Assembly: GCF_001579805.1 (NCBI RefSeq)
Contig: NZ_CP014546.1
Location: 4,154,001 to 4,218,000 of the forward strand
Direction: 5' to 3'
DNA: 64,000 bases
DNA from: Pseudomonas azotoformans
GTDB taxonomy: Bacteria > Pseudomonadota > Gammaproteobacteria > Pseudomonadales > Pseudomonadaceae
Each line of letters begins with the position of its first letter. Position 1 is the stretch's first letter. The notes under the pieces were generated by a model. That model saw nothing but the letters and a program-made list of their open reading frames with translations, searched no databases and was not told where the DNA came from. Both the position numbers and the translations under genes were made by a program. This document shows, in pieces, positions 1 through 64,000 of this stretch.

Positions 1-2873
1 CGGCATTCGACGCCAGCACCATGGACGTGTGGGGCCCGCTGCTCAACGGCGGCCAGGTGCAGGTGATCGACCACGCCACCTTGCTGGATCCTGCAGCCTT
101 CGGCGTGGCCTTGGCGGACGCAACGGTGCTGTTCGTCACCACGGCCTTGTTCAACCAGTATGTGCAGCTGATTCCCCAGGCCCTGGCGGGCTTGCGCATC
201 CTGCTATGCGGCGGCGAGCGTGCCGACCCGGCCGCCTTCCGCAGCTTGTTGGCCCAGGCGCCCGCGTTGCGCCTGGTGCATTGCTATGGGCCGACCGAAA
301 CCACCACCTACGCCACCACCTATGAGGTGCGCGCGCTGGCCGAGGAGGCCGACAGCGTGCCGATCGGCCGGCCAATTTCCAATACGCAGATCCATGTGCT
401 GGATGCGCACCTTCAGCCAGTGCCTGTGGGCGTGACCGGTGAAATCTGCATCGGCGGGGACGGCGTGGCCCTGGGGTATCTGAATCGACCTGATCTCACC
501 GCTGAAAAGTTTGTACGGGATCCGTTGAGTGAGGGCGCCTTGATGTACCGCACCGGCGACCTCGGCCGTTGGACGGCGGATGGCCTGCTGGACTGCATCG
601 GGCGCAATGACGACCAGGTGAAGATCCGTGGTTTCCGCATCGAACTGGGCGAGATCGAAGCGCGCCTGGCGACCTTCGCCGGTATCCAGGACGTGGTGGT
701 GCTGGCTCGCGAAGATGCACCGGGCGACAAGCGGCTGGCGGCCTATTTCACCTGGGCTGATCAGCCTGTCGACCTCGACAGCGTGCGCGCCTATCTGCAA
801 AGCCAATTGCCGGAGTACATGGTGCCGTCGGCCTTTGTACCGCTGGATCACCTGCCGTTGACCGCCAACGGCAAGGTCGACCGCAAGGCCTTGCCGGTGC
901 CGGCCCTGGACACGTTCAACCGCCGTGAGTTTGAAGCACCGGCCGATGGACTGGAACACACCCTGGCCCAGCTATGGACCGAGGTGCTGAAGCTGGAGCA
1001 GGTTGGTCGCCATGACAGTTTCTTCGAGTTGGGCGGGCATTCATTGCTGGCGATCCGGCTGGTCAACCTGATGGAAGAAGCGGGGTTGCAGGTGTCCCTG
1101 GCTGAGCTGTTCCAGCATGCCAGTGTGGCGTCCGTTGCCGCGATGCTGCGCCAGCGTACGGATGAGCCGGTGCGTGACATGTCGGTGATCAAGGTACGCA
1201 GCGGTGGTTCGCAAGCGCCGTTGTTCCTGGTCCACGAATTCAGCGGCATGGACGTGTATTTCCCGGCGCTCGGCCAGCATCTGCCGGGTGACTATCCGAT
1301 CTATGGCTTGCCGGGCGTGGCGCTGGGCGAACCGCATCTGAACACGATGGAAGGTCTGGCTGCGCGGCTGGTCGGGTTGATCCGAGGCATTCAGCCCCAT
1401 GGGCCTTACCGGGTTGCCGGGTGGTCATTCGGCGGAGTGCTGGCCTATGAAGTGGCGATGCAACTGCTCGGGCTGGATGAACCGGTTGAGTTCCTCGGCT
1501 TGATCGACAGCTACGTACCGCGCATGACTGACCAGGGCAAGGCGCGATGGAGCGGGCCGGACGCGCTCAAGCGGCATTTGCTGTTGCAGTGCACGGCGCA
1601 TTGGAAAGCACAGGGAGGTGTGGATGAACTGGCGAGCCTTGGGCAGTTGGAGGCGAAGGTTGGACAGCTGGACTTTGCAGGCCTGTTGCAACGTTGTCGC
1701 GATGAAGGTGTGCTGCACGCGCAAATGGCAGCGGCGACGGATGCGGACCTCTTGAACTATATCGAGCGGGAAGTGGGGCATGGGCATGCGCTGGCCCATT
1801 ACAGCCTGTTTCCGTTGCCGATCGCGGTGCATCTGTTCAGCGCGAGTGAGCGGCCGACCGAGTTGTCGCGGCGCAGTGAAACACTGGGTTGGAATGAGGT
1901 GTTGGCGCCGGGGCAATTGCGCCAGGCGGCGGTGCCGGGGGATCACCAGAGCATGATGCAGGCGCCGCATATCCAGGCGCTGGGTCGGGCGATGGCTGAG
2001 GCCTTGGTGACGTGCACGCCGCAGGTTCAGGCACCGCATCAGCCCTTGCTGCGGATTCAGAGTGGCCGGGCAGGGTATGCGCCGGTGTTCTGTGTGCCGG
2101 GGGCGGGGGACAGCGTCACCGGGTTTATTGGCTTGAGTGAAGCGCTGGGACGCGATTGGCCGTTGTTTGGCTTGCAGCCGCGTGGGTTGGACGGTGAGGC
2201 GGTGCCTCATAGTCAGGTGGAAGTGGCGGCGGCTTGTTACTTGAAGGCGTTGGAGCAGGAGTGTCCGCAGGGGGCGGTGCATTTGGTGGGGCATTCGTTT
2301 GGCGGCTGGGTTGCGCTGGAGATGGCGTTGCGGTTGCAGGCGGCGGGGCGGGAGGTGGCTTCGTTGACGGTGATTGACAGTGAGTCTCCGGAGCGCGCCG
2401 TCAGGCCTTATACGACGACGGCTGCGTTGATGCGGTTGATTGAGGCGATGCAGTTGTCTGCGGGTATGTCGCTGGGGATTGATCTGGGGGATTTTGCAGG
2501 AGCGGATGAGGTGGCGCAGCGGCGGCAGTTACACGCAGGGATGGTTGGCGTTGGTCTGTTGCCGGGGCGGTCGGCTGTGGATGCGATGGATGGGCCGGCG
2601 CGGACTTATGCGGCGGCGTTGCGTACGCGGTATCGGCCGGGTGCGCGATTTAACGGTGTGGTGCGGTTGGTGTTGGCTGAGGATCCGGCGTTGGATGCGG
2701 CGGGGAATCAGCGGGAGCAGGGGGGGATGGTTGAGGGGTGGAGGCGGCAGGGGAGTGGGTTGCAGGTTTGGTATGGCGGGGGGAATCACTTTACGTTGCT
2801 CAAGGCGCCCAATGTTTTGGGGTTGGCGCGGTGGTGGGTGGATGGGGTTGTTGTTGGGGAGGTGGTGTCTTGA
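1..2873 (+). CDS. Non-ribosomal peptide synthetase, C-terminal end: A (partial)-T-TE-TE
   Basis: The frame is open at the left edge, so this is the end of a larger synthetase; residues are counted from the Met at 21. It starts inside an adenylation domain (FDAST core just upstream of 21, YGPTE at 89-93, YRTGDL near 176, NGKVDRKALP near 283). A carrier domain follows (LGGHS, pantetheine Ser341), then two thioesterases: TE1 with GWSFG Ser469, Asp496, His642 and TE2 with GHSFG Ser759, Asp786, His923. Both triads look intact. The visible specificity positions align by eye to D-A-M-F-L-G-C-T-Y, suggesting a branched aliphatic residue (inference). Tandem terminal thioesterases are typical of Pseudomonas cyclic lipopeptide synthetases, where they release and cyclise the product. 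macA, macB and a luxR gene follow, as in viscosin and massetolide loci. The last 300 bases are extremely G-rich on the coding strand. Confidence 0.95.
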   Translation, partial: AFDASTMDVWGPLLNGGQVQVIDHATLLDPAAFGVALADATVLFVTTALFNQYVQLIPQALAGLRILLCGGERADPAAFRSLLAQAPALRLVHCYGPTETTTYATTYEVRALAEEADSVPIGRPISNTQIHVLDAHLQPVPVGVTGEICIGGDGVALGYLNRPDLTAEKFVRDPLSEGALMYRTGDLGRWTADGLLDCIGRNDDQVKIRGFRIELGEIEARLATFAGIQDVVVLAREDAPGDKRLAAYFTWADQPVDLDSVRAYLQSQLPEYMVPSAFVPLDHLPLTANGKVDRKALPVPALDTFNRREFEAPADGLEHTLAQLWTEVLKLEQVGRHDSFFELGGHSLLAIRLVNLMEEAGLQVSLAELFQHASVASVAAMLRQRTDEPVRDMSVIKVRSGGSQAPLFLVHEFSGMDVYFPALGQHLPGDYPIYGLPGVALGEPHLNTMEGLAARLVGLIRGIQPHGPYRVAGWSFGGVLAYEVAMQLLGLDEPVEFLGLIDSYVPRMTDQGKARWSGPDALKRHLLLQCTAHWKAQGGVDELASLGQLEAKVGQLDFAGLLQRCRDEGVLHAQMAAATDADLLNYIEREVGHGHALAHYSLFPLPIAVHLFSASERPTELSRRSETLGWNEVLAPGQLRQAAVPGDHQSMMQAPHIQALGRAMAEALVTCTPQVQAPHQPLLRIQSGRAGYAPVFCVPGAGDSVTGFIGLSEALGRDWPLFGLQPRGLDGEAVPHSQVEVAAACYLKALEQECPQGAVHLVGHSFGGWVALEMALRLQAAGREVASLTVIDSESPERAVRPYTTTAALMRLIEAMQLSAGMSLGIDLGDFAGADEVAQRRQLHAGMVGVGLLPGRSAVDAMDGPARTYAAALRTRYRPGARFNGVVRLVLAEDPALDAAGNQREQGGMVEGWRRQGSGLQVWYGGGNHFTLLKAPNVLGLARWWVDGVVVGEVVS

Positions 2874-3027
2874 GCGGGTTGTTTGGGTACATATCCGTTT
2901 CTTCGGTAACGGCGGCTTATGGTTCCGCTCTTACAGCGGCTCACTTTTGGAAAGGCCCAAAAGTAAGCAAAAGGCCTTCGCCCCACCACTCGGCACCTCG
3001 CCTAGGCTCGGTGTGCCCTCACTCCGG

Positions 3028-3112
3028 CTTTGGAGCGTGGGCCGCCGCGATGGGCCATCCTTGGCCCAGCGCGGCTAACCCGGCGTCCTGCCGGGTTACC
3101 CACGCTCCAAAG
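3028..3112. repeat. Three-way-junction fold, copy A (left arm of element I)
   Basis: The outer stem CTTTGGAGCGTGGG (3028-3041) pairs with its complement ending at 3112. Inside are two hairpins: one with GCCGCG/CGCGGC and TGGGCCA/TGGCCCA stems separated by an A-G mismatch, and one with AACCCGGC/GCCGGGTT closing a five-base loop. Compared with copies B to D the outer stem sequence differs on both sides together, so pairing is kept. Confidence 0.8.
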
Positions 3113-3225
3113 CCTGCGTTCGGCCAGCGTGGTTTTACGGGGCGCCGAAGATCAAAAGCCAAAGCAAAAGCAGAGCGCGGCGGCCTTAGAGCCGACCGGT
3201 ATTGTGTGGTCGAGCCCGGTCAAAT

Positions 3226-3310
3226 GTGGGAGCTGGCTTGCCTGCGAATGTATCGCCTGGGTCTATCTGATTCACCGAGGTGTATGTATCGCAGGCAAGC
3301 CAGCTCCCAC
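3226..3310. repeat. REP doublet in the centre of element I
   Basis: Two inverted copies of a Pseudomonas REP (GTGGGAGCTGGCTTGCCTGC type, at 3226-3247 and 3289-3310) enclose about 41 unrelated bases. This REPIN arrangement sits between the two arms of element I. The subtype differs from the GCTCGCGA subtype found at the same place in element II. Confidence 0.9.
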
Positions 3311-3433
3311 AGAAAAGCAATTTGCGGCGCACAAAAAAACGCCTTTGATCCAACCACTCAAGCCGGCTGTCAGGCCGCTGTGCTTTTGATTTTGATCTTA
3401 GGCGCCCCGTCAAACACGCTGGCCGAACGCAGG

Positions 3434-3518
3434 CTTGAATCCGTGGGTAACCCGGCAGGACGCCGGGTTAGCCGCGCTGGGCCAAGGATGGCCCATCGCG
3501 GCGGCCCACGGATTCAAG
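3434..3518. repeat. Three-way-junction fold, copy B (right arm of element I)
   Basis: This is an inverted copy of the fold. Its outer stem is CTTGAATCCGTGGG (3434-3447) paired with 3505-3518. The two inner hairpins are the same as in copy A, read from the other strand. The outer stem differs from copy A at several positions, each change matched on the opposite arm. Confidence 0.8.
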
Positions 3519-3677
3519 CCGGAGTGAGGGCACACCAAGCCTAGGCGAGGTGCCGAGTGTTGGGGCAAGAGCCTTTTGGTTACTTTTGGGCTCTTTTCAA
3601 AAGTGACCCGCCGTAAGGGCGGAACCCATATCACCCGTTACCTAAATAACGGATATGTACACGACCAAAGGCCACCC

Positions 3678-4829
3678 ATGGAAAAGTCAAAGCTACGCAA
3701 ACTAGGAATGCTCACGGTAATCACAGTCGCCATAGGCCTAATCATCTACACGGTCCAAGCTCCCGCCGACGCACCGCAATACCTCACCGCCACCGCCTCA
3801 CGCGGCAACATCGAAAACGCCGTCCTCGCCACCGGCCTGCTCGAAGGCATCAAACAGGTCGACGTCGGCGCCCAAGTCTCCGGCCAACTGAAATCCCTCA
3901 AAGTCAAAGTCGGCGACAAGGTCAAAAAAGGTCAGTGGCTGGCCGAAATCGACCCATTGATCCTGCAAAACACCCTGCGCAAAGCCCAGGTCGACGAAGA
4001 AAACCTCCAGGCCCAACGCCGCGCCACCGCTGCCCAACTCAAGCAGGCCAAGTCCGTGTACGAACGCTACAAAGGTCTGCAGATTGACGAATCGGTCTCC
4101 CGTCAGGACTTCGAAGACGCCGAATCCACCTTCCAGGTGCAACAAGCCAACCTCTTGTCCCTGGACGCGCAAATCAAAAGCGCCCACATCCAGATCGACA
4201 CCGCCAAAGTCAACCTGGCCTACACCCGCATCGTCGCGCCCATCGACGGTGATGTAGTGGGCATCGTCACCCAGGAAGGCCAGACCGTGATCGCCAACCA
4301 ACTGGCGCCGGTACTGCTCAAGCTGGCGGACCTGGACACCATGACCGTCAAGGCCCAGGTCTCCGAGGCGGATGTGATTCACATCAGCCCCGGCCAGCAG
4401 GTGTACTTCACCATCCTCGGTGAGGCCGACAAGCGCTACTACGCCAAGCTGCGCGGCACGGAACCGGCGCCGCAGAACTTCCTGGAAACCCAGACCGCCG
4501 GCACGCCGAAGCAGAACACGGCGGTGTTCTACAACGCACTGTTCGACGTACCCAACCCCGACCACCGTCTGCGCATCGCCATGACCGCCCAGGTACGTAT
4601 CGTACTCGACACTGCCGAGGCCGCGCTGATGGTGCCGGTGGCGGCGCTGGGGGCGCGCAACAACGACGGCAGTTACTCGGTGCGGGTGCTGGACGCGAAA
4701 GGCAAGGCAGTGTCGCGGGAGGTGAAGACCGGGATCAATAACAATGTGAAGGTGCAGATCCTCGAAGGCCTGGCCGAAGGCGACAACGTGGTGATCGGCG
4801 ACGCCACGCCGGCTGTGGCGGGGAACTGA
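3678..4829 (+). CDS. macA: MacA-type periplasmic membrane-fusion protein
   Basis: A 383-residue HlyD/MacA-family adaptor linking the MacB inner-membrane transporter to an outer-membrane channel. A single N-terminal membrane anchor (about residues 7-25) is followed by a lipoyl/barrel-sandwich segment (VGAQVSGQLKSLKVKVGDKV), a long coiled-coil hairpin rich in Gln, Ala and Lys, and beta-barrel and membrane-proximal domains. The frame extends upstream into the repeat element, but the Met at 3678 is chosen because it has an AAAGG ribosome site and directly precedes the anchor. It is three bases from macB. Placement after a tandem-thioesterase synthetase suggests export of the lipopeptide. The first 200 codons use A- and C-ended codons unlike the G/T-ended codons at the synthetase end. 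Confidence 0.93.
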   Translation: MEKSKLRKLGMLTVITVAIGLIIYTVQAPADAPQYLTATASRGNIENAVLATGLLEGIKQVDVGAQVSGQLKSLKVKVGDKVKKGQWLAEIDPLILQNTLRKAQVDEENLQAQRRATAAQLKQAKSVYERYKGLQIDESVSRQDFEDAESTFQVQQANLLSLDAQIKSAHIQIDTAKVNLAYTRIVAPIDGDVVGIVTQEGQTVIANQLAPVLLKLADLDTMTVKAQVSEADVIHISPGQQVYFTILGEADKRYYAKLRGTEPAPQNFLETQTAGTPKQNTAVFYNALFDVPNPDHRLRIAMTAQVRIVLDTAEAALMVPVAALGARNNDGSYSVRVLDAKGKAVSREVKTGINNNVKVQILEGLAEGDNVVIGDATPAVAGN

Positions 4830-4832
4830 CGG

Positions 4833-6791
4833 ATGACTCAGCCACTGCTGGAACTCAAGGGCATCACCCGCAGCTTCATGGCCGGCGAGCGCGAATTCAT
4901 CGCGCTCAAGGGCATCGACCTGACGATCCATGCCGGGGAAATGGTCGCGATTATCGGCGCCTCAGGCTCAGGGAAATCGACCCTGATGAACATCCTCGGC
5001 GGCCTGGATTATGCCACGGCCGGCAGCTACAAGATCAACGGCATCGAAACCCGCTCCCTGGGGGATGAGCAGTTGGCCGAACTGCGCCGCGATTACTTCG
5101 GTTTTATCTTCCAGCGCTACCACTTGCTGGCGCACCTGAGTGCCTTGCACAACGTGGAAATGCCGGCGATCTATGCCGGCACTCCGGAAACCCAGCGCCA
5201 CAGTCGTGCACGGGAGTTGCTCGCGCGGCTGGGCTTGTCCGGTCACACCACCCATCGTCCCAGCCAGCTCTCCGGTGGCCAACAGCAACGGGTGAGTATC
5301 GCCCGCGCCTTGATGAACGGCGGCGAAGTGATCCTCGCCGACGAGCCCACCGGCGCCCTCGACACCCACAGTGGCAAAGAGGTGATGCGTATTCTCGCCG
5401 AGCTGCACGCGGCGGGGCACACGGTGATTATCGTGACCCACGACCCCAAGGTTGCGGCGAATGCGCAGCGTATCGTCGAGGTGAGCGATGGCGAGATTGT
5501 CAGCGACAAGGCCAATGAGCGTGCTGGCCTGGAGTTGCCCAGCGAAACACCCATCGAGCCAAAACGCAGCGGCGCCCGGCGCTTGGTGGCGAGCCTGGGG
5601 TTGTTCAAGGAAGCCTTCAACATGGCCTGGGTCGCGCTGGTGTCTCACCGCATGCGCACCTTGTTGACCATGCTCGGTATCGTCATCGGCATTACTTCGG
5701 TGGTGTCGATCTCGGCCATCGGCGAAGGCGCCAAGCGTTATGTGCTCAAGGACATCCAGGCGATTGGCAGCAACACCATCGATATCTTTTCCGGCACCAG
5801 TTTTGGCGACAGCCGCGCCTCGGCCATCGAGACCTTGATGCCTTCGGACGTGGACGCGTTGAACCAGCTGTATTACGTCGACAGCGCCACGCCGGTGGTG
5901 GGCCGCAACCTGTTGCTGCGCTTTGGCAATATCGACCTGGATGCGCAGGTGAATGGGGTGAGTGACCGCTACTTCAAGGTGAAGGGACTCAAGCTCGAAG
6001 CCGGTATCGCCTTCAGCGAAAGCGATGCACGGCGCCAGGCCCAGGTGGTGGTGATCGACCACAACACCCGTCACCGATTGTTCGGCCCGAACGTTGACCC
6101 GCTGGGTCAGGTGATCCTGGTGGGAAACCTGCCGTGTACCGTGATCGGGGTCACCGCTGACAATAAGAACATGTTCGCCGCCAGCAAGGCGTTGAACGTA
6201 TGGGTGCCCTATGAAACAGCAGCGGGGCGTTTGCTGGGGCAGCGCCATCTGGACAGCATCACGGTGCGTATCAAGGACGGCCAGCCAAGCAAGGTGGTGG
6301 AAGACAATGTCAACAAGCTCATGCTGCAACGCCACGGCACCAAGGACTTCTTTACCAACAACCTCGACAGCATCATGCAGACCGTGCAGAAAACCAGTCG
6401 CTCCCTGGCGTTGCTGCTGTCGTTGATCGCGGTGATTTCGTTGCTGGTGGGGGGCATTGGCGTGATGAATATCATGCTGGTGTCCGTCACCGAGCGTACC
6501 CGTGAGATCGGCATTCGCATGGCGGTGGGGGCGCGGCAGTCGGATATCCGCCAGCAGTTCCTGGTGGAGGCGGTGATGGTGTGTTTGATCGGCGGGCTGA
6601 TCGGGATCTCGCTGTCCTACGCCTTGGGCTTTCTGTTTTCGTTGTTTGTGAAGGAATGGGAAATGGTGTTTTCCCTGGGCTCGATCATCACGGCGTTTGC
6701 CTGTTCGACGTTGATCGGCATTGTGTTCGGCTTTGTGCCGGCCAGGAATGCGGCGCGGCTGGACCCGATCGAGGCGTTAGCAAGGGACTGA
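4833..6791 (+). CDS. macB: MacB-type ABC exporter (ATPase and permease fused)
   Basis: A 652-residue macrolide/lipopeptide-type exporter. The N-terminal ATPase has Walker A GASGSGKS at 42-49, a Q-loop near FIFQR, signature LSGGQ at 146-150, Walker B VILADE at 166-171 and an H-loop THD. After a linker a first membrane helix (about 275-297) leads to a large periplasmic domain, then three helices near residues 525-645, the standard MacB layout. It begins three bases after macA, so the two are co-transcribed. In cyclic-lipopeptide loci of Pseudomonas the equivalent pair is implicated in lipopeptide secretion. The substrate here is inferred from context. Confidence 0.95.
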   Translation: MTQPLLELKGITRSFMAGEREFIALKGIDLTIHAGEMVAIIGASGSGKSTLMNILGGLDYATAGSYKINGIETRSLGDEQLAELRRDYFGFIFQRYHLLAHLSALHNVEMPAIYAGTPETQRHSRARELLARLGLSGHTTHRPSQLSGGQQQRVSIARALMNGGEVILADEPTGALDTHSGKEVMRILAELHAAGHTVIIVTHDPKVAANAQRIVEVSDGEIVSDKANERAGLELPSETPIEPKRSGARRLVASLGLFKEAFNMAWVALVSHRMRTLLTMLGIVIGITSVVSISAIGEGAKRYVLKDIQAIGSNTIDIFSGTSFGDSRASAIETLMPSDVDALNQLYYVDSATPVVGRNLLLRFGNIDLDAQVNGVSDRYFKVKGLKLEAGIAFSESDARRQAQVVVIDHNTRHRLFGPNVDPLGQVILVGNLPCTVIGVTADNKNMFAASKALNVWVPYETAAGRLLGQRHLDSITVRIKDGQPSKVVEDNVNKLMLQRHGTKDFFTNNLDSIMQTVQKTSRSLALLLSLIAVISLLVGGIGVMNIMLVSVTERTREIGIRMAVGARQSDIRQQFLVEAVMVCLIGGLIGISLSYALGFLFSLFVKEWEMVFSLGSIITAFACSTLIGIVFGFVPARNAARLDPIEALARD

Positions 6792-6814
6792 TCCCTCACA
6801 AACGATGAAGATCA

Positions 6815-6846
6815 AATGTGGGAGCTGACTTGCCTGCTCCCACATT
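6815..6846. terminator. Hairpin between convergent macB and luxR genes
   Basis: An 11-bp perfect stem, AATGTGGGAGC at 6815-6825 with its complement at 6836-6846, closes a 10-base loop and is followed by CTTTCT. It resembles a single shortened REP and lies between two convergent genes, so it could serve as a two-way terminator. Confidence 0.55.
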
Positions 6847-6860
6847 CTTTCTGCGGTGGC

Positions 6861-7544
6861 TTAAAGGGCTGTGGTGTCCTCAGTGGCATACATCCACCGC
6901 AACAACGAATGCCGCCCGCTGATCCCCAGCTTGATCGACGCGCGCTTGAGGTAGCTCTCGATGGTGTTGACCTTCAACGCCAACTGCTCCGCCAGCTCCG
7001 GCGCCGTGCGCCCGGCCAACAGGCCCACGCACACCTCAAGCTCACGGTTGGACAAGGTCAGTCCAGACTGCACCAAGCGTTCTTCAATGCGCCTGCGCAG
7101 GGCTTCGAGGCCCTGGTTTTCCGGCGCTACCGGGTCGCTGTCCTGGCGGCACGGTTGGATCGCGGCGATGTGCTTTTCCACCATGGGCAGCAACAAGGTG
7201 GAGAAGTCCTGCAATATGCTGCGCTCCTGGGGCGAAAAGCTTTCGGACTGGTGCGAGCGATACACCGACAACACGTAGCGCACGTCATCCTTGCGGCGGG
7301 TGAGGTGCAATTGCGCGGCGGGTTGTTCGTCGCCCAACGCTTCCACCGAATCGGTGTAGACCGGGCTGATCTTGCGGCGGGTTTGCCCGTCGGCGTTGAC
7401 CTGCAATTGCGTGATATGGGTGGCGTCCACTGCCAGTTGGGTGAGGATCAGGTCATGCAGCATGCGTGGGAAATGGCGGCTGCCGGTGCTGGCGATGACT
7501 TTGCCAATATGAGGGAACAGCTGTGAGTTCATCATTTCGTCCAT
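6861..7544 (-). CDS. LuxR-family regulator linked to lipopeptide genes
   Basis: A 227-residue protein with a C-terminal LuxR/FixJ helix-turn-helix (about 165-225; LSNRELEVCVGLLAGRTAPE, then VNTIESYLKRASIKLGIS). The N-terminal half shows no autoinducer-binding or receiver-domain motifs I can recognise. It lies convergent to macB, where ViscBCR/MassBCR-type regulators sit in viscosin and massetolide loci. Those LuxR proteins lack a signal-binding domain and activate lipopeptide synthesis under Gac control. The same role here is inferred from position and size. Two nearby Met codons (residues 4 and 5) are alternative starts. Confidence 0.85.
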   Translation of the reverse strand: MDEMMNSQLFPHIGKVIASTGSRHFPRMLHDLILTQLAVDATHITQLQVNADGQTRRKISPVYTDSVEALGDEQPAAQLHLTRRKDDVRYVLSVYRSHQSESFSPQERSILQDFSTLLLPMVEKHIAAIQPCRQDSDPVAPENQGLEALRRRIEERLVQSGLTLSNRELEVCVGLLAGRTAPELAEQLALKVNTIESYLKRASIKLGISGRHSLLRWMYATEDTTAL

Positions 7545-7687
7545 GAGGCGTGCAGGTATTCGGCCTTATAGCGACGGGGATTAAGATGCAAGCCAATGCG
7601 AATAACCTACCGTGATAGTCCTTCCCGCCGGAACCTATGCTAGTACAGCCTGGCGACGGGAAGGGGATCCAATCTTAAAAAAACGGA

Positions 7688-8923
7688 TTAAACACTTACC
7701 GGCTTAGAAGCACGCGTCACCGTACGTGTGCATTTGGCCAGTGCCTGCTGCACGTCCGCCAGCAGATCGGCCACGTCCTCAAGCCCCACCGACAAGCGCA
7801 CCAGCCCTTCGCTGATCCCGTGCGCCGCACGCTCCTGCGGGGTGTAGGTGGAATGGGTCATGCTCGCCGGGTGCTGGGCCAGTGACTCCGCGTCACCCAG
7901 GCTGACCGCACGGGTGAACAGCTTGAGTGCATTCATGAAACGCCGACCGGTTTCGATGCCGCCCTTGAGTTCGAAGGCAATCATGCCGCCGGGCAGTTTC
8001 ATCTGCTGTGTCGCCAGTTCGTACTGGGGGAAAGAACGCAATCCTGGGTATGTCACCCACTGCACGGCCGGGTGCGCCTGTAGGGCTTCGGCCACCGCCT
8101 GGGCGTTGCTGCAATGACGATCCATGCGCAGCGCCAGGGTCTTGAGGCCGCGCATCAACAGCGAGGCGTCCTGTGGCGACATCACTGCGCCGGTCAGGTC
8201 CTTGAGGCCTTGCAGGCGAATGCGTTGGGCCAGGGCCAGGCTGCTCACGGCGATGCCCGCGGTGATATCGCCGTGGCCGCTGAGGTACTTGGTGGCCGAA
8301 TGCACCACGACGTCGGCGCCCAGGTCGAGGGGGCGTTGCAGGTAGGGTGTGCAGTAGGTGTTGTCGACGACCAGGGTGACATTTGGCTGCTGGTGGGCGA
8401 GGGCGGCTACGGCGGCGATGTCCACCAGTCGCAGGTTGGGATTGGCCGGGGTTTCACAATAGATCATGCGGGTGGCGGGGCTGAGAGCGGCTTGCAGGGC
8501 TTCGAGGTCGGTGAGGTCGACATGCCGCACCTTGATACCGAATTCACCGATGCCATGGTGCAGCAGGGCAAAGGTGCAGCCGTACAGGGTCTGGCTGACG
8601 ATCACCTCATCACCGGGGCGCAGCAGGGTCCAGAACGTCGCGGCAATCGCACCCATGCCTGAGCTGAACGCCACGGCTGCTTCACCATTTTCCAAGGTGG
8701 CCATGCGTGATTCCAGCAGCGCCAGGGTCGGGTTGGAAATACGTGTATAGAAGTGGCCGCTCGCTTCGCCGGCAAAACAGGCGGCGCCGTATTCAGCGGT
8801 TGGGAACGCAAAGGTGGCTGACAGGTAAATCGGCGGGACGAGTGCGCCGTGGTGGTCTTTTGGGTCATAGCCGTGGTGGATGGCGCGGGTGGAAAAGCCG
8901 AATGCATTGTGTTTATTGTTCAT
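7688..8923 (-). CDS. mdeA: Methionine gamma-lyase
   Basis: A 411-residue PLP enzyme of the Cys/Met-metabolism family that splits L-methionine into methanethiol, 2-oxobutyrate and ammonia. Residues marking methionine gamma-lyase rather than cystathionine enzymes are present: Tyr59 and Arg61 (FYTRISNPT), Tyr114 and Cys116 (TLYGCTFALLHHG), and the PLP lysine in SATKYLSGHGD (Lys212). Length matches the P. putida enzyme, about 398 residues, with a slightly longer C-terminus. It is divergent from an Lrp regulator across a 123-bp AT-rich gap, the arrangement of mdeA-mdeR in P. putida. It releases sulfur as methanethiol, which fits the organosulfur genes elsewhere in the window. Confidence 0.95.
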   Translation of the reverse strand: MNNKHNAFGFSTRAIHHGYDPKDHHGALVPPIYLSATFAFPTAEYGAACFAGEASGHFYTRISNPTLALLESRMATLENGEAAVAFSSGMGAIAATFWTLLRPGDEVIVSQTLYGCTFALLHHGIGEFGIKVRHVDLTDLEALQAALSPATRMIYCETPANPNLRLVDIAAVAALAHQQPNVTLVVDNTYCTPYLQRPLDLGADVVVHSATKYLSGHGDITAGIAVSSLALAQRIRLQGLKDLTGAVMSPQDASLLMRGLKTLALRMDRHCSNAQAVAEALQAHPAVQWVTYPGLRSFPQYELATQQMKLPGGMIAFELKGGIETGRRFMNALKLFTRAVSLGDAESLAQHPASMTHSTYTPQERAAHGISEGLVRLSVGLEDVADLLADVQQALAKCTRTVTRASKPVSV

Positions 8924-9046
8924 GTCGGACGCTCCTTATTTCCTACAATGCTATGCTCATAACCAGAGATGAACTTTGCAATATTTGCTGCTGGTTCCTG
9001 TGTTTTTGGATGAAAACCTCATAAAAATAATGAATAGAGGCACGTT
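8924..9046. promoter_or_regulatory. Divergent control region of mdeA and mdeR
   Basis: This AT-rich gap separates two divergent start codons. mdeR has a GAGG ribosome site at about 9034. Lrp-type activators usually bind such regions, and the P. putida MdeR protein activates mdeA. No single operator sequence was assigned with confidence. Confidence 0.5.
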
Positions 9047-9517
9047 ATGCCTGTCAGTCTGGATCGCACCGATAAAGCACTTTTAAACGCGTTGCAGGGC
9101 AATGCCCGTCTCACGGTGGCTGAATTGGCTGACCGCGTTTCCTTGACGACCTCGCCGTGCTGGCGGCGCGTGCGCAACCTGGAAGAGAGCGGGGTGATCA
9201 GTGGGTATCAGGCGATTCTCTCACCCAAGGCATTGGGGTATGGGGTGACGGCGTTTGTCAGCATCATGATGGAGAGTCACACCCAGGAAATCGCTCGGGC
9301 ATTTGAGCAGCGGTTGTTGGAGATTCCGGAGATTGTGGCGTGTCATAACGTGTCCGGGCGCTATGATTTTTTGTTGGAAGTGGTGGCGAAGGATCTGGAG
9401 TCGTTTGGGGGGTTTGCGCGGGAGGTGTTGCAGACGTTGCCTTGCGTCAAGGAGATTTATTCGAGTTTTTCTTATAAGTCGGTTAGGGCGTTGAGGGTGA
9501 TTCCGTTGCCGGGGTGA
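9047..9517 (+). CDS. mdeR: Lrp/AsnC-family regulator, probable activator of mdeA
   Basis: A 156-residue Lrp-type regulator. The N-terminal winged helix (about 5-60; DRTDKALLNALQGNARLTVA, then TSPCWRRVRNLEESGVI) is followed by a RAM ligand-binding domain (about 68-150). Size and architecture are normal for the family. It is divergent from methionine gamma-lyase, the known mdeR-mdeA arrangement, so methionine or a related amino acid is a reasonable effector (inference). The last 250 bases become very G/T-rich on the coding strand, with many GGG, GTG and TTG codons, up to the border of repeat element II. Confidence 0.88.
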   Translation: MPVSLDRTDKALLNALQGNARLTVAELADRVSLTTSPCWRRVRNLEESGVISGYQAILSPKALGYGVTAFVSIMMESHTQEIARAFEQRLLEIPEIVACHNVSGRYDFLLEVVAKDLESFGGFAREVLQTLPCVKEIYSSFSYKSVRALRVIPLPG

Positions 9518-9693
9518 TGGGGGATGGTGTGGTGTTGTGTGTTGTGTTGTGTACATATCCGTTGCTTCGGTAACGGCTACTTATGGTTCCGCTCTTACAG
9601 CGGGTCACTTTTGGCAAACGCCCCAAAAGTAACCAAAAGGTCTTCGCCCCAACACTCGGTGCCTCGCCTAGGCTCGGCATGCCCTCACTCCGG

Positions 9694-9778
9694 CTTGAAT
9701 CCGTGGGCCGCCGCGATGGGCCATCCTTGGCCCAGCGCGGCTAACCCGGCGTCCTGCCGGGTTACCCACGGATTCAAG
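9694..9778. repeat. Three-way-junction fold, copy C (left arm of element II)
   Basis: The outer stem CTTGAATCCGTGGG (9694-9707) pairs with 9765-9778. The inner hairpins are those of copy A. This copy matches copy B of element I read from the opposite strand. Confidence 0.8.
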
Positions 9779-9881
9779 CCTGCGTTCGGCCAGCGTGTTT
9801 GACGGGGCGCCTCAGATCACAAGCAAGAGCGCGGCGGCCTAGTAGCCGACCGTTTTTTGGAAGCTGGTCTCAGTTTCAAAT

Positions 9882-9968
9882 GTGGGAGCGGGCTTGCTCG
9901 CGAAGGCGGCGTGTCAGCGATTGCATCTCTAACTGATCCACCGCTTTCGCGAGCAAGCCCGCTCCCAC
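9882..9968. repeat. REP doublet in the centre of element II
   Basis: Inverted REPs of the GTGGGAGCGGGCTTGCTCGC type lie at 9882-9903 and 9947-9968. They occupy the same central place as the different REP subtype in element I, and match the free-standing doublet at 16612-16698. Confidence 0.9.
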
Positions 9969-10074
9969 AATTTAGATCTCAGGTACACATCAATCTGCTC
10001 TGGCTCTGGCTCTGGCTCTGGCTTTGCTTTTGATTTTGATCTTAGGCGCCCCGTCAAACACGCTGGCCGGAATT

Positions 10075-10168
10075 CGGCAGGGATTTGGGGGGTAAACCGG
10101 CAGGGATGCCGGTTTAGCCGCCCCGCGCCATGGATGGCGCGTGGCGGCGGCCCCCCAAATCACTGTCG
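10075..10168. repeat. Three-way-junction fold, copy D (diverged, right arm of element II)
   Basis: The outer stem is CGGCAG plus GATTTGGGGGG (10075-10092) paired with CCCCCCAAATC plus CTGTCG (10151-10168). The inner hairpins are AAACCGGC/GCCGGTTT and GCCGCC-CGCGCCA/TGGCGCG-GGCGGC, with a single mismatch at the same place as in the other copies. The primary sequence differs widely from copies A to C, yet every stem is preserved. Confidence 0.8.
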
Positions 10169-10408
10169 GATTACGGGCACACCGAGCGTGAGCGAGGTGC
10201 CGAGTGTTGGGGCAAGAGCCTTTTGGTTACTTTTGGGCTCTTTTCAAAAGTGACCCGCCGTAAGGGCGGAACCAATACCAGCCGTTACCCAAATAACGGA
10301 TATGTACTCAACCCAACCCAACCCCAAACAGCACGTACATCCAATTTTCCCCACCCCAACCCCCGCAAACTCCCTCATCGCTGAAACATCAAGGCAGAGG
10401 GACACCCC

Positions 10409-10999
10409 ATGGACCCAGCAACAAAACCAGCCCCCGACGAAGTCGTCACCCTGGTGGTCAAACACCTCATCAAACCAGGCCGGGAAGCCGACTACGAAGC
10501 CTGGCTACGCCGCATCGTACGCATCGCCGGCGACCGCCCAGGCCACCTCGGTGTCGACGTGGTGCGCGGCAAGCAAGGCAACCTTGCGCTGTTCACCTGC
10601 GTATTACGCTACCGCTCCACCGAAGACCTCGAAACCTGGCTCGACTCCCCCGAACGCAAAACCCTGGTCGCCGAAGCCACCCCCATGCTCGCCGACGGCG
10701 ACAACACCGAAATCGGTGCGGTCAACGAATTCTGGTTCAACCCCATAACCGAAAACGCCGCCAAGCCGCCACGCTGGAAGCAGGCCGTGGTCACCCTGTT
10801 CGTGATCCTGCCGCTGACCCTGCTGGTGCCGATCATCTGGGGCCCGGTACTGCGCCTGCACCCGTTCCTCTCCCATTACGTGGTCGCCACCTTCCTGATC
10901 ACCCTGACTATCGTGTTGCTGGTGGTTTACCTGTTGATGCCGGCCGCCACCCGCCTGTTCGCCCCCTGGCTTGAAGCCTCTGCAAAGGAAACCCTATGA
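10409..10999 (+). CDS. Antibiotic-biosynthesis-monooxygenase-fold membrane protein
   Basis: A 196-residue protein with an N-terminal ABM-type ferredoxin-like domain (about 10-105; VKHLIKPGREADYEAWLRRI and GHLGVDVVRG). Two membrane helices follow near 130-150 and 160-180. ABM domains joined to two C-terminal helices are widespread in proteobacteria and their substrates are unknown. The stop codon overlaps the next start by four bases (ATGA), so it is translationally coupled to the amidohydrolase. It lies just downstream of repeat element II, and its first 100 codons are conspicuously rich in C- and A-ended codons. Confidence 0.8.
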   Translation: MDPATKPAPDEVVTLVVKHLIKPGREADYEAWLRRIVRIAGDRPGHLGVDVVRGKQGNLALFTCVLRYRSTEDLETWLDSPERKTLVAEATPMLADGDNTEIGAVNEFWFNPITENAAKPPRWKQAVVTLFVILPLTLLVPIIWGPVLRLHPFLSHYVVATFLITLTIVLLVVYLLMPAATRLFAPWLEASAKETL

Positions 11000-12834
11000 A
11001 CGCCGATCTAATTCTGTTCAATGGCCAGTTCCACACCGTGGACCGTGAAAACCCCCGTGCTACTGCCGTCGCCATTCACCAGGGGCGCTTCGTCGCCGTG
11101 GGCACCGACGGTGAAGCCATGGCCCTGCGCGGCAGTGGCACCCAGGTCATCGACCTCAAGGGCCGCACCGTCATCCCCGGCCTCAACGACTCGCACCTGC
11201 ACCTGATCCGTGGCGGTCTGAACTACAACCTGGAACTGCGTTGGGAAGGCGTGCCCTCACTGGCCGATGCCTTGCGCATGCTCAAGGACCAGGCGGACCG
11301 CACGCCGACGCCGCAATGGGTGCGCGTGGTGGGTGGCTGGAACGAATTCCAGTTTGCCGAGAAGCGTATGCCGACCCTGGAAGAGCTCAACCAGGCCGCA
11401 CCGGACACCCCGGTGTTCGTGCTGCACCTGTACGACCGTGCCTTGCTCAACCGCGCCGCGCTGCGTGTGGCTGGCTACACCAAGGACACGCCGAACCCGC
11501 CGGGCGGCGAGATCGTGCGGGATAGCAACGGCAATCCCACCGGCATGCTGGTGGCGCGTCCCAACGCGATGATCCTGTATTCGACCCTGGCCAAAGGCCC
11601 CAAACTGCCCCTGGAGTATCAGGTCAACTCGACCCGCCAGTTCATGCGTGAACTCAATCGCCTGGGCCTGACCAGCGCCATCGATGCCGGCGGTGGCTTC
11701 CAGAACTACCCCGATGACTACGCGGTGATCGAGCAGTTGGCCAAGGACGAACAGTTGACGGTGCGCATCGCCTACAACCTGTTCACCCAGAAGCCCAAGG
11801 AAGAACTCAGCGACTTCAAGAACTGGACCGGCAGTGTCACCCTGCACCAGGGCGATGACTACCTGCGCCACAACGGCGCGGGCGAGATGCTGGTGTTCTC
11901 GGCGGCGGATTTCGAGGACTTTCTGGAGCCGCGTCCGGACCTGCCGTTGACCATGGAGCAGGAACTGGAACCGGTGGTACGCCACCTGGTGGAGCAGCGC
12001 TGGCCGTTCCGTTTGCACGCGACCTATGACGAGTCCATCTCGCGTATGCTCGACGTGTTCGAGAAGGTCAACCGCGACATTCCGTTCAATGGCTTGCCGT
12101 GGTTCTTCGACCACGCTGAAACCATCACACCGAAAAATATCGAGCGGGTGCGTGCCCTCGGCGGTGGCATTGCGATCCAGGACCGCATGGCGTTCCAGGG
12201 CGAGTACTTCGTCGAGCGTTACGGCGCCAAGGCGGCCGAAGCCACGCCGCCGATCAAGCGCATGCTTGCCGAAGGCGTGCCGGTCGGCGCGGGCACCGAT
12301 GCGACGCGGGTGTCGAGCTACAACCCGTGGACTTCGCTGTACTGGATGGTCAGCGGTCGCACCGTTGGCGGCCTGGAGCTGCACGCCGAAGGCCTGCCGC
12401 GCCTCACTGCGTTGGAACTGTTCACCCATGGCAGCGCCTGGTTCTCGTCCGAGCAGGGCAAGAAGGGCCAGATCAAGGTTGGTCAACTGGCGGACGTAGC
12501 CGCGTTGTCAGCGGACTTCTTCAGTGTCGATGAAGAAGCCATCAAGTGGATCGAATCGGTACTCACCGTAGTCGGCGGCAAGGTGGTCTACGGCGCCGGT
12601 GACTTCGAAGATTTCGCACCGCCCCGCGTGCCGGTGCTGCCGGACTGGTCGCCGGTGGTCAAGGTGCCGGGTCACTGGCGCCCGAGTTCGCCGTTGCAGG
12701 CTCAAGTTCACCAATGCAGCGGCCCGTGCGGCGTGCATGCCCACGGCCACGAAAAAGCGCGGCTCTCCAGCGTGCCGGTCAGCGACTTCCAGGGATTCTG
12801 GGGTGCGTTTGGCTGTTCGTGCTTTGCTTTCTGA
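10996..12834 (+). CDS. Amidohydrolase family protein (YtcJ-like)
   Basis: A 612-residue metal-dependent amidohydrolase of the YtcJ/imidazolonepropionase-like group. The N-terminal beta-sandwich is followed by the metal motif GLNDSHLHL near residue 65, further conserved segments including FRLHATYDESIS and WFFDHAE, and a late GAGTDATRVSSYNPW segment with the expected Asp. The C-terminus is unusual: about 50 residues rich in Cys, His and Gly (QCSGPCGVHAHGHEK) follow the normal end of the domain. It is coupled upstream to the ABM protein and is followed by a YcaC-type hydrolase 28 bases downstream. The substrate is unknown. Confidence 0.85.
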   Translation: MNADLILFNGQFHTVDRENPRATAVAIHQGRFVAVGTDGEAMALRGSGTQVIDLKGRTVIPGLNDSHLHLIRGGLNYNLELRWEGVPSLADALRMLKDQADRTPTPQWVRVVGGWNEFQFAEKRMPTLEELNQAAPDTPVFVLHLYDRALLNRAALRVAGYTKDTPNPPGGEIVRDSNGNPTGMLVARPNAMILYSTLAKGPKLPLEYQVNSTRQFMRELNRLGLTSAIDAGGGFQNYPDDYAVIEQLAKDEQLTVRIAYNLFTQKPKEELSDFKNWTGSVTLHQGDDYLRHNGAGEMLVFSAADFEDFLEPRPDLPLTMEQELEPVVRHLVEQRWPFRLHATYDESISRMLDVFEKVNRDIPFNGLPWFFDHAETITPKNIERVRALGGGIAIQDRMAFQGEYFVERYGAKAAEATPPIKRMLAEGVPVGAGTDATRVSSYNPWTSLYWMVSGRTVGGLELHAEGLPRLTALELFTHGSAWFSSEQGKKGQIKVGQLADVAALSADFFSVDEEAIKWIESVLTVVGGKVVYGAGDFEDFAPPRVPVLPDWSPVVKVPGHWRPSSPLQAQVHQCSGPCGVHAHGHEKARLSSVPVSDFQGFWGAFGCSCFAF

Positions 12835-12862
12835 TTTCCCATCCCCCGTAAGGAGTTGAACC

Positions 12863-13477
12863 ATGGCTAGCCCTCGTTTGAACAAAGATGACGCTGTTGT
12901 ACTGTTGGTCGACCACCAGACTGGCCTGATCTCCCTGGTACAGGATTTCTCACCCAACGAATTCAAGAACAACGTCCTGGCCCTCGCCGATGTGGCGAAG
13001 TTCTTCAACCTGCCGACCATCCTCACCACCAGCTTCGAAAGCGGTCCCAACGGCCCACTGGTGCCCGAGCTCAAAGAGCTGTTCCCGGACGCGCCGTACA
13101 TCGCCCGCCCTGGCCAGATCAACGCCTGGGACAACGAAGATTTCGTCAAGGCCGTCAAGGCCACCGGCCGCAAGCAGATCATCATCGCCGGTGTGGTGAC
13201 GGACGTGTGCGTCGCGTTCCCGACCTTGTGCGCCCTGGAGGAAGGCTTTGAAGTGTTCGTGGTCACCGATGCGTCGGGCACCTTCAACGAAACCGTGCAA
13301 CAGGCGGCCTGGGCACGCATGACCGCCGCTGGGGCACAACTGGTGAACTGGTTCGCGGTTGCCTGCGAATTGCAGCGCGACTGGCGCAACGACATGGAAG
13401 GCCTGGCCAACCTGCTGTCGCCGCGCATTCCCAACTACCGCAACCTGATGAACAGCTACTCGGCGTTTACCAAGTAA
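12863..13477 (+). CDS. ycaC: Isochorismatase-like cysteine hydrolase, YcaC type
   Basis: A 204-residue cysteine hydrolase of the isochorismatase superfamily that closely resembles YcaC of E. coli and P. aeruginosa. The early catalytic Asp lies in VVLLVDHQTGL, the conserved segment around INAWDNEDF is present, and the nucleophile Cys lies in AGVVTDVCVAFP, near residue 117. YcaC proteins form octamers or larger rings and their substrate is not established. A GGAG ribosome site precedes the start. It probably forms an operon with the two upstream genes, since the gap is only 28 bases. Confidence 0.88.
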   Translation: MASPRLNKDDAVVLLVDHQTGLISLVQDFSPNEFKNNVLALADVAKFFNLPTILTTSFESGPNGPLVPELKELFPDAPYIARPGQINAWDNEDFVKAVKATGRKQIIIAGVVTDVCVAFPTLCALEEGFEVFVVTDASGTFNETVQQAAWARMTAAGAQLVNWFAVACELQRDWRNDMEGLANLLSPRIPNYRNLMNSYSAFTK

Positions 13478-13504
13478 CCCACCCGAAAAACACCGCAAAA
13501 CCCT

Positions 13505-13593
13505 GTGGGAGCCGGGCTTGCCCGCGATGGCGGTGTGTCAGTCGACAGAAATGTTGGCTGGTACACCGCTATCGCAGGCAAGCCAGCTCCCAC
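13505..13593. repeat. REP doublet
   Basis: Two inverted REPs (GTGGGAGC core, at 13505-13528 and 13571-13593) with different loops (GGGCTTGCCCGCGAT and ATCGCAGGCAAGCC) lie in the 181-base gap between the YcaC-type gene and the LysR gene. Confidence 0.85.
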
Positions 13594-13658
13594 ATTTTGC
13601 TTTGTGGTGTTGCGACTAACCGGTTATAAAACAGCCCATCGTCCACCGAGAAGCGACA

Positions 13659-14540
13659 ATGAACCCCTTCGAAGACATGCGCCTGTTCTGCCAGGTCATG
13701 GAGTCCGGCAGTTTCACCGCTGCCGCCGAGCAACTGGGCCTGTCCAAGCAGTTCGTCAGCCGCCGCCTGATCCAGCTGGAAGACCGCCTCGGCGTGCGTC
13801 TGCTCAACCGCTCCACACGCCGCCTGGATGTCACCCCACTCGGCCAGAGTTACTACGAGTCCGCCTTGCGCCTGCTCGGTGAAGTCGAGCAAGTGGAGCA
13901 GGGCATCGCCGGGCAGAACAGCGAGCCCCGTGGCACCCTCCGCCTCAGCGCGCCGTTGTCGTTTGCCATGGCCCACCTGGGCTGCCTGTTGCCGCTGTTT
14001 CTGCAGCGCCATCCCCAGGTGTCGGTGGAGGTCGACTTGAGCGACCGCCCCGTGGACCTGATCGGCGAAGGCTACGACCTGGTGCTGCGCATCGGCACCC
14101 TGGAAGATTCCACCTTGATTGCCCGGCGTATCGCCAGCATCCCACGGGTGTACTGTGCCAGCCCCGACTACCTGGCCCTGCGCGGTACGCCGCAAAAACC
14201 GGAAGACCTTGCCGACCACGACTGCCTGCCCTACGGCCATGGCCGCCAGGTGCAATGGCGTTTCAAGGGTAAGGTGCAGGCGCTGAATGTGAGCGGGCGT
14301 ATGCGCGTGAACAACGGCGACTTGCTGCGCGACACCGCCATCGCTGGCTTGGGTGTGACCTACCTGCCGACCTTTATCGTCGGCGATGCCTTGAAGGATG
14401 GCCGCCTGGTCACCGTCCTCGACGAGTTCGCCCCCGAAGCACTGACCTTGTCGGCGGTGTACCCGCAACACCGGCAAAGCTCGCGGCCGGTGCAGGCGCT
14501 GGTGGAGTTCCTGCGTGAACGCCTGGCTAGCGGCTGTTGA
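13659..14540 (+). CDS. LysR-family transcriptional regulator
   Basis: A 293-residue LysR regulator. The N-terminal winged helix (about 1-62) reads MNPFEDMRLFCQVMESGSFT, then SKQFVSRRLIQLEDRLGVRL. The effector domain (about 90-290) contains RGTLRLSAP and the LIGEGYDLVLRIG segment typical of the CrgA/DmlR subgroup. It lies on the same strand as the ABM-amidohydrolase-YcaC genes but is separated from them by a REP doublet. Its 3' end overlaps the convergent AraC gene by 14 bases. Its target is unknown; the upstream operon is a candidate. Confidence 0.9.
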   Translation: MNPFEDMRLFCQVMESGSFTAAAEQLGLSKQFVSRRLIQLEDRLGVRLLNRSTRRLDVTPLGQSYYESALRLLGEVEQVEQGIAGQNSEPRGTLRLSAPLSFAMAHLGCLLPLFLQRHPQVSVEVDLSDRPVDLIGEGYDLVLRIGTLEDSTLIARRIASIPRVYCASPDYLALRGTPQKPEDLADHDCLPYGHGRQVQWRFKGKVQALNVSGRMRVNNGDLLRDTAIAGLGVTYLPTFIVGDALKDGRLVTVLDEFAPEALTLSAVYPQHRQSSRPVQALVEFLRERLASGC

Positions 14541-15564
14541 ACAGCTGGCGGATCAGGTTGGGCGTGCTGCCGGTCCAGCGCTTGAATGAGCGGCGAAAGT
14601 TCGCCGCGTCGTTGAAGTTAAGGTACGCCGCCACTTCGTCATTGCTGTAGCCCTTGACCTGATACAGGTGCAGCGCCACTTGTTTGCGCACACGGTCGAC
14701 CTGCTGCTGAAAACCGGTGTCGTGCTTGTGCAGCTTGCGCTTGAGGGTCGCCGGGCTCATGGCGAAAGCGTGCGCGGCGTGTTCCAGGCTCGGCGGCTGG
14801 CGCACCTGCTCTCGCAGGTAGTCGTAGAGACAATCCAGAAAACTGCCGGTGAAACCCAGCTGTTCGATCTGCTCGCGCGCTTGTTGGCGCGCCACCTGGC
14901 CGGCGGTGGCCGAGGCGCCCGGCCAGGCGCGGGTGAGGTATTGGCGGGGGATGCTCAGCATGTCCAGTGGTCGCTCGAAACGCGTGTCTTCCCCCAAGTT
15001 CACCCAGTATTGCTCGACATAGCGCGGCTCAGCATGGCTGAAGCTGGCCGTCCATGGCAGGCGCTCGCCACTGAGCCATTGGCTCATGGCAACCAGTGAG
15101 GTCATGCTGGCTTCCAGCAAGAAGCGCCAGTGTTCACCGGCACCGCAACTGTCCAGCCAGTACAGGTAGGCGTGGTGCTCATCCAGTTCCAGTTGCAGCG
15201 TCACCAACGGGCTGAGCAGCACCTGTTGCTGGATCAGGATGTCGAGTGCCTGGTGCAGGTTCTGTGCATGGCCCAACGCGTGACTGGCGGCGCCGTAATA
15301 GCCGGGCAACAGGCGTTGGCCAAACAGGAAGCTGCTGTCGTCGGCGTCGAGCAGTTTGCGGCTGTTGCCGATCAAACTGAGGAACTGCTGCGGACTCAGC
15401 CGCGCCGTGCCGGCCAGGATGTCTTCGTGGAACAAGCCGGTGCCGCGCAGCAGGCGGTGGCTGTCGATGTCCCGGGACAGGGCCAGGTCGATCAGCGTGG
15501 CGGGTTGGTAGTGCCCGGGGATGAAGCGACTGTCCGCTTCATACCAACTGGTCTTGACGGCCAT
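14527..15564 (-). CDS. AraC-family regulator with arabinose-binding-type N-terminal domain
   Basis: A 345-residue regulator. An N-terminal ligand-binding domain (about 20-200) of the Arabinose_bd type precedes a C-terminal double helix-turn-helix (about 255-340; HAFAMSPATLKRKLHKHDTG and VAAYLNFNDAANFRRSFKRW). The open frame extends 327 bases further upstream, but that part is an out-of-frame shadow of the neighbouring GGDEF gene. The Met at 15564 starts one base after that gene stops, so the two are transcribed and probably translated together. The coupling suggests they share a signalling task (inference). The effector is unknown. Confidence 0.88.
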   Translation of the reverse strand: MAVKTSWYEADSRFIPGHYQPATLIDLALSRDIDSHRLLRGTGLFHEDILAGTARLSPQQFLSLIGNSRKLLDADDSSFLFGQRLLPGYYGAASHALGHAQNLHQALDILIQQQVLLSPLVTLQLELDEHHAYLYWLDSCGAGEHWRFLLEASMTSLVAMSQWLSGERLPWTASFSHAEPRYVEQYWVNLGEDTRFERPLDMLSIPRQYLTRAWPGASATAGQVARQQAREQIEQLGFTGSFLDCLYDYLREQVRQPPSLEHAAHAFAMSPATLKRKLHKHDTGFQQQVDRVRKQVALHLYQVKGYSNDEVAAYLNFNDAANFRRSFKRWTGSTPNLIRQLFNSR

Positions 15565-15565
15565 C

Positions 15566-16480
15566 TCAGGCACTTTTCGCCAGGGGTTGCTTGGCCCTGG
15601 CCAGGGCCAGGTTGAGGCGCTTGAGCAAGTCGTGGGGCGGCTCGTCCAGCGCCATGACCACGGCGGTGGTCGCCGCCAGTTGCAGGCGCTCACCGTGCAG
15701 CCGGGTCTTGTGGGCCAGGCCGCGCACGGCCTGCTGCAACTCCAGCGCCAGCTCCTTGGCCTGGCGCTCGCCGGTGTTGGGCAACAGCACCACAAACCGG
15801 TCACCGGCCAGGCGGCACAGCAGGTCCTGGCGGCGCAGGTTGAGCAGCAGCAAATGGCTGAGCGCCTGCAACACCGCATCGCCTTCGGCATGCCCGTAGG
15901 CCTGGTTGATGGCGGCGAAGTTGTCCAGGTCCAGGGCCAGCAACGACAGCGGCTGTTGCTGCGCGTGGCTGTCGTGCAGGCTGTCGGCCAACTGGCGCTT
16001 GAGGTAGTCGGCGCCGGCCAGCGGCGTGAGTTTGTCGAACAGCCGATGTTCGCGGAACCACCGCTCGCGTTTTTCCATCTGCGCGCTGATCGCCAGTTGT
16101 TCGCGGTGCCAGTGGTAGATGCCGATGGTCAGCAGGATCATGCCCACCGGCATCGGCCCGGACTCCAGCCAGTGATCCCAGGTGATGCTGTCGGGCAGGC
16201 GGATGAACTCATCGAGGCTGTCGATCCACCAGGAGAAAAATATGCACGACAGGCCCAGCGCCAGGTAGTTGGTGACGCGCCCGGCGGGGCGGCTTTTCAG
16301 CACCAGGCCTAGCCACACCAACGCCAACAGCGCAGAGCCGCCTTCGCCGAAGATATCCAGCCACACCCATTCGCTGAAGCTCTTAAGCTCGCCACAGGCC
16401 AAGTGCAGGATCAGCCCGAGGTTGGCGGCGACCAGCAGCAGAGAGAGTTTCCAGCGGTGGAGTTTGAGCACGGAAAACAT
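15566..16480 (-). CDS. Membrane protein with degenerate GGDEF domain
   Basis: A 304-residue protein with four or five membrane helices (about 11-28, 46-62, 70-88, 108-124) and a C-terminal GGDEF fold (about 148-300). The GTP-binding segment DLDNFAAINQAYGHAEGD is kept at 184-201. The catalytic signature is AGDRF (225-229) instead of GGDEF, so the Glu at position four of the motif is Arg. An inhibitory-site RxxD (RRQD, 216-219) stands five residues before it, as in allosteric diguanylate cyclases. Cyclase activity is therefore doubtful while c-di-GMP binding is plausible. It is coupled to the AraC gene downstream. Confidence 0.85.
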   Translation of the reverse strand: MFSVLKLHRWKLSLLLVAANLGLILHLACGELKSFSEWVWLDIFGEGGSALLALVWLGLVLKSRPAGRVTNYLALGLSCIFFSWWIDSLDEFIRLPDSITWDHWLESGPMPVGMILLTIGIYHWHREQLAISAQMEKRERWFREHRLFDKLTPLAGADYLKRQLADSLHDSHAQQQPLSLLALDLDNFAAINQAYGHAEGDAVLQALSHLLLLNLRRQDLLCRLAGDRFVVLLPNTGERQAKELALELQQAVRGLAHKTRLHGERLQLAATTAVVMALDEPPHDLLKRLNLALARAKQPLAKSA

Positions 16481-16611
16481 GGCCGCGAGTCCTTGGGCAA
16501 AAAAGCGATGGGCGCCAGCACAGCAGATGGATGTGACGGTTGCGTGACGGTGGGGAGGGGTCGAATCAGCTCATGGCATACACACAATCTCCTGCCAAAC
16601 ACAAAACAAAT

Positions 16612-16698
16612 GTGGGAGCGGGCTTGCTCGCGAATACGGTGGATCAGCCACACATGTGCTAGCTGCAATATCGCATTCGCGAGCAAGCCCGCTCCCAC
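16612..16698. repeat. REP doublet upstream of the phytase operon
   Basis: Inverted REPs of the GTGGGAGCGGGCTTGCTCGC type lie at 16612-16635 and 16675-16698, in the 388-base gap between the divergent GGDEF gene and the TonB receptor gene. The rest of the gap holds the hairpin at 16747 and the Pho-box-like site at 16778. Confidence 0.88.
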
Positions 16699-16746
16699 AT
16701 TTTGATCGAGGTCAATTCAGCTCATTTGTTCGCTTAAAACCGCTCA

Positions 16747-16767
16747 AAACCCCCGTTTACGGGGTTT
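16747..16767. other. Short hairpin ahead of the Pho-box-like site
   Basis: AAACCCC at 16747-16753 pairs with GGGGTTT at 16761-16767 around a seven-base loop. It has no T-run on either side that would make it a convincing terminator. It lies 11 bases before the Pho-box-like site and could insulate the operon promoter. Confidence 0.4.
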
Positions 16768-16777
16768 ACAGGCCCCC

Positions 16778-16795
16778 CTGTCACAGAACCGTCAT
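16778..16795 (+). promoter_or_regulatory. Pho-box-like PhoB site
   Basis: CTGTCAC-AGAA-CCGTCAT matches the 18-bp Pho box (CTGTCAT, four A/T-rich bases, CTGTCAY) at 15 of 18 positions with the right spacing of the two 7-mers. It ends 73 bases before the receptor start codon. A weak TAGCGT at 16806-16811 lies 10 bases downstream, where the -10 of PhoB-activated promoters is expected. The downstream operon encodes a phytase, which gives the site biological sense. Confidence 0.7.
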
Positions 16796-16868
16796 CCCCC
16801 ACCCCTAGCGTGCCCTCCCAGTTGCCGGGCCTCTTGCCTGGCGCCAATGGATTCTTGGGGAGGATTGC

Positions 16869-19382
16869 ATGTACAAGCGCACCGGGCTCGTCGGCTTCAC
16901 GCTTACTGCCTTGGCCCTGGCGATGGCCAGCGAGCGGCTTTCGGCGGCCGAAGTGGCTAACACCGAGCACGTCGAAGTGGTCGGCCAGGCGGCAGCCATT
17001 GATCAGGCGCTCAAGGAGCAACGCAGCGCCGACAGCATCAAGAGCGTGGTGCATGCCGACGGCGTGGCCCAGTTGCCGGATGAGAACGTCGCGGAAGCAG
17101 CGCAGCGCCTGCCGGGTATCAGCGTGGAGCGCGACCAGGGCGAAGGGCGCTTTGTCAGCGTGCGCGGCCTCGGCCCGGACCTCAACAGCGTGACCATCAA
17201 CGGCACCCTGGTGCCCGCCCCGGAAAGCGCACGCCGCGCGGTGGCCCTCGATGTGCTGCCCTCGGAGTTGGTGCAGTCGCTGTCGGTGATCAAGACCCTT
17301 ACCCCGGACATGGACGCCAACTCCCTGGGCGGCACCGTTGATGTGCAAAGCCTGTCGGCCTTCGACCACAAGGGCCTGTTCTACACCGGCAGCACCGAGG
17401 CCAGCTACGACAAGAACACAAGCCAGACCAGCCCCAAGTTTTCCGGCGCCGCCAGTAACCGTTTCAGCCTCGGCGACGGCATCGACAACTTCGGCGTGGC
17501 CGCCGCGTTGAGTTGGCAGAAGCGTGACTTTGGCTCGGACAACGTCGAAACCGGCGGCGCCTGGGATTTCACCAATGGTGCCAAGCTCAATGAATTCGAG
17601 CAGCGCGACTACGACATCAGCCGCGAACGTGCCGGTGGCGGCCTGAACTTCGACTACAAGCCCGATGACCTCAGCAGCTACTACCTGCGCACCCTCTACA
17701 GCCGCTACAAAGACACCGAGACCCGCAACGCCACCAGCCTCGAATTTGCCGACCCCCAATCGCCCGGCGAGCTGGGTGATGCCGAGGCCAAGCGCAAGCT
17801 GAAGAACCGCGAAGAAACCCAGGAGATCCAGTCCTACGTATTCGGCGGCGAGCGCATGCTCGGCCTGTGGACCCTGAGCGGCCAGGCCGGCTACAGCCAG
17901 TCCAGCGAAGACAGCCCGGCGCACATCGCCGGTGCCACCTTCGACGGCGGCGACTTTGCCAATAGCGGCTTCTACGACAAGGACAAGCCACGCCCGATCA
18001 TCGGCAGCGGTTTCTACGACGCGCGCAACTTCACCCTCGACAAGGTCGACTGGGAAAAACAGAACACTAAAGACACCGAGAAAAACCTGCGCCTGGACCT
18101 GGCCCGCGACTACGACCTGAGCGGCTATGCCTCCCAGGTGAAGTTCGGCGGCAAGGTCAGTCGTCGCAACAAGGACAACGACCTGGAAGCCTGGGTCTAC
18201 AAAGATTTCGACACGCTCGGTTTTACCGCCGACCAGCTCAACCTCAGCCAATTCCAGAAGGGCAACGTCGACTACCGCCTGGGCAACTACGGGCCGGGCA
18301 TCAGCCCCAGCAGCATCAAGCAGCTGATCGGCAGCCTCAACGCTGCGGACTTCTATGACGAGACCGAGTCCCGGGTCAACGACTTCACCATCCGTGAAGA
18401 CATCAACGCCGGCTACCTGATGAACACCGTTGATATCGACGACTGGCGTTTCATCGCCGGCCTGCGTTACGAGGGCACCGAGTTCGAAGCCAAGGGGACT
18501 GGCGCTACCGATGGTGTGTTCACACCTACCGAGACCAAGCGCCGCTATCACCACTGGCTGCCGGGCCTGCATGCGCGCTACCAGATCGACAAGAACACCC
18601 AGGTGCGTGCGGCCTGGACCAAATCGGTGGTGCGCCCGACCTTCGGCCAGTTGGCGCCGGGGTTCGTGATCGACGATGACGAAGCCACTTTTGGCAACCC
18701 GGACCTCAAGCCCCTGGAATCGAGCAACCTGGACCTGGGCATCGAACATTTCATGGGCCGCGCCGGCACCGTATCGGCATTCGTGTTCTACAAGGACATC
18801 AAGAACTTCGTCTACAACACCGACCTGGCCGGCACCGGGGCCTGGACCAACTTTTCCGAGGCGCATACCTACGCTAACGGCGACAGCGCCAAGCTCTACG
18901 GCCTGGAACTGGCCTACTCACAGAAATTCGATTGGCTGCCGGCACCGTGGAACGGCCTGCTGGTCGGTGCCAACACCACGTTCAGCCGCTCCAGTGCTGA
19001 CATCGAAGGCTTCGACAGCGCCAGCGGCACGAATCGCAAGCGCAATATCAGCCTGCCCAACCAATCGGACACCGTCGGTAACCTGATGCTGGGTTGGGAA
19101 AACGACAAGCTCAGCCTGCGTCTCTCGGCCAACTACAAATCGGCCTACCTCTTTGAGCTGGCCTCGATCAACGACAAGGCCCACGACCTGCATGTCGACG
19201 CCCAGACCTTCGTCGATTTCAGCGCGCGCTATTCGCTGACCAAGAACCTGCAAGTCAGCTTCGAGGCCCAGAACCTTACCGATGAGTCCTACTTCGTCTA
19301 CACCGGCCACCGCAGCTACAACGGCCAGTACGAAGAGTATGGCCCGACCTACAAGCTGGGCCTGACCTTCACCCATTTCTGA
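16869..19382 (+). CDS. TonB-dependent outer-membrane receptor, phytase-linked
   Basis: An 837-residue receptor with a signal peptide (cleavage likely after ASERLSA), a plug domain (about 45-160; RLPGISVERDQGEGRFVSVR and NSLGGTVDV) and a 22-strand barrel ending in the aromatic terminus LGLTFTHF. It belongs to the group common in Caulobacter and Xanthomonas that often takes up non-siderophore substrates. AGGA precedes the start. It is the first gene of an operon continuing with phytase, exbB, exbD and tonB, downstream of a Pho-box-like site. Uptake of phytate, a lower inositol phosphate or a metal chelate of these is an inference from neighbours. Confidence 0.9.
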   Translation: MYKRTGLVGFTLTALALAMASERLSAAEVANTEHVEVVGQAAAIDQALKEQRSADSIKSVVHADGVAQLPDENVAEAAQRLPGISVERDQGEGRFVSVRGLGPDLNSVTINGTLVPAPESARRAVALDVLPSELVQSLSVIKTLTPDMDANSLGGTVDVQSLSAFDHKGLFYTGSTEASYDKNTSQTSPKFSGAASNRFSLGDGIDNFGVAAALSWQKRDFGSDNVETGGAWDFTNGAKLNEFEQRDYDISRERAGGGLNFDYKPDDLSSYYLRTLYSRYKDTETRNATSLEFADPQSPGELGDAEAKRKLKNREETQEIQSYVFGGERMLGLWTLSGQAGYSQSSEDSPAHIAGATFDGGDFANSGFYDKDKPRPIIGSGFYDARNFTLDKVDWEKQNTKDTEKNLRLDLARDYDLSGYASQVKFGGKVSRRNKDNDLEAWVYKDFDTLGFTADQLNLSQFQKGNVDYRLGNYGPGISPSSIKQLIGSLNAADFYDETESRVNDFTIREDINAGYLMNTVDIDDWRFIAGLRYEGTEFEAKGTGATDGVFTPTETKRRYHHWLPGLHARYQIDKNTQVRAAWTKSVVRPTFGQLAPGFVIDDDEATFGNPDLKPLESSNLDLGIEHFMGRAGTVSAFVFYKDIKNFVYNTDLAGTGAWTNFSEAHTYANGDSAKLYGLELAYSQKFDWLPAPWNGLLVGANTTFSRSSADIEGFDSASGTNRKRNISLPNQSDTVGNLMLGWENDKLSLRLSANYKSAYLFELASINDKAHDLHVDAQTFVDFSARYSLTKNLQVSFEAQNLTDESYFVYTGHRSYNGQYEEYGPTYKLGLTFTHF

Positions 19383-19406
19383 TTGACCCAAGGATTTTGA
19401 TTGTTC

Positions 19407-21272
19407 ATGAGAATTTCCAAGCTGTACCTGCTGATCGCGTTGGCCGCTTGCTCGCCGGTCATGGCCGCTGACCTGGCGCTGACTCCTTGGGCGCCGAGCC
19501 TGAATGCGCAGGCGGTGGCTTTTCTGCCGGGTCGCACTGAACGCGTGGCCACCAGCACCCGCGACGGCCTGCAACTGCTCGACCATCAAGGTGCTGAACT
19601 GGCCCGCTTCAAAGGCAATTTCAGCAGCCTCGACACCCGCGGCGCCGGTGCCCAGGTGCTGGTGGCCAGCCTCGACAACGACCGCCAGCAGGCGCTGTTG
19701 GTGAGCCTTGATGCCGCGAGCAAGACCTTTGGCAAACCGCTGTACCTGCCCACCCGCGACTACCCGGTCAATGGCCTGTGCCTGTTCCGCGACGCAGCCG
19801 CCAACCTGTTTGTATTCCTGGTGGGGGAAGAGGGCAAGGGCGAGCAATGGCTGGTAGGCAACGGTTCGACGTTGTTAGGCGAGCCTCAGCGCGTGCGCGG
19901 TTTGCCATTGCCGCCGTCGGCACAGTTCTGCCAGGTGGATGATGCGACCCAGCAGTTGCTGGTCAATGAAGAAAACGTCGGCTGGTGGGCCTACCCGGCG
20001 CACCCGGAGGCGGAGGTGAAACGCACGCCGGTGGCACTGTTCGACAACCCCAAACGCGAGGCCGGCGCCATGGCGCTGGTGCCGGGCGGGGTGGTGACGC
20101 TGGATCCTAAGACGGCCCAACTGCATCTGTTCCAGCAAACCGGCGAGCGCTGGGTCGAACAGGGCAGCCTGACGCTGCCAGGCTTGAAAGAGCCGGAGCA
20201 ACTGAGCGTCAACGGCCAGCACGTGCTGGTGCGGGATGACGACACCGGCAGGCTCTACCAGGGCAAACTCGACTGGAAGGCAACGCCTGTGGCCGCCGAG
20301 CCGGTAATGCCGGAAGTCGCTGCCCTGCGCCAGACCGACCCGGTCGGTCGCCAGGGGGATGCGGCGGATGACCCGGCGATCTGGATTCACCCCGAACAAC
20401 CGGCCAAAAGCCGCGTGCTCGGCACCAACAAAAAGCAGGGCCTGCTGGCCTATGACCTCGACGGCAAGCTGCTGCAGGAACTGGCGGTCGGCCGCCTGAA
20501 TAACGTCGATGTGCGCCCCAATTTCAAGCTCGGCGCGCAAACAGTTGACCTGGCCGTGGCGAGCAATCGCGATCATAACAGCCTGAGCCTGTTCAGCATC
20601 GACCGCCAGAGCGGCGAACTGCGCGAAGCCGGTGAAGTGCCGACGCCGCTCAAGGAAATCTACGGCATCTGCCTGTTCCAGCCTGCCAGCGGTGAGATCT
20701 ACGCGATCGCCAATGGCAAGGACGGCACCTTTCTGCAATACCGCCTGAGTGCGCCGGACGGCCGAGTGCAGGGCGAGCTGGTGCGCCAGTTCAAAGTCGA
20801 CAGCCAACCCGAGGGCTGTGTGGCCGATGACCAGCGCCAGCGCCTGTTCATTGGTGAAGAAGACGTCGGCGTCTGGGCGGTGGATGCCCGTGCTGACCAA
20901 CCGGCCACGCTCACCAGCGTGATCAAGGTCGGCCCGCAGTTGCATGCGGATGTCGAGGGCCTGGCGCTCTACCAGAGCCATGAACGCGACTACCTGGTGA
21001 TCTCCAGCCAAGGCAATGACAGCTACCTGGTGTTGGATGCCGAGCCACCGTTCGCCACCCACGGCGCCTTCCGTGTCGGCCTGAATGCGGCAGCGGGGAT
21101 TGATGGTGCTTCGGAAACCGATGGTCTGGAAGTCACCGCCATCAACCTCGGCGGACCCTGGAGCAAGGGCCTGCTGGTGGTGCAGGACGGCCGCAAACGC
21201 ATGCCCGAGCAGACCCAGAACTTCAAGTTCGTGCCTTGGGCTGAGGTGACCCGCGCACTTAAATTGCCGTAG
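19407..21272 (+). CDS. Beta-propeller phytase (3-phytase), two-domain
   Basis: A 621-residue secreted phosphatase of the beta-propeller phytase family, which removes phosphate from calcium phytate. The C-terminal half carries the family signatures DDPAIWIHP, GRLNNVDVR, ASNRDHNSLSLFS, KEIYGICLF, QPEGCVADD and GEEDVGVW, then SETDGLEVT. The N-terminal half (about 20-290) looks like a degenerate propeller, as in known dual-domain enzymes. The N-terminus has a signal sequence with both a lipobox-like LAAC and a VMA-AD type I site, so surface lipoprotein or free periplasmic location are both possible. A TTG at 19401 sits six bases after AAGGA and is an alternative start. It lies 24 bases after the receptor gene. 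Confidence 0.9.
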   Translation: MRISKLYLLIALAACSPVMAADLALTPWAPSLNAQAVAFLPGRTERVATSTRDGLQLLDHQGAELARFKGNFSSLDTRGAGAQVLVASLDNDRQQALLVSLDAASKTFGKPLYLPTRDYPVNGLCLFRDAAANLFVFLVGEEGKGEQWLVGNGSTLLGEPQRVRGLPLPPSAQFCQVDDATQQLLVNEENVGWWAYPAHPEAEVKRTPVALFDNPKREAGAMALVPGGVVTLDPKTAQLHLFQQTGERWVEQGSLTLPGLKEPEQLSVNGQHVLVRDDDTGRLYQGKLDWKATPVAAEPVMPEVAALRQTDPVGRQGDAADDPAIWIHPEQPAKSRVLGTNKKQGLLAYDLDGKLLQELAVGRLNNVDVRPNFKLGAQTVDLAVASNRDHNSLSLFSIDRQSGELREAGEVPTPLKEIYGICLFQPASGEIYAIANGKDGTFLQYRLSAPDGRVQGELVRQFKVDSQPEGCVADDQRQRLFIGEEDVGVWAVDARADQPATLTSVIKVGPQLHADVEGLALYQSHERDYLVISSQGNDSYLVLDAEPPFATHGAFRVGLNAAAGIDGASETDGLEVTAINLGGPWSKGLLVVQDGRKRMPEQTQNFKFVPWAEVTRALKLP

Positions 21273-21318
21273 GCGTCATCACCCGGTCATCACTTTTTAA
21301 TCGAATAGGAGCTTAACC

Positions 21319-22011
21319 ATGCACGCGACGATGGAACATATGACGATCTGGGGTTTGATCAGTGAAGCCAGCCTGTTGGTCAAGGCGGTGATGGTGACGT
21401 TGCTGCTGGCCTCCTTGCTCAGCTGGTACCTGATCATCCAGCGCGCCAGTGTGTTGCGCCGCCTGGAGCGCCAGTTGAAGGGTTTTGTACTGCGCTTTCG
21501 TAGCGCCGCGGACTTGCAGCCGCTGTACCGCGAAACCGTGCAGGCGGGCGAGGGCGGCATTGCGCCGATCTTTATCGCGGGGGTGCAGGAGTACCAGCAC
21601 CTGCACGGCCACGATCCGGCCGTGCTGGAAGGGGTCGAGCGCGCGTTGCAGGTGGCGATCACCGAGCAGGAAATCGAGCTGGAAAAGGGCCTGCAATTTC
21701 TGGCGACCGTGGGTTCAGTCAGCCCCTACATCGGCCTGTTCGGCACCGTGTGGGGCATCATGAATTCCTTTATCGGCTTGTCCCAAGTGCAGCAGGCCAC
21801 GCTGTCCACCGTGGCGCCGGGCATCGCTGAAGCACTGATCGCCACCGCCATTGGCTTGTTTGCGGCCATCCCGGCGGTGATTGCCTACAACCGTTTCGCC
21901 GCACGTGGCCAGACTCTGCTGACCCGCTACTACGCCTTCGGCAACGAGCTGCAAGTGCGCCTGCACCGCACCTTGCGCGGTACGCCGATCAACCTGGCCG
22001 TGGCCGCCTGA
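21319..22011 (+). CDS. exbB: ExbB/TolQ-family proton channel subunit
   Basis: A 230-residue inner-membrane protein of the MotA/TolQ/ExbB family. Helices lie near 20-40, 135-155 and 170-192. The conserved channel segments GLFGTVWGIMNSF and EALIATAIGLFAAIPAV are present. AGGAG precedes the start at 21319. With ExbD and TonB it energises outer-membrane receptors by proton motive force. Placement directly after a receptor and phytase gene suggests a dedicated energiser for this operon rather than the housekeeping set. Confidence 0.93.
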   Translation: MHATMEHMTIWGLISEASLLVKAVMVTLLLASLLSWYLIIQRASVLRRLERQLKGFVLRFRSAADLQPLYRETVQAGEGGIAPIFIAGVQEYQHLHGHDPAVLEGVERALQVAITEQEIELEKGLQFLATVGSVSPYIGLFGTVWGIMNSFIGLSQVQQATLSTVAPGIAEALIATAIGLFAAIPAVIAYNRFAARGQTLLTRYYAFGNELQVRLHRTLRGTPINLAVAA

Positions 22012-22026
22012 GCAAGGAGCAAACCG

Positions 22027-22473
22027 ATGTTGACCAGGCCGCAACGCAAGCACGGGCCCAAGGCTGAGATGAACGTGGTGCCTTACATCGACGTGATGCT
22101 GGTGCTGCTGGTGATCTTCATGGTCACCGCGCCGATGCTGACCCAAGGCGTAAAAATCGAGCTGCCCAAGGTCGCCGCCGAGGCCCTGGCCACCGACACC
22201 CGCCAACAGATCCTCACGCTGTCGGTAAAGGCCGACGGCGGCTACTACTGGAACCTGGGCGGCGAACTCGACACCACCCACCAGACCGACAGCGCCGTGA
22301 CCCTCGACGAAATGGGCGCCAAGGTCATGCAGGTGGTGGCGGCGCGCAGCGACACCCAGGTGTATATCCGCGCCGACGACAACGCGGGCTACGGCCGGGT
22401 CGTGGCGGCCATGGCGGTGTTGCAGAAGGGCGGTGTCAGCCATCTGGGGTTGGTGACCGAGGCCCCGCAATGA
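22027..22473 (+). CDS. exbD: ExbD/TolR-family energiser subunit
   Basis: A 148-residue ExbD/TolR protein. A single N-terminal helix (about 17-38; NVVPYIDVMLVLLVIFMVT) carries the conserved membrane Asp, followed by a periplasmic domain. It starts 15 bases after exbB and its stop overlaps the tonB start by four bases. It couples proton flow to TonB movement together with ExbB. Confidence 0.93.
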   Translation: MLTRPQRKHGPKAEMNVVPYIDVMLVLLVIFMVTAPMLTQGVKIELPKVAAEALATDTRQQILTLSVKADGGYYWNLGGELDTTHQTDSAVTLDEMGAKVMQVVAARSDTQVYIRADDNAGYGRVVAAMAVLQKGGVSHLGLVTEAPQ

Positions 22474-23237
22474 CGGCGATGATCATGCACAGTCCGATGC
22501 TGGCGGTAGCACCTGGGGAGCCTTCCGGGTTCTGGAGAAACAGCGTGGCGGCCAGCCTCGCGGTGGCGCTGCATGTGGGCGTCCTGGCGGCGCTGATGCT
22601 GGGCGGGTCGACAGATAGACCGCCGATGGAAACGCCGAGGGTGATGCATACCCAGTTGGTGATGATGCCGCCAGCGCCGACGCCAGCTCCCGTGCCTGAG
22701 CCTGTGGCCGTCGCAGCGCCTGCGCCGGAGCCTGTGGTCGTTCCCGTGCCGGCGAAACCGGTGATCGATCCACAGATCCAGGCACAAAAGCTGGAAAAAG
22801 CCGCGTTGGCGCGCAAGCGGGTCGAGGAAAAGAAGCTGGAACAGCAACAGGAGCGCCTGGCCACTGAACAGCGCAATCGCGAGCTGGAACAGCAGCGCCT
22901 GGCCCAGGAGCGCCTCGCTGCGGAACACGTGCGCCCCGCAGCACCGGCCGCCGCGCCGGCCTTCGACAGCCGCCAGTACCAACCCTTGAGCAAAGAGGCG
23001 CCGGACTATCCGGAGCGTGCCCTGGACAAAAACATCGAAGGCGATTGTTCGGTGGAGTACACCGTCAACACCCAAGGGCGTGTCGAAAACCCCAAGGTGC
23101 TGGACGGCTGCCATCCGCTGTTCATGCGGCCCTCACTGGCGGCGGCGAATACCTTTCGCTACCAGCCGAGGATCGTCGATGGAAAGCCCGTGCCGGTGCC
23201 GGCAGTGCGCAATACCTTCCACTACCGCATCAAGTAG
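22470..23237 (+). CDS. tonB: TonB energy-transducing protein
   Basis: A 255-residue TonB. An N-terminal anchor (about 25-47) leads to a Pro/Ala/Val-rich stretch, then a Gln/Glu/Arg-rich segment likely to span the periplasm, and a C-terminal TonB domain (about 170-255) with SKEAPDYPERALDKNIEG and the closing FRYQPRIVDGKPV and VRNTFHYRIK. The start overlaps exbD (ATGA); Met codons at residues 4, 6 and 10 are alternatives. This completes the five-gene operon. It ends seven bases from the convergent dehydrogenase gene with no obvious terminator between them. Confidence 0.93.
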   Translation: MTAMIMHSPMLAVAPGEPSGFWRNSVAASLAVALHVGVLAALMLGGSTDRPPMETPRVMHTQLVMMPPAPTPAPVPEPVAVAAPAPEPVVVPVPAKPVIDPQIQAQKLEKAALARKRVEEKKLEQQQERLATEQRNRELEQQRLAQERLAAEHVRPAAPAAAPAFDSRQYQPLSKEAPDYPERALDKNIEGDCSVEYTVNTQGRVENPKVLDGCHPLFMRPSLAAANTFRYQPRIVDGKPVPVPAVRNTFHYRIK

Positions 23238-23244
23238 AAGGCGA

Positions 23245-24186
23245 TCAATTGGCGCGGTTGTAGAGCTCAACATTGGCCACATACCGCTCCAGATTCGCCA
23301 AGAACGTCTCGGCAATCTCCTCTTTGCTGTTGGTCGAAATGGCCGAGGTATGCGGTGACAACCGCACACGCGGGTGGCTGTACAACCGATGCCCATCCGG
23401 CAGCGGCTCCGGCTCGGTCACATCCAGCGATGCCAGCCCGATCTGCCCATTGTCCAGTGCTTCCAGCAGGGCCTCCTGATCCAGCAACCCACCGCGTGCG
23501 ATATTGATCAGGTGCAACCCCGGCTTGGCGCTGCCCAACACGTCACGGTTGATGAGCTGCCGCGTGGACTCGGTCAGCGGTGCCGCCACCACCAGGTGAT
23601 CGGCGCGGGCGAATAGGTCGTGGATGTCGTTGGCAGCTTCTACGCCCGCGCTGAACGGCGCCAGGCTTTGGCGCAGCGCTACGACCTTGATCCCCAGGGC
23701 CAGGGCTTTTTGCGCGAGGCGTTCGCCTATCGCACCAAACCCCAGGATGCCCAGGGTGGTGCCCTTCAGTGGACGCAACGCGGTGAAATTCCACTGCGAA
23801 TCCTTTACCCAGATGTCCGGCAAATGCTTGGAGGCGGCAAAGATCGCGGCCAAGGCAAACTCGGCCAGGTTGTCAGCGGCACTGCCACGGGAGGTGGTCA
23901 CCGGCGGGCCGTTGAACAGCCATTGCGGGTAGAAATCGATGCCCGACGACACCAGGTGCACCCATTGCGCGCCGTACGGCCAACCCGGTGGCGGGGTGTC
24001 CGGCGCGGTGTAGCCGCGCACATTTATCGGGCGCAGCAGCAGGATATTCGCCTGGGGCGGCAGGTCGCTCGGTACGCCAACGGGCACGCCGATCACCTGG
24101 GCCTCGGGATGGATCTTTGCCAGGCGGTCGCGAATCACTTCATTGAAATCTTCATCCAGTTGGCTGGCAATAATCACCTGACTCAT
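23245..24186 (-). CDS. D-2-hydroxyacid dehydrogenase
   Basis: A 313-residue NAD(P)-dependent dehydrogenase of the D-isomer-specific 2-hydroxyacid family. The Rossmann motif GILGFGAIG lies near residue 145. The catalytic Arg is in NIARGGLLDQEAL, a Glu is in TEPEPLPDGH, and His is in LSPHTSA. Its start overlaps the stop of the acyl-CoA-dehydrogenase-like gene (ATGA), which fixes the start at 24186 despite an open extension. It is the last gene of a leftward organosulfur operon and may reduce or oxidise the carbon product of desulfurisation (inference). Confidence 0.88.
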   Translation of the reverse strand: MSQVIIASQLDEDFNEVIRDRLAKIHPEAQVIGVPVGVPSDLPPQANILLLRPINVRGYTAPDTPPPGWPYGAQWVHLVSSGIDFYPQWLFNGPPVTTSRGSAADNLAEFALAAIFAASKHLPDIWVKDSQWNFTALRPLKGTTLGILGFGAIGERLAQKALALGIKVVALRQSLAPFSAGVEAANDIHDLFARADHLVVAAPLTESTRQLINRDVLGSAKPGLHLINIARGGLLDQEALLEALDNGQIGLASLDVTEPEPLPDGHRLYSHPRVRLSPHTSAISTNSKEEIAETFLANLERYVANVELYNRAN

Positions 24187-25361
24187 GTGCGTTCCTTCTG
24201 GCGTTGGGCGAAGACGGCCTTGCCGACGCCTTGCAATACGGCGTCGTTCTGCGGGGTATGTACGCGGCTGCACAGCACGTCGCGGTAATGCCGTTGCAAC
24301 GGGCTATGGCGCGACAGGCCAGGGTTGCCCGAGGCTTCGATGGCCAGCTCCACGGCGCGGATCGCATTGTTGGTCACCAGGTACTTCAACTGCGCCGCAT
24401 GGGCGGCGGGGGTGTGGCCTTCGGCGGCTGCGTCGAGCAGGCTGCGGTTGGCGAACAGCAGGGTGTCGATATGGCCGACGGTTTCCTGGAAGCGCGGTAA
24501 GGTCGACAGGGCAGCACCGAGGTTGGACGGCGCGCGTTCTTCCAGCCAGTTCACCAGCCAGTCCCGCGCAGCCTGGGCTACGGCGTCGTATACCGAGGAC
24601 AACAACACCGACATCCACAGGAAACCTTCGCCATCCAGCTCCGGCGACGGCGCGCTCCAGGGGCTGACGCTGACGGCGTGGTCCAGCGGCACCAGCACGT
24701 TGTCGAGCACCACTTCATGGCTACAGGTGGCGCGCATGCCCAGGTGGTCCCAGGTGTCGATGATGGTCACGCCGGGACTGTTTTTGGGCACCAGCCAGGC
24801 GCCTACCAGTGGGTCGGCATCGTCACTGCGGCCCCACACGCTGAACCAGCTCAGGCCATGGCTGCCGGTGGAGTAGATCTTGCGGCCGCTGATGCGCCAA
24901 CCCTCGGCGGTGCGCACCGCAGTGGTCGCCGGCAGGCCGCCACGGGCCGGGGTGCCAAGGTCGGGTTCGACGCGCAGGGCGTTGATCAGTGCGCCGTTGC
25001 GCACGGCGTCTTCGGCCACTTGGGTGCGCAGGTGGGCGGGCCAGGTCTTGCTGTCTTGCAGGCGTGTGTGTTGCAGGTACTGCATCACCAGGATCAGCGC
25101 GGTGGACGGTTCGCCCTTGGCAATCGCACTGATGGCCTTGCGCGCCTGGGGCAGGCTGGCACCGCCGCCGCCCAGGGCCTTGGGCACGGTGAGGGCGACC
25201 AGGCCATGCTGGTGCAGCAATTGGAAGTTGGCATGGGGGAAGGCGCCGCTTTCGTCAAAGACGTGCGCGGTGCTGGCCAGCTCGGTGGTGAGGTGTTCGA
25301 GCAGGGCGTCGAAGTGGGCGACTTCCACGGAGCGTAAGGAAGGTTGCGAGGATTGGCTCAT
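24183..25361 (-). CDS. Acyl-CoA-dehydrogenase-fold flavin monooxygenase (SfnB/DszC-like)
   Basis: A 392-residue protein of the acyl-CoA dehydrogenase superfamily, in the branch holding flavin-dependent monooxygenases of sulfur metabolism such as SfnB and DszC. The motif GGGGASLPQA, the substrate-side WRISGRKIYSTGS and the LGMRATCSHEVVLDNV segment are present, and a C-terminal four-helix region ends near QNDAVLQGVGKAVF. The start at 25361 has an AAGGA site; an upstream Met extension is unlikely. It lies 10 bases after the peroxiredoxin-like gene, in an operon with an NtaA/DszA-type monooxygenase. Oxidation of an organosulfur compound is probable, the substrate unknown. Confidence 0.82.
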   Translation of the reverse strand: MSQSSQPSLRSVEVAHFDALLEHLTTELASTAHVFDESGAFPHANFQLLHQHGLVALTVPKALGGGGASLPQARKAISAIAKGEPSTALILVMQYLQHTRLQDSKTWPAHLRTQVAEDAVRNGALINALRVEPDLGTPARGGLPATTAVRTAEGWRISGRKIYSTGSHGLSWFSVWGRSDDADPLVGAWLVPKNSPGVTIIDTWDHLGMRATCSHEVVLDNVLVPLDHAVSVSPWSAPSPELDGEGFLWMSVLLSSVYDAVAQAARDWLVNWLEERAPSNLGAALSTLPRFQETVGHIDTLLFANRSLLDAAAEGHTPAAHAAQLKYLVTNNAIRAVELAIEASGNPGLSRHSPLQRHYRDVLCSRVHTPQNDAVLQGVGKAVFAQRQKERT

Positions 25362-25371
25362 GGGGGTGTCC

Positions 25372-26055
25372 TTAAATCGCGAGTTGCACAGGCTGTTGGG
25401 CAAGTAGCTGTTCAACGGCTTGCAACACCGGCTCAGCTTCCGTGCGCACCAACCAATCCGGGCTCACTTCCACAAACGCCACGCTGCCATCCCTGGCAAT
25501 CACCACCACCGTTGGTTGCGGCAATTCCCAGGTGCCGGTACCCGTGGTTTCTCCGATGGGGTTGCCCTTGGCCAATGCGGCGTTGCGCGACGCCTCATCA
25601 AAACTGTAGAGAATGCCAAGGCGTCGGCCGAGGTTGTTATCGGGGTCACTGGCCACCAGCAACTGCAGGTTATGACGGGTCTTGATCTCCACCAGGCGCT
25701 CCGGCACCTGCGGGCTCACCGCTACCAGCGGCACACCGAGTTCGCGCAAGCGTGGGTAGAGTTGGCGCTCGTAATAGGGCAGGGCGATGTTGCAGGCCGG
25801 GCAGCCGGCAAAGCGGAAGAACACCAGCACTGCCGGGCCGTCGGCCAGCAGCAGCTCACGGTTCAACTCGCCGCCTTCTACAGTGAGCAGGGTGAACGGG
25901 TCCAGTTCGTCGCCCACCTGTACGTAGTCGTCGGGTCGCGCTTCATCCACCAGGCGCTGGCGCTGGTCGATATTGATCTTCAGCGACTCCGGCGCCCAGG
26001 TCGCGACACGCTCGGCGTGCAGGTCGGCCAACTGACGGTTGAGGGATTCACTCAT
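25372..26055 (-). CDS. Peroxiredoxin/AhpC-TSA-like protein
   Basis: A 227-residue thioredoxin-fold protein of the AhpC/TSA type. A 60-residue helical N-terminal extension precedes the fold. The redox motif lies in FFRFAGCPACNIALPYY (CxxC near residues 84-87), so it resembles peroxiredoxin-like thiol oxidoreductases more than a classical 2-Cys enzyme. Its start overlaps the monooxygenase stop by four bases. Within a flavin-monooxygenase operon it may deal with peroxide from uncoupled turnover or handle sulfite or thiol products (inference). Confidence 0.82.
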   Translation of the reverse strand: MSESLNRQLADLHAERVATWAPESLKINIDQRQRLVDEARPDDYVQVGDELDPFTLLTVEGGELNRELLLADGPAVLVFFRFAGCPACNIALPYYERQLYPRLRELGVPLVAVSPQVPERLVEIKTRHNLQLLVASDPDNNLGRRLGILYSFDEASRNAALAKGNPIGETTGTGTWELPQPTVVVIARDGSVAFVEVSPDWLVRTEAEPVLQAVEQLLAQQPVQLAI

Positions 26056-27401
26056 GCCAGCGCCTCCTGCTGCTCTTCAACCTCGGCGGCGACGCTGTAG
26101 CGGTTGACCGGCATCGCCAGGCCCAGGTTGTCACGCAGGGTCTGGCCGCTGTAGTCGGTGCGGAACAGGCCGCGTTGCTGCAACACCGGCACCACCAGCT
26201 CGGTGAAGTACTGCAAGCCATCCGGCAGGACCGAATTGATGATGAAACCATCGCTGGCGCCGGTTTCGAACCAGGTCTGGATCGCATCGGCGACTTGCTC
26301 CGGGGTGCCGACAAAATCGCGCTTGGGTCGCGAGAAACGCAGGGCCACTTCACGCAGGGTCAGGCCTTCGTCCTTGGCCAGTTGCTTGATGCGGTCGGAA
26401 CCGCCTTTCTGGCTGTTGGAACCGAGGTCACCGAGTTCCGGGAACGGCGCGTCCAATGGGTACTTGCTGAAGTCGTGGTCGTTGAATGGGCGGCCGAGGG
26501 CGACGATCGCATCCTCTACGGTGACCAGGTCCACGGCCTGCTGGTAGCGGCTTTCCACTTCGGCCTCGTCGCGGCCGACAATCGGGCGGATACCCGGCAG
26601 GATCGACAGGCTGTTGGCGTCGCGCCCAAAGCCTTTGGCACGGCGCTTCAGGTCTTGGGCATAGGCCAGGCCTTCCTCGATGCTGTCCACATGCACAAAG
26701 ATCGCGTCGGAGTTTTCTGCGGCGAAGTTGCGGCCATCTTCGGAGGTGCCGGCCTGAAAAATCACCGGCTGGCCCTGACGTGAACGCGCGATATTCAGCG
26801 GGCCTTTTACCGAGAAGAACTCGCCCTTGTGGTTCAGCGCATGCAGCTTGCTTGGAGTGAAGAATTCGCCGGATTGCTTGTTGTAGGCAAAGGCGTCGTC
26901 TTCCCAGGAATCCCACAGGCCCTTGACCGCGTTCACGTGTTCCTTGGCGATGCGGTAGCGCACGGCATGGGGTGGGTGCTCGGCCTTGCCGAAGTTGTCG
27001 GCGGTGCCGCTCAGCCACGAGGTGACCACGTTCCAGCCAGCGCGGCCGCCGCTGATATGGTCCAGGGACGAGAACTGGCGCGCCACCTGGTAGGGCTCGG
27101 TGTAGCTGACGGTCACGGTCGCCACCAGGCCGATGTGGGTGGTGATCGCTGCGAGCGCCGACAGGATGGTCAGCGGCTCGAAACGGTTGAGGTAATGCGG
27201 GCTGGATTTGGCGTGGATATGCAGGCTATCGGCGATGAACACGAAGTCGAACTTGGCAGCTTCGGCCAGTTCAGTCTGCTGTTTGTAGAAACCAAAGCTA
27301 GTGCTGGCGTTGGGTTGGGCGTTCGGGTGGCGCCATTCGCCCCAGCCGTGACCGACACCGTGGACCATTGCACCCAATTTTAAATGGCGTGGCTTGCTCA
27401 T
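26052..27401 (-). CDS. Luciferase-like FMNH2-dependent monooxygenase, NtaA/SnaA/DszA type
   Basis: A 449-residue flavin monooxygenase of the NtaA/SnaA/DszA branch. Signatures include FDFVFIADSLHIH, RFEPLTILSALAAITTHIGL, SYTEPYQVARQFSSLDHISG, GRAGWNVVTS and GQPVIFQAGTSEDGRNFAA. Such enzymes oxidise sulfur or nitrogen heterocycles, sulfones or chelators with reduced flavin from a partner reductase. No flavin reductase is encoded nearby. The start at 27401 gives the usual SKPRHLKLGA N-terminus. It is 13 bases after the binding-protein gene and overlaps the next gene. Confidence 0.9.
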   Translation of the reverse strand: MSKPRHLKLGAMVHGVGHGWGEWRHPNAQPNASTSFGFYKQQTELAEAAKFDFVFIADSLHIHAKSSPHYLNRFEPLTILSALAAITTHIGLVATVTVSYTEPYQVARQFSSLDHISGGRAGWNVVTSWLSGTADNFGKAEHPPHAVRYRIAKEHVNAVKGLWDSWEDDAFAYNKQSGEFFTPSKLHALNHKGEFFSVKGPLNIARSRQGQPVIFQAGTSEDGRNFAAENSDAIFVHVDSIEEGLAYAQDLKRRAKGFGRDANSLSILPGIRPIVGRDEAEVESRYQQAVDLVTVEDAIVALGRPFNDHDFSKYPLDAPFPELGDLGSNSQKGGSDRIKQLAKDEGLTLREVALRFSRPKRDFVGTPEQVADAIQTWFETGASDGFIINSVLPDGLQYFTELVVPVLQQRGLFRTDYSGQTLRDNLGLAMPVNRYSVAAEVEEQQEALA

Positions 27402-27414
27402 GTTCTGCTCCTGA

Positions 27415-28389
27415 TTAGCGCGAGGCTTGGGAAAGGGGGACACGCTTGGCGTTGAAGCTCTTGTCGAAGCCCTGTGACACGTCGATATGCTTGAGCAACA
27501 GGCCTTCTTTTTGGTAGGTGTCGGCGGTCGCTTGCAGGCCGCTGATGACCGCGTCGTCGATGGCGACTGGGGTCAGGTGGGTGTCCTTGGCGACTTCCAC
27601 ATGCACGGCCAGCGGCAGGCCGGTGATCTTGGCCTGGGCGGCCGCGTATTCATTGGGGTGCACGTTGGCCCAGGCATAGGCGCGATCAAGACGGGCGACA
27701 AAGTCATCCAGTTGCGCGCGCTTGTCGGCGATAGCCTGGCTGGTAGCCGCGAGGTACAGGTGATTGCTCAACAGCTTGTTGCCGCTGATCAGCACGCGGG
27801 CCTGGCTTTGCGAGGTGACCACGGTGGTGTACGGGTCCCAGGTGGCCCAGGCGTCGGCGGTGCCGTTATCCAGCACCAGGCGCGACTCGCTCGGCAGCAG
27901 GAAAATGAATTGCACATCCTGGGTGGTCAGCCCGGCCGTGGCCAGGGCCTTGATCGCCAGGTAATGGCCGATGGAACCGCGCCCGGTGACGATTTTCTTG
28001 CCCTTGAGATCGGCGACAGTTTTGATCGGCGAGTCCTTGGGCACCAGTACGGCCGTGGTGTTGCGGCCTTCGGCGTGAATGATGCTGACCACCTTGAGCG
28101 ACGCACCGGCCCCCAGGGCGAACACGTAGGGCGCGTCACCGAGGGCGCCGATGTCCACGGCGCCAGCGTTCAGTGCTTCGCCCAGCGGCGAGGCAGAAGG
28201 GAACTCCGACCATTGAATCTGGTAAGGCACATTTTTGGCTTCGCCGGAGACTTCCAGCAGCGCCTTGATCGTGGATTTCTGATTGGCCACGCGCAGCGGT
28301 TGCAGGTCGGCGGCATGGCTGCTGCCGATCAGGCCGAAGGCGAGGGCGGCGCCCAGGAGCAGGCGCTTGAAGGGGGTGGTAAAGACCAT
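27415..28389 (-). CDS. Sulfonate-type ABC transporter substrate-binding protein
   Basis: A 324-residue periplasmic binding protein of the SsuA/NrtA/TauA family. A signal peptide ends near GSSHA-AD. Family segments include LRVANQKSTIKALLEVSG, VDIGALGDAPYVFALGAGA, DLKGKKIVTGRGSIGHYLA and DAWATWDPY. No permease or ATPase adjoins it; those genes are 11 kb to the right at 39529-41110 and probably partner with it. A conserved 23-nt motif lies 41 bases upstream of its start. Confidence 0.9.
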   Translation of the reverse strand: MVFTTPFKRLLLGAALAFGLIGSSHAADLQPLRVANQKSTIKALLEVSGEAKNVPYQIQWSEFPSASPLGEALNAGAVDIGALGDAPYVFALGAGASLKVVSIIHAEGRNTTAVLVPKDSPIKTVADLKGKKIVTGRGSIGHYLAIKALATAGLTTQDVQFIFLLPSESRLVLDNGTADAWATWDPYTTVVTSQSQARVLISGNKLLSNHLYLAATSQAIADKRAQLDDFVARLDRAYAWANVHPNEYAAAQAKITGLPLAVHVEVAKDTHLTPVAIDDAVISGLQATADTYQKEGLLLKHIDVSQGFDKSFNAKRVPLSQASR

Positions 28390-28429
28390 GGGATACAGGC
28401 TCCAGGCAGATCAAGAAGGGGTTCGTTTA

Positions 28430-28452
28430 CCTCCGCCTGGAGAAGGGGTCGG
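28430..28452 (-). promoter_or_regulatory. Sulfur-island leader motif, copy 1
   Basis: Read on the minus strand this is CCGACCCC-TTCTCCAGG-CGGAGG, 41 bases before the binding-protein start. It contains a CTCC/GGAG mini-hairpin with an AGGC loop. Copies stand before the TauD-like and third monooxygenase genes. This copy is one base longer than the others. A GTTATTCC octamer lies further upstream at 28466-28473, the same octamer found at 39433-39440 before the permease gene. Confidence 0.6.
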
Positions 28453-28545
28453 TGAGTGAGTTAACGTTATTCCCATAAAAACCCGCTGTGAAGTTCTTTT
28501 TGGTTATATGTTAATTATCAAAATAATTCATTATGAGTAGATTGA

Positions 28546-28911
28546 TTATTCACTAATTGCATTTGTTGATGGGGTGCGGGCGAGCGCGAAGATGCCATCC
28601 ATGCGCCAGTGCTCGTTGCGATGGGCAGGATCATCGGCCCATTCGTCCCACCCGGAGTCGCGGCGGTATTGGCCGAGCAAGCCGGCTTCACGCACTGCCA
28701 CGGGGTCAGGATGACGCAGGTGTTCGACGTCCGGGTCGACGTACAGCGCGTCGCTGCTGCAATACAACTCGCACATGAAGCAGGTCTGGCAGGCGTGTTG
28801 CTCAGCAATCAGCGGTTTGCCGGCTGTGTCGGCGGCAAGCACATTGGTGGGGCACACCGCGACGCATTGGCCGCAGCCGTTGCACAGGTCGGAGTAGATC
28901 AGTTCGATCAT
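28546..28911 (-). CDS. 4Fe-4S dicluster ferredoxin, AprB-like partner
   Basis: A 121-residue ferredoxin with two cluster motifs near its start: CNGCGQCVAVCP (about 10-21) and CQTCFMCELYC (about 41-51). A 70-residue tail without cysteines follows. Its start overlaps the flavoprotein stop by four bases (28908-28911), so the two are made together. The combination of FAD protein and dicluster ferredoxin resembles AprA-AprB of adenylylsulfate reductase in outline. Here it occurs in an assimilatory organosulfur operon, so electron transfer in a related redox step is inferred rather than APS reduction itself. Confidence 0.85.
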   Translation of the reverse strand: MIELIYSDLCNGCGQCVAVCPTNVLAADTAGKPLIAEQHACQTCFMCELYCSSDALYVDPDVEHLRHPDPVAVREAGLLGQYRRDSGWDEWADDPAHRNEHWRMDGIFALARTPSTNAISE

Positions 28912-30434
28912 TGGGGTTGGCCTAGATGGATTGAGTCAAAGCGCGCCTGTATCTGGTCCACGCCCGACAGCCGCAGATGCGCGTCGTACTGCGAGCGCTG
29001 TCCAGGCGTATCGCTGCGCTGGTGCATGCCACGACTCTCCTTGCGCAGCGCGGCGGCGGTGTAGCACCAGCGCGCAGTGGCAGCCATGGCGGCGGTTTCG
29101 CGGGCGCGCAGGGGGTTGCCGGTGAGGGGCGTGGATTGCAACTGGTCCCAGACGTTGTCGAGTTCACGCAACGAACGCTCCAGTTGATGGCCGCTGCGAA
29201 ACAGGTTCTTGTCCAATGGATGCACTTCGGCCTGGATACGTTGGACCAGCTCTGCGCTGCCCCCCGAGGCACCCTCGAACCCGCGTAGCGCGCCGTGATA
29301 CGCGGCCTTCTGCCGTGCCAGTCGCGCCGCTCCACGGCCCGCCCATTGCCCGGTCGACAGGGCCCACGCCGAGTTCTGCGCACCACCGCCGGAGGTGGCG
29401 CCGGCAATCGGTTCACGGCTGGCGGCATCACCGGCGGCGAAAACCCCGGGCACGCTGGTCTGGCAATCATCATCCATCAGCCTGAGCCCGCCGACGCCAC
29501 GGATGGTGCCCTCAGGGTGGAGGGTCACGGCAAATCGCTCGCGGTAAGGATCAACCCCGCGTCGGTCAAACGGCAGCATCAGGTTCGGCTGGATACTCGG
29601 CAGTTGCGCGCGGATGTCCGCAGGGACCCGATTCAAGCGGCAATACACCGGGCCATTGAGCAGTGCCTTGGCCAGGTCCTCGGTAAAGCTCGGGCCGCCA
29701 TTGATGCTTAACGGACGATCCGCCGCATCGAAGTACTCACCAAAGCTGTACACCATCGAACGGGTCATGCTGCTGCCGGCCGCCGCGATGCAGTAGTAGT
29801 TGGAGAACTCCATGCCCGACAGTTCGGCGCCGGCTTCGGCCGCCATCAGGTAACCGTCGCCGGTGTTGGTGTGGCTGCCCAGCAAGCGGGAGAGAAACGC
29901 ACACCCTCCGGTGGCGAGTACCACGGCGCCGGCGCGGATCAACCAGTCGCCGCCGGCCTGGCGCCGCCAGCCACGGGCGCCGACGACGCTGCCGTGGTCG
30001 TCGCGCAGCAGTTCCAGGGCGGGGTGGTGATCGAGAATCTTCACGCCGCTGTCCAGCACCCGACGGCGTAGGCCGCGCAGGTATTCCGGTCCGCGCAGGC
30101 CACGGTATTGGGTCTGGCCCTGTTCGTTTTGCGGGAAGGCGTAGTAGTCGCTCAAGCCTGGCAGGCTGGTCCAGGTGGTCTCGATGGCGCGGGCCATCCA
30201 GCGTGCATCCGCCAGGCCGTAGGCGGTGCCCAGGCGTTTGTCGATGGCGGCTTCGCGGGCGCCGGGTGGCACCCACCAATGGCCAGGCCCGGCGGTGGCG
30301 GTGACGCCGCTGGTGCCGCAGTAGCCCTTGTCTACCAGGATCACGCTCACGCCTTCGCGTGCAGCGGCGATGGCGGCCCAGGTGCCGGCCAATCCACCGC
30401 CGACAATCAATACGTCACAGCTCAATTCAGTCAT
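28908..30434 (-). CDS. FAD-binding oxidoreductase, fumarate-reductase/AprA-like flavoprotein
   Basis: A 508-residue flavoprotein of the succinate dehydrogenase/fumarate reductase/AprA family. The N-terminal dinucleotide motif is VLIVGGGLAGTWAA, an ATGG segment (VVLATGGCAFLS) lies near residue 180, and the FAD-binding C-terminal motif is PGVFAAGDAASREPIAGATS. The start at 30434 is favoured over a longer frame because it sits just before the first beta strand and follows the TonB receptor stop by 10 bases. It is co-translated with a dicluster ferredoxin. The substrate is unknown. Confidence 0.88.
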   Translation of the reverse strand: MTELSCDVLIVGGGLAGTWAAIAAAREGVSVILVDKGYCGTSGVTATAGPGHWWVPPGAREAAIDKRLGTAYGLADARWMARAIETTWTSLPGLSDYYAFPQNEQGQTQYRGLRGPEYLRGLRRRVLDSGVKILDHHPALELLRDDHGSVVGARGWRRQAGGDWLIRAGAVVLATGGCAFLSRLLGSHTNTGDGYLMAAEAGAELSGMEFSNYYCIAAAGSSMTRSMVYSFGEYFDAADRPLSINGGPSFTEDLAKALLNGPVYCRLNRVPADIRAQLPSIQPNLMLPFDRRGVDPYRERFAVTLHPEGTIRGVGGLRLMDDDCQTSVPGVFAAGDAASREPIAGATSGGGAQNSAWALSTGQWAGRGAARLARQKAAYHGALRGFEGASGGSAELVQRIQAEVHPLDKNLFRSGHQLERSLRELDNVWDQLQSTPLTGNPLRARETAAMAATARWCYTAAALRKESRGMHQRSDTPGQRSQYDAHLRLSGVDQIQARFDSIHLGQPQ

Positions 30435-30444
30435 CGCCCAGGCC

Positions 30445-32898
30445 TCAGAAGTTGTACGCCAGGCGCGTGTAGTAATACGCGCCGCCAAAGCCGAAGGGCG
30501 AGAACTGCCCGTATTCGTAACCACCAGCCCAGTCCTTGATGCCTTTTTTGTCGGGGTAGACGTTGAACAGGTTGTTGGCGCCCAGGGCGATGGTGAAGTG
30601 CTGGTTGATGTCGTAGGCGGCGTCGATATCGCTGATCCACTTGGCGCTGAATTTGCGGTCGTTGATCGGGTTATTGTCGCCTTCGGTGTAGCTGCCGAAG
30701 CGGGTCAGGGCCAGGTTGAGGGTGTAGGCGGTGACTTTCCAGTTGGCCGCCAGGATCAATTTGGATTGCGGTGTGGCGACGGTCAGGTCCTTTTGCAGGC
30801 GGCGGTCGAAAATCTGGTAGTTGGCGCCCAGCCCGGCCAGCGCGGGCGGGGTGTCCTGGAGTTTTTCGATCTTGGTCTGGTTCCAGTTGTAGGCCAGGCT
30901 CCAGCGCACTTGGCCGTACTGGTCCAGTTGCTGGCGGTATTCGTTGATGATGTCGACGCCACGGGTGCGGGTGTCCACCGCGTTGGTGTAGTACTGCGCG
31001 TACAACCCGGGCGACAGGCCGTTGGCAACCAGCACCTGGGACACCGCCGGCCCGCCCAGCAGGCTGGTGGACACGATGCGGTCGCGGATGCCGATCTGGT
31101 ACAGGTCGGTGGTCAACCGGTAGTTCTGCGTGGGTTCGTAGGTGAAGCCGAAGCTGTAGTTCAGCGATTTCTCCGGCTTGAGTTTCTCGGCGCCCAACGC
31201 CTGGGCTTCAGGCGTGTCCACCGGCAACACCTTGACCGGCACCGAGACCTGCTGGCCGTTGACCACGCCGCCGGAAGTAAAGGTGGATGACGCGTAAATC
31301 GTCTGCGCCAGCGAGGGCGCACGGAAGCCGTTGTTGATCGTGCCGCGCAGGGCAAACTCAGGCGTGAGCTTGAAGCGTGTCGACAACTTGCCGCTCCAGG
31401 TGCTGCCGATGTCCTGGGTGTAGCGCTCGTAACGCGCAGCGGCGCCGACGTACCAGCGGTCGGTCACGTCCAGGCCCAGGTCGACATAGCTGGCGACGTT
31501 GCTGCGGCTGATCTCCCCGGCATCCGCTGTGCTGGTGCCGTTGTACGAGGCCAGCCCCGGCAGCGGCGTCTGCCCGGCGAACGGCCCGCTCGGCAGCACG
31601 TAGTTGCCGGGCGTATAGGACGCATAGTCACCGGCTTCGATCTGGTACTTCTCCCAGCGATACTCAAAGCCGAACGCGGTTTGCAGCGGGTGGGCAAGGC
31701 CGATATCAAAGCGGCGGCTGAGGTCCAGGTTGTTGGTCCACTGGTCAAAGATCTGCGAGGCCAGGTTGAACGAGGTCGGGCTGGTGGGACCCCAGGACGG
31801 GTTCAGCGTGTTGTTGGCATTGAGCGTGGAGTCGTCTTCGCCCCAGGTCGAGCTGATGTCGTAATCCCAACCGCCGACCAAGCCTTTGAAGCCACCGGCC
31901 ACCTGGAAGTCCTTGGTGCGGTTGCGCCGTTGCGCGTGGATGCCGTCGGGGTAGGGTGTGTTCGGGTCGCCGGCCAGGGCGGTGATTTCGTTGGGGCGGT
32001 AGTTGCCGGTGACCTTGGTGGTTTCCAGGTAGCTGGCGGTGGAGAACGAGTAGAACTTGAGGTCGTCCTGCAGCGGCAGTTCCAGGTTATAGCTGGCGTT
32101 GGTGACCTTCTCGCGGCCCAGGCCATAGCTGGGGTTCCAGCCGTGGCGGTTGACGGTCTGGTCGCGGCTGTCGGGTGCGGCGGCGGTGCCGTACAGACGC
32201 CCGGTGGCGCTGCCGGTACGGTCGAAGGGTTCCTGTTCCTTGACGTCCAGCGCCAGGTTGGCGAAGCCGTCGTTGGGCAGCGCCAGGCCGTAGTTGACAG
32301 TCTGGTGCACGGTGTCGCCGTCGCCCGCACCGTAGCGGCCGAACGAGGTTTCGGCGCTGCCACCGCTGTCGTTTTCCTTGAGGATGATATTGATCACCCC
32401 GGCGATTGCATCCGAGCCGTACTGGGCGGACGCACCGTCGCGCAGTACTTCGATATGGTCGATGGCCGACACCGGGATCAGGTCCAGGTTGACCGGCACC
32501 GCCGCCGTACCGATGCGCGCGAGGTTGTTGATCAGCGCGGTGTTGTGGCGGCGCTTGCCGTTGACCAGCACCAATACCTGGTCACCGGAAAGCCCGCGCA
32601 TGGTCACGCCGCGGACCGACCATGAGGTGCCACCGCCGTTGATCGCCGGCAGGTTGAACGACGGCAGCAGACGCGCCAGCAGTTCCTTGAGGCCGACCTT
32701 GCCGCTGGCTTGCAGCTGCTCGGCGCTGATCACGTCGATGGGCGACGGGCTGTCGGCGAGGGTGCGGGCCTGGTTGCCTCGGTTGCCGGTGACGACGACG
32801 GTGCCGAGGGTTTTGTCGGGGGCTTCGGCTTGGGCTGGGAAGTTGATGGCGAGCAGGCTCAGCGCTGCTGCGCAATAGTGAAAGCGCGATGGAGGCAT
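30445..32898 (-). CDS. TonB-dependent receptor of the organosulfur island
   Basis: An 817-residue outer-membrane receptor. A signal peptide ends near FPAQA-EA, followed by a plug (about 35-160; TVVVTGNRG, LVNGKRRHN, IEVLRDGASAQYGSDAIAGV) and a barrel ending in YYYTRLAYNF. The IEVLRDGASAQYGSDA signature is typical of the large receptor group used for varied organic substrates. It lies between the TauD-like gene and the flavoprotein-ferredoxin pair on the same strand. Uptake of a bulky sulfur compound or sulfate ester is an inference. Confidence 0.9.
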   Translation of the reverse strand: MPPSRFHYCAAALSLLAINFPAQAEAPDKTLGTVVVTGNRGNQARTLADSPSPIDVISAEQLQASGKVGLKELLARLLPSFNLPAINGGGTSWSVRGVTMRGLSGDQVLVLVNGKRRHNTALINNLARIGTAAVPVNLDLIPVSAIDHIEVLRDGASAQYGSDAIAGVINIILKENDSGGSAETSFGRYGAGDGDTVHQTVNYGLALPNDGFANLALDVKEQEPFDRTGSATGRLYGTAAAPDSRDQTVNRHGWNPSYGLGREKVTNASYNLELPLQDDLKFYSFSTASYLETTKVTGNYRPNEITALAGDPNTPYPDGIHAQRRNRTKDFQVAGGFKGLVGGWDYDISSTWGEDDSTLNANNTLNPSWGPTSPTSFNLASQIFDQWTNNLDLSRRFDIGLAHPLQTAFGFEYRWEKYQIEAGDYASYTPGNYVLPSGPFAGQTPLPGLASYNGTSTADAGEISRSNVASYVDLGLDVTDRWYVGAAARYERYTQDIGSTWSGKLSTRFKLTPEFALRGTINNGFRAPSLAQTIYASSTFTSGGVVNGQQVSVPVKVLPVDTPEAQALGAEKLKPEKSLNYSFGFTYEPTQNYRLTTDLYQIGIRDRIVSTSLLGGPAVSQVLVANGLSPGLYAQYYTNAVDTRTRGVDIINEYRQQLDQYGQVRWSLAYNWNQTKIEKLQDTPPALAGLGANYQIFDRRLQKDLTVATPQSKLILAANWKVTAYTLNLALTRFGSYTEGDNNPINDRKFSAKWISDIDAAYDINQHFTIALGANNLFNVYPDKKGIKDWAGGYEYGQFSPFGFGGAYYYTRLAYNF

Positions 32899-32939
32899 GG
32901 GACTATTTCCGAAGGACGAGAGAGCGCCGCCGACCCTTT

Positions 32940-32965
32940 GTGGGAGCGGGCAAGCCCACTCCCAC
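32940..32965. repeat. Single REP hairpin
   Basis: GTGGGAG (32940-32946) pairs with CTCCCAC (32959-32965), extended by GGG/CCC across one mismatch, around a CAAG loop. It sits in the 96-base gap between the TauD-like gene and the TonB receptor gene, and could end or attenuate transcription from the former. Confidence 0.7.
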
Positions 32966-32994
32966 AGGGGATCTTTGTTGTGGTTGAAAGGGCG

Positions 32995-33825
32995 TCAGGC
33001 CGCGTTGGCCGCTCTTACCCGATGCGGAATATCGTCATAGGCAATCAGCACCCGCTCCATGCGACGTGGGTAGTCGCCATAGTTGTAGACCGGATAATGC
33101 AGGGTGGAGCGGTTGTCCCAGAACGCCACCGAACCGGGGCGCCATTTGAAACGCACCTGGTGTTCCGGCTTGTTGAATTCCAGCAGCAGACGGTCGATCA
33201 GTTGCTTGCTCTGTTGCGGCGTCCAGCCGATCACCGAAGGGTTCTGCGAGAAGTTGATGAACAGGCCGTCTTCGCCGGTTTCCGGGTGGGTGCGTACCAG
33301 CGGGTGGGCGAGGATCGGGTAATCGTAGCCGACCTTGTCCAGGGACTTCTTGAAGTCGTGCACCACGTGCAGGTCGTCGATTTCGGCGCGCAGTTCATCC
33401 GGTAAGGCACGGTACACCGCACCGGCATCAGCCCACAGGGTGTCGCCGCCGACTTCTGGCAAATCCACCGCACGCAAGACCGCGCCAAGGGTGGGTTGCA
33501 GCAACCAGCTGGTGTCGGTGTGCCAACGGCCACTGATGCGCGGGCCGTAGAGCTTGCGTTCGTCCTGGGCTTCGATCAGGTGCGCGTGCGGCAGCGTCGG
33601 GTCGTTCTGCTGGGTGGTGGGATGTACGTACAGTTCGCCGAATTCCTTGGCGAAGGCGATCTGCTGCTCGGTGTTGATCGCCTGATCGCGGAAGAACAGC
33701 ACCTTGTGCTTGAGCAGCAGTTCGCGCAGCTCGTCACGCAGGGCGGTGGTCAGCGGCTGGCGCAGGTCGATGCCGGCGATTTCGGCGCCGATCGTGGGTT
33801 CCAGGCGGGTGATGTGCAGGGTCAT
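32995..33825 (-). CDS. TauD/TfdA-family Fe(II)/2-oxoglutarate dioxygenase
   Basis: A 276-residue dioxygenase of the TauD/TfdA/AtsK family, which release sulfite or sulfate from sulfonates or alkyl sulfates with 2-oxoglutarate and oxygen. The iron facial triad is visible as His102 and Asp104 (RWHTDTSW) and His243 (NRSTLHYPV), with the 2-oxoglutarate-binding Arg in YPRRMERV. The N-terminal IGAEIAGIDL and KVLFFRDQ segments are standard. The substrate cannot be told from sequence. The conserved sulfur-island motif lies 29 bases upstream of the start. Confidence 0.9.
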   Translation of the reverse strand: MTLHITRLEPTIGAEIAGIDLRQPLTTALRDELRELLLKHKVLFFRDQAINTEQQIAFAKEFGELYVHPTTQQNDPTLPHAHLIEAQDERKLYGPRISGRWHTDTSWLLQPTLGAVLRAVDLPEVGGDTLWADAGAVYRALPDELRAEIDDLHVVHDFKKSLDKVGYDYPILAHPLVRTHPETGEDGLFINFSQNPSVIGWTPQQSKQLIDRLLLEFNKPEHQVRFKWRPGSVAFWDNRSTLHYPVYNYGDYPRRMERVLIAYDDIPHRVRAANAA

Positions 33826-33853
33826 GCGGGTGTCCTCTCGTATGTGGGTTCAG

Positions 33854-33875
33854 CCTCCGCCTGGAGAGGGGTCGG
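33854..33875 (-). promoter_or_regulatory. Sulfur-island leader motif, copy 2
   Basis: On the minus strand this reads CCGACCCC-TCTCCAGG-CGGAGG, 29 bases before the TauD-like start. It matches copy 1 except for one missing T, and keeps the CTCC-AGGC-GGAG hairpin. No start codon in its frame precedes it within the gap, so it does not look like part of a leader peptide here. Confidence 0.6.
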
Positions 33876-33919
33876 ATGTCGGGCCTGCACCCGGTGTGGG
33901 GGCAGGCAGGTTGGGTGAG

Positions 33920-35503
33920 TCAGATCACGTAGAAACCATGGGTGCCGTCGCGGGCCAGTTGGTCGACCAGGCCGAATTCCCAATCCAGATAGGCCTGCAT
34001 GGCTTCCTTGGGGTTGTCGGTGCCTTCGTACGGGCGGCGGTAGCGGTCGATGCGCGGTGAGGCCAACTGAGTTTCACCTTCTTCCAGCGGCAGTTGCGCG
34101 TTGATCCAGCCAGCGGTGCCGTCCTGTAGCAGGAACACTTGCTTGCCGGTGAGGGCTTCGACTTCGGCCACCGCCAGGCGCGCCAACTGGCTGCTGCCGC
34201 AGGTCAGCACGTAGCGTTGGGCGGCGGGCACCTTGCCCAGGGCCTGGGGCAGTTGTGCGCGCAGGGCCCACCAGGCACCGGGGATGTGGCGCTTGACGTA
34301 GTTGGCGCTTGCGGTGAAGTCCAGCACCACGGTGTCGCCATGGCCGAGCCAGTCGCTGAGGGTTTGCGGGCTGATCAGTTCGGCTTGGGCGGGCGCCGGA
34401 ACCGGCGCGACCCAGGCGCCTTTCTCGCTGAAGTGCGCCGGTTGCAGGTTATCCAGCACATGCACTTCCCAGCCCAGTTGCGCCAGCCAGGAGGCGGACA
34501 TGTTGGCGCGCACACCGTCGTCATCCGCGAGTACCAGGCGTGCGCCACGCACACTGGCGACGTGGTCGGTTTCCTGCACCAACTGGCCGCCGGGTGTGGA
34601 GCGTGCGCCGGGCAGATGGCCGGCTTCAAATTCTTCCGGCGTGCGTACGTCGAACAGGTAAGTAGTACGCGTCGCTTCCTGCTGCCAGGTGTGCAGATCG
34701 GCCAGGGTCGCACGACCCACGCGGGCTTTGTCGGCAACGCGGCGCGCATCGGCGGCGGCGACCTGGCGATGTTCTTCCGAGGTCGGCGCAAAGCGGCGTG
34801 ACTGGCCATGGGCGAGTTTCTGCCCGGCCAGGGTCCAGCCGATGGTGCCGTTGCGCAGCGCTGACACCGGGTTGGCCACGCCGGCATTGATCAGCGACTG
34901 GGTGCCGATAATGCTGCGGGTGCGTCCGGCGCAGTTGACGATGATGCGCGTGGCCGGGTCCGGCGCCAGCTCGCGGGCGCGCAACACCAGCTCGGCACCG
35001 GGCACGCTGATGCCGGTGGGGATGCTCATGGTCTGGTATTCGTCGAAACGCCGCGCATCGAGCACCACCACATCGGCCTGGCTGTCGAGCAGGGCCTGTA
35101 CTTCCTCGGCGGCCAGCGACGGTGTGTGCCGCTCGCTCTCTACCAGTTCGCCAAACGCCTTGCTCGGCACGTTCACGTCGATGAACAGCTCGCCACCGGC
35201 CTTGCGCCAACCGTCCAATCCGCCTTCAAGCAGGCTGACCTGGGTGTAGCCCAAGGCGACCAGGCGCTCGGCAGCACGGGCCGCGAGGCCTTCGCCGTTG
35301 TCGTAGACGGTGACCTGGGTATCGCGCCGTGGAATGCGCGAATACACCTCCAGCTCCAGTTTGGACAGCGGTATGTTCGCGGCGAACAGCGGGTGGGATT
35401 CGGCAAACGGCGCCTCTTCGCGCACGTCGATCAGGGCCACTTCTTGATGGTCCAACAGGGCCTGGCGAAGCTGGGCAAAGCTGCGGGTGGATACAGTCGT
35501 CAT
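33920..35503 (-). CDS. Four-domain rhodanese (sulfurtransferase)
   Basis: A 527-residue protein made of four rhodanese domains, roughly 5-105, 125-230, 265-352 and 378-472, plus a 50-residue tail. The active-site Cys is present in domain 2 (VNCAGRTRS, Cys191) and domain 4 (LTCGSSQLA, Cys435). The same loop position in domains 1 and 3 has Asp (VYDNGEG, Asp68; LADDDGV, 327-329). Active and inactive domains thus alternate, as if two tandem rhodaneses had duplicated. It overlaps the thiol dioxygenase gene by four bases. P. aeruginosa has a comparable sulfurtransferase beside its 3-mercaptopropionate dioxygenase gene (recalled). Confidence 0.92.
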   Translation of the reverse strand: MTTVSTRSFAQLRQALLDHQEVALIDVREEAPFAESHPLFAANIPLSKLELEVYSRIPRRDTQVTVYDNGEGLAARAAERLVALGYTQVSLLEGGLDGWRKAGGELFIDVNVPSKAFGELVESERHTPSLAAEEVQALLDSQADVVVLDARRFDEYQTMSIPTGISVPGAELVLRARELAPDPATRIIVNCAGRTRSIIGTQSLINAGVANPVSALRNGTIGWTLAGQKLAHGQSRRFAPTSEEHRQVAAADARRVADKARVGRATLADLHTWQQEATRTTYLFDVRTPEEFEAGHLPGARSTPGGQLVQETDHVASVRGARLVLADDDGVRANMSASWLAQLGWEVHVLDNLQPAHFSEKGAWVAPVPAPAQAELISPQTLSDWLGHGDTVVLDFTASANYVKRHIPGAWWALRAQLPQALGKVPAAQRYVLTCGSSQLARLAVAEVEALTGKQVFLLQDGTAGWINAQLPLEEGETQLASPRIDRYRRPYEGTDNPKEAMQAYLDWEFGLVDQLARDGTHGFYVI

Positions 35504-36111
35504 AGGGCAGGGCTCTTTTCTTTGGACAAATCCCAGATATTCGGGAGGAAGGCGTTGGAATAACCGGAGATAAACAGTTTCTCGCTGCCGTCGGGCTGGT
35601 ACACCGCCCGGCGCACCGCACCGATATTGGCGCCGTACACATGGATACTGATGGACACCTGGTCGCTGTGGGCATTGCTCACCTGGTGGATGTCGCCGAC
35701 CTTGGGCGACACGGCTTCAACCTGGCCCGGCACCAACTGGATCGGTTTGCCTTCAGCCACCAGGCGGCCATCCGGCGCGCGCTCGAAGCCTTGGGAAAAT
35801 TCCGCACCGCGCAGCATGCCGATCAGGCCCCACACCCGGTGGTCATGGATCGGTGTGCTTTGCCCCGGCCCCCACACAAAACTGACGATGCTGAAGCGCT
35901 GGCGCGAGTCGGCATGCAGCAGAAATTGCTGATAGCGCTCGGGATCGGGCTGGGCGAACGCATCGGGCAGCCAGTCGTCATGGCTGACCAGTTGCGCCAG
36001 TAGCTTGCCGCCACGGTGCAACAGGTCGCCTTCGCGTGGATTGCCGTCGATCAATTCCGCCAGGGCGCCGATGAAGGCTCTGAGTCTTTCGGGGTGCTTG
36101 GCCTGGGTCAT
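35500..36111 (-). CDS. 3-Mercaptopropionate dioxygenase (thiol dioxygenase)
   Basis: A 203-residue cupin-type thiol dioxygenase that adds two oxygens to a thiol to give a sulfinate. Iron ligands are His89, His91 (TPIHDHRVWG) and His142 (GDIHQVSN), with the Ser155-His157-Tyr159 outer-sphere triad (SISIHVYG). A Gln in RYQQFLLH (61-62) replaces the Arg of true cysteine dioxygenases, which marks the bacterial 3-mercaptopropionate type. Numbering matches the P. aeruginosa enzyme as I recall it. It is translationally coupled to the rhodanese gene and divergent from a LysR regulator. Confidence 0.92.
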   Translation of the reverse strand: MTQAKHPERLRAFIGALAELIDGNPREGDLLHRGGKLLAQLVSHDDWLPDAFAQPDPERYQQFLLHADSRQRFSIVSFVWGPGQSTPIHDHRVWGLIGMLRGAEFSQGFERAPDGRLVAEGKPIQLVPGQVEAVSPKVGDIHQVSNAHSDQVSISIHVYGANIGAVRRAVYQPDGSEKLFISGYSNAFLPNIWDLSKEKSPAL

Positions 36112-36146
36112 GACAATTCCATGGTCGGTGGTGATGGGATTATCTA

Positions 36147-36172
36147 AGCATAATGTTTATAGTTAATATGCT
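36147..36172. promoter_or_regulatory. Possible LysR-type operator
   Basis: An AT-rich interrupted palindrome, AGCATA at 36147-36152 and TATGCT at 36167-36172, lies between the divergent thiol dioxygenase and LysR genes, 36 bases from the dioxygenase start. LysR regulators often bind such sites. This assignment rests on symmetry and position only. Confidence 0.35.
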
Positions 36173-36323
36173 ATTTTTTAATGATTAGCTTATAGCTGAA
36201 GGTAATTTAGAACCGGTCTGAATAGCGTTAGACGTTATCGAGCACAGCGCGGGCTATCCAGACAGCGTTCCTGCAACTATGCTTCGCACACATCTTAATG
36301 ACTGTTCTCTATGTGCGGCCCAA

Positions 36324-37229
36324 ATGAAAATTGACGATATCGATGCCTTTGTCGAAGTGATTCGTTGCCAGTCCATCAGCCATGCCGCCGAGTCGTTGCA
36401 ACTGACCCAGCCGGCCATCACCCGCCGCGTGCAGAACTTCGAGCAGGCGCTGGGCGTGGAGCTGTTCGACCGCAACACCAAACCCCTCAAGCCTACGCTG
36501 ATCGGCACCCGCGTCTACGAGCAGTGCCGGCTGATTCTGCGCGAGATGGATGCGCTGCGTGAACTGGTGGCCACCGACGCTCCGCCCACCGGCGTGCTGC
36601 GCCTGGGTGTGCCGCAGACCATCGGTGATGTGGTGCTGCTCGATGCGCTCAAGCACCTGCGTACTGAATACCCGGACCTGCGTGCCCAGGTCGCCACGGG
36701 CTGGGGCAGCCAATTGGTCGGCAAGATCGAGCGCGGCGAGCTGGATGCGGCGGCGGCGTTGTTCCCGGCGGGCAAGATCTTCCCGGACAACATCATCGGC
36801 GAGTCCATCGGCAAGATGGAACTGGTGGTGGTCTGCGCCAAGGCCCAACTGCCCAAGAAGCCTTGCAAGCTGGCGGATGTGTACCAGAATGGCTGGATCC
36901 TCAACCCGGACGGCTGCGGTTTCCGCGCGGGGTTGCAGCGGACCCTGTCCGATCAGGGCCTGGCATTGCGGGTGAACCTGGAGACGTTCGGTACTGAGCT
37001 GCAATTGGGCCTGGTGGCGGACGGCCTCGGCCTTGGCCTGGTGCCACGTCCGTTGCTGGAACGCAGCGCACACCGCGAGCAACTGGCGGTGATGCCGCTC
37101 AAGGACTTCAAGCCGGTGATGGACCTGTGGCTGATCTATCCGCACTTCCTCGGTAACCTGCAGGGGCCGGTGGATGCGTTTGGCAAGTGGGTCGCGGCCT
37201 CGTTGCACAAGATCAAGGATGCAGCCTGA
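36324..37229 (+). CDS. LysR-family regulator of the organosulfur island
   Basis: A 301-residue LysR regulator. The winged helix (about 1-60; MKIDDIDAFVEVIRCQSISH, then LTQPAITRRVQNFEQALGVEL) precedes an effector domain with GVLRLGVPQTIGDVVL. The Met at 36324 gives the family-typical N-terminus; a Met 45 bases upstream would add an atypical extension. It is divergent from the thiol dioxygenase-rhodanese genes, so those are its most likely targets. It may respond to sulfur status as CysB/Cbl-type proteins do, though it is not CysB itself. Confidence 0.88.
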   Translation: MKIDDIDAFVEVIRCQSISHAAESLQLTQPAITRRVQNFEQALGVELFDRNTKPLKPTLIGTRVYEQCRLILREMDALRELVATDAPPTGVLRLGVPQTIGDVVLLDALKHLRTEYPDLRAQVATGWGSQLVGKIERGELDAAAALFPAGKIFPDNIIGESIGKMELVVVCAKAQLPKKPCKLADVYQNGWILNPDGCGFRAGLQRTLSDQGLALRVNLETFGTELQLGLVADGLGLGLVPRPLLERSAHREQLAVMPLKDFKPVMDLWLIYPHFLGNLQGPVDAFGKWVAASLHKIKDAA

Positions 37230-37336
37230 TATGAAAAAAAATAATAATTAGCTTAGATTAAAATGTGCTTTTTATTATTTTTTTGCATCCCCTAGGCTTG
37301 CCTGGAAGTCCTTAAGGCCATCCAGGAAGTTTTGCC

Positions 37337-38131
37337 ATGAGCAGCGTCACCTCGATTTCCAGCGTTTCCACCAATGTCCGCCAGCGCGTCACTCCGGAAG
37401 AATGGGAAGTGCGCGTCAAACTGGCCGCCGCCTATCGCCTGGCGGCCTTGTACAAGTGGACTGACCATATCTACACCCACTTCTCCGCCCGCGTACCGGG
37501 CCCGGACGAGCATTTCCTGATCAACGCCTTTGGCTTGTTGTTCGATGAAATCAGCGCGTCCAACCTGGTCAAGGTCGACCTTGACGGCACCATCGTCGAC
37601 GACCCTACCGGCCTGGGCATCAACTATGCCGGCTATGTGATCCACAGCGCCATTCACGGTGCACGCCACGACCTGCAAGCGGTGCTGCACACCCACACCC
37701 GCGACGGTATTGCGGTGTCGGCGCAAAAAGACGGCCTGCTGCCGATCTCCCAGCATTCCATCGGTTTCTCCGGGCGCGTGGCGTACCACGGGTATGAAGG
37801 CGTTGCCCTCGACCTTGACGAGCGTGAGCGGCTGGTCGCGGATTTGGGTGATAAGAGTGTGATGATCCTGCGTAACCATGGGTTGTTGACGGCGGGCGTC
37901 AGTGTTGAACATGCGTTCCAGCAGCTGCAGCAGTTGGAGCGTGCGTGCAATATCCAGGTCGCAGCGCAGGCGGCGGGGAATGCGGAGTTGATTTTCCCGC
38001 CGAGGGAGGTGGTGGAGAAGGTTGAGCAGCAGGCCAAGGTGTTTGCCAGTGGCGAAGGACCGGGTGTGGCGCGGCATTGGAATGCGTTGATCCGGCAGTT
38101 GGAGCGCAGTGATACCGACTACAAGGACTGA
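37337..38131 (+). CDS. Class II aldolase/adducin family protein
   Basis: A 264-residue class II aldolase/adducin-fold protein. The zinc site is visible as HTHTRDG (about residues 115-117) and a later His in RNHGLLT, with an early TDHIYTHFSARVP segment. The family includes fuculose-phosphate aldolase and many proteins of unknown activity. It lies between the LysR gene and a convergent flavin monooxygenase in the organosulfur island. Processing of a desulfurised carbon skeleton is possible but unproven. The 3' third of the gene is markedly G-rich on the coding strand. Confidence 0.85.
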   Translation: MSSVTSISSVSTNVRQRVTPEEWEVRVKLAAAYRLAALYKWTDHIYTHFSARVPGPDEHFLINAFGLLFDEISASNLVKVDLDGTIVDDPTGLGINYAGYVIHSAIHGARHDLQAVLHTHTRDGIAVSAQKDGLLPISQHSIGFSGRVAYHGYEGVALDLDERERLVADLGDKSVMILRNHGLLTAGVSVEHAFQQLQQLERACNIQVAAQAAGNAELIFPPREVVEKVEQQAKVFASGEGPGVARHWNALIRQLERSDTDYKD

Positions 38132-38141
38132 ATCTTCAGTG

Positions 38142-38165
38142 GGGGAGTTGGCTCACCAACTCCCC
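38142..38165. terminator. Hairpin between convergent aldolase and monooxygenase genes
   Basis: GGGGAGTTGG (38142-38151) pairs perfectly with CCAACTCCCC (38156-38165) around a CTCA loop. It stands in the 40-base gap between two convergent genes and can act on both strands. No T-run follows. Confidence 0.6.
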
Positions 38166-38171
38166 TGGGGA

Positions 38172-39254
38172 TCAAGCCACTTGCTGGGCCTGCTCGCGTT
38201 CAGCGATCAACTGGCGGGTGAGAGGAATCAGGCGCTTGCCATAGTCAATGGCATCATTCAATGGATCAAACCCACGGATCAGGAACGTGGTGATCCCCAG
38301 ATCGTAGTAATCCACCAACGCCTCCGCGACTTGCTCAGCGGTGCCTACCAGCGAAGTGGAGTTACCCTGTGCACCGAGCAACCCCGCAATCCCCGTCCAC
38401 AAACGCTTATCCAGCCGCGATCCCTGCGCGGCCGCCGCGAGCAACCGGCGTGAGCCTTCATTCGGCGGTTCACGCCGCACAAAGCCATTTTTTTCGGCCA
38501 ACTCGGTGGCCTGCTGCAAGATGCGCTCAGCCCGTGCCCACGCCAGTTCTTCGGTCTCGGCAAGGATCGGCCGCAACGACAAACTAAAACGAATCGTACG
38601 CCCATGCTTGGCCGCTTCGGCGCGCACCTGGGTCACGATCTCACGCACTTGTTCGTAAGTTTCGCCCCACAACGCGTACACATCGGCGTGCTTGCCCGCC
38701 ACTTCGATCGCGGCTTTGGACGAACCACCAAAATACAGCGGGATATGCGGTTGTTGCGGCGACTTCACCGTGGAATGCGCGCCTTCGACCTGATAGTAGG
38801 TGCCCGAAAAATCGAAGGGCTGTTCGCGGGTCCATTCCTGGCGCACCACGCTCAGGTATTCGTCGGTACGGGCGTAGCGTTCGTCTTTACCGATGTGGCT
38901 GCCGTCGGCGCGCAATTCGCGATCATCGCCGCCGGTGATGATGTGCACCGCCGTGCGTCCACCGTTGAACACGTCCAGGGTGGCGAACTGGCGTGCCGCC
39001 AACGTGGGCTGGGCGAAACCTGGGCGGTGCGCAATGAGGAATTGAAGTTTTTGGGTCACGCTGGCGGCGTGGGACGCGATCAGCGTGCTGTCCGGGCTGT
39101 TGGAGTGGAAGGCCACCAGCGCGCGGTCGAAACCAGCCTCTTCGTGGGCGCGGGCCACGGTCTCCACATAGTCGGGTTGCAGGGTAGGGCCGCTGCGCGG
39201 GTGGATCTCGGAAGCGTGATGGCCGCCGATATAGCCGATGAATTCGATGCTCAT
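38172..39254 (-). CDS. Luciferase-like alkanesulfonate-monooxygenase-type enzyme
   Basis: A 360-residue LLM flavin monooxygenase of the SsuD/MsuD type, which desulfonates alkanesulfonates with FMNH2 and oxygen. Recognisable segments are FIGYIGGHHASEI, VARAHEEAGFDRALVAFHS, LQFLIAHRPGFAQPTLAARQ, NGGRTAVHIITGGDDREL and PLYFGGSSKAAIEVA. The Met at 39254 gives the normal N-terminus; the longer frame from 39320 would translate the conserved leader motif. It is divergent from the ABC permease and ATPase genes, which suggests a transport-plus-desulfonation unit. Confidence 0.9.
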   Translation of the reverse strand: MSIEFIGYIGGHHASEIHPRSGPTLQPDYVETVARAHEEAGFDRALVAFHSNSPDSTLIASHAASVTQKLQFLIAHRPGFAQPTLAARQFATLDVFNGGRTAVHIITGGDDRELRADGSHIGKDERYARTDEYLSVVRQEWTREQPFDFSGTYYQVEGAHSTVKSPQQPHIPLYFGGSSKAAIEVAGKHADVYALWGETYEQVREIVTQVRAEAAKHGRTIRFSLSLRPILAETEELAWARAERILQQATELAEKNGFVRREPPNEGSRRLLAAAAQGSRLDKRLWTGIAGLLGAQGNSTSLVGTAEQVAEALVDYYDLGITTFLIRGFDPLNDAIDYGKRLIPLTRQLIAEREQAQQVA

Positions 39255-39284
39255 GGTCTGTCCTTGTCTTGGGTGTGATTGGCA

Positions 39285-39306
39285 CCTCCACCGGGCAGGG
39301 GGTCGG
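39285..39306 (-). promoter_or_regulatory. Sulfur-island leader motif, copy 3
   Basis: On the minus strand it reads CCGACCCC-CTGCCCGG-TGGAGG, 31 bases before the monooxygenase start. Here the motif lies inside a short frame from 39320 that would encode NRPPARWRCQ, containing a Cys codon, and that runs in frame into the gene. It differs from copies 1 and 2 in its centre but keeps both flanks. Confidence 0.55.
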
Positions 39307-39528
39307 TTATTCGCGTCCAAAGTAGGGGCAGGGGGCAGGGCTGTAAAATGCCGATTGGTTCTAACCTAATTATTAAAATGTAGAATCATGATTTAGCTTT
39401 TTTATCAGTAATTTGCATTTTGTGCGCATTAGGTTATTCCTACAAAGACTTTCACGTCGGTTTTTTATGCGATTAGCATGACCCTGCAACGGCGTGCCTG
39501 GCCGTGACTTTTAGGGAATGAAAGCCTG

Positions 39529-40350
39529 ATGAGCGAGACGATCACCGTCAACAAACGCGAGAGCGCAGCGAAAGTGGTGCGCACCTGGCGCCCTCCCGAT
39601 GCCCTGCTACGGCTGATCAGTCCTATTGTGTTGTTGCTGCTGTGGGAGCTGGCGTCGCAAGTGGGCTGGATTCCTGCACGAGTCATCGCGGCGCCCTCGC
39701 AGATTGGCGGGACGTTATGGGCGATGATCGCCTCCGGCGAGCTGGGCAAGCACCTGCTGGTGTCGTTGCAGCGAGCGTTGTTTGGTTTGAGTATCGGCGT
39801 AAGCATAGGTGTGGTCGCGGCGCTGATTTGCGGCCTGTCCAAGCGCGGCGAGGTGGTCCTCGATTCGCCAATGCAGATGCTGCGCACCATCCCGTCCCTG
39901 GCCCTGGTGCCGCTGTTTATCCTGTGGTTCGGCATCGGCGAGTTCACCAAGATCGCGCTGATCGTAACGGGCACGACCTTCCCGGTTTATCTCAACCTGT
40001 TCGCCGGTATCCGCAATATCGATCCCAAATTGATCGAGGCGGCCAACACGCTGGGCCTCAACCGGCGTGAGCTGATCTGGCATGTGATTCTGCCGGGTTC
40101 GCTGCCGTCGTTCTTCGTCGGCCTGCGCTACGCCCTGGGCATTTCCTGGCTGGCCCTGGTGTTTGTCGAACAGATCAACACCACTGCCGGTATCGGCTTC
40201 CTCGCCAGTGACGCGCGCGACTTCATGCGCACCGACGTCATCGTCATTTGCCTGTTGATCTACAGCGTGCTCGGCCTGTTGATCGACGGCCTGATCCGCA
40301 CCCTCGAACGCTTCGCCCTGGCCTGGCGGCCATCCTTTGTGAGGAACTGA
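39529..40350 (+). CDS. ABC transporter permease, sulfonate/nitrate/taurine type
   Basis: A 273-residue inner-membrane permease of the SsuC/TauC family with about six helices. The cytoplasmic EAA loop is EAANTLGLNRRELIWHVILPGSLPSFFVG. It precedes the ATPase gene by one base. The nearest binding protein of matching family is at 27415-28389, outside this operon. A GTTATTCC octamer lies about 90 bases upstream, shared with the upstream region of that binding protein. Confidence 0.9.
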   Translation: MSETITVNKRESAAKVVRTWRPPDALLRLISPIVLLLLWELASQVGWIPARVIAAPSQIGGTLWAMIASGELGKHLLVSLQRALFGLSIGVSIGVVAALICGLSKRGEVVLDSPMQMLRTIPSLALVPLFILWFGIGEFTKIALIVTGTTFPVYLNLFAGIRNIDPKLIEAANTLGLNRRELIWHVILPGSLPSFFVGLRYALGISWLALVFVEQINTTAGIGFLASDARDFMRTDVIVICLLIYSVLGLLIDGLIRTLERFALAWRPSFVRN

Positions 40351-40351
40351 C

Positions 40352-41110
40352 ATGTCGACGCTAGAAGCTCCCGTACAACTGCGCAACGTGGTTCGCCAGT
40401 TCGGCCAGCAGCGGGTCATCGATGGCCTGGACCTGGACATCGCCCCCGGCGAATTCGTGGCCTTGCTCGGCGCCAGCGGTTCCGGCAAGACCACGTTGCT
40501 GCGCAGCCTGGCCGGCCTCGACAGTATCGACAGCGGCCAACTGCGTGTGCCCAAGGCGCGAGCGGCGGTGTTCCAGGAGCCGCGCCTGATGCCGTGGAAG
40601 CGCGCCTGGAAAAACGTGGTGCTCGGCTTGCGCATTCCCGACGCCAAGGCCCGTGCCGTGCAAGCCTTGACCGAAGTCGGCCTGGCCCATCGCCTGGAGG
40701 CCTACCCGGCCACCCTGTCCGGCGGCGAAGCCCAGCGCGTGGCCCTGGCCCGTGGCTTGGTGCGCGAGCCCAAGTTGTTGCTGTTGGATGAACCGTTCGC
40801 CGCCCTCGACGCTCTGACCCGCATCAAAATGCACCGCCTGATCATCGAGCTATGGCGCAAGCACACCCCGGCGGTGTTGTTGGTGACCCATGATGTGGAC
40901 GAGGCGATCCTGTTGGCCGACCGGGTGATCGTGCTGGCGGATGGCAAGGTGGCCGAGCAACTGACGATTGATCTTCCCCGCGCACGGGACACCGGCCAGG
41001 ACGGCTTCCAGGCCATCCGCGCGCGCCTGCTGCACCTGCTCGGCGTGGAAGTGGGCATACCGGCGGCTCGGCCGACAGCAGTCAGCCTGCGACGGGTGGC
41101 CCAAGGCTGA
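40352..41110 (+). CDS. ABC transporter ATPase, sulfonate/nitrate/taurine type
   Basis: A 252-residue ATPase of the SsuB/TauB family. Walker A GASGSGKTTLL lies near 43-53, the signature LSGGEAQRVALARGL near 124-138, Walker B LLLLDEPFAALD near 145-156, and the H-loop in LLVTHDVDEA. It starts one base after the permease stop. Together with the distant binding protein it would form an importer for a sulfonate or sulfate ester; specificity is inferred from the surrounding monooxygenases. Confidence 0.92.
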   Translation: MSTLEAPVQLRNVVRQFGQQRVIDGLDLDIAPGEFVALLGASGSGKTTLLRSLAGLDSIDSGQLRVPKARAAVFQEPRLMPWKRAWKNVVLGLRIPDAKARAVQALTEVGLAHRLEAYPATLSGGEAQRVALARGLVREPKLLLLDEPFAALDALTRIKMHRLIIELWRKHTPAVLLVTHDVDEAILLADRVIVLADGKVAEQLTIDLPRARDTGQDGFQAIRARLLHLLGVEVGIPAARPTAVSLRRVAQG

Positions 41111-41186
41111 CCCTCGATAACGTTGTATTTCCCTCGACACTGAGGTCTGATGGGCGCCGAAAACGGCCACGTCAGATTGGGGATAT

Positions 41187-41807
41187 ATGCGGGCAGAACT
41201 TGCGCAATATGGCGGTATCACCGTCATGATTCCGGCCGCCATCATCATTGCCGTGTGGCTCAGGTATTCCAACCCTTGGGCGCTTCGAGCCTGGGTCATT
41301 ACCGTCGGTGTCACGTATTCGATCGTCGCGTTCAGCAAGTTGCTGTTCAAGGGCTGGGGCTTGTCCTTCCAGCACCTGGACATTGCCGTGCTCAGTGGTC
41401 ATGCCATGAATACGAGCTTGATGGTCACCGTGGCACTCAGCCTGGTGGCGCGCCAGTTCAACCCGGCGCTGCGCTGGCCGGCGGCGGGCGTGGGAGTGTT
41501 CGCCAGTCTCTGGTTCAGTGCCTATTGCGTCGCACCCTATATCCATCCACTCAACGAGGCCGTGGCCGGCGGCCTGTTGGGCGCCAGCGCGGCTATTGCG
41601 TTTCTGTGGCGTATTGAAGCCACCCCGATCAAGGTGTCACCCTCTTTTATCAGCGGTGGCCTGGTGGTCTTGCTGGTGTGCGCCCTGATGCCCAAATACA
41701 ACGCCGAGTTGTTGCTCAACCGGGTGGCAATCGCCTTGTCAGGCGCCGATCAAGCCCATCAAGCGCCTTCGTGGCGGTTGGACTCGGCGCACAGAGACGC
41801 CGAGTAA
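41187..41807 (+). CDS. Membrane protein, PAP2-phosphatase-like
   Basis: A 206-residue polytopic membrane protein with about six helices. Segments FSKLLFKGWG, LSGHAMNTSL and APYIHPLNEAVAGG line up with the three motifs of PAP2-type phosphatases, though the usual PSGH is LSGH and the third motif is altered, so activity is uncertain. It stands alone between the ABC genes and two opposing small genes, 0.8 kb before the exopolysaccharide locus. A role in recycling undecaprenyl carriers would fit that location but is speculation. Its last 49 bases overlap the convergent gene at 41759. Confidence 0.6.
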   Translation: MRAELAQYGGITVMIPAAIIIAVWLRYSNPWALRAWVITVGVTYSIVAFSKLLFKGWGLSFQHLDIAVLSGHAMNTSLMVTVALSLVARQFNPALRWPAAGVGVFASLWFSAYCVAPYIHPLNEAVAGGLLGASAAIAFLWRIEATPIKVSPSFISGGLVVLLVCALMPKYNAELLLNRVAIALSGADQAHQAPSWRLDSAHRDAE

Positions 41808-42091
41808 TTCACCAGGTCCAATGCCCGGTTGCTGTCCACCAACAGTTCCAGCAGCACCGTTTGTGCGTTGAAGCGCCGCACATCGCCTCGACGCCGCGCT
41901 TCCTTCATCTGCTTGAACAGCGTGTGGGTGATTTGCTGCGGGGAACTGCCCTGCAGTTGATTGAGCCAACGGCCGATGGCCTGGGTGTTACGCCGGTACT
42001 GCGCGCCCACTGCCGGCTCGGCGAAGGCTTCGAACATCCCCGTGAGTTTCCTCAGCGCATAGCTGCGTATCACCTCATCCAGCAGGCTCAT
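41759..42091 (-). CDS. Small protein of unknown function, 110 residues
   Basis: I do not recognise this protein. It is largely helical and basic, with no membrane segment or signal peptide; MSLLDEVIRSYALRKLTGMF begins it and QMKEARRRGDVRRFNAQTV lies in the middle. Its start overlaps the stop of the gene at 42088 by four bases, so the pair is co-translated. Its 3' end overlaps the convergent PAP2-like gene by 49 bases. The coupling and clean frame argue that it is real. Confidence 0.6.
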   Translation of the reverse strand: MSLLDEVIRSYALRKLTGMFEAFAEPAVGAQYRRNTQAIGRWLNQLQGSSPQQITHTLFKQMKEARRRGDVRRFNAQTVLLELLVDSNRALDLVNYSASLCAESNRHEGA

Positions 42092-42396
42092 GGCCGTTCC
42101 TCGGTGCCGGAGATGTTCGCCAGCAACTCGGCCGTCTTGACCTGCATGAGCTGGCTATCACCCCGACTTTCCACGCACAGGCATACCGACAACGGGTCAC
42201 TCACCTGCAACTTGAAACGCCAATCGGCAAACACCATGGACAGCCCGGAACAGGACTCGTCGCTGGCCAGCGAGTTGTCGCTGTACAACACCTGCATGCG
42301 CTGGACGACGCACGTCGAGTTATTCACTTCGATATGAATATTCCCCGAAGAGGGGAACAGGCCAATACGTTCTACCAATAACTTTGAAGTGTTCAT
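42088..42396 (-). CDS. Small protein of unknown function, 102 residues
   Basis: I do not recognise this protein. It is predicted to be mostly beta-stranded, with SSGNIHIEVNNSTCVVQRMQ and LSMVFADWRFKLQVSDPLSV, and has four cysteines. No signal peptide is evident. It is the first of a two-gene unit with the helical protein at 41759. It is divergent from the wzb gene of the exopolysaccharide locus across a 219-base AT-rich gap, so it may share regulation with that locus. Confidence 0.6.
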   Translation of the reverse strand: MNTSKLLVERIGLFPSSGNIHIEVNNSTCVVQRMQVLYSDNSLASDESCSGLSMVFADWRFKLQVSDPLSVCLCVESRGDSQLMQVKTAELLANISGTEERP

Positions 42397-42615
42397 GGCC
42401 GACCCTTGTTGTTACGGATGGGCGGCACTTTATTATGCAAAGGACTAAAAGTACTGGAATGTTATTTTTCGTCGGTGAATACGATTTTGTTATTTTTAGT
42501 CTGTTTCGATGAGTGGTCGAAGTTCCTGGCTTGTGAGCATAATCGTCTCGCTGCTTGAAGTAAGGTCATCCCTTTTACTACCGGGTTAATACTGTACGGC
42601 GCGTGGGAGGTTGCC

Positions 42616-43056
42616 TTGTTCAATAGGATTTTGATTGTGTGCGTCGGCAATATCTGTCGAAGCCCCACGGCAGAACAATTACTGCGCAATGCACTTGCGT
42701 CCTCCGCCATTGAAGTCAGTTCGGCGGGGCTCGCGGCATTGCGTGACAGCCCGTTGGAGCCCACGGCTTCACGCGTGCTTGAAGAGCATGGTCATGCGCC
42801 AGGCTCACACAAGGCGCGGCAGCTGACCAGCGACGCGGTCAGTGATGCAGACCTCGTCCTGGTGATGGAGCGGCGGCACATCGAAGGGGTGCTCAGTCTC
42901 GCTCCGCAGGCGCGGGGCAAAGTGTTTCTGTTGGGTAAATGGCAGTCCGATCGGGAAATCATGGACCCTTATCGTCAGGGCAAGTCGGCCTTTGTTCATG
43001 CTTATACGCTGATAGAACAAGCGACACAGGCGTGGGCGCGAAGATTGATCAGTTGA
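42616..43056 (+). CDS. wzb: Low-molecular-weight protein tyrosine phosphatase (Wzb)
   Basis: A 146-residue phosphatase that removes phosphate from the tyrosine kinase Wzc and so controls polymer assembly. The P-loop CVGNICR runs from nucleophile Cys9 to Arg15, followed by SP, and the general acid Asp117 is in MDPYRQG. The start codon is TTG at 42616, supported by GGGAGG five bases upstream and by the position of the P-loop. It opens the exopolysaccharide locus; wzc follows after 122 bases. Confidence 0.92.
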   Translation: MFNRILIVCVGNICRSPTAEQLLRNALASSAIEVSSAGLAALRDSPLEPTASRVLEEHGHAPGSHKARQLTSDAVSDADLVLVMERRHIEGVLSLAPQARGKVFLLGKWQSDREIMDPYRQGKSAFVHAYTLIEQATQAWARRLIS

Positions 43057-43178
43057 GTATTTATGCACGTTAATTGAGCGTGTATGTAGTGAGTGAACCC
43101 GTTAAATGTGCATGGAGCCGGGCGACTTATCATCCTGTGCCATTGCTTGACTATCTGTTAGAAAAAAAGAACTGACTT

Positions 43179-45401
43179 ATGCAATCAGCACCTGCAATAA
43201 CGTCGCACAACGGCGAAGAAACAGACCTGGATTTCATGATGTTGCTGGGCACTTTGCTGGACCATAAGTGGCTTATCGGTGGGATCAGTCTTGTCTTTAT
43301 GGCGCTGGGTGTGACCTATGCCGTGTTGACACCTCCCGTCTATCAGGCGACTGCGCTGGTCCAGGTCGAGCCGAAGAAAAGCGACATGCTGGGCTTTTCG
43401 GATGTCGGCAGCCTGCTCGGCAAAGAGTCGCCCACCGTCACCGAAATCGAGCTGATCCGCTCGCGAATCACCATTGGTACCGCCGTCGACAACCTCAACC
43501 TAGACCTTGAGGTGAAGCCCAAGCGTTTTCCGTTGATCGGTGATTTCATGGCGCGCCGTTTCAAACCTGCACAGGCTGACGCTGTGGCGAGCCCATGGCT
43601 GGGTCTGGACAGCTACGGTTGGGGTGGCGAGGACCTGAAGTTCTCGCAGTTTCGGCTTCCAGCAGACCTGTTGGGCCAGGAACTGACCTTGACCGCCGAC
43701 AGTGGCAACCGTTTTACCCTGACAGATCAAGACGACAGGGTTTTGCTGACGGGGCAGGTGGGGCGCTTCTACGAAAGCAATGGCATCCAGCTGCGGGTCG
43801 AGACGCTGCAAGCCAACCCTGGCATGCAATTCAGCGTGGTCCGTTCGCCACGCCTGACCAGTATTCTGCGCTATCAGAAGTTGCTTGATGTCGCGGAGCG
43901 CGGCAAGGAATCGGGCATCATCGGCCTGGCGTTGGAAAGCACACGACCGGCCGCGGCCATTCAAGTGCTCAACGAAGTGGCACGCATCTATGTGCGCCAG
44001 AATATCGAGCGCACGTCCGCTGAGGCGGCCCAGAGCCTGGCCTTCCTCAAGGATCAACTGCCCCAGGTGCGCAAGGATGTCGAACAGGCCGAGACAGCGC
44101 TGAATAAGTTTCAGATCCGCAACAAGACCATCGACATCAGCCTTGAGGCCAAGGCGATTCTTGATCAGATCGTCGCACTGGACGCCAGCATCTCGGAACT
44201 CAAGATGCAGCAGGCCGAGATCGAACGTAAGTTCACGCCCCAGCACCCGGTGTATCGGGCACTGCTGACGCAATTGGCAGAACTCACTGCACGTCAGAAT
44301 GAGCTGGCCAAGAAGGTCGAGAGCCTGCCCACCACTCAGCAAGAGCTGCTGAGCCTGACCCGAGACCTCAAAGTCAGCACCGAGATCTACACGCAACTGC
44401 TGAACAAATATCAGGAACTGGACGTAATGCGTGCCGGCACAGTCGGCAACGTGCGCTTGATCGACACTGCCGATGTCGACCTGCGCAACCCGATCAGGCC
44501 GCAAAAAGCCCTGATTGTGGTGATCGCCACCCTGCTCGGTGCCTTTGTCGCGATTGCCCTGGTGTTGTTTCGCAAGGCGCTCAATCGCGGCGTTGCCAAC
44601 CCCAGTGAACTGGAAAAGCTCGGCTTGCCGGTCTATGCGGCGATCCCGTTCAGCGCCATTCAGAAGGACATGGACCAGAAGCTTTCGCGTGGCGGCAAGG
44701 CTGACTCAACGCAACTGCTCGCCCTCAGTCATCCAACCGACCTGGCCATTGAAGGGCTGCGCAGCCTGCGCACCAGCCTGCATTTCGCGATGCTGGAAGC
44801 CAGCAACAACCGCCTGATGATTTCCGGGCCCAGCCCACAAGTCGGCAAGACATTCGTCTCGGCGAACCTGGCGGCGGTGGTTGCCCACTCGGGCCAGCGG
44901 GTGTTGTTGGTGGACGTGGACATGCGCAAGGGCTACTTGCACAAAGTCTTTGGTGTGCCGGCTGACAACGGTCTGTCCGATCTGCTGGCCAAGCGTTGCG
45001 AGCTCAGTTCGGTCATCCACCCCACGGCGGTGGAAAACCTGCACGTCCTGGCCCGTGGGCGCATTCCGCCGAACCCTTCGGAGCTGTTGATGCACGCCAA
45101 TTTCAGCGCGTTCCTCGAACAGGTCAGTGGGCTCTACGACCTGGTGATCCTGGATACGCCGCCGTTCCTGGCCGTCACCGACGCAACCATCGTTGGACGC
45201 CAGTCCGGCACCAACCTGATCGTGGCCCGATTCGAACTGAACTCGGCGCGCGAAGTGGAGCTGACGATGCGCCGCTACCAGCAGAACGGCATCGAACTCA
45301 AAGGCGCGATCTTCAACGGCATCGAGAAGCGATCATCCGCCAAGTACGGGTATGGCGCCTACAGCTATTACCACTACGAGTACAAGTCAGACAGCGTTTG
45401 A
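43179..45401 (+). CDS. wzc: Wzc-type polysaccharide co-polymerase and BY-kinase
   Basis: A 740-residue inner-membrane chain-length regulator fused to a bacterial tyrosine kinase. The N-terminal Wzz domain has a helix near 30-50, a long periplasmic coiled coil extends to about 430, and a second helix lies near 445-465. The kinase domain has Walker A GPSPQVGKTF (about 549-558), Walker A-prime LLVDVDMRKG and Walker B LVILDTPP. The C-terminal tail carries seven Tyr within KYGYGAYSYYHYEY, the autophosphorylation cluster. Wzb is encoded upstream; wza is 14 kb downstream, unlike the usual wza-wzb-wzc order. Confidence 0.94.
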   Translation: MQSAPAITSHNGEETDLDFMMLLGTLLDHKWLIGGISLVFMALGVTYAVLTPPVYQATALVQVEPKKSDMLGFSDVGSLLGKESPTVTEIELIRSRITIGTAVDNLNLDLEVKPKRFPLIGDFMARRFKPAQADAVASPWLGLDSYGWGGEDLKFSQFRLPADLLGQELTLTADSGNRFTLTDQDDRVLLTGQVGRFYESNGIQLRVETLQANPGMQFSVVRSPRLTSILRYQKLLDVAERGKESGIIGLALESTRPAAAIQVLNEVARIYVRQNIERTSAEAAQSLAFLKDQLPQVRKDVEQAETALNKFQIRNKTIDISLEAKAILDQIVALDASISELKMQQAEIERKFTPQHPVYRALLTQLAELTARQNELAKKVESLPTTQQELLSLTRDLKVSTEIYTQLLNKYQELDVMRAGTVGNVRLIDTADVDLRNPIRPQKALIVVIATLLGAFVAIALVLFRKALNRGVANPSELEKLGLPVYAAIPFSAIQKDMDQKLSRGGKADSTQLLALSHPTDLAIEGLRSLRTSLHFAMLEASNNRLMISGPSPQVGKTFVSANLAAVVAHSGQRVLLVDVDMRKGYLHKVFGVPADNGLSDLLAKRCELSSVIHPTAVENLHVLARGRIPPNPSELLMHANFSAFLEQVSGLYDLVILDTPPFLAVTDATIVGRQSGTNLIVARFELNSAREVELTMRRYQQNGIELKGAIFNGIEKRSSAKYGYGAYSYYHYEYKSDSV

Positions 45402-45474
45402 TCCCTGATGGCAGGCAATTGAAATCCAACGCGCAGCACGTCTACCACTGGCCGCAGGTTCAAAGAGAAGCGTT

Positions 45475-46809
45475 ATGAAAGTCACTGTTTTTGGGATTGG
45501 TTATGTGGGGTTGGTCCAGGGCGCAGTGCTCGCCGAAGTTGGCCACGATGTGCTGTGCGTCGACATCGACGCCCAGCGGGTCGAGCGCCTGAAACAGGGA
45601 CACATCCCGATTTACGAACCCGGCCTGGAGACTCTCGTCAGGGAAAATCATGCGGCCGGCCGCTTGAATTTCACCACCGACGCCGTGGCCGCGGTCCAGC
45701 ATGGTGAGGTGCAGTTTATCGCCGTGGGCACGCCGCCGGATGAAGACGGTTCGGCCGACTTGAAGTATGTGCTGGCGGTGGCCGAGACCATTGGGCAGCA
45801 CATGCAGGCGCCGCTGACGGTCATCGACAAATCCACCGTTCCGGTGGGCACGGCTGACAAGGTCAGCGCGCGCGTTGCCGCCATGCTCGCGCTGCGTGCG
45901 CGTACCGACTTGGCCTTCGACGTGGTGTCCAACCCGGAGTTTCTCAAGGAAGGCTGCGCGGTGACGGACTGCATTCGGCCGGACCGCATCGTCATCGGCA
46001 CCGCCAGTGGGCATGCGGAAGCGGTGATGCGCGAGCTTTACGCACCGTTTAATCGCAACCGCGAAAAGATCATCGTGATGGACGTGCGCAGCGCGGAGTT
46101 GACCAAGTACGCCGCCAATTGCCTGCTCGCCACCAAGATCAGCTTCATGAACGAGATGGCCAACCTGGCCGAGCGCCTTGGTGCGGATATCGAGATGGTG
46201 CGCCAGGGTATCGGTTCCGATCCGCGCATCGGCTATCAGTTCCTGTATGCGGGCGTGGGGTACGGAGGCTCGTGTTTTCCAAAGGACGTGCAGGCCTTGA
46301 TCCAGACCGCCGAGACCCTCGACTTTGACGCCACGTTGCTCAAGGCGGTGGAACGGCGCAACGCTGACCAGAAGAACAGCCTGTTCAACAAGATCTCCAC
46401 TCATTTCAAGGGTGAGTTGGCAGGCAAGACCTTCGCGCTCTGGGGGCTTAGTTTCAAGCCCAATACCGATGACATGCGCGAGGCGCCAAGCCGTGTGTTG
46501 ATGGAGGCCCTCTGGCGTGCGGGGGCAAAGGTGCAAGCCTTTGACCCGGAAGCCATGGAAGAAACCCAGCGCCTGTATGGCGACCGCGATGACCTGCGCC
46601 TTTGCGGCACCAAGGAGGCCTGCCTCAAAGGTGCCGACGCCTTGCTGATCGTCACCGAGTGGCAGGTGTTCAAGGCGCCGGACTTCAGGGTGATCCAGCA
46701 GCAACTCCAGCAACCGCTGATTTTCGACGGGCGCAACCTGTTCGACCCGGTCAGCATGAACAAGAAGGGCATTCACTACGTCTCCATTGGGCGACCCGTG
46801 AACCCATGA
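45475..46809 (+). CDS. ugd: UDP-glucose 6-dehydrogenase
   Basis: A 444-residue NAD-dependent enzyme oxidising UDP-glucose to UDP-glucuronate. The N-terminal nucleotide motif [11 protein letters not shown] and the catalytic Cys267 in [11 protein letters not shown] are clear, and the C-terminal domain has [20 protein letters not shown] precedes the start. Its stop overlaps the flippase start (ATGA). Its presence predicts glucuronic acid in the polymer, as in colanic acid. Confidence 0.95.
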
Positions 46810-48107
46810 GCGTGCTCAAAAGAATCGTCAGCGGCATTGGCGCCAATTCGTTCGGTCAGGTAGTGAACCTGCTGATTCAACTGGTGAGTGTCCCGGTGCT
46901 GATCGCCAGTTGGGGGTTTGGCGCCTACAGCGAGTGGGTGGTGCTGTCGGCAATTCCGACCTACCTGGCGCTGTCCGACCTGGGCGTGACCACGGCGGCT
47001 TCGAGCAAAGTGGTGATCTGGCATGAACGCGGGCGGTTGAGGGTCGCGCGGGCGGTCTACAGCACCAGCTTTGCGTTCCTGCTGCTGGCCGGATTCAGCG
47101 TGTTGTTGCTGGCCGTGGGATCGCTGGCGTTTTTCGACCTGTTCAGCCTGCTCAATCTCAAGTCGATCAGGAGCGGCGACGGGGTGTTGATCCTGTCGGC
47201 GCTGACGGGCTATTCGTTGCTGTGCCTGTTGACCAACATGATCTCGATCCGCTATCGGGCCTTCAAGGTGTTGCCATTGTCCTCGTTCATCATGAACGTC
47301 ATTCGCATGCTGGAATGGTCGGCCGCCTTGTTGTGCGCTTATCTCACCCAGAGCTTGGTCGCCACCAGCCTGATGCTGTTGGCTGTACGCCTGGTTGGCC
47401 TGGTGAGCAAGAACCTGATCGCCAACCGATTGGGCATCACCTTGCGATTCAACCCCTCGATGATCGGCAAACGCGCGTTCGTCACCTTGATCAAACCGTC
47501 GATTGCCTCGCTGGCTTTCCCGATTGGCCTGGCGCTGAACGTGCAGGGGTTGATCATTTTGTTGTCGGTGCTGCTGTCTCCGGCCCATGCGGCGATATTC
47601 GGGCTTTACCGCACCATTTCTCGGGTGCTGGTGCAGTTTTCGACCGTGGTGAACCAGTCGCTGTGGCCGGAAATTTCCTATGCGTTCTCCATCGGCGATA
47701 ACCAGCTGGTCAGGAAAATGATCCGTTACGCGTTGAAATTCTCCTTGCCCATCGCCTGTGTGATGGGGGCGCTGGTGGTGGTGTACGGCGGGACGATTTT
47801 TGATGTGTGGTCGGGACGCAAGGATGATTACTCATCGAGCATCATGCTGGTGCTGATCATCGGCGCGCTGACCCACGTGGCCTGGCAAGTCTATTGGGTC
47901 GCGCTGATGGCGACGGCGTCTTATGCATCCTTTGCCGTGGTGTTCATGCTGGTGTCGATCGCCAGCAGCCTGGCGGTGTTTTGCCTGGCGCAGGACTACG
48001 GTCTGCTGGGCGTCTGCTATGTGCTGGTGGCCACCGAAGTGGTGCTGTTCGGCTTCGCCAAGCGCGGGTTCCATCGCCTTGAAGTGAGGATGGCCCGTGC
48101 TGATTGA
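46806..48107 (+). CDS. wzx: Wzx-type polysaccharide flippase
   Basis: A 433-residue membrane protein with about twelve helices, of the polysaccharide-transporter (MOP) family that flips lipid-linked repeat units. The N-terminal [20 protein letters not shown] and the middle [20 protein letters not shown] segments are typical. The true start is the ATG at 46806 overlapping the ugd stop; the longer open frame is a shadow of ugd. Wzx proteins vary with their polymer, so specificity cannot be read. Confidence 0.85.
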
Positions 48108-48690
48108 TCACCTGGTCCGCCATCGACTCAAAGTCAGCCTGCTGACGCCACAAGGGCTCAAGTACCTGGCCAAACGCGTGCTGTTGCTGGGCCGGCTGCT
48201 AACGGCCAGTCGCCGGCAGCGCGCCTTGCGCCGACAGGGGGCCATGCTGGGTGAGTTGGTCATGATCAACGCCGTGGAGTTCGAAGGCACCCTGCGTTGT
48301 TTCAGCCTCGGCACCGGCAGTTTTATCGGCAAGCGCAGCTTTATCCAATTGCATGCCCCCGTTCGCGTGGGCGCCCATGTGGCGATCAATGAGGGGGTGC
48401 GCATTCTGACCGGCACCCATGGCCTGGATGATCCTGCATGGCGGTTGAAGGTGGCGCCGGTGGTGATCGGCGATTACGCGTGGATTGCCACCGACGCGAT
48501 CATCTTGCCGGGGGTGACGATTGGCGAAGGTGCCGTGGTTGGCGCGGGCAGCGTGGTCGGTCGCGATGTGCAGCCCTACACCGTCGTGGCGGGTAATCCG
48601 GCGCGGTTCATTCGCGCGCGCGCTGCGCAGACCTTCACCTACAGCCCGGTACGCTCCAGTGCCGTGGTCGAAGCCTGGATGGGGAAATAA
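48097..48690 (+). CDS. Left-handed-beta-helix acyltransferase
   Basis: A 197-residue hexapeptide-repeat transferase. The repeat region (about 70-185) includes GTGSFIGKRSF, RVGAHVAINEGVRILTGTH, PVVIGDYAWIATDAIILPGV and TIGEGAVVGAGSVVGRDV, with the catalytic His in GTHG. The start is a GTG at 48097 with a GAGGA site, overlapping the flippase by 11 bases. It probably acetylates a sugar of the repeat unit, as in other exopolysaccharide loci. Confidence 0.85.
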   Translation: MLIDHLVRHRLKVSLLTPQGLKYLAKRVLLLGRLLTASRRQRALRRQGAMLGELVMINAVEFEGTLRCFSLGTGSFIGKRSFIQLHAPVRVGAHVAINEGVRILTGTHGLDDPAWRLKVAPVVIGDYAWIATDAIILPGVTIGEGAVVGAGSVVGRDVQPYTVVAGNPARFIRARAAQTFTYSPVRSSAVVEAWMGK

Positions 48691-48691
48691 G

Positions 48692-49924
48692 ATGATCCTG
48701 GTCGCCCATCCGGTTGGTAATCAGAATGTCCGCGCATTGCTGCGCGCGTTGAATCAGCGGCAGTTGCTGCACTCGTTTCATACCTCGCTGGCCTTGCACA
48801 AGGGTTCATTCCTCTGTCGCCTCCCCGTGATCGGCAAGGAGTGCCTGCGGCGCACCTTTGATCAAGTGGACGGCGCCTTGCTGCACAGCTACCCACGGGT
48901 TGATGTGCCGCGTGTGCTGTGTGACAAGCTGAAGTGGTATCGCTTCACGCAGCGCAACGTTGGAATGTTCTGTCCGGAAAATGTGTACCAGCACATTGAC
49001 CAGGCCAGTGCCCACTTCCTGTACCGGACCCCGCGCAAACCCAGCCAGGTGTATGGCTATGACGGCAAGTGCCTGGGCTTGTTCAAAGCGGCCCGGCACA
49101 TCGGCGGTATTGCCCTCAACTATGAGGCGGCCTTCGGCTCTATCGCCTACGCGTGCAACGTGCTGGAGCATGAGCGCGAGGCCAATCCGGCCTGGCGGGC
49201 GAGCATCCCGAATATCAGTGACGACACCCAGCGCAAGCAGACCGAGGAGTTGGCGCTGGCGGACCGGATCATCGTGGCGAGTACGTTTGCCAAGCGCACA
49301 CTGGGTGACCATGGCATCGCTGCAGACAACATCTCGATCACCCCTTACGGTGCCCCCGCGCCGATGCTGTGCCATAAGGTCAATGCGCGGCGGGGCGGGC
49401 GCTTGAAGGTGATGTATATCGGCGCGCTGACCCAGCAAAAAGGCATCTCGTATTTCTTCGATGCGCTGAACCTTGCCGCGAGCAGCGTGGCTCTTGACGT
49501 CACGGTGATCGGCGGCGACTACGCCAATGGCCGCAACCCGGCACTCAACGCCGAGCTGAAGAAGTACCAGTGGTTCAGTTCAGCCTCCCACGATGAGGTG
49601 ATCCAGCACTTGCTGGAGGCCGATGTATTGGTCCTGCCTTCACTCGCCGAGGCGTTTGGCCTGGTGGTGGGGGAGGCTCTATCGACGGGGACGGCGGTGA
49701 TCGTGTCGCACAACTGCGGCGCGGCGGACCTGATCGTTGAGGGGGTCAATGGTTATGTGGTGCCGATCCGTTGCGCCGAGGCCATCGCCCGTCATCTGGT
49801 GGACCTGGCCGAGGACACACAAAAACTCAATGAGTTGAAGCACAACGCCGTCTTGTCCGCCGGTGGCACAACCTGGGAGAGCTACGCCAAGGGGGTGATG
49901 GATGCCATCCTTTGCCAGTCCTGA
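48692..49924 (+). CDS. Glycosyltransferase family 4
   Basis: A 410-residue GT-B glycosyltransferase. The C-terminal half carries LKVMYIGALTQQKGISYFFD and the retaining-enzyme motif LVLPSLAEAFGLVVGEALS with its EX7E pair. It begins one base after the acetyltransferase stop; the longer open frame upstream is spurious. Its last 23 bases overlap the polymerase gene. Donor and linkage are unknown. Confidence 0.88.
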   Translation: MILVAHPVGNQNVRALLRALNQRQLLHSFHTSLALHKGSFLCRLPVIGKECLRRTFDQVDGALLHSYPRVDVPRVLCDKLKWYRFTQRNVGMFCPENVYQHIDQASAHFLYRTPRKPSQVYGYDGKCLGLFKAARHIGGIALNYEAAFGSIAYACNVLEHEREANPAWRASIPNISDDTQRKQTEELALADRIIVASTFAKRTLGDHGIAADNISITPYGAPAPMLCHKVNARRGGRLKVMYIGALTQQKGISYFFDALNLAASSVALDVTVIGGDYANGRNPALNAELKKYQWFSSASHDEVIQHLLEADVLVLPSLAEAFGLVVGEALSTGTAVIVSHNCGAADLIVEGVNGYVVPIRCAEAIARHLVDLAEDTQKLNELKHNAVLSAGGTTWESYAKGVMDAILCQS

Positions 49925-51224
49925 GCCGGTCAGCCTGCGTGAGCGCTACCGGTTGCGCGTGGTCAGTGCGTTCGTGCTCATCTACCTGTTCATCCTGTTC
50001 GAAGGGGTCTTGCGCAAGTGGGTGGTGCCGGGGCTCAGCTCAGTCATCTACTTCATCAAGGACCCGATCGTCCTTTACATTTATGGGTGCGCCTACCGGT
50101 TCGGGTTTTTCTCGAAGAACCTGGTATCGGCCTACTTTGTCGTGCTGGTGCTGGTGTTTTTCGTGCTGGTGTCGGCGTTTTTGTTGAGCAGCCCCGAAGG
50201 CGTTGTCATCTACGGCTATGGCGTGCGCAACTACTTGCTGTATTTCCCGTTGATCTTTGTTGCCGGCAAGACGCTCAGGCTGACGGATGTCTACCGGTTC
50301 GCGCGTATCACGCTGTTTGCGGCGATCCCGATCAGTGTCCTGGTGGTGCTGCAGTATTCGTCCGGGCCGCAGGCGTACGTGAACAAAGGCATTGGCGATG
50401 ATGACTTCATCTTCATGATTGCCGACGGCGTGGTGCGGCCGTACGGGACCTTTACCTTCACGGCCGGGCACGTGGTGTATGTGTCTGCCTGCTTTGCGTT
50501 CCTGGTCGCGGCGGTTTTCGACAAGGCCTTGTTCCGTGCGGTGTTTGCGCGGCGTTATGGGCTTTTTGCGCTGTCGGCGGCGTCCGTGGCGGTGATGTGC
50601 TTCCTCACGGGCTCCAGGGCCATTTATGCGTATGCCGCGATCGTGCTGCTGGCCGCGCTGATGGTCGCCTTGATCAAGAAATCCCAGCGCAACCTGCTGT
50701 CGCTGTTTTTCTTGGCGGCCGCGTTGTTTGTCAGCCTGCTGATTTTCATGTCCACCGACAGCTACCAGGTGCTGGTGGAGCGCAACCGCAGTGCGGTGGC
50801 CAGTGAAGGGTCGCCGGTCACTCGTGCGTTCTCCAGCCTGTATGCCTTCACGCGTGTAGTCGACGACGCGCCGCTGTGGGGCCATGGCATCGGTTCAGGT
50901 ACCAACGCCGCCTCGACAATCCTGCGCGCCGGGCGGGAACAGGGCGCGGGCTTTCTGCTGGCGGAGGATGAATGGTCACGCATCGTGCTGGAGATGGGCC
51001 TTCCCGCCGGATTGATGTTCATCCTGTTCAGGATCTTCGTCCTGCTCTGGTTGTTGCTCAAGTCCTACACGGCGCTGGTCAGGCAGGGCACCGGCGTGCC
51101 GTTGCTGCTGTGCGGGTTCCTGGCACCGATCCTGTTCAACGGCGTGATGACCATGCAGGGCACGTTCCTGGCGTTTGGCGTGTTCTACGCCTGCCTGATC
51201 CTCGCGGCTTGCAAGAAAACCTGA
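49902..51224 (+). CDS. Wzy-type polymerase / O-antigen-ligase-family membrane protein
   Basis: A 440-residue protein with ten to twelve helices and a large external loop (about 290-345; WGHGIGSGTNAASTI), as in the Wzy/WaaL family. In an exopolysaccharide locus with a Wzx-type flippase and Wzc it is the best candidate for the repeat-unit polymerase. Sequence is poorly conserved in this family, so the role rests on topology and context. It overlaps the upstream glycosyltransferase by 23 bases. Confidence 0.82.
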   Translation: MPSFASPEPVSLRERYRLRVVSAFVLIYLFILFEGVLRKWVVPGLSSVIYFIKDPIVLYIYGCAYRFGFFSKNLVSAYFVVLVLVFFVLVSAFLLSSPEGVVIYGYGVRNYLLYFPLIFVAGKTLRLTDVYRFARITLFAAIPISVLVVLQYSSGPQAYVNKGIGDDDFIFMIADGVVRPYGTFTFTAGHVVYVSACFAFLVAAVFDKALFRAVFARRYGLFALSAASVAVMCFLTGSRAIYAYAAIVLLAALMVALIKKSQRNLLSLFFLAAALFVSLLIFMSTDSYQVLVERNRSAVASEGSPVTRAFSSLYAFTRVVDDAPLWGHGIGSGTNAASTILRAGREQGAGFLLAEDEWSRIVLEMGLPAGLMFILFRIFVLLWLLLKSYTALVRQGTGVPLLLCGFLAPILFNGVMTMQGTFLAFGVFYACLILAACKKT

Positions 51225-51255
51225 ACTCACTCAACGCATCAGCGGACGACAGCAC

Positions 51256-52401
51256 TTGAAGTTACTCAGAATCATCTCTTCGGTCAGACCGGAAAAAGGT
51301 GGGCCGATCAACGCGGCTCGGGAGATCGACACGCTGCTCATTCGGGACGGGCATCGTGTGGATGTGCTGACGCTGGATGGCGCGTTCGCGGTCGACTATC
51401 CCGGCACCGTGCATTTCATGGGCCCCAGCCGGTTTGGCTACGGGTTGAACGGCAACCTGCGCCCTTGGTTGGAGCAGCATGCCCGCGACTATGATTTTTT
51501 TATCATCAACGGCTTGTGGCAGTACCACGGGTTTGTCGCCCGCCAGGTACTGAACAAGCTCGGCCGGCCGTACATCGTGTATACCCACGGCATGCTTGAT
51601 CCCTGGTTCAAGCACGAATACCCGCTCAAGCATTTAAAGAAATGGCTGTACTGGCCCTGGGGTGAATACCGCGTGCTGAGGGATGCGCGGCGCGTGGTGT
51701 TTACCAGTGAGGAAGAACAGCTTCGCGCGCGTGAATCGTTCTGGCTCTATCGCGCCAATGAAACGATTACGGCCTATGGCACGTCCAGCCCGCCGGCTGA
51801 CGAGGCACGCCTGGCACACGACTTCGTCGCGGCGCACCCGCAGCTCAAAGGCAAGCGGGTGGTGCTGTACCTCAGCCGTATCCACCCGAAAAAGGGCTGT
51901 GACCACCTGTTGCAGGCGTTCGCCCAGGTAGCCGGGCAAGACGAGCGCCTACACCTGGTGATGGCGGGTCCGGATCAGGGCGGTTGGGTGCAGGCGCTGC
52001 GCAACCAGGCCGAGCAGTTGGGCATCGCCGACCGTATCACCTGGCCCGGCATGCTGCAGGGCGAGGCCAAGTGGGGCGCGTTTTATGCCGCCGAGGTGTT
52101 CTGCCTGCCGTCGCACCAAGAGAATTTCGGCGTGGTGGTGGCGGAGGCGTTGGCCTGCGGCAAGCCCGTGCTGATCAGTGACAAGGTGAACATCTGGCGC
52201 GAAATCGAGAAGGACGCTGTGGGGTTTGTCAGCCCAGACACGGCGGCCGGTGCCGTGCAGAACCTGCAGCGCTGGTTGCAACTGGATGCGACTGCTTATG
52301 CGCAGATGTCCGAACGGGCCAAAGTGTGTTTTGCCGAGCGCTTTCATATCCGCCGGGGGGCGCAGCGCCTGCTGGAAATTGTGCGGGAGTGCTTGCCGTG
52401 A
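51256..52401 (+). CDS. Glycosyltransferase family 4
   Basis: A 381-residue GT-B glycosyltransferase. The N-terminus, LRIISSVRPEKGGPINAARE, is typical of GT4 enzymes of capsule loci. The C-terminal half has VVLYLSRIHPKKGCDHLLQA and EVFCLPSHQENFGVVVAEAL with the EX7E pair. The start is a TTG at 51256; no better codon lies nearby. Its stop overlaps the GTG start of the next gene. Donor sugar is unknown. Confidence 0.88.
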   Translation: MKLLRIISSVRPEKGGPINAAREIDTLLIRDGHRVDVLTLDGAFAVDYPGTVHFMGPSRFGYGLNGNLRPWLEQHARDYDFFIINGLWQYHGFVARQVLNKLGRPYIVYTHGMLDPWFKHEYPLKHLKKWLYWPWGEYRVLRDARRVVFTSEEEQLRARESFWLYRANETITAYGTSSPPADEARLAHDFVAAHPQLKGKRVVLYLSRIHPKKGCDHLLQAFAQVAGQDERLHLVMAGPDQGGWVQALRNQAEQLGIADRITWPGMLQGEAKWGAFYAAEVFCLPSHQENFGVVVAEALACGKPVLISDKVNIWREIEKDAVGFVSPDTAAGAVQNLQRWLQLDATAYAQMSERAKVCFAERFHIRRGAQRLLEIVRECLP

Positions 52402-52967
52402 TTCTCCAAGGCAATGACCCGCATCGCTCGCCGTCTTTCTCACTGGGCCATCGTTTGCGTCGCCTGCTCTGGAACCTGGTGTACGTGGTGCTGTTTCGCA
52501 CCAGCCCACGCCCGTTTCATGCCTGGAGGGCGTTCCTGCTCAGGTTGTTCGGTGCGCGGCTGGGCAAGGGCGTGCATGTGTATCCACGGGCCAAGGTCTG
52601 GGCCCCCTGGAACCTGGAACTGGGTGATCATGTCGGGATCGCCGACGGCACCACGCTGTACAACATGGCGTTGATCCGCATCGGGCGCTACAGCGTGGTG
52701 TCCCAGGGGGCACACCTGTGCGGCGGCTCCCACGACTACAACAGCAAGAACTTCCAGCTGTATGCCAAGCCCATCGTACTGGGGGAACACGTGTGGGTGT
52801 GTGCCGAAGCCTTTGTCACCCTGGGTGTCAGCGTGGCCGACGGGGTGGTGGTGGGGGCCCGCTCCCTGGTGATCAAGAGCATCGCGCAGCCGTGGAGCGT
52901 GCACGCCGGGCATCCATCACGGCAGATTGGCCTGCGTACCCCGCACGACCAGGCGGTGGAACCATGA
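52398..52967 (+). CDS. wcaF: WcaF-type colanic-acid-like acetyltransferase
   Basis: A 189-residue hexapeptide-repeat acetyltransferase resembling WcaF of the colanic acid locus. RTSPRPFHAWRAFLLRLFGA precedes the beta helix (about 55-170), which contains NLELGDHVGIADGTTLYNM, IGRYSVVSQGAHLCGGSHDY and VGARSLVIKSI. The start is a GTG at 52398 overlapping the previous stop (GTGA); the longer ATG frame from 52326 is unlikely because it would overlap by 76 bases. The stop overlaps the next start by four bases. Confidence 0.85.
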   Translation: MILQGNDPHRSPSFSLGHRLRRLLWNLVYVVLFRTSPRPFHAWRAFLLRLFGARLGKGVHVYPRAKVWAPWNLELGDHVGIADGTTLYNMALIRIGRYSVVSQGAHLCGGSHDYNSKNFQLYAKPIVLGEHVWVCAEAFVTLGVSVADGVVVGARSLVIKSIAQPWSVHAGHPSRQIGLRTPHDQAVEP

Positions 52968-53899
52968 AGCGCGAAACCGTCAGCGTGATCATCCTCACCT
53001 ACAACGAAAGCCTGCACATCGCGCGGGCCATCGACTCGGTGCGCGCCTTCAGTGACGAAGTGCTGGTGGTGGACTCGTTTTCCACCGACAACACCTGCGA
53101 CATCGCCCGCCGCCATGGGGCAATGGTGGTGCAGCACGCCTTCGTCAACCAGGCCAAGCAGTTCCAATGGGCGCTGGACAATTTGCCGATCACCGGCAAT
53201 TGGACCCTGCGCCTGGACGCCGACGAAATCATCGAGGCCGACCTTGCCGCGCAGATCAATACGCGGCTGCCAGGCCTGGCCCGCGATATCACCGGCATCA
53301 ACTTCAAGCGCAAGCATATTTTCATGGGCCGCTGGGTGCGCCATGGCGGCCGCTACCCGTTGAAAATGCTGCGGCTGTGGCGCACGGGCCTGGGGCGCAT
53401 GGAAGACCGCTGGATGGACGAGCACATCTCGGTTGCCGAGGGTCGCACCATCACCCTGGAAGGTGGGTTTGCCGACCATAACCTGCATGATTTGACGTTC
53501 TTTACCCACAAGCACAACGGCTACGCCACTCGCGAGGCCATCGAAATACTCAATGCGCGGCTCGGGCTGTTTGCCATCCGCGATGAAGTGCACAGCGGCA
53601 AGAGTTCGTTCCAGGCCAAGGCCAAACGCCTGGTCAAGAACCGCGTGTACAACCGCGTGCCGTTCACCCTGAGTTCCACGGCGTATTTCTTGTGGCGCTA
53701 CATCATTCAGCTGGGGTTTCTCGATGGCCGCAGCGGCCTGGTCTATCACCTGCTGCAAGGCTATTGGTACCGCTTCCTGGTGGGCGCGAAGGTGCTCGAA
53801 CTGGAAACCGCAATTGCTCATTTAAACGATAAGGACGCCATTGTCCGCGAACTTTCAAAGTTGACCGGACATAACTTGAACCTGCCCACACAGCAGTAA
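52964..53899 (+). CDS. Glycosyltransferase family 2 (WaaE/KdtX-like)
   Basis: A 311-residue GT-A glycosyltransferase. Motifs are VSVIILTYNESLHIARAIDS at the N-terminus, the DXD-type LRLDADE, and WMDEHI downstream (EDxxxxxR-type region). It resembles WaaE/KdtX enzymes of lipopolysaccharide cores and inverting transferases of capsule loci. The start at 52964 overlaps the wcaF stop. It is followed after 69 bases by gmd. Confidence 0.85.
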   Translation: MKRETVSVIILTYNESLHIARAIDSVRAFSDEVLVVDSFSTDNTCDIARRHGAMVVQHAFVNQAKQFQWALDNLPITGNWTLRLDADEIIEADLAAQINTRLPGLARDITGINFKRKHIFMGRWVRHGGRYPLKMLRLWRTGLGRMEDRWMDEHISVAEGRTITLEGGFADHNLHDLTFFTHKHNGYATREAIEILNARLGLFAIRDEVHSGKSSFQAKAKRLVKNRVYNRVPFTLSSTAYFLWRYIIQLGFLDGRSGLVYHLLQGYWYRFLVGAKVLELETAIAHLNDKDAIVRELSKLTGHNLNLPTQQ

Positions 53900-53968
53900 C
53901 TGACCGTTTTTAACAAACACCCAAGTTTGGGTGAAGGCCTTCGCTCGCCTATCAATCGGGAGACAGAC

Positions 53969-55090
53969 ATGAACAAAGTCGCGCTTATCACCGGGATTAC
54001 CGGTCAGGATGGCTCGTACCTGGCGGAACTGCTGCTGGAAAAAGGCTATACCGTGCATGGTCTCAAGCGGCGCTCATCGTCGTTCAATACCCAGCGCATC
54101 GATCACATTTACCAGGACCCGCAAGCCCTGCATAAAAACCTGATCCTGCACTATGGCGACTTGGCCGATTCGTCGAACCTGACGCGCATCATCCAGCAGA
54201 TCCAGCCCGACGAGATCTACAACCTCGGCGCCCAATCCCACGTGGCAGTGAGCTTCGACTCACCGGAGTACACCGCCGATGTGGACGCCCTGGGCACCTT
54301 GCGCATCCTTGAAGCGATCCGTCTGCTGGGCCTGGAAAAGAAGACCCGTTTCTATCAGGCCTCCACCTCTGAGTTGTATGGGTTGGTGCAGGAAACCCCG
54401 CAGAAGGAAACCACGCCGTTCTACCCGCGTTCGCCCTATGCAGTGGCCAAGCTCTACGCCTACTGGATCACCGTGAACTTTCGCGAAGCCTATGGCTTGT
54501 ATGCCTGCAACGGCATCCTGTTCAACCATGAGTCGCCGCGTCGGGGTGAAACCTTCGTGACGCGCAAGATCACCCGCGCGCTGGCCAACATCGCCTTGGG
54601 TCTGGAGCCGTGCCTGTACATGGGCAACATGGACGCCCTGCGCGATTGGGGGCACGCCAAAGACTACGTGCGTATGCAGTGGATGATGCTGCAGCAGGAC
54701 ACACCCGAGGACTTCGTGATCGCCACCGGGCTGCAGTATTCGGTGCGCGACTTTATCCGCTGGTCGGCGGCGGAGCTGGGCCTGGGCTTGCGCTTTGTGG
54801 GGGAGGGCGTGGATGAGGTGGCGGTGGTCGAACACATCGACGGCGACCTGGCGCCCGGCATCCTCGTGGGCGATGTGATTGTGCGGGTGGACCCGCGTTA
54901 CTTCCGTCCCGCAGAGGTGGAGACGTTGCTCGGTGATCCGTCCAAAGCCAAGCGTTCTCTCGGTTGGGTGCCTGAGATCACGGCGCAGGCAATGTGTGCC
55001 GAGATGGTCCGCGAAGACCTGAAAATCGCCCAGCGCCACGCCCTGTTGCGCCTGCATGGGCACGACGCACCGATTGCGGTGGAGAACTGA
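53969..55090 (+). CDS. gmd: GDP-mannose 4,6-dehydratase
   Basis: A 373-residue short-chain dehydrogenase/reductase making GDP-4-keto-6-deoxymannose from GDP-mannose. The Rossmann motif [13 protein letters not shown] is at 8-20, [12 protein letters not shown] is characteristic of Gmd, and the catalytic residues are Tyr157 and Lys161 in [29 protein letters not shown] is also a Gmd signature. A GGGAG site supports the start at 53969. fcl begins two bases after its stop, giving the GDP-L-fucose route. Confidence 0.96.
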
Positions 55091-55092
55091 GC

Positions 55093-56070
55093 ATGGCACG
55101 TGATCTTGATGCACGCATCTTCGTCGCCGGCCATCGCGGCATGGTGGGTTCGGCTATTGTGCGCAGGCTATGGGCCCTGGGGTATACGCAGATCCTTACC
55201 GCCGCCCGCGATGAACTGGACCTGCTCGACCCGGCGGCCGTGCAGGCGTACTTCGCCCGCCAGCGTGTGGACCAGGTGTACCTGGCGGCCGCCAAGGTCG
55301 GCGGGATTCACGCCAATGCGACGTACCCGGCCGACTTCATCTACCAGAACCTGATGATCCAGGCCAACGTGATCCACGCTGCCCACAGCCACGGCGTGCA
55401 GCAGCTGTTGTTCCTCGGTTCGTCGTGCATCTACCCGGTGCATGCGCCGCAGCCGATGATCGAAGCGGTACTGCTCGATGGCGCGCTGGAACCGACCAAC
55501 GAGCCCTATGCCGTGGCCAAAATCGCCGGGATCAAGCTGTGCGAGAGCTACAACCGTCAGCACGGCCGGGATTATCGCAGCGTGATGCCGACCAACCTGT
55601 ACGGGCCAGGCGATAACTATCACCCGGAAAACAGCCATGTGATCGCGGCCCTCTTGCGACGCTTCCATGAAGCGACCCTGCGCGGTGATGACGAAGTGGT
55701 GATCTGGGGCAGCGGACGGCCACGACGGGAGTTTTTGCATGTGGATGACATGGCGGCAGCCAGCGTGCATGTGATGGAACTCGACGCCGTGCGCTACCGC
55801 GAACAGACCCTGCCGATGCGCTCGCACCTGAATGTCGGCACCGGGGTGGACTGCACGATTGCGCAAGTGGCTGAGGCGCTGGCGCGGGTCACCGGCTTTC
55901 GGGGGCGCTTGCGTTTCGACACCAGCAAGCCAGACGGCGCACCGCGCAAGCTGCTGGAGGTGAGCCGTATCAACGCCCTCGGTTGGGAAGCCTACGTGCC
56001 GCTGGAGGAAGGCTTGCGTGATGCCTACAACGCTTATCTCGCAGCGCTTGAGCAGCCTCGGGGCCAGTGA
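55093..56070 (+). CDS. fcl: GDP-L-fucose synthase
   Basis: A 325-residue epimerase-reductase converting GDP-4-keto-6-deoxymannose to GDP-L-fucose. The NADP motif [12 protein letters not shown] is at 10-21, the catalytic pair is Tyr139 and Lys143 in [13 protein letters not shown], and LGSSCIYP and [11 protein letters not shown] are family signatures. The start at 55093 is two bases after gmd; the longer frame is an artefact. It overlaps the next gene at TGATG. Confidence 0.96.
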
Positions 56071-57278
56071 TGAAGATCCTTCTGTATGGCATCAATTACA
56101 GCCCGGAACTAACCGGCATCGGCAAATACAGCGGTGAGCAGGCGCGCTGGCTGGCCGCCCAGGGGCACGAGGTGCGGGTGGTGACGGCGCCGCCGTATTA
56201 CCCGCAGTGGCAGGTGGGCGAGGGCTATTCGTCGTGGCGTTTTTGTACCGAGCAGGATGCCGGCGTGACGGTGGTTCGCTGCCCGCTGTACGTGCCGCGC
56301 CAGCCCACGGCGGTGACGCGCCTGCTGCACCTGGCGAGCTTTTCCGCCAGCTCGTTGTTGGCGGTGCTCGGGCAACTGCGCTGGAAACCGGACCTGGTGA
56401 TGTTGGTGGTGCCCACGCTGTTCTGTGCGCCCCAGGCGCTGTTGCTGGCCAAGCTCAGTGGTGCGCGGTCGGTGTTACATATCCAGGACTATGAAGTGGA
56501 CGCCATGTTTGGCCTGGGCATCGGTGGCAGTTCTGTGTTGCGGCGCTTGGCGCTGGGCGTCGAGCGTTGGCTGTTGCGGCGCTTTGACCGGGTGTCGACG
56601 ATTTCCAGCGGCATGCTCGACAAGGCGCGCGGCAAGGGCGTGCACGGCCGGCGCCTGGTGTTCTTCCCCAATTGGTCGGAAACCGCACGTTTCCGTCAGG
56701 TAACGCGCAACCAGGTTTTGCTTGAACGCCTCGGCGTGCCGCCAGGCGCGAGGGTGGTGTTGTACTCCGGCAACATTGGTGAAAAACAGGGGCTGGAGTT
56801 GATCCTCGACGCAGCCCAGGCCCACGCCCATCACCCGGAGCGGGTGTTTTTGATCGTCGGCCAGGGCACCGGCAAGGCGCGCCTGCTTGAGCGGGCGCAG
56901 CGCGACGGCCTGCGCAATGTGCTGTTTGCGCCGTTGCAGCCCTACGAGGATCTACCGGCGCTGTTGGCCTCGGCCGACGCGCACTTGGTGATCCAGAAGC
57001 GCGGTGCGGCGGATTCGGTGCTGCCCTCCAAGCTCACCAACATCCTGGCCGTGGGGGGCAACGCCATCATCACCGCCGACCCCGACACCACCCTCGGACG
57101 CCTGTGCGAAGAGCATCCAGGCATTGCGGTGTTGGTTGAACCGGAGTCCGTCGCGGCATTGAACGCGGGGATCGAGCGGGTGTTGGCATTGCCGTCGCGC
57201 AATGAAGTGGCGTTGAACTACGCCAAGGAGTTCCTCGATAAGGAACGCATTCTGCAACGTTTTCTGGCACAGGTCTGA
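56070..57278 (+). CDS. wcaI: WcaI-type glycosyltransferase family 4
   Basis: A 402-residue GT4 enzyme closely resembling WcaI of colanic acid synthesis. The N-terminus KILLYGINYSPELTGIGKYS and VVTAPPYYPQWQVGEGY are diagnostic. The C-terminal half has VVLYSGNIGEKQGLELILDA and LVIQKRGAADSVLPSKLTNI. It starts at the ATG at 56070, overlapping the fcl stop; a GTG three bases earlier is equally possible. It ends overlapping the gmm start (TGATG). It may transfer fucose or a neutral sugar; specificity is not readable. Confidence 0.92.
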   Translation: MKILLYGINYSPELTGIGKYSGEQARWLAAQGHEVRVVTAPPYYPQWQVGEGYSSWRFCTEQDAGVTVVRCPLYVPRQPTAVTRLLHLASFSASSLLAVLGQLRWKPDLVMLVVPTLFCAPQALLLAKLSGARSVLHIQDYEVDAMFGLGIGGSSVLRRLALGVERWLLRRFDRVSTISSGMLDKARGKGVHGRRLVFFPNWSETARFRQVTRNQVLLERLGVPPGARVVLYSGNIGEKQGLELILDAAQAHAHHPERVFLIVGQGTGKARLLERAQRDGLRNVLFAPLQPYEDLPALLASADAHLVIQKRGAADSVLPSKLTNILAVGGNAIITADPDTTLGRLCEEHPGIAVLVEPESVAALNAGIERVLALPSRNEVALNYAKEFLDKERILQRFLAQV

Positions 57279-57770
57279 TGGGTATGTGGCTTGATTTACC
57301 GACCTTCCAAACGGTCGTGGCGTCGACGCCCCTGGTGGCGATTGATCTGGTGGTCAGAAACGGCCGTGGTGAGGTTTTTCTCGGCCTGCGCGTCAATCGA
57401 CCGGGCCTATGGCTTCTGGTTCGTGCCCGGTGGGCGCATCCGGAAAAACGAGAGCCTGGACAGCGCATTCCGGCGCATCACCCAGGATGAGCTGGGGCGT
57501 CCATTCGAGCGCGCCACGGCACGGCTGCTGGGGGTGTACGAGCACTTTTACGAGGACAGTGTTTTCGCCAATGCCGGGTTCGGGCCGGACACCCACTATG
57601 TGGTGCTCAGCTATTGCCTGGAGCTGGACGACTCAACCCTGCAGCCGCCCGCCGAGCAACACCAGCAGTACCGTTGGTGGCCACAGGATGAGCTGCGCTT
57701 CAGTTCGCGGGTGCATGAAAACACCCGCGCCTACTTCACAAACCCTGTCCCAAGGATGCTCTCATGTTGA
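57278..57770 (+). pseudogene. gmm: GDP-mannose mannosyl hydrolase with a frameshift
   Basis: The reading frame is split. The frame from 57278 encodes the N-terminus of a Gmm/NudD protein (TFQTVVASTPLVAIDLVV, then LGLRVNRPG). The rest (GFWFVPGGRIRKNESLDSAF, HFYEDSVFANAGFGPDTHYV, QYRWWPQDEL, ENTRAYF) continues in the next frame to 57770. Removing one G from the GGG at 57403-57405 restores NRPAYGFWFVPGG, the expected family sequence. The enzyme hydrolyses GDP-mannose or GDP-glucose. The shift may be a true mutation, a sequencing error or, less likely, programmed. The stop overlaps manC. Confidence 0.88.
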
Positions 57771-59173
57771 TACCCGTGATCATGGCTGGCGGTTCGGGGT
57801 CGCGCCTGTGGCCGCTCTCGCGGCAGTTGAACCCCAAGCAGTTCTTGCGCCTGACCGATGCGCACTTGTCGATGCTGCAGCAAACCATCACCCGGCTGAC
57901 GGGCGCCAACGTGGCCCTGCCGCAGTTGATCTGCAACGAACAGCACCGCTTCCTGGTTGCCGAGCAATTGCGTCAGCTGGGCATGGAGCAGGCGAGCATT
58001 CTGCTGGAGCCGGTGGGGCGCAACACGGCACCCGCCATCGCGTTGGCGGCATGCCAGGCGCTTGCCGCGTCAGAGGACCCGATCCTGCTGGTGCTGGCGG
58101 CGGACCACCTGATCGAAGACATCCCGGCGTTTCATGCCAGCCTGGAAGTGGCGCTACCCCTGGCCAGGGAGGGCAAGCTGGTGACCTTTGGCATCACCCC
58201 CACCCGCGCGCACACCGGTTATGGCTACATCGAGCAAGGCGCGGCGGTGGGCGAGGGCGGCTACCGGGTCAAGCGCTTCGTCGAGAAGCCGGACGCCGCC
58301 ACGGCCGCGCAGTATGTGGCCAGCGGAGACTACGCCTGGAACAGCGGCATGTTCATGTTTCGTGCCCGTCGCTACCTGGAGGAACTCGAACGGTTCCAGC
58401 CGGCGATTCTCCAAGCCTGCCGTGCCGCGCTGGAGGGCGGCAGCCAGGATCTGCCGTTCACCCGCGTGCATGCCGCGACGTTTGCCGCGTGCCCGGACAA
58501 CTCCATCGACTACGCCGTGATGGAGAAAACCCGCGACGCCGTGATGGTGCCGTTGCACGCCGGCTGGAGTGATATCGGCTCATGGTCGGCGCTGTGGGAG
58601 GCCAGTGAGAAAGATGCCTGTGGCAACGTGCTGCGCGGCGATGGTTTGCTGTTGGAGACGCGCGATACCTACGTGCACGCTGACAGCCGGCTGGTCGCCA
58701 CCGTCGGGGTGCAGGACCTGATCATTGTCGAGACCAAAGACGCCGTGTTGGTGGCCCACAAGGACCAGGTGCAGCAGGTCAAGGGCATTGTCGACCAGCT
58801 CAAGCAGGCTGGGCGCCATGAGCATCTCAATCACCGAGAAGTGTATCGGCCGTGGGGCATGTATGACTCGGTGGATAACGGCCAGCGCTATCAGGTCAAG
58901 CGCATCACCGTAAAGCCGGGGGCCAAACTCTCGGTGCAGATGCATCACCATCGTGCCGAGCACTGGATCGTAGTCAGCGGCACGGCTCGCGTCACCAATG
59001 GCGAGCAGACCTACCTGGTCTCGGAAAACCAGTCGACCTATATCCCCATCGGCCAGGTGCATGCGCTGGAAAATCCGGGCGTGATTGCCCTGGAATTGAT
59101 CGAGGTGCAATCGGGGTCTTATTTGGGCGAAGACGACATCGTGCGCTTCGAAGACAAGTACGGCCGCGCTTGA
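57764..59173 (+). CDS. manC: Mannose-1-phosphate guanylyltransferase / mannose-6-phosphate isomerase
   Basis: A 469-residue bifunctional type II enzyme supplying GDP-mannose. The N-terminal nucleotidyltransferase has [20 protein letters not shown], and FVEKPD and NSGMFMF lie in the substrate region. The C-terminal cupin isomerase (about 345-465) has [30 protein letters not shown] and [13 protein letters not shown]. It feeds gmd and fcl upstream. It overlaps the end of the broken gmm gene by seven bases, so translation of the intact gmm would have been coupled to it. Confidence 0.95.
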
Positions 59174-59353
59174 GGTTTCCGACAATTAATAACGTTGTAT
59201 ATAACTTCGGCGGCGAGCAACACATTGAGGGCCGGGCGGTTTATCGGCAAAACGTTATTTTCAACTAAGCCGGTTAGACATTATCTGTCTGGTGCGCTGT
59301 TTAGTTGGATGGCACTATCGGAATGACTACTCACTGACGATAAGGAGTCTGGT

Positions 59354-59593
59354 ATGAAAACAGCACTGGCTATTATTGGGCTGAGTATCATGAGTGGTTC
59401 TGCACTGGCGGCCGAGGCGCCGTTGGGGCTCGACACCGCTGTGGTGGGGTCGGTGACGGTAGGGGAAACCCTGCTGGTCGGCAGCGCCATCGTTGCTGGT
59501 GTTGTCGCGGCTTCCAACAGCGGCGGCAGCTCCAACGGGGGCACCACCACGGGCACCACGGGCACGACCGGCACCACGGGGACCGGTAACTAA
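59354..59593 (+). CDS. yjbE: Small secreted YjbE/GfcA-like protein
   Basis: A 79-residue precursor: a signal peptide (MKTALAIIGLSIMSGSALA-A), a hydrophobic Val/Gly/Ala/Ser-rich middle, and a low-complexity Gly/Ser/Thr tail with repeated GTT units ending in GTGN. E. coli YjbE and GfcA have the same size, signal peptide and Thr-rich tail, and also head gene sets with yjbFGH. AAGGAG precedes the start. A 180-base AT-rich gap separates it from manC, so a separate promoter is likely; TTGTATATAAC near 59194-59204 is AT-rich but not assigned. Its molecular role is unknown. Confidence 0.78.
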   Translation: MKTALAIIGLSIMSGSALAAEAPLGLDTAVVGSVTVGETLLVGSAIVAGVVAASNSGGSSNGGTTTGTTGTTGTTGTGN

Positions 59594-59619
59594 GTTGTAA
59601 ATCTTGCGCTTTTCGACTG

Positions 59620-59652
59620 CTTGGATTCCCCGCCCAAGTGGTCTTTTTTTCT
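59620..59652 (+). terminator. Weak terminator-like hairpin between yjbE and wza
   Basis: CTTGG at 59620-59624 pairs with CCAAG at 59634-59638 and is followed by a T-run at 59644-59650. The short stem makes it weak. If active it would let the abundant small protein be made in excess over the export genes. Confidence 0.35.
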
Positions 59653-59680
59653 TGTCGTTTATCACGAGTGTCCTAGCACC

Positions 59681-60793
59681 ATGATGCGTATTTTTTCTGT
59701 GGCGGCCCTGGCCGCCGCATTGTTGCAAGGCTGCATGTTTGCCCCGGGCCAATATATGGACACGGCGGCGTTGACCGAGCGCGGCAGTGCTGAAAACAGT
59801 CGGGTGGATTTGATTCCAATCACGCCAAAGTTGCTGGCGATGGAGGCGGCAACCCAAGTGCCTTATTCCATCCCGGCCGAACTATTGAGTTATAAGCCGG
59901 GGCCCTATTTGATCGGCGCTAATGACGCGTTGTATATCACCGTGTGGGATCACCCCGAACTGACGGCACCCTCAGGCCCGCAACAACAGATCGACGCCAA
60001 CGGCCGCTTGGTCAGCCCCGACGGCAACCTGTTTTACCCCTACGTCGGTGAATTGGTCGCCAAGGGGCGCTCTATCGAAGCGCTGCGCAGCGAGATCACC
60101 GACAAGCTGCGCCAATACATCGACAGCCCCCAGGTGGATGTGAGTGTGTTGCGGTTTGCCAGCCAGCGTGTGGTGATCACCGGCGCGGTGGCCAAGGCCG
60201 GGCCGGTGCCGATCACCACCATCCCCCTGAATGTGATGGAGGCCATGGGCGCCGCAGGGATCGACCCGCTCAATGCCGACTTGTCGAACCTCACGCTCAC
60301 TCGCGGCGGCAAGCGCTACACCCTCGACCTCGACACGCTCAACCTCGCGCAGTCGCGGGTGAACGACATCTACCTCAAGGATGGCGACCAACTGTACCTG
60401 GCCTACAACGACCGCAAACGCATCTATGTGATGGGTGAGGTCATGCAACCGCGCGCGCTGAGTTTCAAGACCCGCAGCATGAACCTTTCCGACGTGCTGG
60501 GCTCGGTCGGCGGGGTGAACCAGAACACCTCCAACGCCGACGCCGTCTACGTGATTCGTGGCGCGCAGAACAGCGCTGCCGAGCCGGCCAAGGTGTTCCA
60601 GCTGGAAGCGGCTTCACCTTCGGCCATGGCGCTGGCCACGCGCTTTGAGGTGCAGCCCCAGGATGTGGTGTTTGTCGGTCCAGCCAATATCACGCGCTGG
60701 AACCGCTTCATCAGCCAGTTGATTCCTTCCGCCACGATCGTCGGTATCGGTGCGTCCACTCAGAACAATCTGAGCGAAGCCAGCAACCGATAG
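59681..60793 (+). CDS. wza: Wza-type outer-membrane polysaccharide export lipoprotein
   Basis: A 370-residue Wza-family exporter. The lipoprotein signal ends at LLQGC near residue 18. The PES domain begins at YLIGANDALYITVWDHPEL, followed by SLBB-type ligand domains (VVITGAVAKAGPVPI and IYVMGEVMQPRALSF), then a C-terminal helix (RWNRFISQLIPSATIVGIGA) likely to form the outer-membrane pore. Start at 59681 or the adjacent Met at 59684. It is separated from wzb-wzc by 14 kb and placed with the yjb genes. Confidence 0.93.
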   Translation: MMRIFSVAALAAALLQGCMFAPGQYMDTAALTERGSAENSRVDLIPITPKLLAMEAATQVPYSIPAELLSYKPGPYLIGANDALYITVWDHPELTAPSGPQQQIDANGRLVSPDGNLFYPYVGELVAKGRSIEALRSEITDKLRQYIDSPQVDVSVLRFASQRVVITGAVAKAGPVPITTIPLNVMEAMGAAGIDPLNADLSNLTLTRGGKRYTLDLDTLNLAQSRVNDIYLKDGDQLYLAYNDRKRIYVMGEVMQPRALSFKTRSMNLSDVLGSVGGVNQNTSNADAVYVIRGAQNSAAEPAKVFQLEAASPSAMALATRFEVQPQDVVFVGPANITRWNRFISQLIPSATIVGIGASTQNNLSEASNR

Positions 60794-60805
60794 GGTGGAA
60801 CCTGC

Positions 60806-61459
60806 GTGAACACTCTGAAACTCGCGACGTGCATGGGATTGGCGTGGCTGCTAGCCGGCTGCAATCCGCTGATGACAGCCTCACTCGATACCTTCAAGGC
60901 GGCCGTGAGCGGCCCAGCGCCGCTGACGTTGACCCAGGCCCAAGTGGATGCTGTGCCGTACCCGCAGATCAAGGTCACCACGCTGTCCAGCGAAGGGGTG
61001 ATGGCGCTGATCCGCCAACGTGGCGATCTGCAGTTCTGGGTCGCTTCCGGCAAGCAGGTGCTGCTGCTGCGTGACGGCCTGGTGGTCCGTACGGTCGGCC
61101 TCGGCGTCGACCTGGATGGCACGCGCTGGCAGGGGCAATCGCCGTTCGAGCTTGGCCTGCACCGCGTGCCGGAGGGCTATCGCAGTACGCGGCAGATCGA
61201 CGTCGTGGACGGCTATCGCATGGGCGTCACGCTCACCAGCCGCATGACCCGCAAGGGTTTCGAAACCATCGAAATCCTCGACAAACCCTACACCTTGTTG
61301 CGGGTAGACGAAGACGTCGAGGCGCCTGGGTTTCAGGCGCGCAACCGGTATTGGGTGAATCCCGGCGACGGCTTTATCGTGCAGAGCGAACAGCACCTCA
61401 CACCGCGCCTGACGTTGTTCATTACTCAGTTGCAGCCCACGCGTAAGGATGCCCAATGA
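60806..61459 (+). CDS. yjbF: YjbF/GfcB-family lipoprotein
   Basis: A 217-residue outer-membrane lipoprotein of the YjbF/GfcB family. The lipobox is WLLAGC near residue 19. Family features include IKVTTLSSEGVMALIRQRGD, VASGKQVLLLRDGLVVRTVG and the C-terminal ARNRYWVNPGDGFIVQSEQH. The start is GTG at 60806, 12 bases after wza, with GGTGGA upstream. The stop overlaps the next start by four bases. Confidence 0.9.
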   Translation: MNTLKLATCMGLAWLLAGCNPLMTASLDTFKAAVSGPAPLTLTQAQVDAVPYPQIKVTTLSSEGVMALIRQRGDLQFWVASGKQVLLLRDGLVVRTVGLGVDLDGTRWQGQSPFELGLHRVPEGYRSTRQIDVVDGYRMGVTLTSRMTRKGFETIEILDKPYTLLRVDEDVEAPGFQARNRYWVNPGDGFIVQSEQHLTPRLTLFITQLQPTRKDAQ

Positions 61460-62223
61460 AGCGTCGAACAGTCACGGCGCTGGTGTTGTTGTGGAGTTGC
61501 GCCGGTACGAGTCACGCCGCCATGACGGTGAGTGGCCAGGTGCGCAACCCAGGCCCTGTCGCGCTGCAAGCCGAGGCGCGGTTGTTGGACGTGATCACCG
61601 CTGCGCAACCGGACGCCCAAGGTTATTGGCTCGGGGCGGCCTGGTTGCGTCAGCCTTTGCTGCAACGCCAGGCGCAGCTCAAGGCCGGTGTGCTGTTTGA
61701 CTTGCAAACCTTGCAGCACGCCGCATTGCCCGCCGGGCTTGAGGGGCGCGCCCATGCGGCGGCCGAGCTTTATCGGCAGGTGCAGGCCTTGCCGGTGACG
61801 GGTCGCCAGGTCGCGGTGCTGGACCCGGTGGCCGTGGAGGTGGGGTTTGCACCGAACCTGCCGGTCAGCGATGGCGACCGCCTGATGTACCCGTCGAGGC
61901 CCGACAGCGTACGGGTACTCGGCGCGGTTGCCGCTGGGTGCACGGTGCCGTTTGTGCCGTTGCGTCAGGCGCGCGACTACCTGGTCGCGTGCCCCTCGTC
62001 GAAAGAAGCAGATACCGATTACCTCTGGCTGGTCCAGCCCGACGGGCAGGTCACGCGCCTGGGCATTGCGCCCTGGAACCGCGAAGACGGCGTGCCGCCT
62101 GCACCCGGCAGCACCTTGCTGGTACCGATTCGCAGCGATGACCTGGACCCGCCCACCCCCCAACTGAATCAGCAATTGGCCGAGTTTCTCGCCACCCAAC
62201 CCCTGGCCGAGGTCACGCCTTGA
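61456..62223 (+). CDS. yjbG: YjbG/GfcC-family capsule protein
   Basis: A 255-residue secreted protein of the GfcC/YjbG family. The signal peptide ends near AGTSHA-A. The mature part has two beta-grasp-like domains similar to SLBB folds (MTVSGQVRNPGPVALQAEAR near the start and DSVRVLGAVAAGCTVPFVPL later) and a helical insertion. It overlaps yjbF, and its stop overlaps the TTG start of yjbH. Confidence 0.88.
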   Translation: MKRRTVTALVLLWSCAGTSHAAMTVSGQVRNPGPVALQAEARLLDVITAAQPDAQGYWLGAAWLRQPLLQRQAQLKAGVLFDLQTLQHAALPAGLEGRAHAAAELYRQVQALPVTGRQVAVLDPVAVEVGFAPNLPVSDGDRLMYPSRPDSVRVLGAVAAGCTVPFVPLRQARDYLVACPSSKEADTDYLWLVQPDGQVTRLGIAPWNREDGVPPAPGSTLLVPIRSDDLDPPTPQLNQQLAEFLATQPLAEVTP

Positions 62224-64000
62224 AATTATGTATTGCGGCCGTGCTTCTGGTGCCCTGTGGCGTCGTGCATGGCGATCCCCGTTACACCCAAAGCGACTTC
62301 GGCGGTGTGGGACTGCTGCAAACCCCCACCGCGCGCATGGCGCCCGCCGGCGAACTCAGCGTCAATGCCAACCGCACCGAGCCCTACAGCCGCTACAGTG
62401 TTTCGGCGCAGCCGCTGGATTGGCTGGAAGGCACCTTTCGCTACACCGCGATTACCAACCGTCCTTATGGCGCCGAGTCGTTCAGCGGCGGCCAGAGCTA
62501 CAAGGACAAGGCCGTCGACGCTAAAGTGCGCCTGTATCAGGAAAGCCATTGGCTGCCGGAGGTCGCGCTGGGGTTCATGGACCTGGGCGGCACCGGGCTG
62601 TTTTCCAGCGAGTACCTGGTGGCCAACAAGCGCTATGGCGACGTGGATTTCAGCGCCGGTATCGCCTGGGGCTACCTGGGCAGTCGGGGTGACTTCGGCA
62701 ACCCGCTGGGTGCGCTGGATGATCGCTTCAATGAGCGCCCTACCGCCGAGGGGTCCGGCAGTTTCTCCAATGGCTATTTTCGCGGGCGTCCCGCGCTGTT
62801 TGGCGGCATCGCCTACCAGACACCCTGGGCGCCGCTGAGCGTCAAGCTTGAAGTGGAAGGCAACGACTATAAGCATGAGCCACGAAGCAACAGCTTTCGC
62901 CAGGAGTCGCCGGTAAACGTCGGGGTGGTCTACAAGCTAGCCGATGCCATCGACGTGAGTGCGGCCTGGGAACGGGGCAACACCGCGATGTTCGGCATCA
63001 CCCTGCACACCAACTTTGTCAGCCGCAAGGCACCGTTGAAAACCTACGATCCGCCGGCCCCCAAATTGCCAGCGCAGACGCCAGGCACACCGCCGGCTCA
63101 GGTGGACTGGGCGGCAGTGTCCCAGCGCCTGCATGACAACGCCGGCTACACCGTGCAGCGTATTGCGCAACGCGGGCCGGAGTTGGTGGTGTATGGCGAG
63201 CAGCAGCGCTATTTCTACAGCGCCAAAGCGGTAGGGCGGGCCAGTCGCATTCTAGATAACAGCGTGAATGACCAGATCGATTGGTTCACCCTGGTCAGCG
63301 AGCGGTATGCCATGCCGATCGAGGAAACCAGTGTGCCCCGCGCGACGTTTCGCGAGGTGGTCAACAACCGCGAAGACATAAAGGACCTGCACCGCCAGGT
63401 CGAGGTCAATCGCGCCAGCGAGCGCACGCAGACCGTGCTCTATACCCAGCCACCCAAGGCGTTCAGCTATGGGGTGGGGCTTGGCTACAAGCAGAACGTC
63501 GGCGGGCCGGATGGCTTGCTCTACCAGATTTCCGCCGATCTCGACGCCGAGTACCGCTTCACCCGCAACACCTGGTGGAGCGGCTTGCTGAGCGTCAACC
63601 TGTTGAATAACTACGACGGTTTCACCTACGACGCGCCGACTGGCTTGCCACGGGTGCGGACTGACCTGCGCCGCTATATGACCAGCGCCGACGTCACCTT
63701 GCCGACCTTCCAGCTCAACCATGCGCAGCGCCTGGACCAGGACCTGTATGGCATGGTCTACGGCGGTTTGCTGGAGTCGATGTATGCCGGTGTCGGCAGT
63801 GAAGTGCTGTACCGGCCGATGGGCCAGGGTTGGGCGCTGGGTGCGGACCTGAACTATGTGCGCCAGCGCGGTTTCGAGCAGGACTTCAGCCTGCGCGATT
63901 ACCGCACAGTCACCGGGCACATCACCGGCTACACCGACTTGCCGTTCAACCTGCAAGGCGCATTGAGCGTAGGGCGCTACCTGGCTAGGGATTGGGGCGC
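62220..64000 (+). CDS. yjbH: YjbH/GfcD-family outer-membrane protein (3' truncated by window)
   Basis: An open frame of 593 codons that runs off the right edge. The start is a TTG at 62220 overlapping the yjbG stop (TTGA). It opens a signal peptide (MKLCIAAVLLVPCGVVHG-D) followed by the family N-terminus YTQSDFGGVGLLQTPTARMA. Further segments include RPALFGGIAYQTPWAPLSV and, near 63320, SVPRATFREVVNN. The protein is expected to be about 700 residues with two beta-barrel regions, so most of it is here. It is thought to help polysaccharide cross the outer membrane. Confidence 0.9.
   Translation, partial: MKLCIAAVLLVPCGVVHGDPRYTQSDFGGVGLLQTPTARMAPAGELSVNANRTEPYSRYSVSAQPLDWLEGTFRYTAITNRPYGAESFSGGQSYKDKAVDAKVRLYQESHWLPEVALGFMDLGGTGLFSSEYLVANKRYGDVDFSAGIAWGYLGSRGDFGNPLGALDDRFNERPTAEGSGSFSNGYFRGRPALFGGIAYQTPWAPLSVKLEVEGNDYKHEPRSNSFRQESPVNVGVVYKLADAIDVSAAWERGNTAMFGITLHTNFVSRKAPLKTYDPPAPKLPAQTPGTPPAQVDWAAVSQRLHDNAGYTVQRIAQRGPELVVYGEQQRYFYSAKAVGRASRILDNSVNDQIDWFTLVSERYAMPIEETSVPRATFREVVNNREDIKDLHRQVEVNRASERTQTVLYTQPPKAFSYGVGLGYKQNVGGPDGLLYQISADLDAEYRFTRNTWWSGLLSVNLLNNYDGFTYDAPTGLPRVRTDLRRYMTSADVTLPTFQLNHAQRLDQDLYGMVYGGLLESMYAGVGSEVLYRPMGQGWALGADLNYVRQRGFEQDFSLRDYRTVTGHITGYTDLPFNLQGALSVGRYLARDWG

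Follow-up and report, generated by a model that had tools for sequence, protein, structure and literature searches.

The window analyzed here, a 64,000-nucleotide stretch of the Pseudomonas azotoformans genome, contains two palindromic elements, A and B, each with inverted terminal repeats (TIRs), a REPIN (paired REP palindrome) in the center and, in each arm, a copy of the same three-way junction fold (Table 1; contig positions are offset from those of the window by 4154000). The sequence on both sides of each element is skewed in base composition, and on the right of element A the skewed region enters the start of an HlyD/MacA-like gene. Genome G017 also has elements at matching spacing. The elements combine the features by which MITEs are recognized, namely, multiple copies (46 TIR matches in the genome, compared to none for the reversed pattern used as a control), inverted terminal repeats and the lack of a gene of their own, the sole transposase found inside elements being part of an inserted IS. 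The repeated fold is an arm of this MITE-like palindrome of about 770 bp. No autonomous partner with the same ends was found among the paired TIRs of this genome (longest span, 2042 bp), and comparison of 8 sites with empty relatives revealed no clear case of target-site duplication. An exact-pattern REPIN is located inside seven elements of this genome, and most of the 14 element cores printed show, on visual inspection, a REP pair or its remnant; the element as a whole does not fit the definition of a REPIN, a unit of two REP palindromes, given that the REPIN forms only its center. We considered the possibility that the arms inserted around an already resident REPIN, in line with the presence of a REPIN at the insertion site in several empty relatives, but the REPIN cores look, by eye, common to different elements.

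Table 1. Features of elements A and B and their flanks (window coordinates).
Feature	Position	Strand	Description
A left footprint	2287..2886	+	G/T-rich, C-poor; GC skew 0.54, TA skew 0.37 in nearest 300 bp
Element A	2887..3660	.	MITE-like palindrome, 774 bp; ends GTACATATCCGTT...AACGGATATGTAC; TIR matches at contig 4156887-4156913(+), 4157634-4157660(-)
Terminator-like hairpin, A left end	2925..2939	+	faces inward; weak
TwoAYGGAY junction, A left arm	3019..3121	-	RF01731, 49.0 bits
REPIN, center of A	3226..3310	.	pattern match at contig 4157226-4157310
TwoAYGGAY junction, A right arm	3425..3527	+	RF01731, 49.9 bits; MFE -76.7 kcal/mol, z -9.6
GGA, apical loop 1, A right arm	3458..3460	+	loop 2 GGA at 3486-3488, 28 nt further
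Terminator-like hairpin, A right end	3607-3623	-	faces inward; weak
A right footprint	3661..4260	+ (outward)	C/A-rich, G-poor; inward-strand GC skew 0.22, TA skew 0.36 in 300 bp
B left footprint	8951..9550	+	GC skew 0.46, TA skew 0.34 in 300 bp; over 3' part of AsnC/Lrp-type gene
Element B	9551..10307	.	MITE-like palindrome, 757 bp; TIR matches at contig 4163551(+), 4164281-4164307(-)
Terminator-like hairpin, B left end	9588..9604	+	faces inward; weak
TwoAYGGAY junction, B left arm	9685..9787	-	RF01731, 49.9 bits
REPIN, center of B	9882..9968	.	pattern match at contig 4163882-4163968
TwoAYGGAY junction, B right arm (rewritten copy D)	10059..10185	+	RF01731, 59.1 bits
GGA, apical loop 1, B right arm	10104..10106	+	loop 2 GGA at 10132-10134, 28 nt further
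Terminator-like hairpin, B right end	10254-10270	-	faces inward; weak
B right footprint	10308..10907	+	inward-strand GC skew 0.30, TA skew 0.32 in 300 bp; over start of ABM-domain gene

In a preliminary description of the window, four copies of a common fold were reported, with an outer stem and two inner hairpins, one of these with a mismatch. A cmscan search confirmed the four copies at the positions given there and assigned all of them to the Rfam family RF01731 (TwoAYGGAY), with scores of 49.0–59.1 bits compared to the curated gathering score of 43, the cut-off that defines membership; that the fold is a known family had been missed. The window copies show the arrangement characteristic of TwoAYGGAY, two hairpins on a shared stem with AYGGAY-like loops, and fit the strict AYGGAY loop in part, with AAGGAT and CAGGAC found in three of them. 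The shape originally proposed was recovered in all six strands that were folded (both strands of the two right-arm copies and the sense strand of the two left-arm copies): each adopts a three-way junction in which one of the two hairpins is simple and the other contains a 1x1 mismatch, with a minimum free energy (MFE) of -75.8 to -88.4 kcal/mol (z-score of -7.9 to -10.3; none of the 200 shuffles equally stable). The first and third copies lie on the minus strand, so that the two folds of each element point apart, an aspect absent from the preliminary description.

The outer-stem differences among the window copies are compensated on both sides, as had been claimed. Because both inner hairpins are common to three of the four copies, the window contains few independent events, and the claim that compensatory change reflects a maintained structure was therefore tested on a wider set of copies. 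In an alignment of 25 distinct copies, 97.3% of the cells pair and 24 of the 37 pairs show changes on both sides; none of the five pairing measures was reached by any of the 500 shuffles, and sliding the structure by 1–3 columns left just 6–10 pairs with such changes. Among 83 distinct copies, 14 of the 34 pairs were significant (E<0.05) against a tree-based null, which is the kind of statistical test the preliminary description had called for, and a scan of all column pairs yielded six significant ones, all inside the fold. The two columns of the 1x1 mismatch are unpaired in 72 of these copies and form a standard pair in 11. The argument from compensatory change thus held against the shuffles, the slid controls and the tree-based null, and the fold is genuine and has been maintained in evolution, as an RNA shape already catalogued under the name TwoAYGGAY.

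The search of Pseudomonas genomes that had likewise been suggested detected the fold in 166 of 199 genomes, and in the rest of the class, it was found in 13 of 228 genomes, in 11 of these over the cut-off. The genome of P. azotoformans itself contains 42 matches, 41 of them above the cut-off; 30 of the matches form 15 pairs, all of which read outward. At nine aligned sites, the element is missing from relatives. Elements with lost or fused folds persist (L068, L079, L069 and the G017 ortholog of 2885338); therefore, an element does not require the fold to be retained at its site.

Whether the structure is selected in RNA or in extruded DNA had been left undecided; its maintenance stands, and the evidence favors action as RNA more than as extruded DNA. 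On the sense strand of the 83 copies, G-U combinations far exceed A-C (112 vs 5 cells; 17:2 by pairs), which favors RNA, although a structure derived from the antisense strand lowers this ratio to only 82:61 cells (15:5 by pairs), weakening the case. The RNA reading is favored also because the GGA in the apical loops stays while the stems turn over, and because the internal mismatch persists, given that correction by template switching would tend to erase it.

The GGA is present in loop 1 of 81 of 82 and in loop 2 of 81 of 83 Pseudomonas copies despite the changes in the stems, and the preceding base varies (T, A or G). In other genera, 13 genomes contributed 27 copies, including six copies below the family cut-off; GGA is found in 46 of their 56 loops, with at least one in every copy, compared to 0 of 56 in the antisense control. 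The GGA loops with changing stems look like CsrA/RsmA-binding hairpins: the CsrA motif is a GGA hosted in a short hairpin, generally paired (PMC4383904), CsrA binding has already been proposed for TwoAYGGAY (PMC4333381), and the fold displays the several hairpin-loop GGA motifs per RNA that characterize sequestering small RNAs. Two observations count against CsrA binding, namely, the shortened loop 1 (CA-GGACG) in 17 of the 82 Pseudomonas copies and the presence of fewer than two GGA loops in 8 of the 27 copies from other genera. CsrA (PF02599) is encoded in all 14 carrier genomes tested, which is weak support as CsrA is common across the class; P. azotoformans has three csrA-type genes. A search for sigma-70-like promoters, the type covered, found none in elements A and B.

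Beyond each element end, for up to approximately 800 bp, the outward strand is poor in G and rich in C and A; this footprint is present in all 46 flanks of this genome and was replicated in all 70 flanks of named Pseudomonas loci. In the last third of the AsnC/Lrp-type gene, for example, the skews are 0.51/0.40, compared to 0.01/0.21 in the element-free G004; for the right flank of B, there was no alignable relative. A preference of insertion for skewed sites was rejected because the skew exceeded that in every empty relative in 17 of 17 flanks. Gene direction and 3' ends were also rejected as the cause, as the footprint accompanies genes of both directions, including 33 of the 35 flanks where the gene runs away from the element, in a weaker form; at element-free convergent gene ends, 47 of 56 flanks are weakly positive, the GC skew being 0.16 over 100 bp but just 0.05 at 100–300 bp, and there is no TA skew. 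REPINs were dismissed as well: 14 REPINs located elsewhere (28 flanks, 23 of them weakly positive; median 0.07) show skew within 200 bp only. A control set of perfect-stem terminators yielded no cases, and an initial REPIN set yielded two flanks. Converging replication forks would be an unlikely cause, since a single element has the footprint on its two sides. In one-armed copies, the footprint is found on the TIR side in 8 of 8 cases, whereas on the other side, the pooled skew is 0.13 within 100 bp and about zero beyond (two of the eight sides are positive, 0.15 and 0.23); this association with the TIR end on one side only led us to drop symmetric double-strand breakage at the palindrome. The footprint is one-directional and decaying.

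On the strand directed toward the element, the changes close to it are chiefly C>T and C>G, with G>A rarer than at a distance (37/2468 near vs 104/3653 far) and G>C likewise rarer. In genes running toward the element, C>G prevails over C>T at fourfold sites (42/160 vs 17/160), and C>T reaches 45/133 at twofold sites. In genes running away, fourfold C>T rises (19/175 near vs 8/194 far) and C>G is nearly flat (26/175 and 25/194, respectively), a pattern more like plain C>T. Plain cytosine deamination is a less likely cause, given the drop in G>A and the different behavior of fourfold and twofold sites where genes run toward the element. Mutation, with codon selection acting as a filter, may be involved: the fourfold/twofold contrast is weaker with nine elements than with three and is missing in genes running away.

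The TwoAYGGAY folds are the two outward arms of a multi-copy Pseudomonas palindrome, and we somewhat favor the possibility that these arms are transcribed and act as CsrA/RsmA-binding decoys or CsrA-controlled transcripts. Judging from the sequence, each arm would be transcribed outward from the element, the two GGA hairpins of an arm would hold one dimer of the CsrA/RsmA family, and the elements could serve as dispersed decoys or as transcripts under CsrA control. With less confidence, we infer that the footprint arises because transcription leaving the element favors a G-poor, C/A-rich outward strand, with fewer R-loops and more Rho loading. The footprint itself is silent on which RNA, if any, is selected. 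A more doubtful proposal is that, after insertion, up to about 0.8 kb of unrelated flank is steadily driven to this composition at each TIR end separately, coding or not and irrespective of gene direction, as if outward transcripts were selected for Rho loading or R-loop avoidance; if so, the response of the genome to a mobile promoter that fires outward would be readable from sequence.

Selection of the junction as DNA, extruded or as a single-stranded hairpin (for example, in transposition or hairpin-nuclease cleavage), with breakage and resection skewing the flanks, seems improbable to us. It would fit the folding of the right-arm copy of A on both strands (-76.7 and -75.8 kcal/mol), the deletions or fusions within or between folds in several copies, and the C>T and C>G changes toward the element, such as exposed single strands might yield, along with the rise of fourfold C>T, and hardly of C>G, in genes running away. 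However, the tolerance of G-U above A-C and the greater stability, by 10 kcal/mol, of the sense over the antisense strand in the right-arm copy of B argue against this; breakage in the fold should hit both sides, contrary to the asymmetry of all eight one-armed copies, and one-way damage alone would produce neither the G>A drop nor the contrast between fourfold C>G and twofold C>T.

There is also little to recommend a portable bidirectional terminator or insulator, whose ends would halt the transcription of neighbors, with the RNA fold as a by-product. The terminator-like hairpins that face inward at each end of A and B, the intergenic location of the elements and the tracking of the TIR end by the footprint are compatible with this possibility, but the terminator-like sites (three in the A stretch and two in the B stretch) are weak, not much above the shuffled mean of 1.3 (s.d. 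0.9–1.0), the footprint appears also beside genes running away, and the conserved GGA loops and sense-strand G-U pairs are left unexplained. Template-switch correction happens in multi-copy near-palindromes, and the element is such a setting, so that a selfish repeat with a functionless RNA might acquire covariation by copying one side of a stem onto the other at the DNA level. We rate this an unlikely origin of the pattern: the mismatch and the G-U pairs persist, the GGA loops are near-invariant amid variable stems, and the family recurs in other genomes of the class.

TwoAYGGAY is thus placed in a concrete carrier, as the mirror-paired arm of a widespread repeat. If the arms bind CsrA/RsmA, the number of elements would tune a global regulator, and this effect could spread as elements transpose. 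The footprint is a strong, replicated signal with a defined direction and decay, and be its cause mutation or selection, each element offers a natural experiment, matched by empty sites, in which one can test strand-biased mutation, the control of stray transcription by Rho and the avoidance of R-loops.

The RNA family itself is already known. TwoAYGGAY was described in 2010 as a probable RNA from human gut, gammaproteobacteria and Clostridiales (PMC2864571), and its function was still called unknown in 2014 (PMC4333381). The 2010 study by Weinberg scored it as probably not cis-regulatory (PMC2864571), which counts against the reading favored here, whereas Rfam types RF01731 as Cis-reg. The window copies share with the family the two hairpins with AYGGAY-type loops and differ in belonging to a mobile repeat with mirror pairs and flank effects, which the published descriptions consulted do not mention; neither the mobile mirror-paired arrangement nor the footprint was found in the literature searched. 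Among the P. fluorescens intergenic repeats reported by Silby et al. in 2009 (PMC2718517), R178 (101 bp, with an internal 11-bp inverted repeat) fits the fold (~100 bp), and R200 (320 bp) fits one arm (from ~330 bp), both compared by size alone. Like MITEs and REPINs, the elements are short and multi-copy, with inverted ends and no gene of their own; no autonomous partner was seen among the paired TIRs of this genome and no clear target duplication at the 8 sites compared, and they differ from REPINs in that the arms are not REP sequences. With RsmX/RsmY/RsmZ and CsrB/CsrC, the predicted RNA shares hairpin-loop GGA motifs, more than one per molecule, but here there are two sites per unit, with dozens of chromosomal units dispersed in a mobile element.

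The four three-way-junction copies reported in the preliminary description are all present and fold as stated there, and they belong to the TwoAYGGAY RNA family (RF01731) (see table). The three-way junction was recovered from all six folded strands (z-scores between -7.9 and -10.3; 0 of 200 shuffles equally stable). Because both inner hairpins are common to three of the copies, compensatory events within the window are few. In an alignment of 25 distinct Pseudomonas copies produced by MAFFT without structure input, the RNAalifold structure comprises 37 pairs, and in 24 of these both partners have changed; 97.3% of the cells are paired, five measures were reached by none of 500 shuffles, and slid-structure controls pair only 31–44% of the cells. 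For a broader test, 83 distinct copies, drawn from 108 matches across 62 loci (one row is antisense), were realigned with MAFFT, followed by tree construction, and analyzed using a custom R-scape-like test in which substitutions were redistributed 100 times on the tree. The compensatory change claimed from the four copies holds against this null: 14 of 34 structure pairs have E<0.05, and when all column pairs were tested, the six significant ones all fell inside the structure. The columns of the 1x1 mismatch in hairpin 2 form a standard pair in 11 of the 83 copies.

Coordinates of the TwoAYGGAY copies in the window and of the IS-bearing elements in this genome (G000)
Feature	Position	Strand	Remark
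TwoAYGGAY copy	3019-3121	-	Rfam RF01731 match above curated cut-off
TwoAYGGAY copy	3425-3527	+	Rfam RF01731 match above curated cut-off
TwoAYGGAY copy	9685-9787	-	Rfam RF01731 match above curated cut-off
TwoAYGGAY copy	10059-10185	+	Rfam RF01731 match above curated cut-off
IS-bearing element, L067	G000:4234250		same GTAACCA|CCAAAA motif
IS-bearing element, L069	G000:4543970		same GTAACCA|CCAAAA motif
IS-bearing element, L078	G000:5894866		same GTAACCA|CCAAAA motif
IS-bearing element, L082	G000:6261260		same GTAACCA|CCAAAA motif

The sense-strand structure contains 112 G-U cells versus 5 A-C cells (17 pairs versus 2), an excess that favors a sense RNA because the two are equivalent mismatches in DNA. 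The antisense-derived structure, which shares 32 of 35 pairs, yields 82 versus 61 cells (15 pairs versus 5); the bias keeps its direction, and its size hinges on the few differing pairs.

This genome encompasses 42 RF01731 matches (41 above the cut-off), of which 30 form 15 pairs, with the left copy on the minus strand and the right one on the plus strand, so that all point outward. The terminal pattern GTACATATCCGTTNNTNNGGTNACGGC, with at most three mismatches, has 46 matches in this genome, compared to none for the reversed-pattern control. Elements with two folds and no insertion sequence (IS) are 711–799 bp long and share one layout: between the two ends lie an inward terminator-like hairpin, a fold, a REPIN (paired REP palindrome) or its remnant, a second fold, and a second hairpin, in that order. 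Other forms include eight one-armed copies, one 364-bp derivative, fused copies, and copies without folds; in genomes G017 and G111, the sequence pieces flanking this derivative lie at the distance found around a full-length element. At L069:8740-8860, halves of both folds are fused, resembling an inter-arm deletion, and at L068:12700-12770 (G000:4360208), there is a lone short palindrome of just both element ends, possibly a deletion scar, with a G-rich left and a C-rich right flank. Nine sites were aligned with element-free relatives (one on one side only); a REPIN, like that at the element center, is often present at the matching intergenic site in such relatives (L164-L166, L246, L248, L250-L252, L255). 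An IS with an rve-type transposase, identified by its first 112 nt, occurs four times in this genome, each time within an element and at one and the same motif, a pattern suggesting that the IS targets the repeat site-specifically.

The search of Pseudomonas genomes proposed in the preliminary description was performed with a model derived from those 25 aligned copies, under strict filters and scoring no more than 18 candidates in each genome; 166 of 199 genus genomes match at E<=0.001. Across the class, RF01731 matches 14 of 229 genomes including this one (12 above the cut-off), several in multiple copies, compared to 0 of 14 control genomes. Exact search of named genomes with part of an arm (the half-element carrying one fold) found at least 117 stretches, and among the matches listed, all 80 come from Pseudomonas, the result on which the genus assignment, and through it the class assignment, rests. 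The sole match among 72,556 plasmid records is a Pseudomonas antarctica plasmid with partial arm copies at three places (NZ_CP015601.1:58031-58175); viral contigs contain two matching stretches. In Pseudomonas genome G015, loci L043 and L117 show three neighboring fold copies, with a repeated GCGAAACCAG-type sequence adjoining in L043, an arrangement of the family that differs from the element described here. Folds are likewise multi-copy at L221, L230, and further loci of the class outside Pseudomonas. The inverted ends and the GTGACTTTTTG...CAAAAAGTCAC hairpin of L221 resemble those of the Pseudomonas element, so that, judging from sequence, this architecture may be common to the whole class.

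The sequences flanking the elements carry a distinct footprint, an outward strand poor in G and rich in C and A. On the strand heading toward the element, GC skew over the 300 bp adjoining the terminal inverted repeat (TIR) is positive in 46 of 46 flanks in this genome, 21 of 22 in G017, and 10 of 12 in three other genomes, compared to 252 of 520 random positions. Pooled for this genome, it declines from 0.65 (0–25 bp) to 0.20 (300–500 bp), 0.09 (500–750 bp), and about 0.01 past 1 kb, and TA skew declines in step. The footprint is present in all 70 usable flanks (80 ends) of named Pseudomonas loci and in 32 of 33 TIR-bearing loci from other genomes of the genus (two of these loci are one copy); at 600–1200 bp from the latter, the outward-strand median is slightly negative (-0.05). 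Ten loci without a recognizable TIR have a median of -0.02, with nine below zero. One-armed copies show positive skew on the TIR side in all eight cases (0.16 to 0.42); on the other side, values range from -0.16 to 0.23 and are about zero, when pooled, past 100 bp. The footprint is seen whether the flanking gene is directed at the element (43 of 44) or, more weakly, away from it (33 of 35); element-free gene pairs (28 convergent, 132 codirectional, 42 divergent) and 14 control REPINs show small local skew at most.

In 17 flanks of nine elements, the skew in this genome exceeds that in every empty relative. Changes private to this genome, read on the inward strand, were counted within 600 bp and at 600–1500 bp: C>T, 188/2185 and 128/3487; C>G, 105/2185 and 62/3487; C>A, 20/2185 and 16/3487; G>A, 37/2468 and 104/3653; G>C, 18/2468 and 44/3653; G>T, 29/2468 and 28/3653; A>G, 57/1425 and 43/2202; T>C, 19/1487 and 31/2204. 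Thus, near the element, C loss is elevated, G>A and G>C are reduced, and T>C is unchanged. For an element common to this genome and G017, each genome's own changes within 800 bp include 10 and 10 C>T or C>G, and 1 and 3 G>A or G>C, small numbers that suggest an ongoing process.

As to the cause, in genes running toward the element, near versus far fourfold sites show C>G at 42/160 versus 15/294 and C>T at 17/160 versus 22/294, and twofold C>T is 45/133 versus 31/241, which reads as selection against G on the outward strand. In genes running away, where the respective values are 26/175 versus 25/194, 19/175 versus 8/194, and 19/106 versus 13/114, plain C>T fits equally well. Mutation filtered by codon selection is a possible cause; we lean toward selection, and the pressure might come from Rho or R-loops. 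That the element steadily drives its flanks to a G-poor, C/A-rich outward strand, as if outward transcripts were selected, is a tentative and rather unlikely proposition.

Most likely, each arm is a small RNA unit, predicted to be read outward through its own TIR from a putative promoter, and its two GGA hairpins could hold one CsrA/RsmA dimer, to the possible benefit of the element or the host. A consensus scan of both window elements for sigma-70-like promoters found no sites of this kind. The GGA is retained in loop 1 of 81/82 and loop 2 of 81/83 Pseudomonas copies, with T, A, or G on its 5' side, and the GGA-to-GGA spacing is 28 nt in the two window copies checked. In genera other than Pseudomonas (27 copies in 13 genomes, 6 of the copies scoring below the family cut-off), GGA occupies 46 of 56 hairpin loops, compared to 0 of 56 antisense loops; all 27 copies have at least one and 19 have two. 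The CsrA/RsmA consensus is AnGGA, with flanks like those here. All 14 carrier genomes tested encode CsrA, this one three times, in a comparison that covers carriers only.

In its build, the element resembles a MITE; no clear target duplication was detected at the eight sites where junctions were compared with empty relatives, and no autonomous partner was found among the paired TIRs of this genome. The loop design is like that of CsrA/RsmA-sequestering RNAs, among which we do not class the fold, its expression and CsrA/RsmA binding being putative. The CsrA motif is described by the authors of Rfam as a short hairpin that hosts GGA and mostly occurs in pairs (PMC4383904), and CsrA binding is the role suggested for TwoAYGGAY by Gardner and Eldai (PMC4333381). 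By size, the feature compared, the R178 and R200 repeats of P. fluorescens (PMC2718517) fit the fold and the arm, respectively, and may be the same entities.
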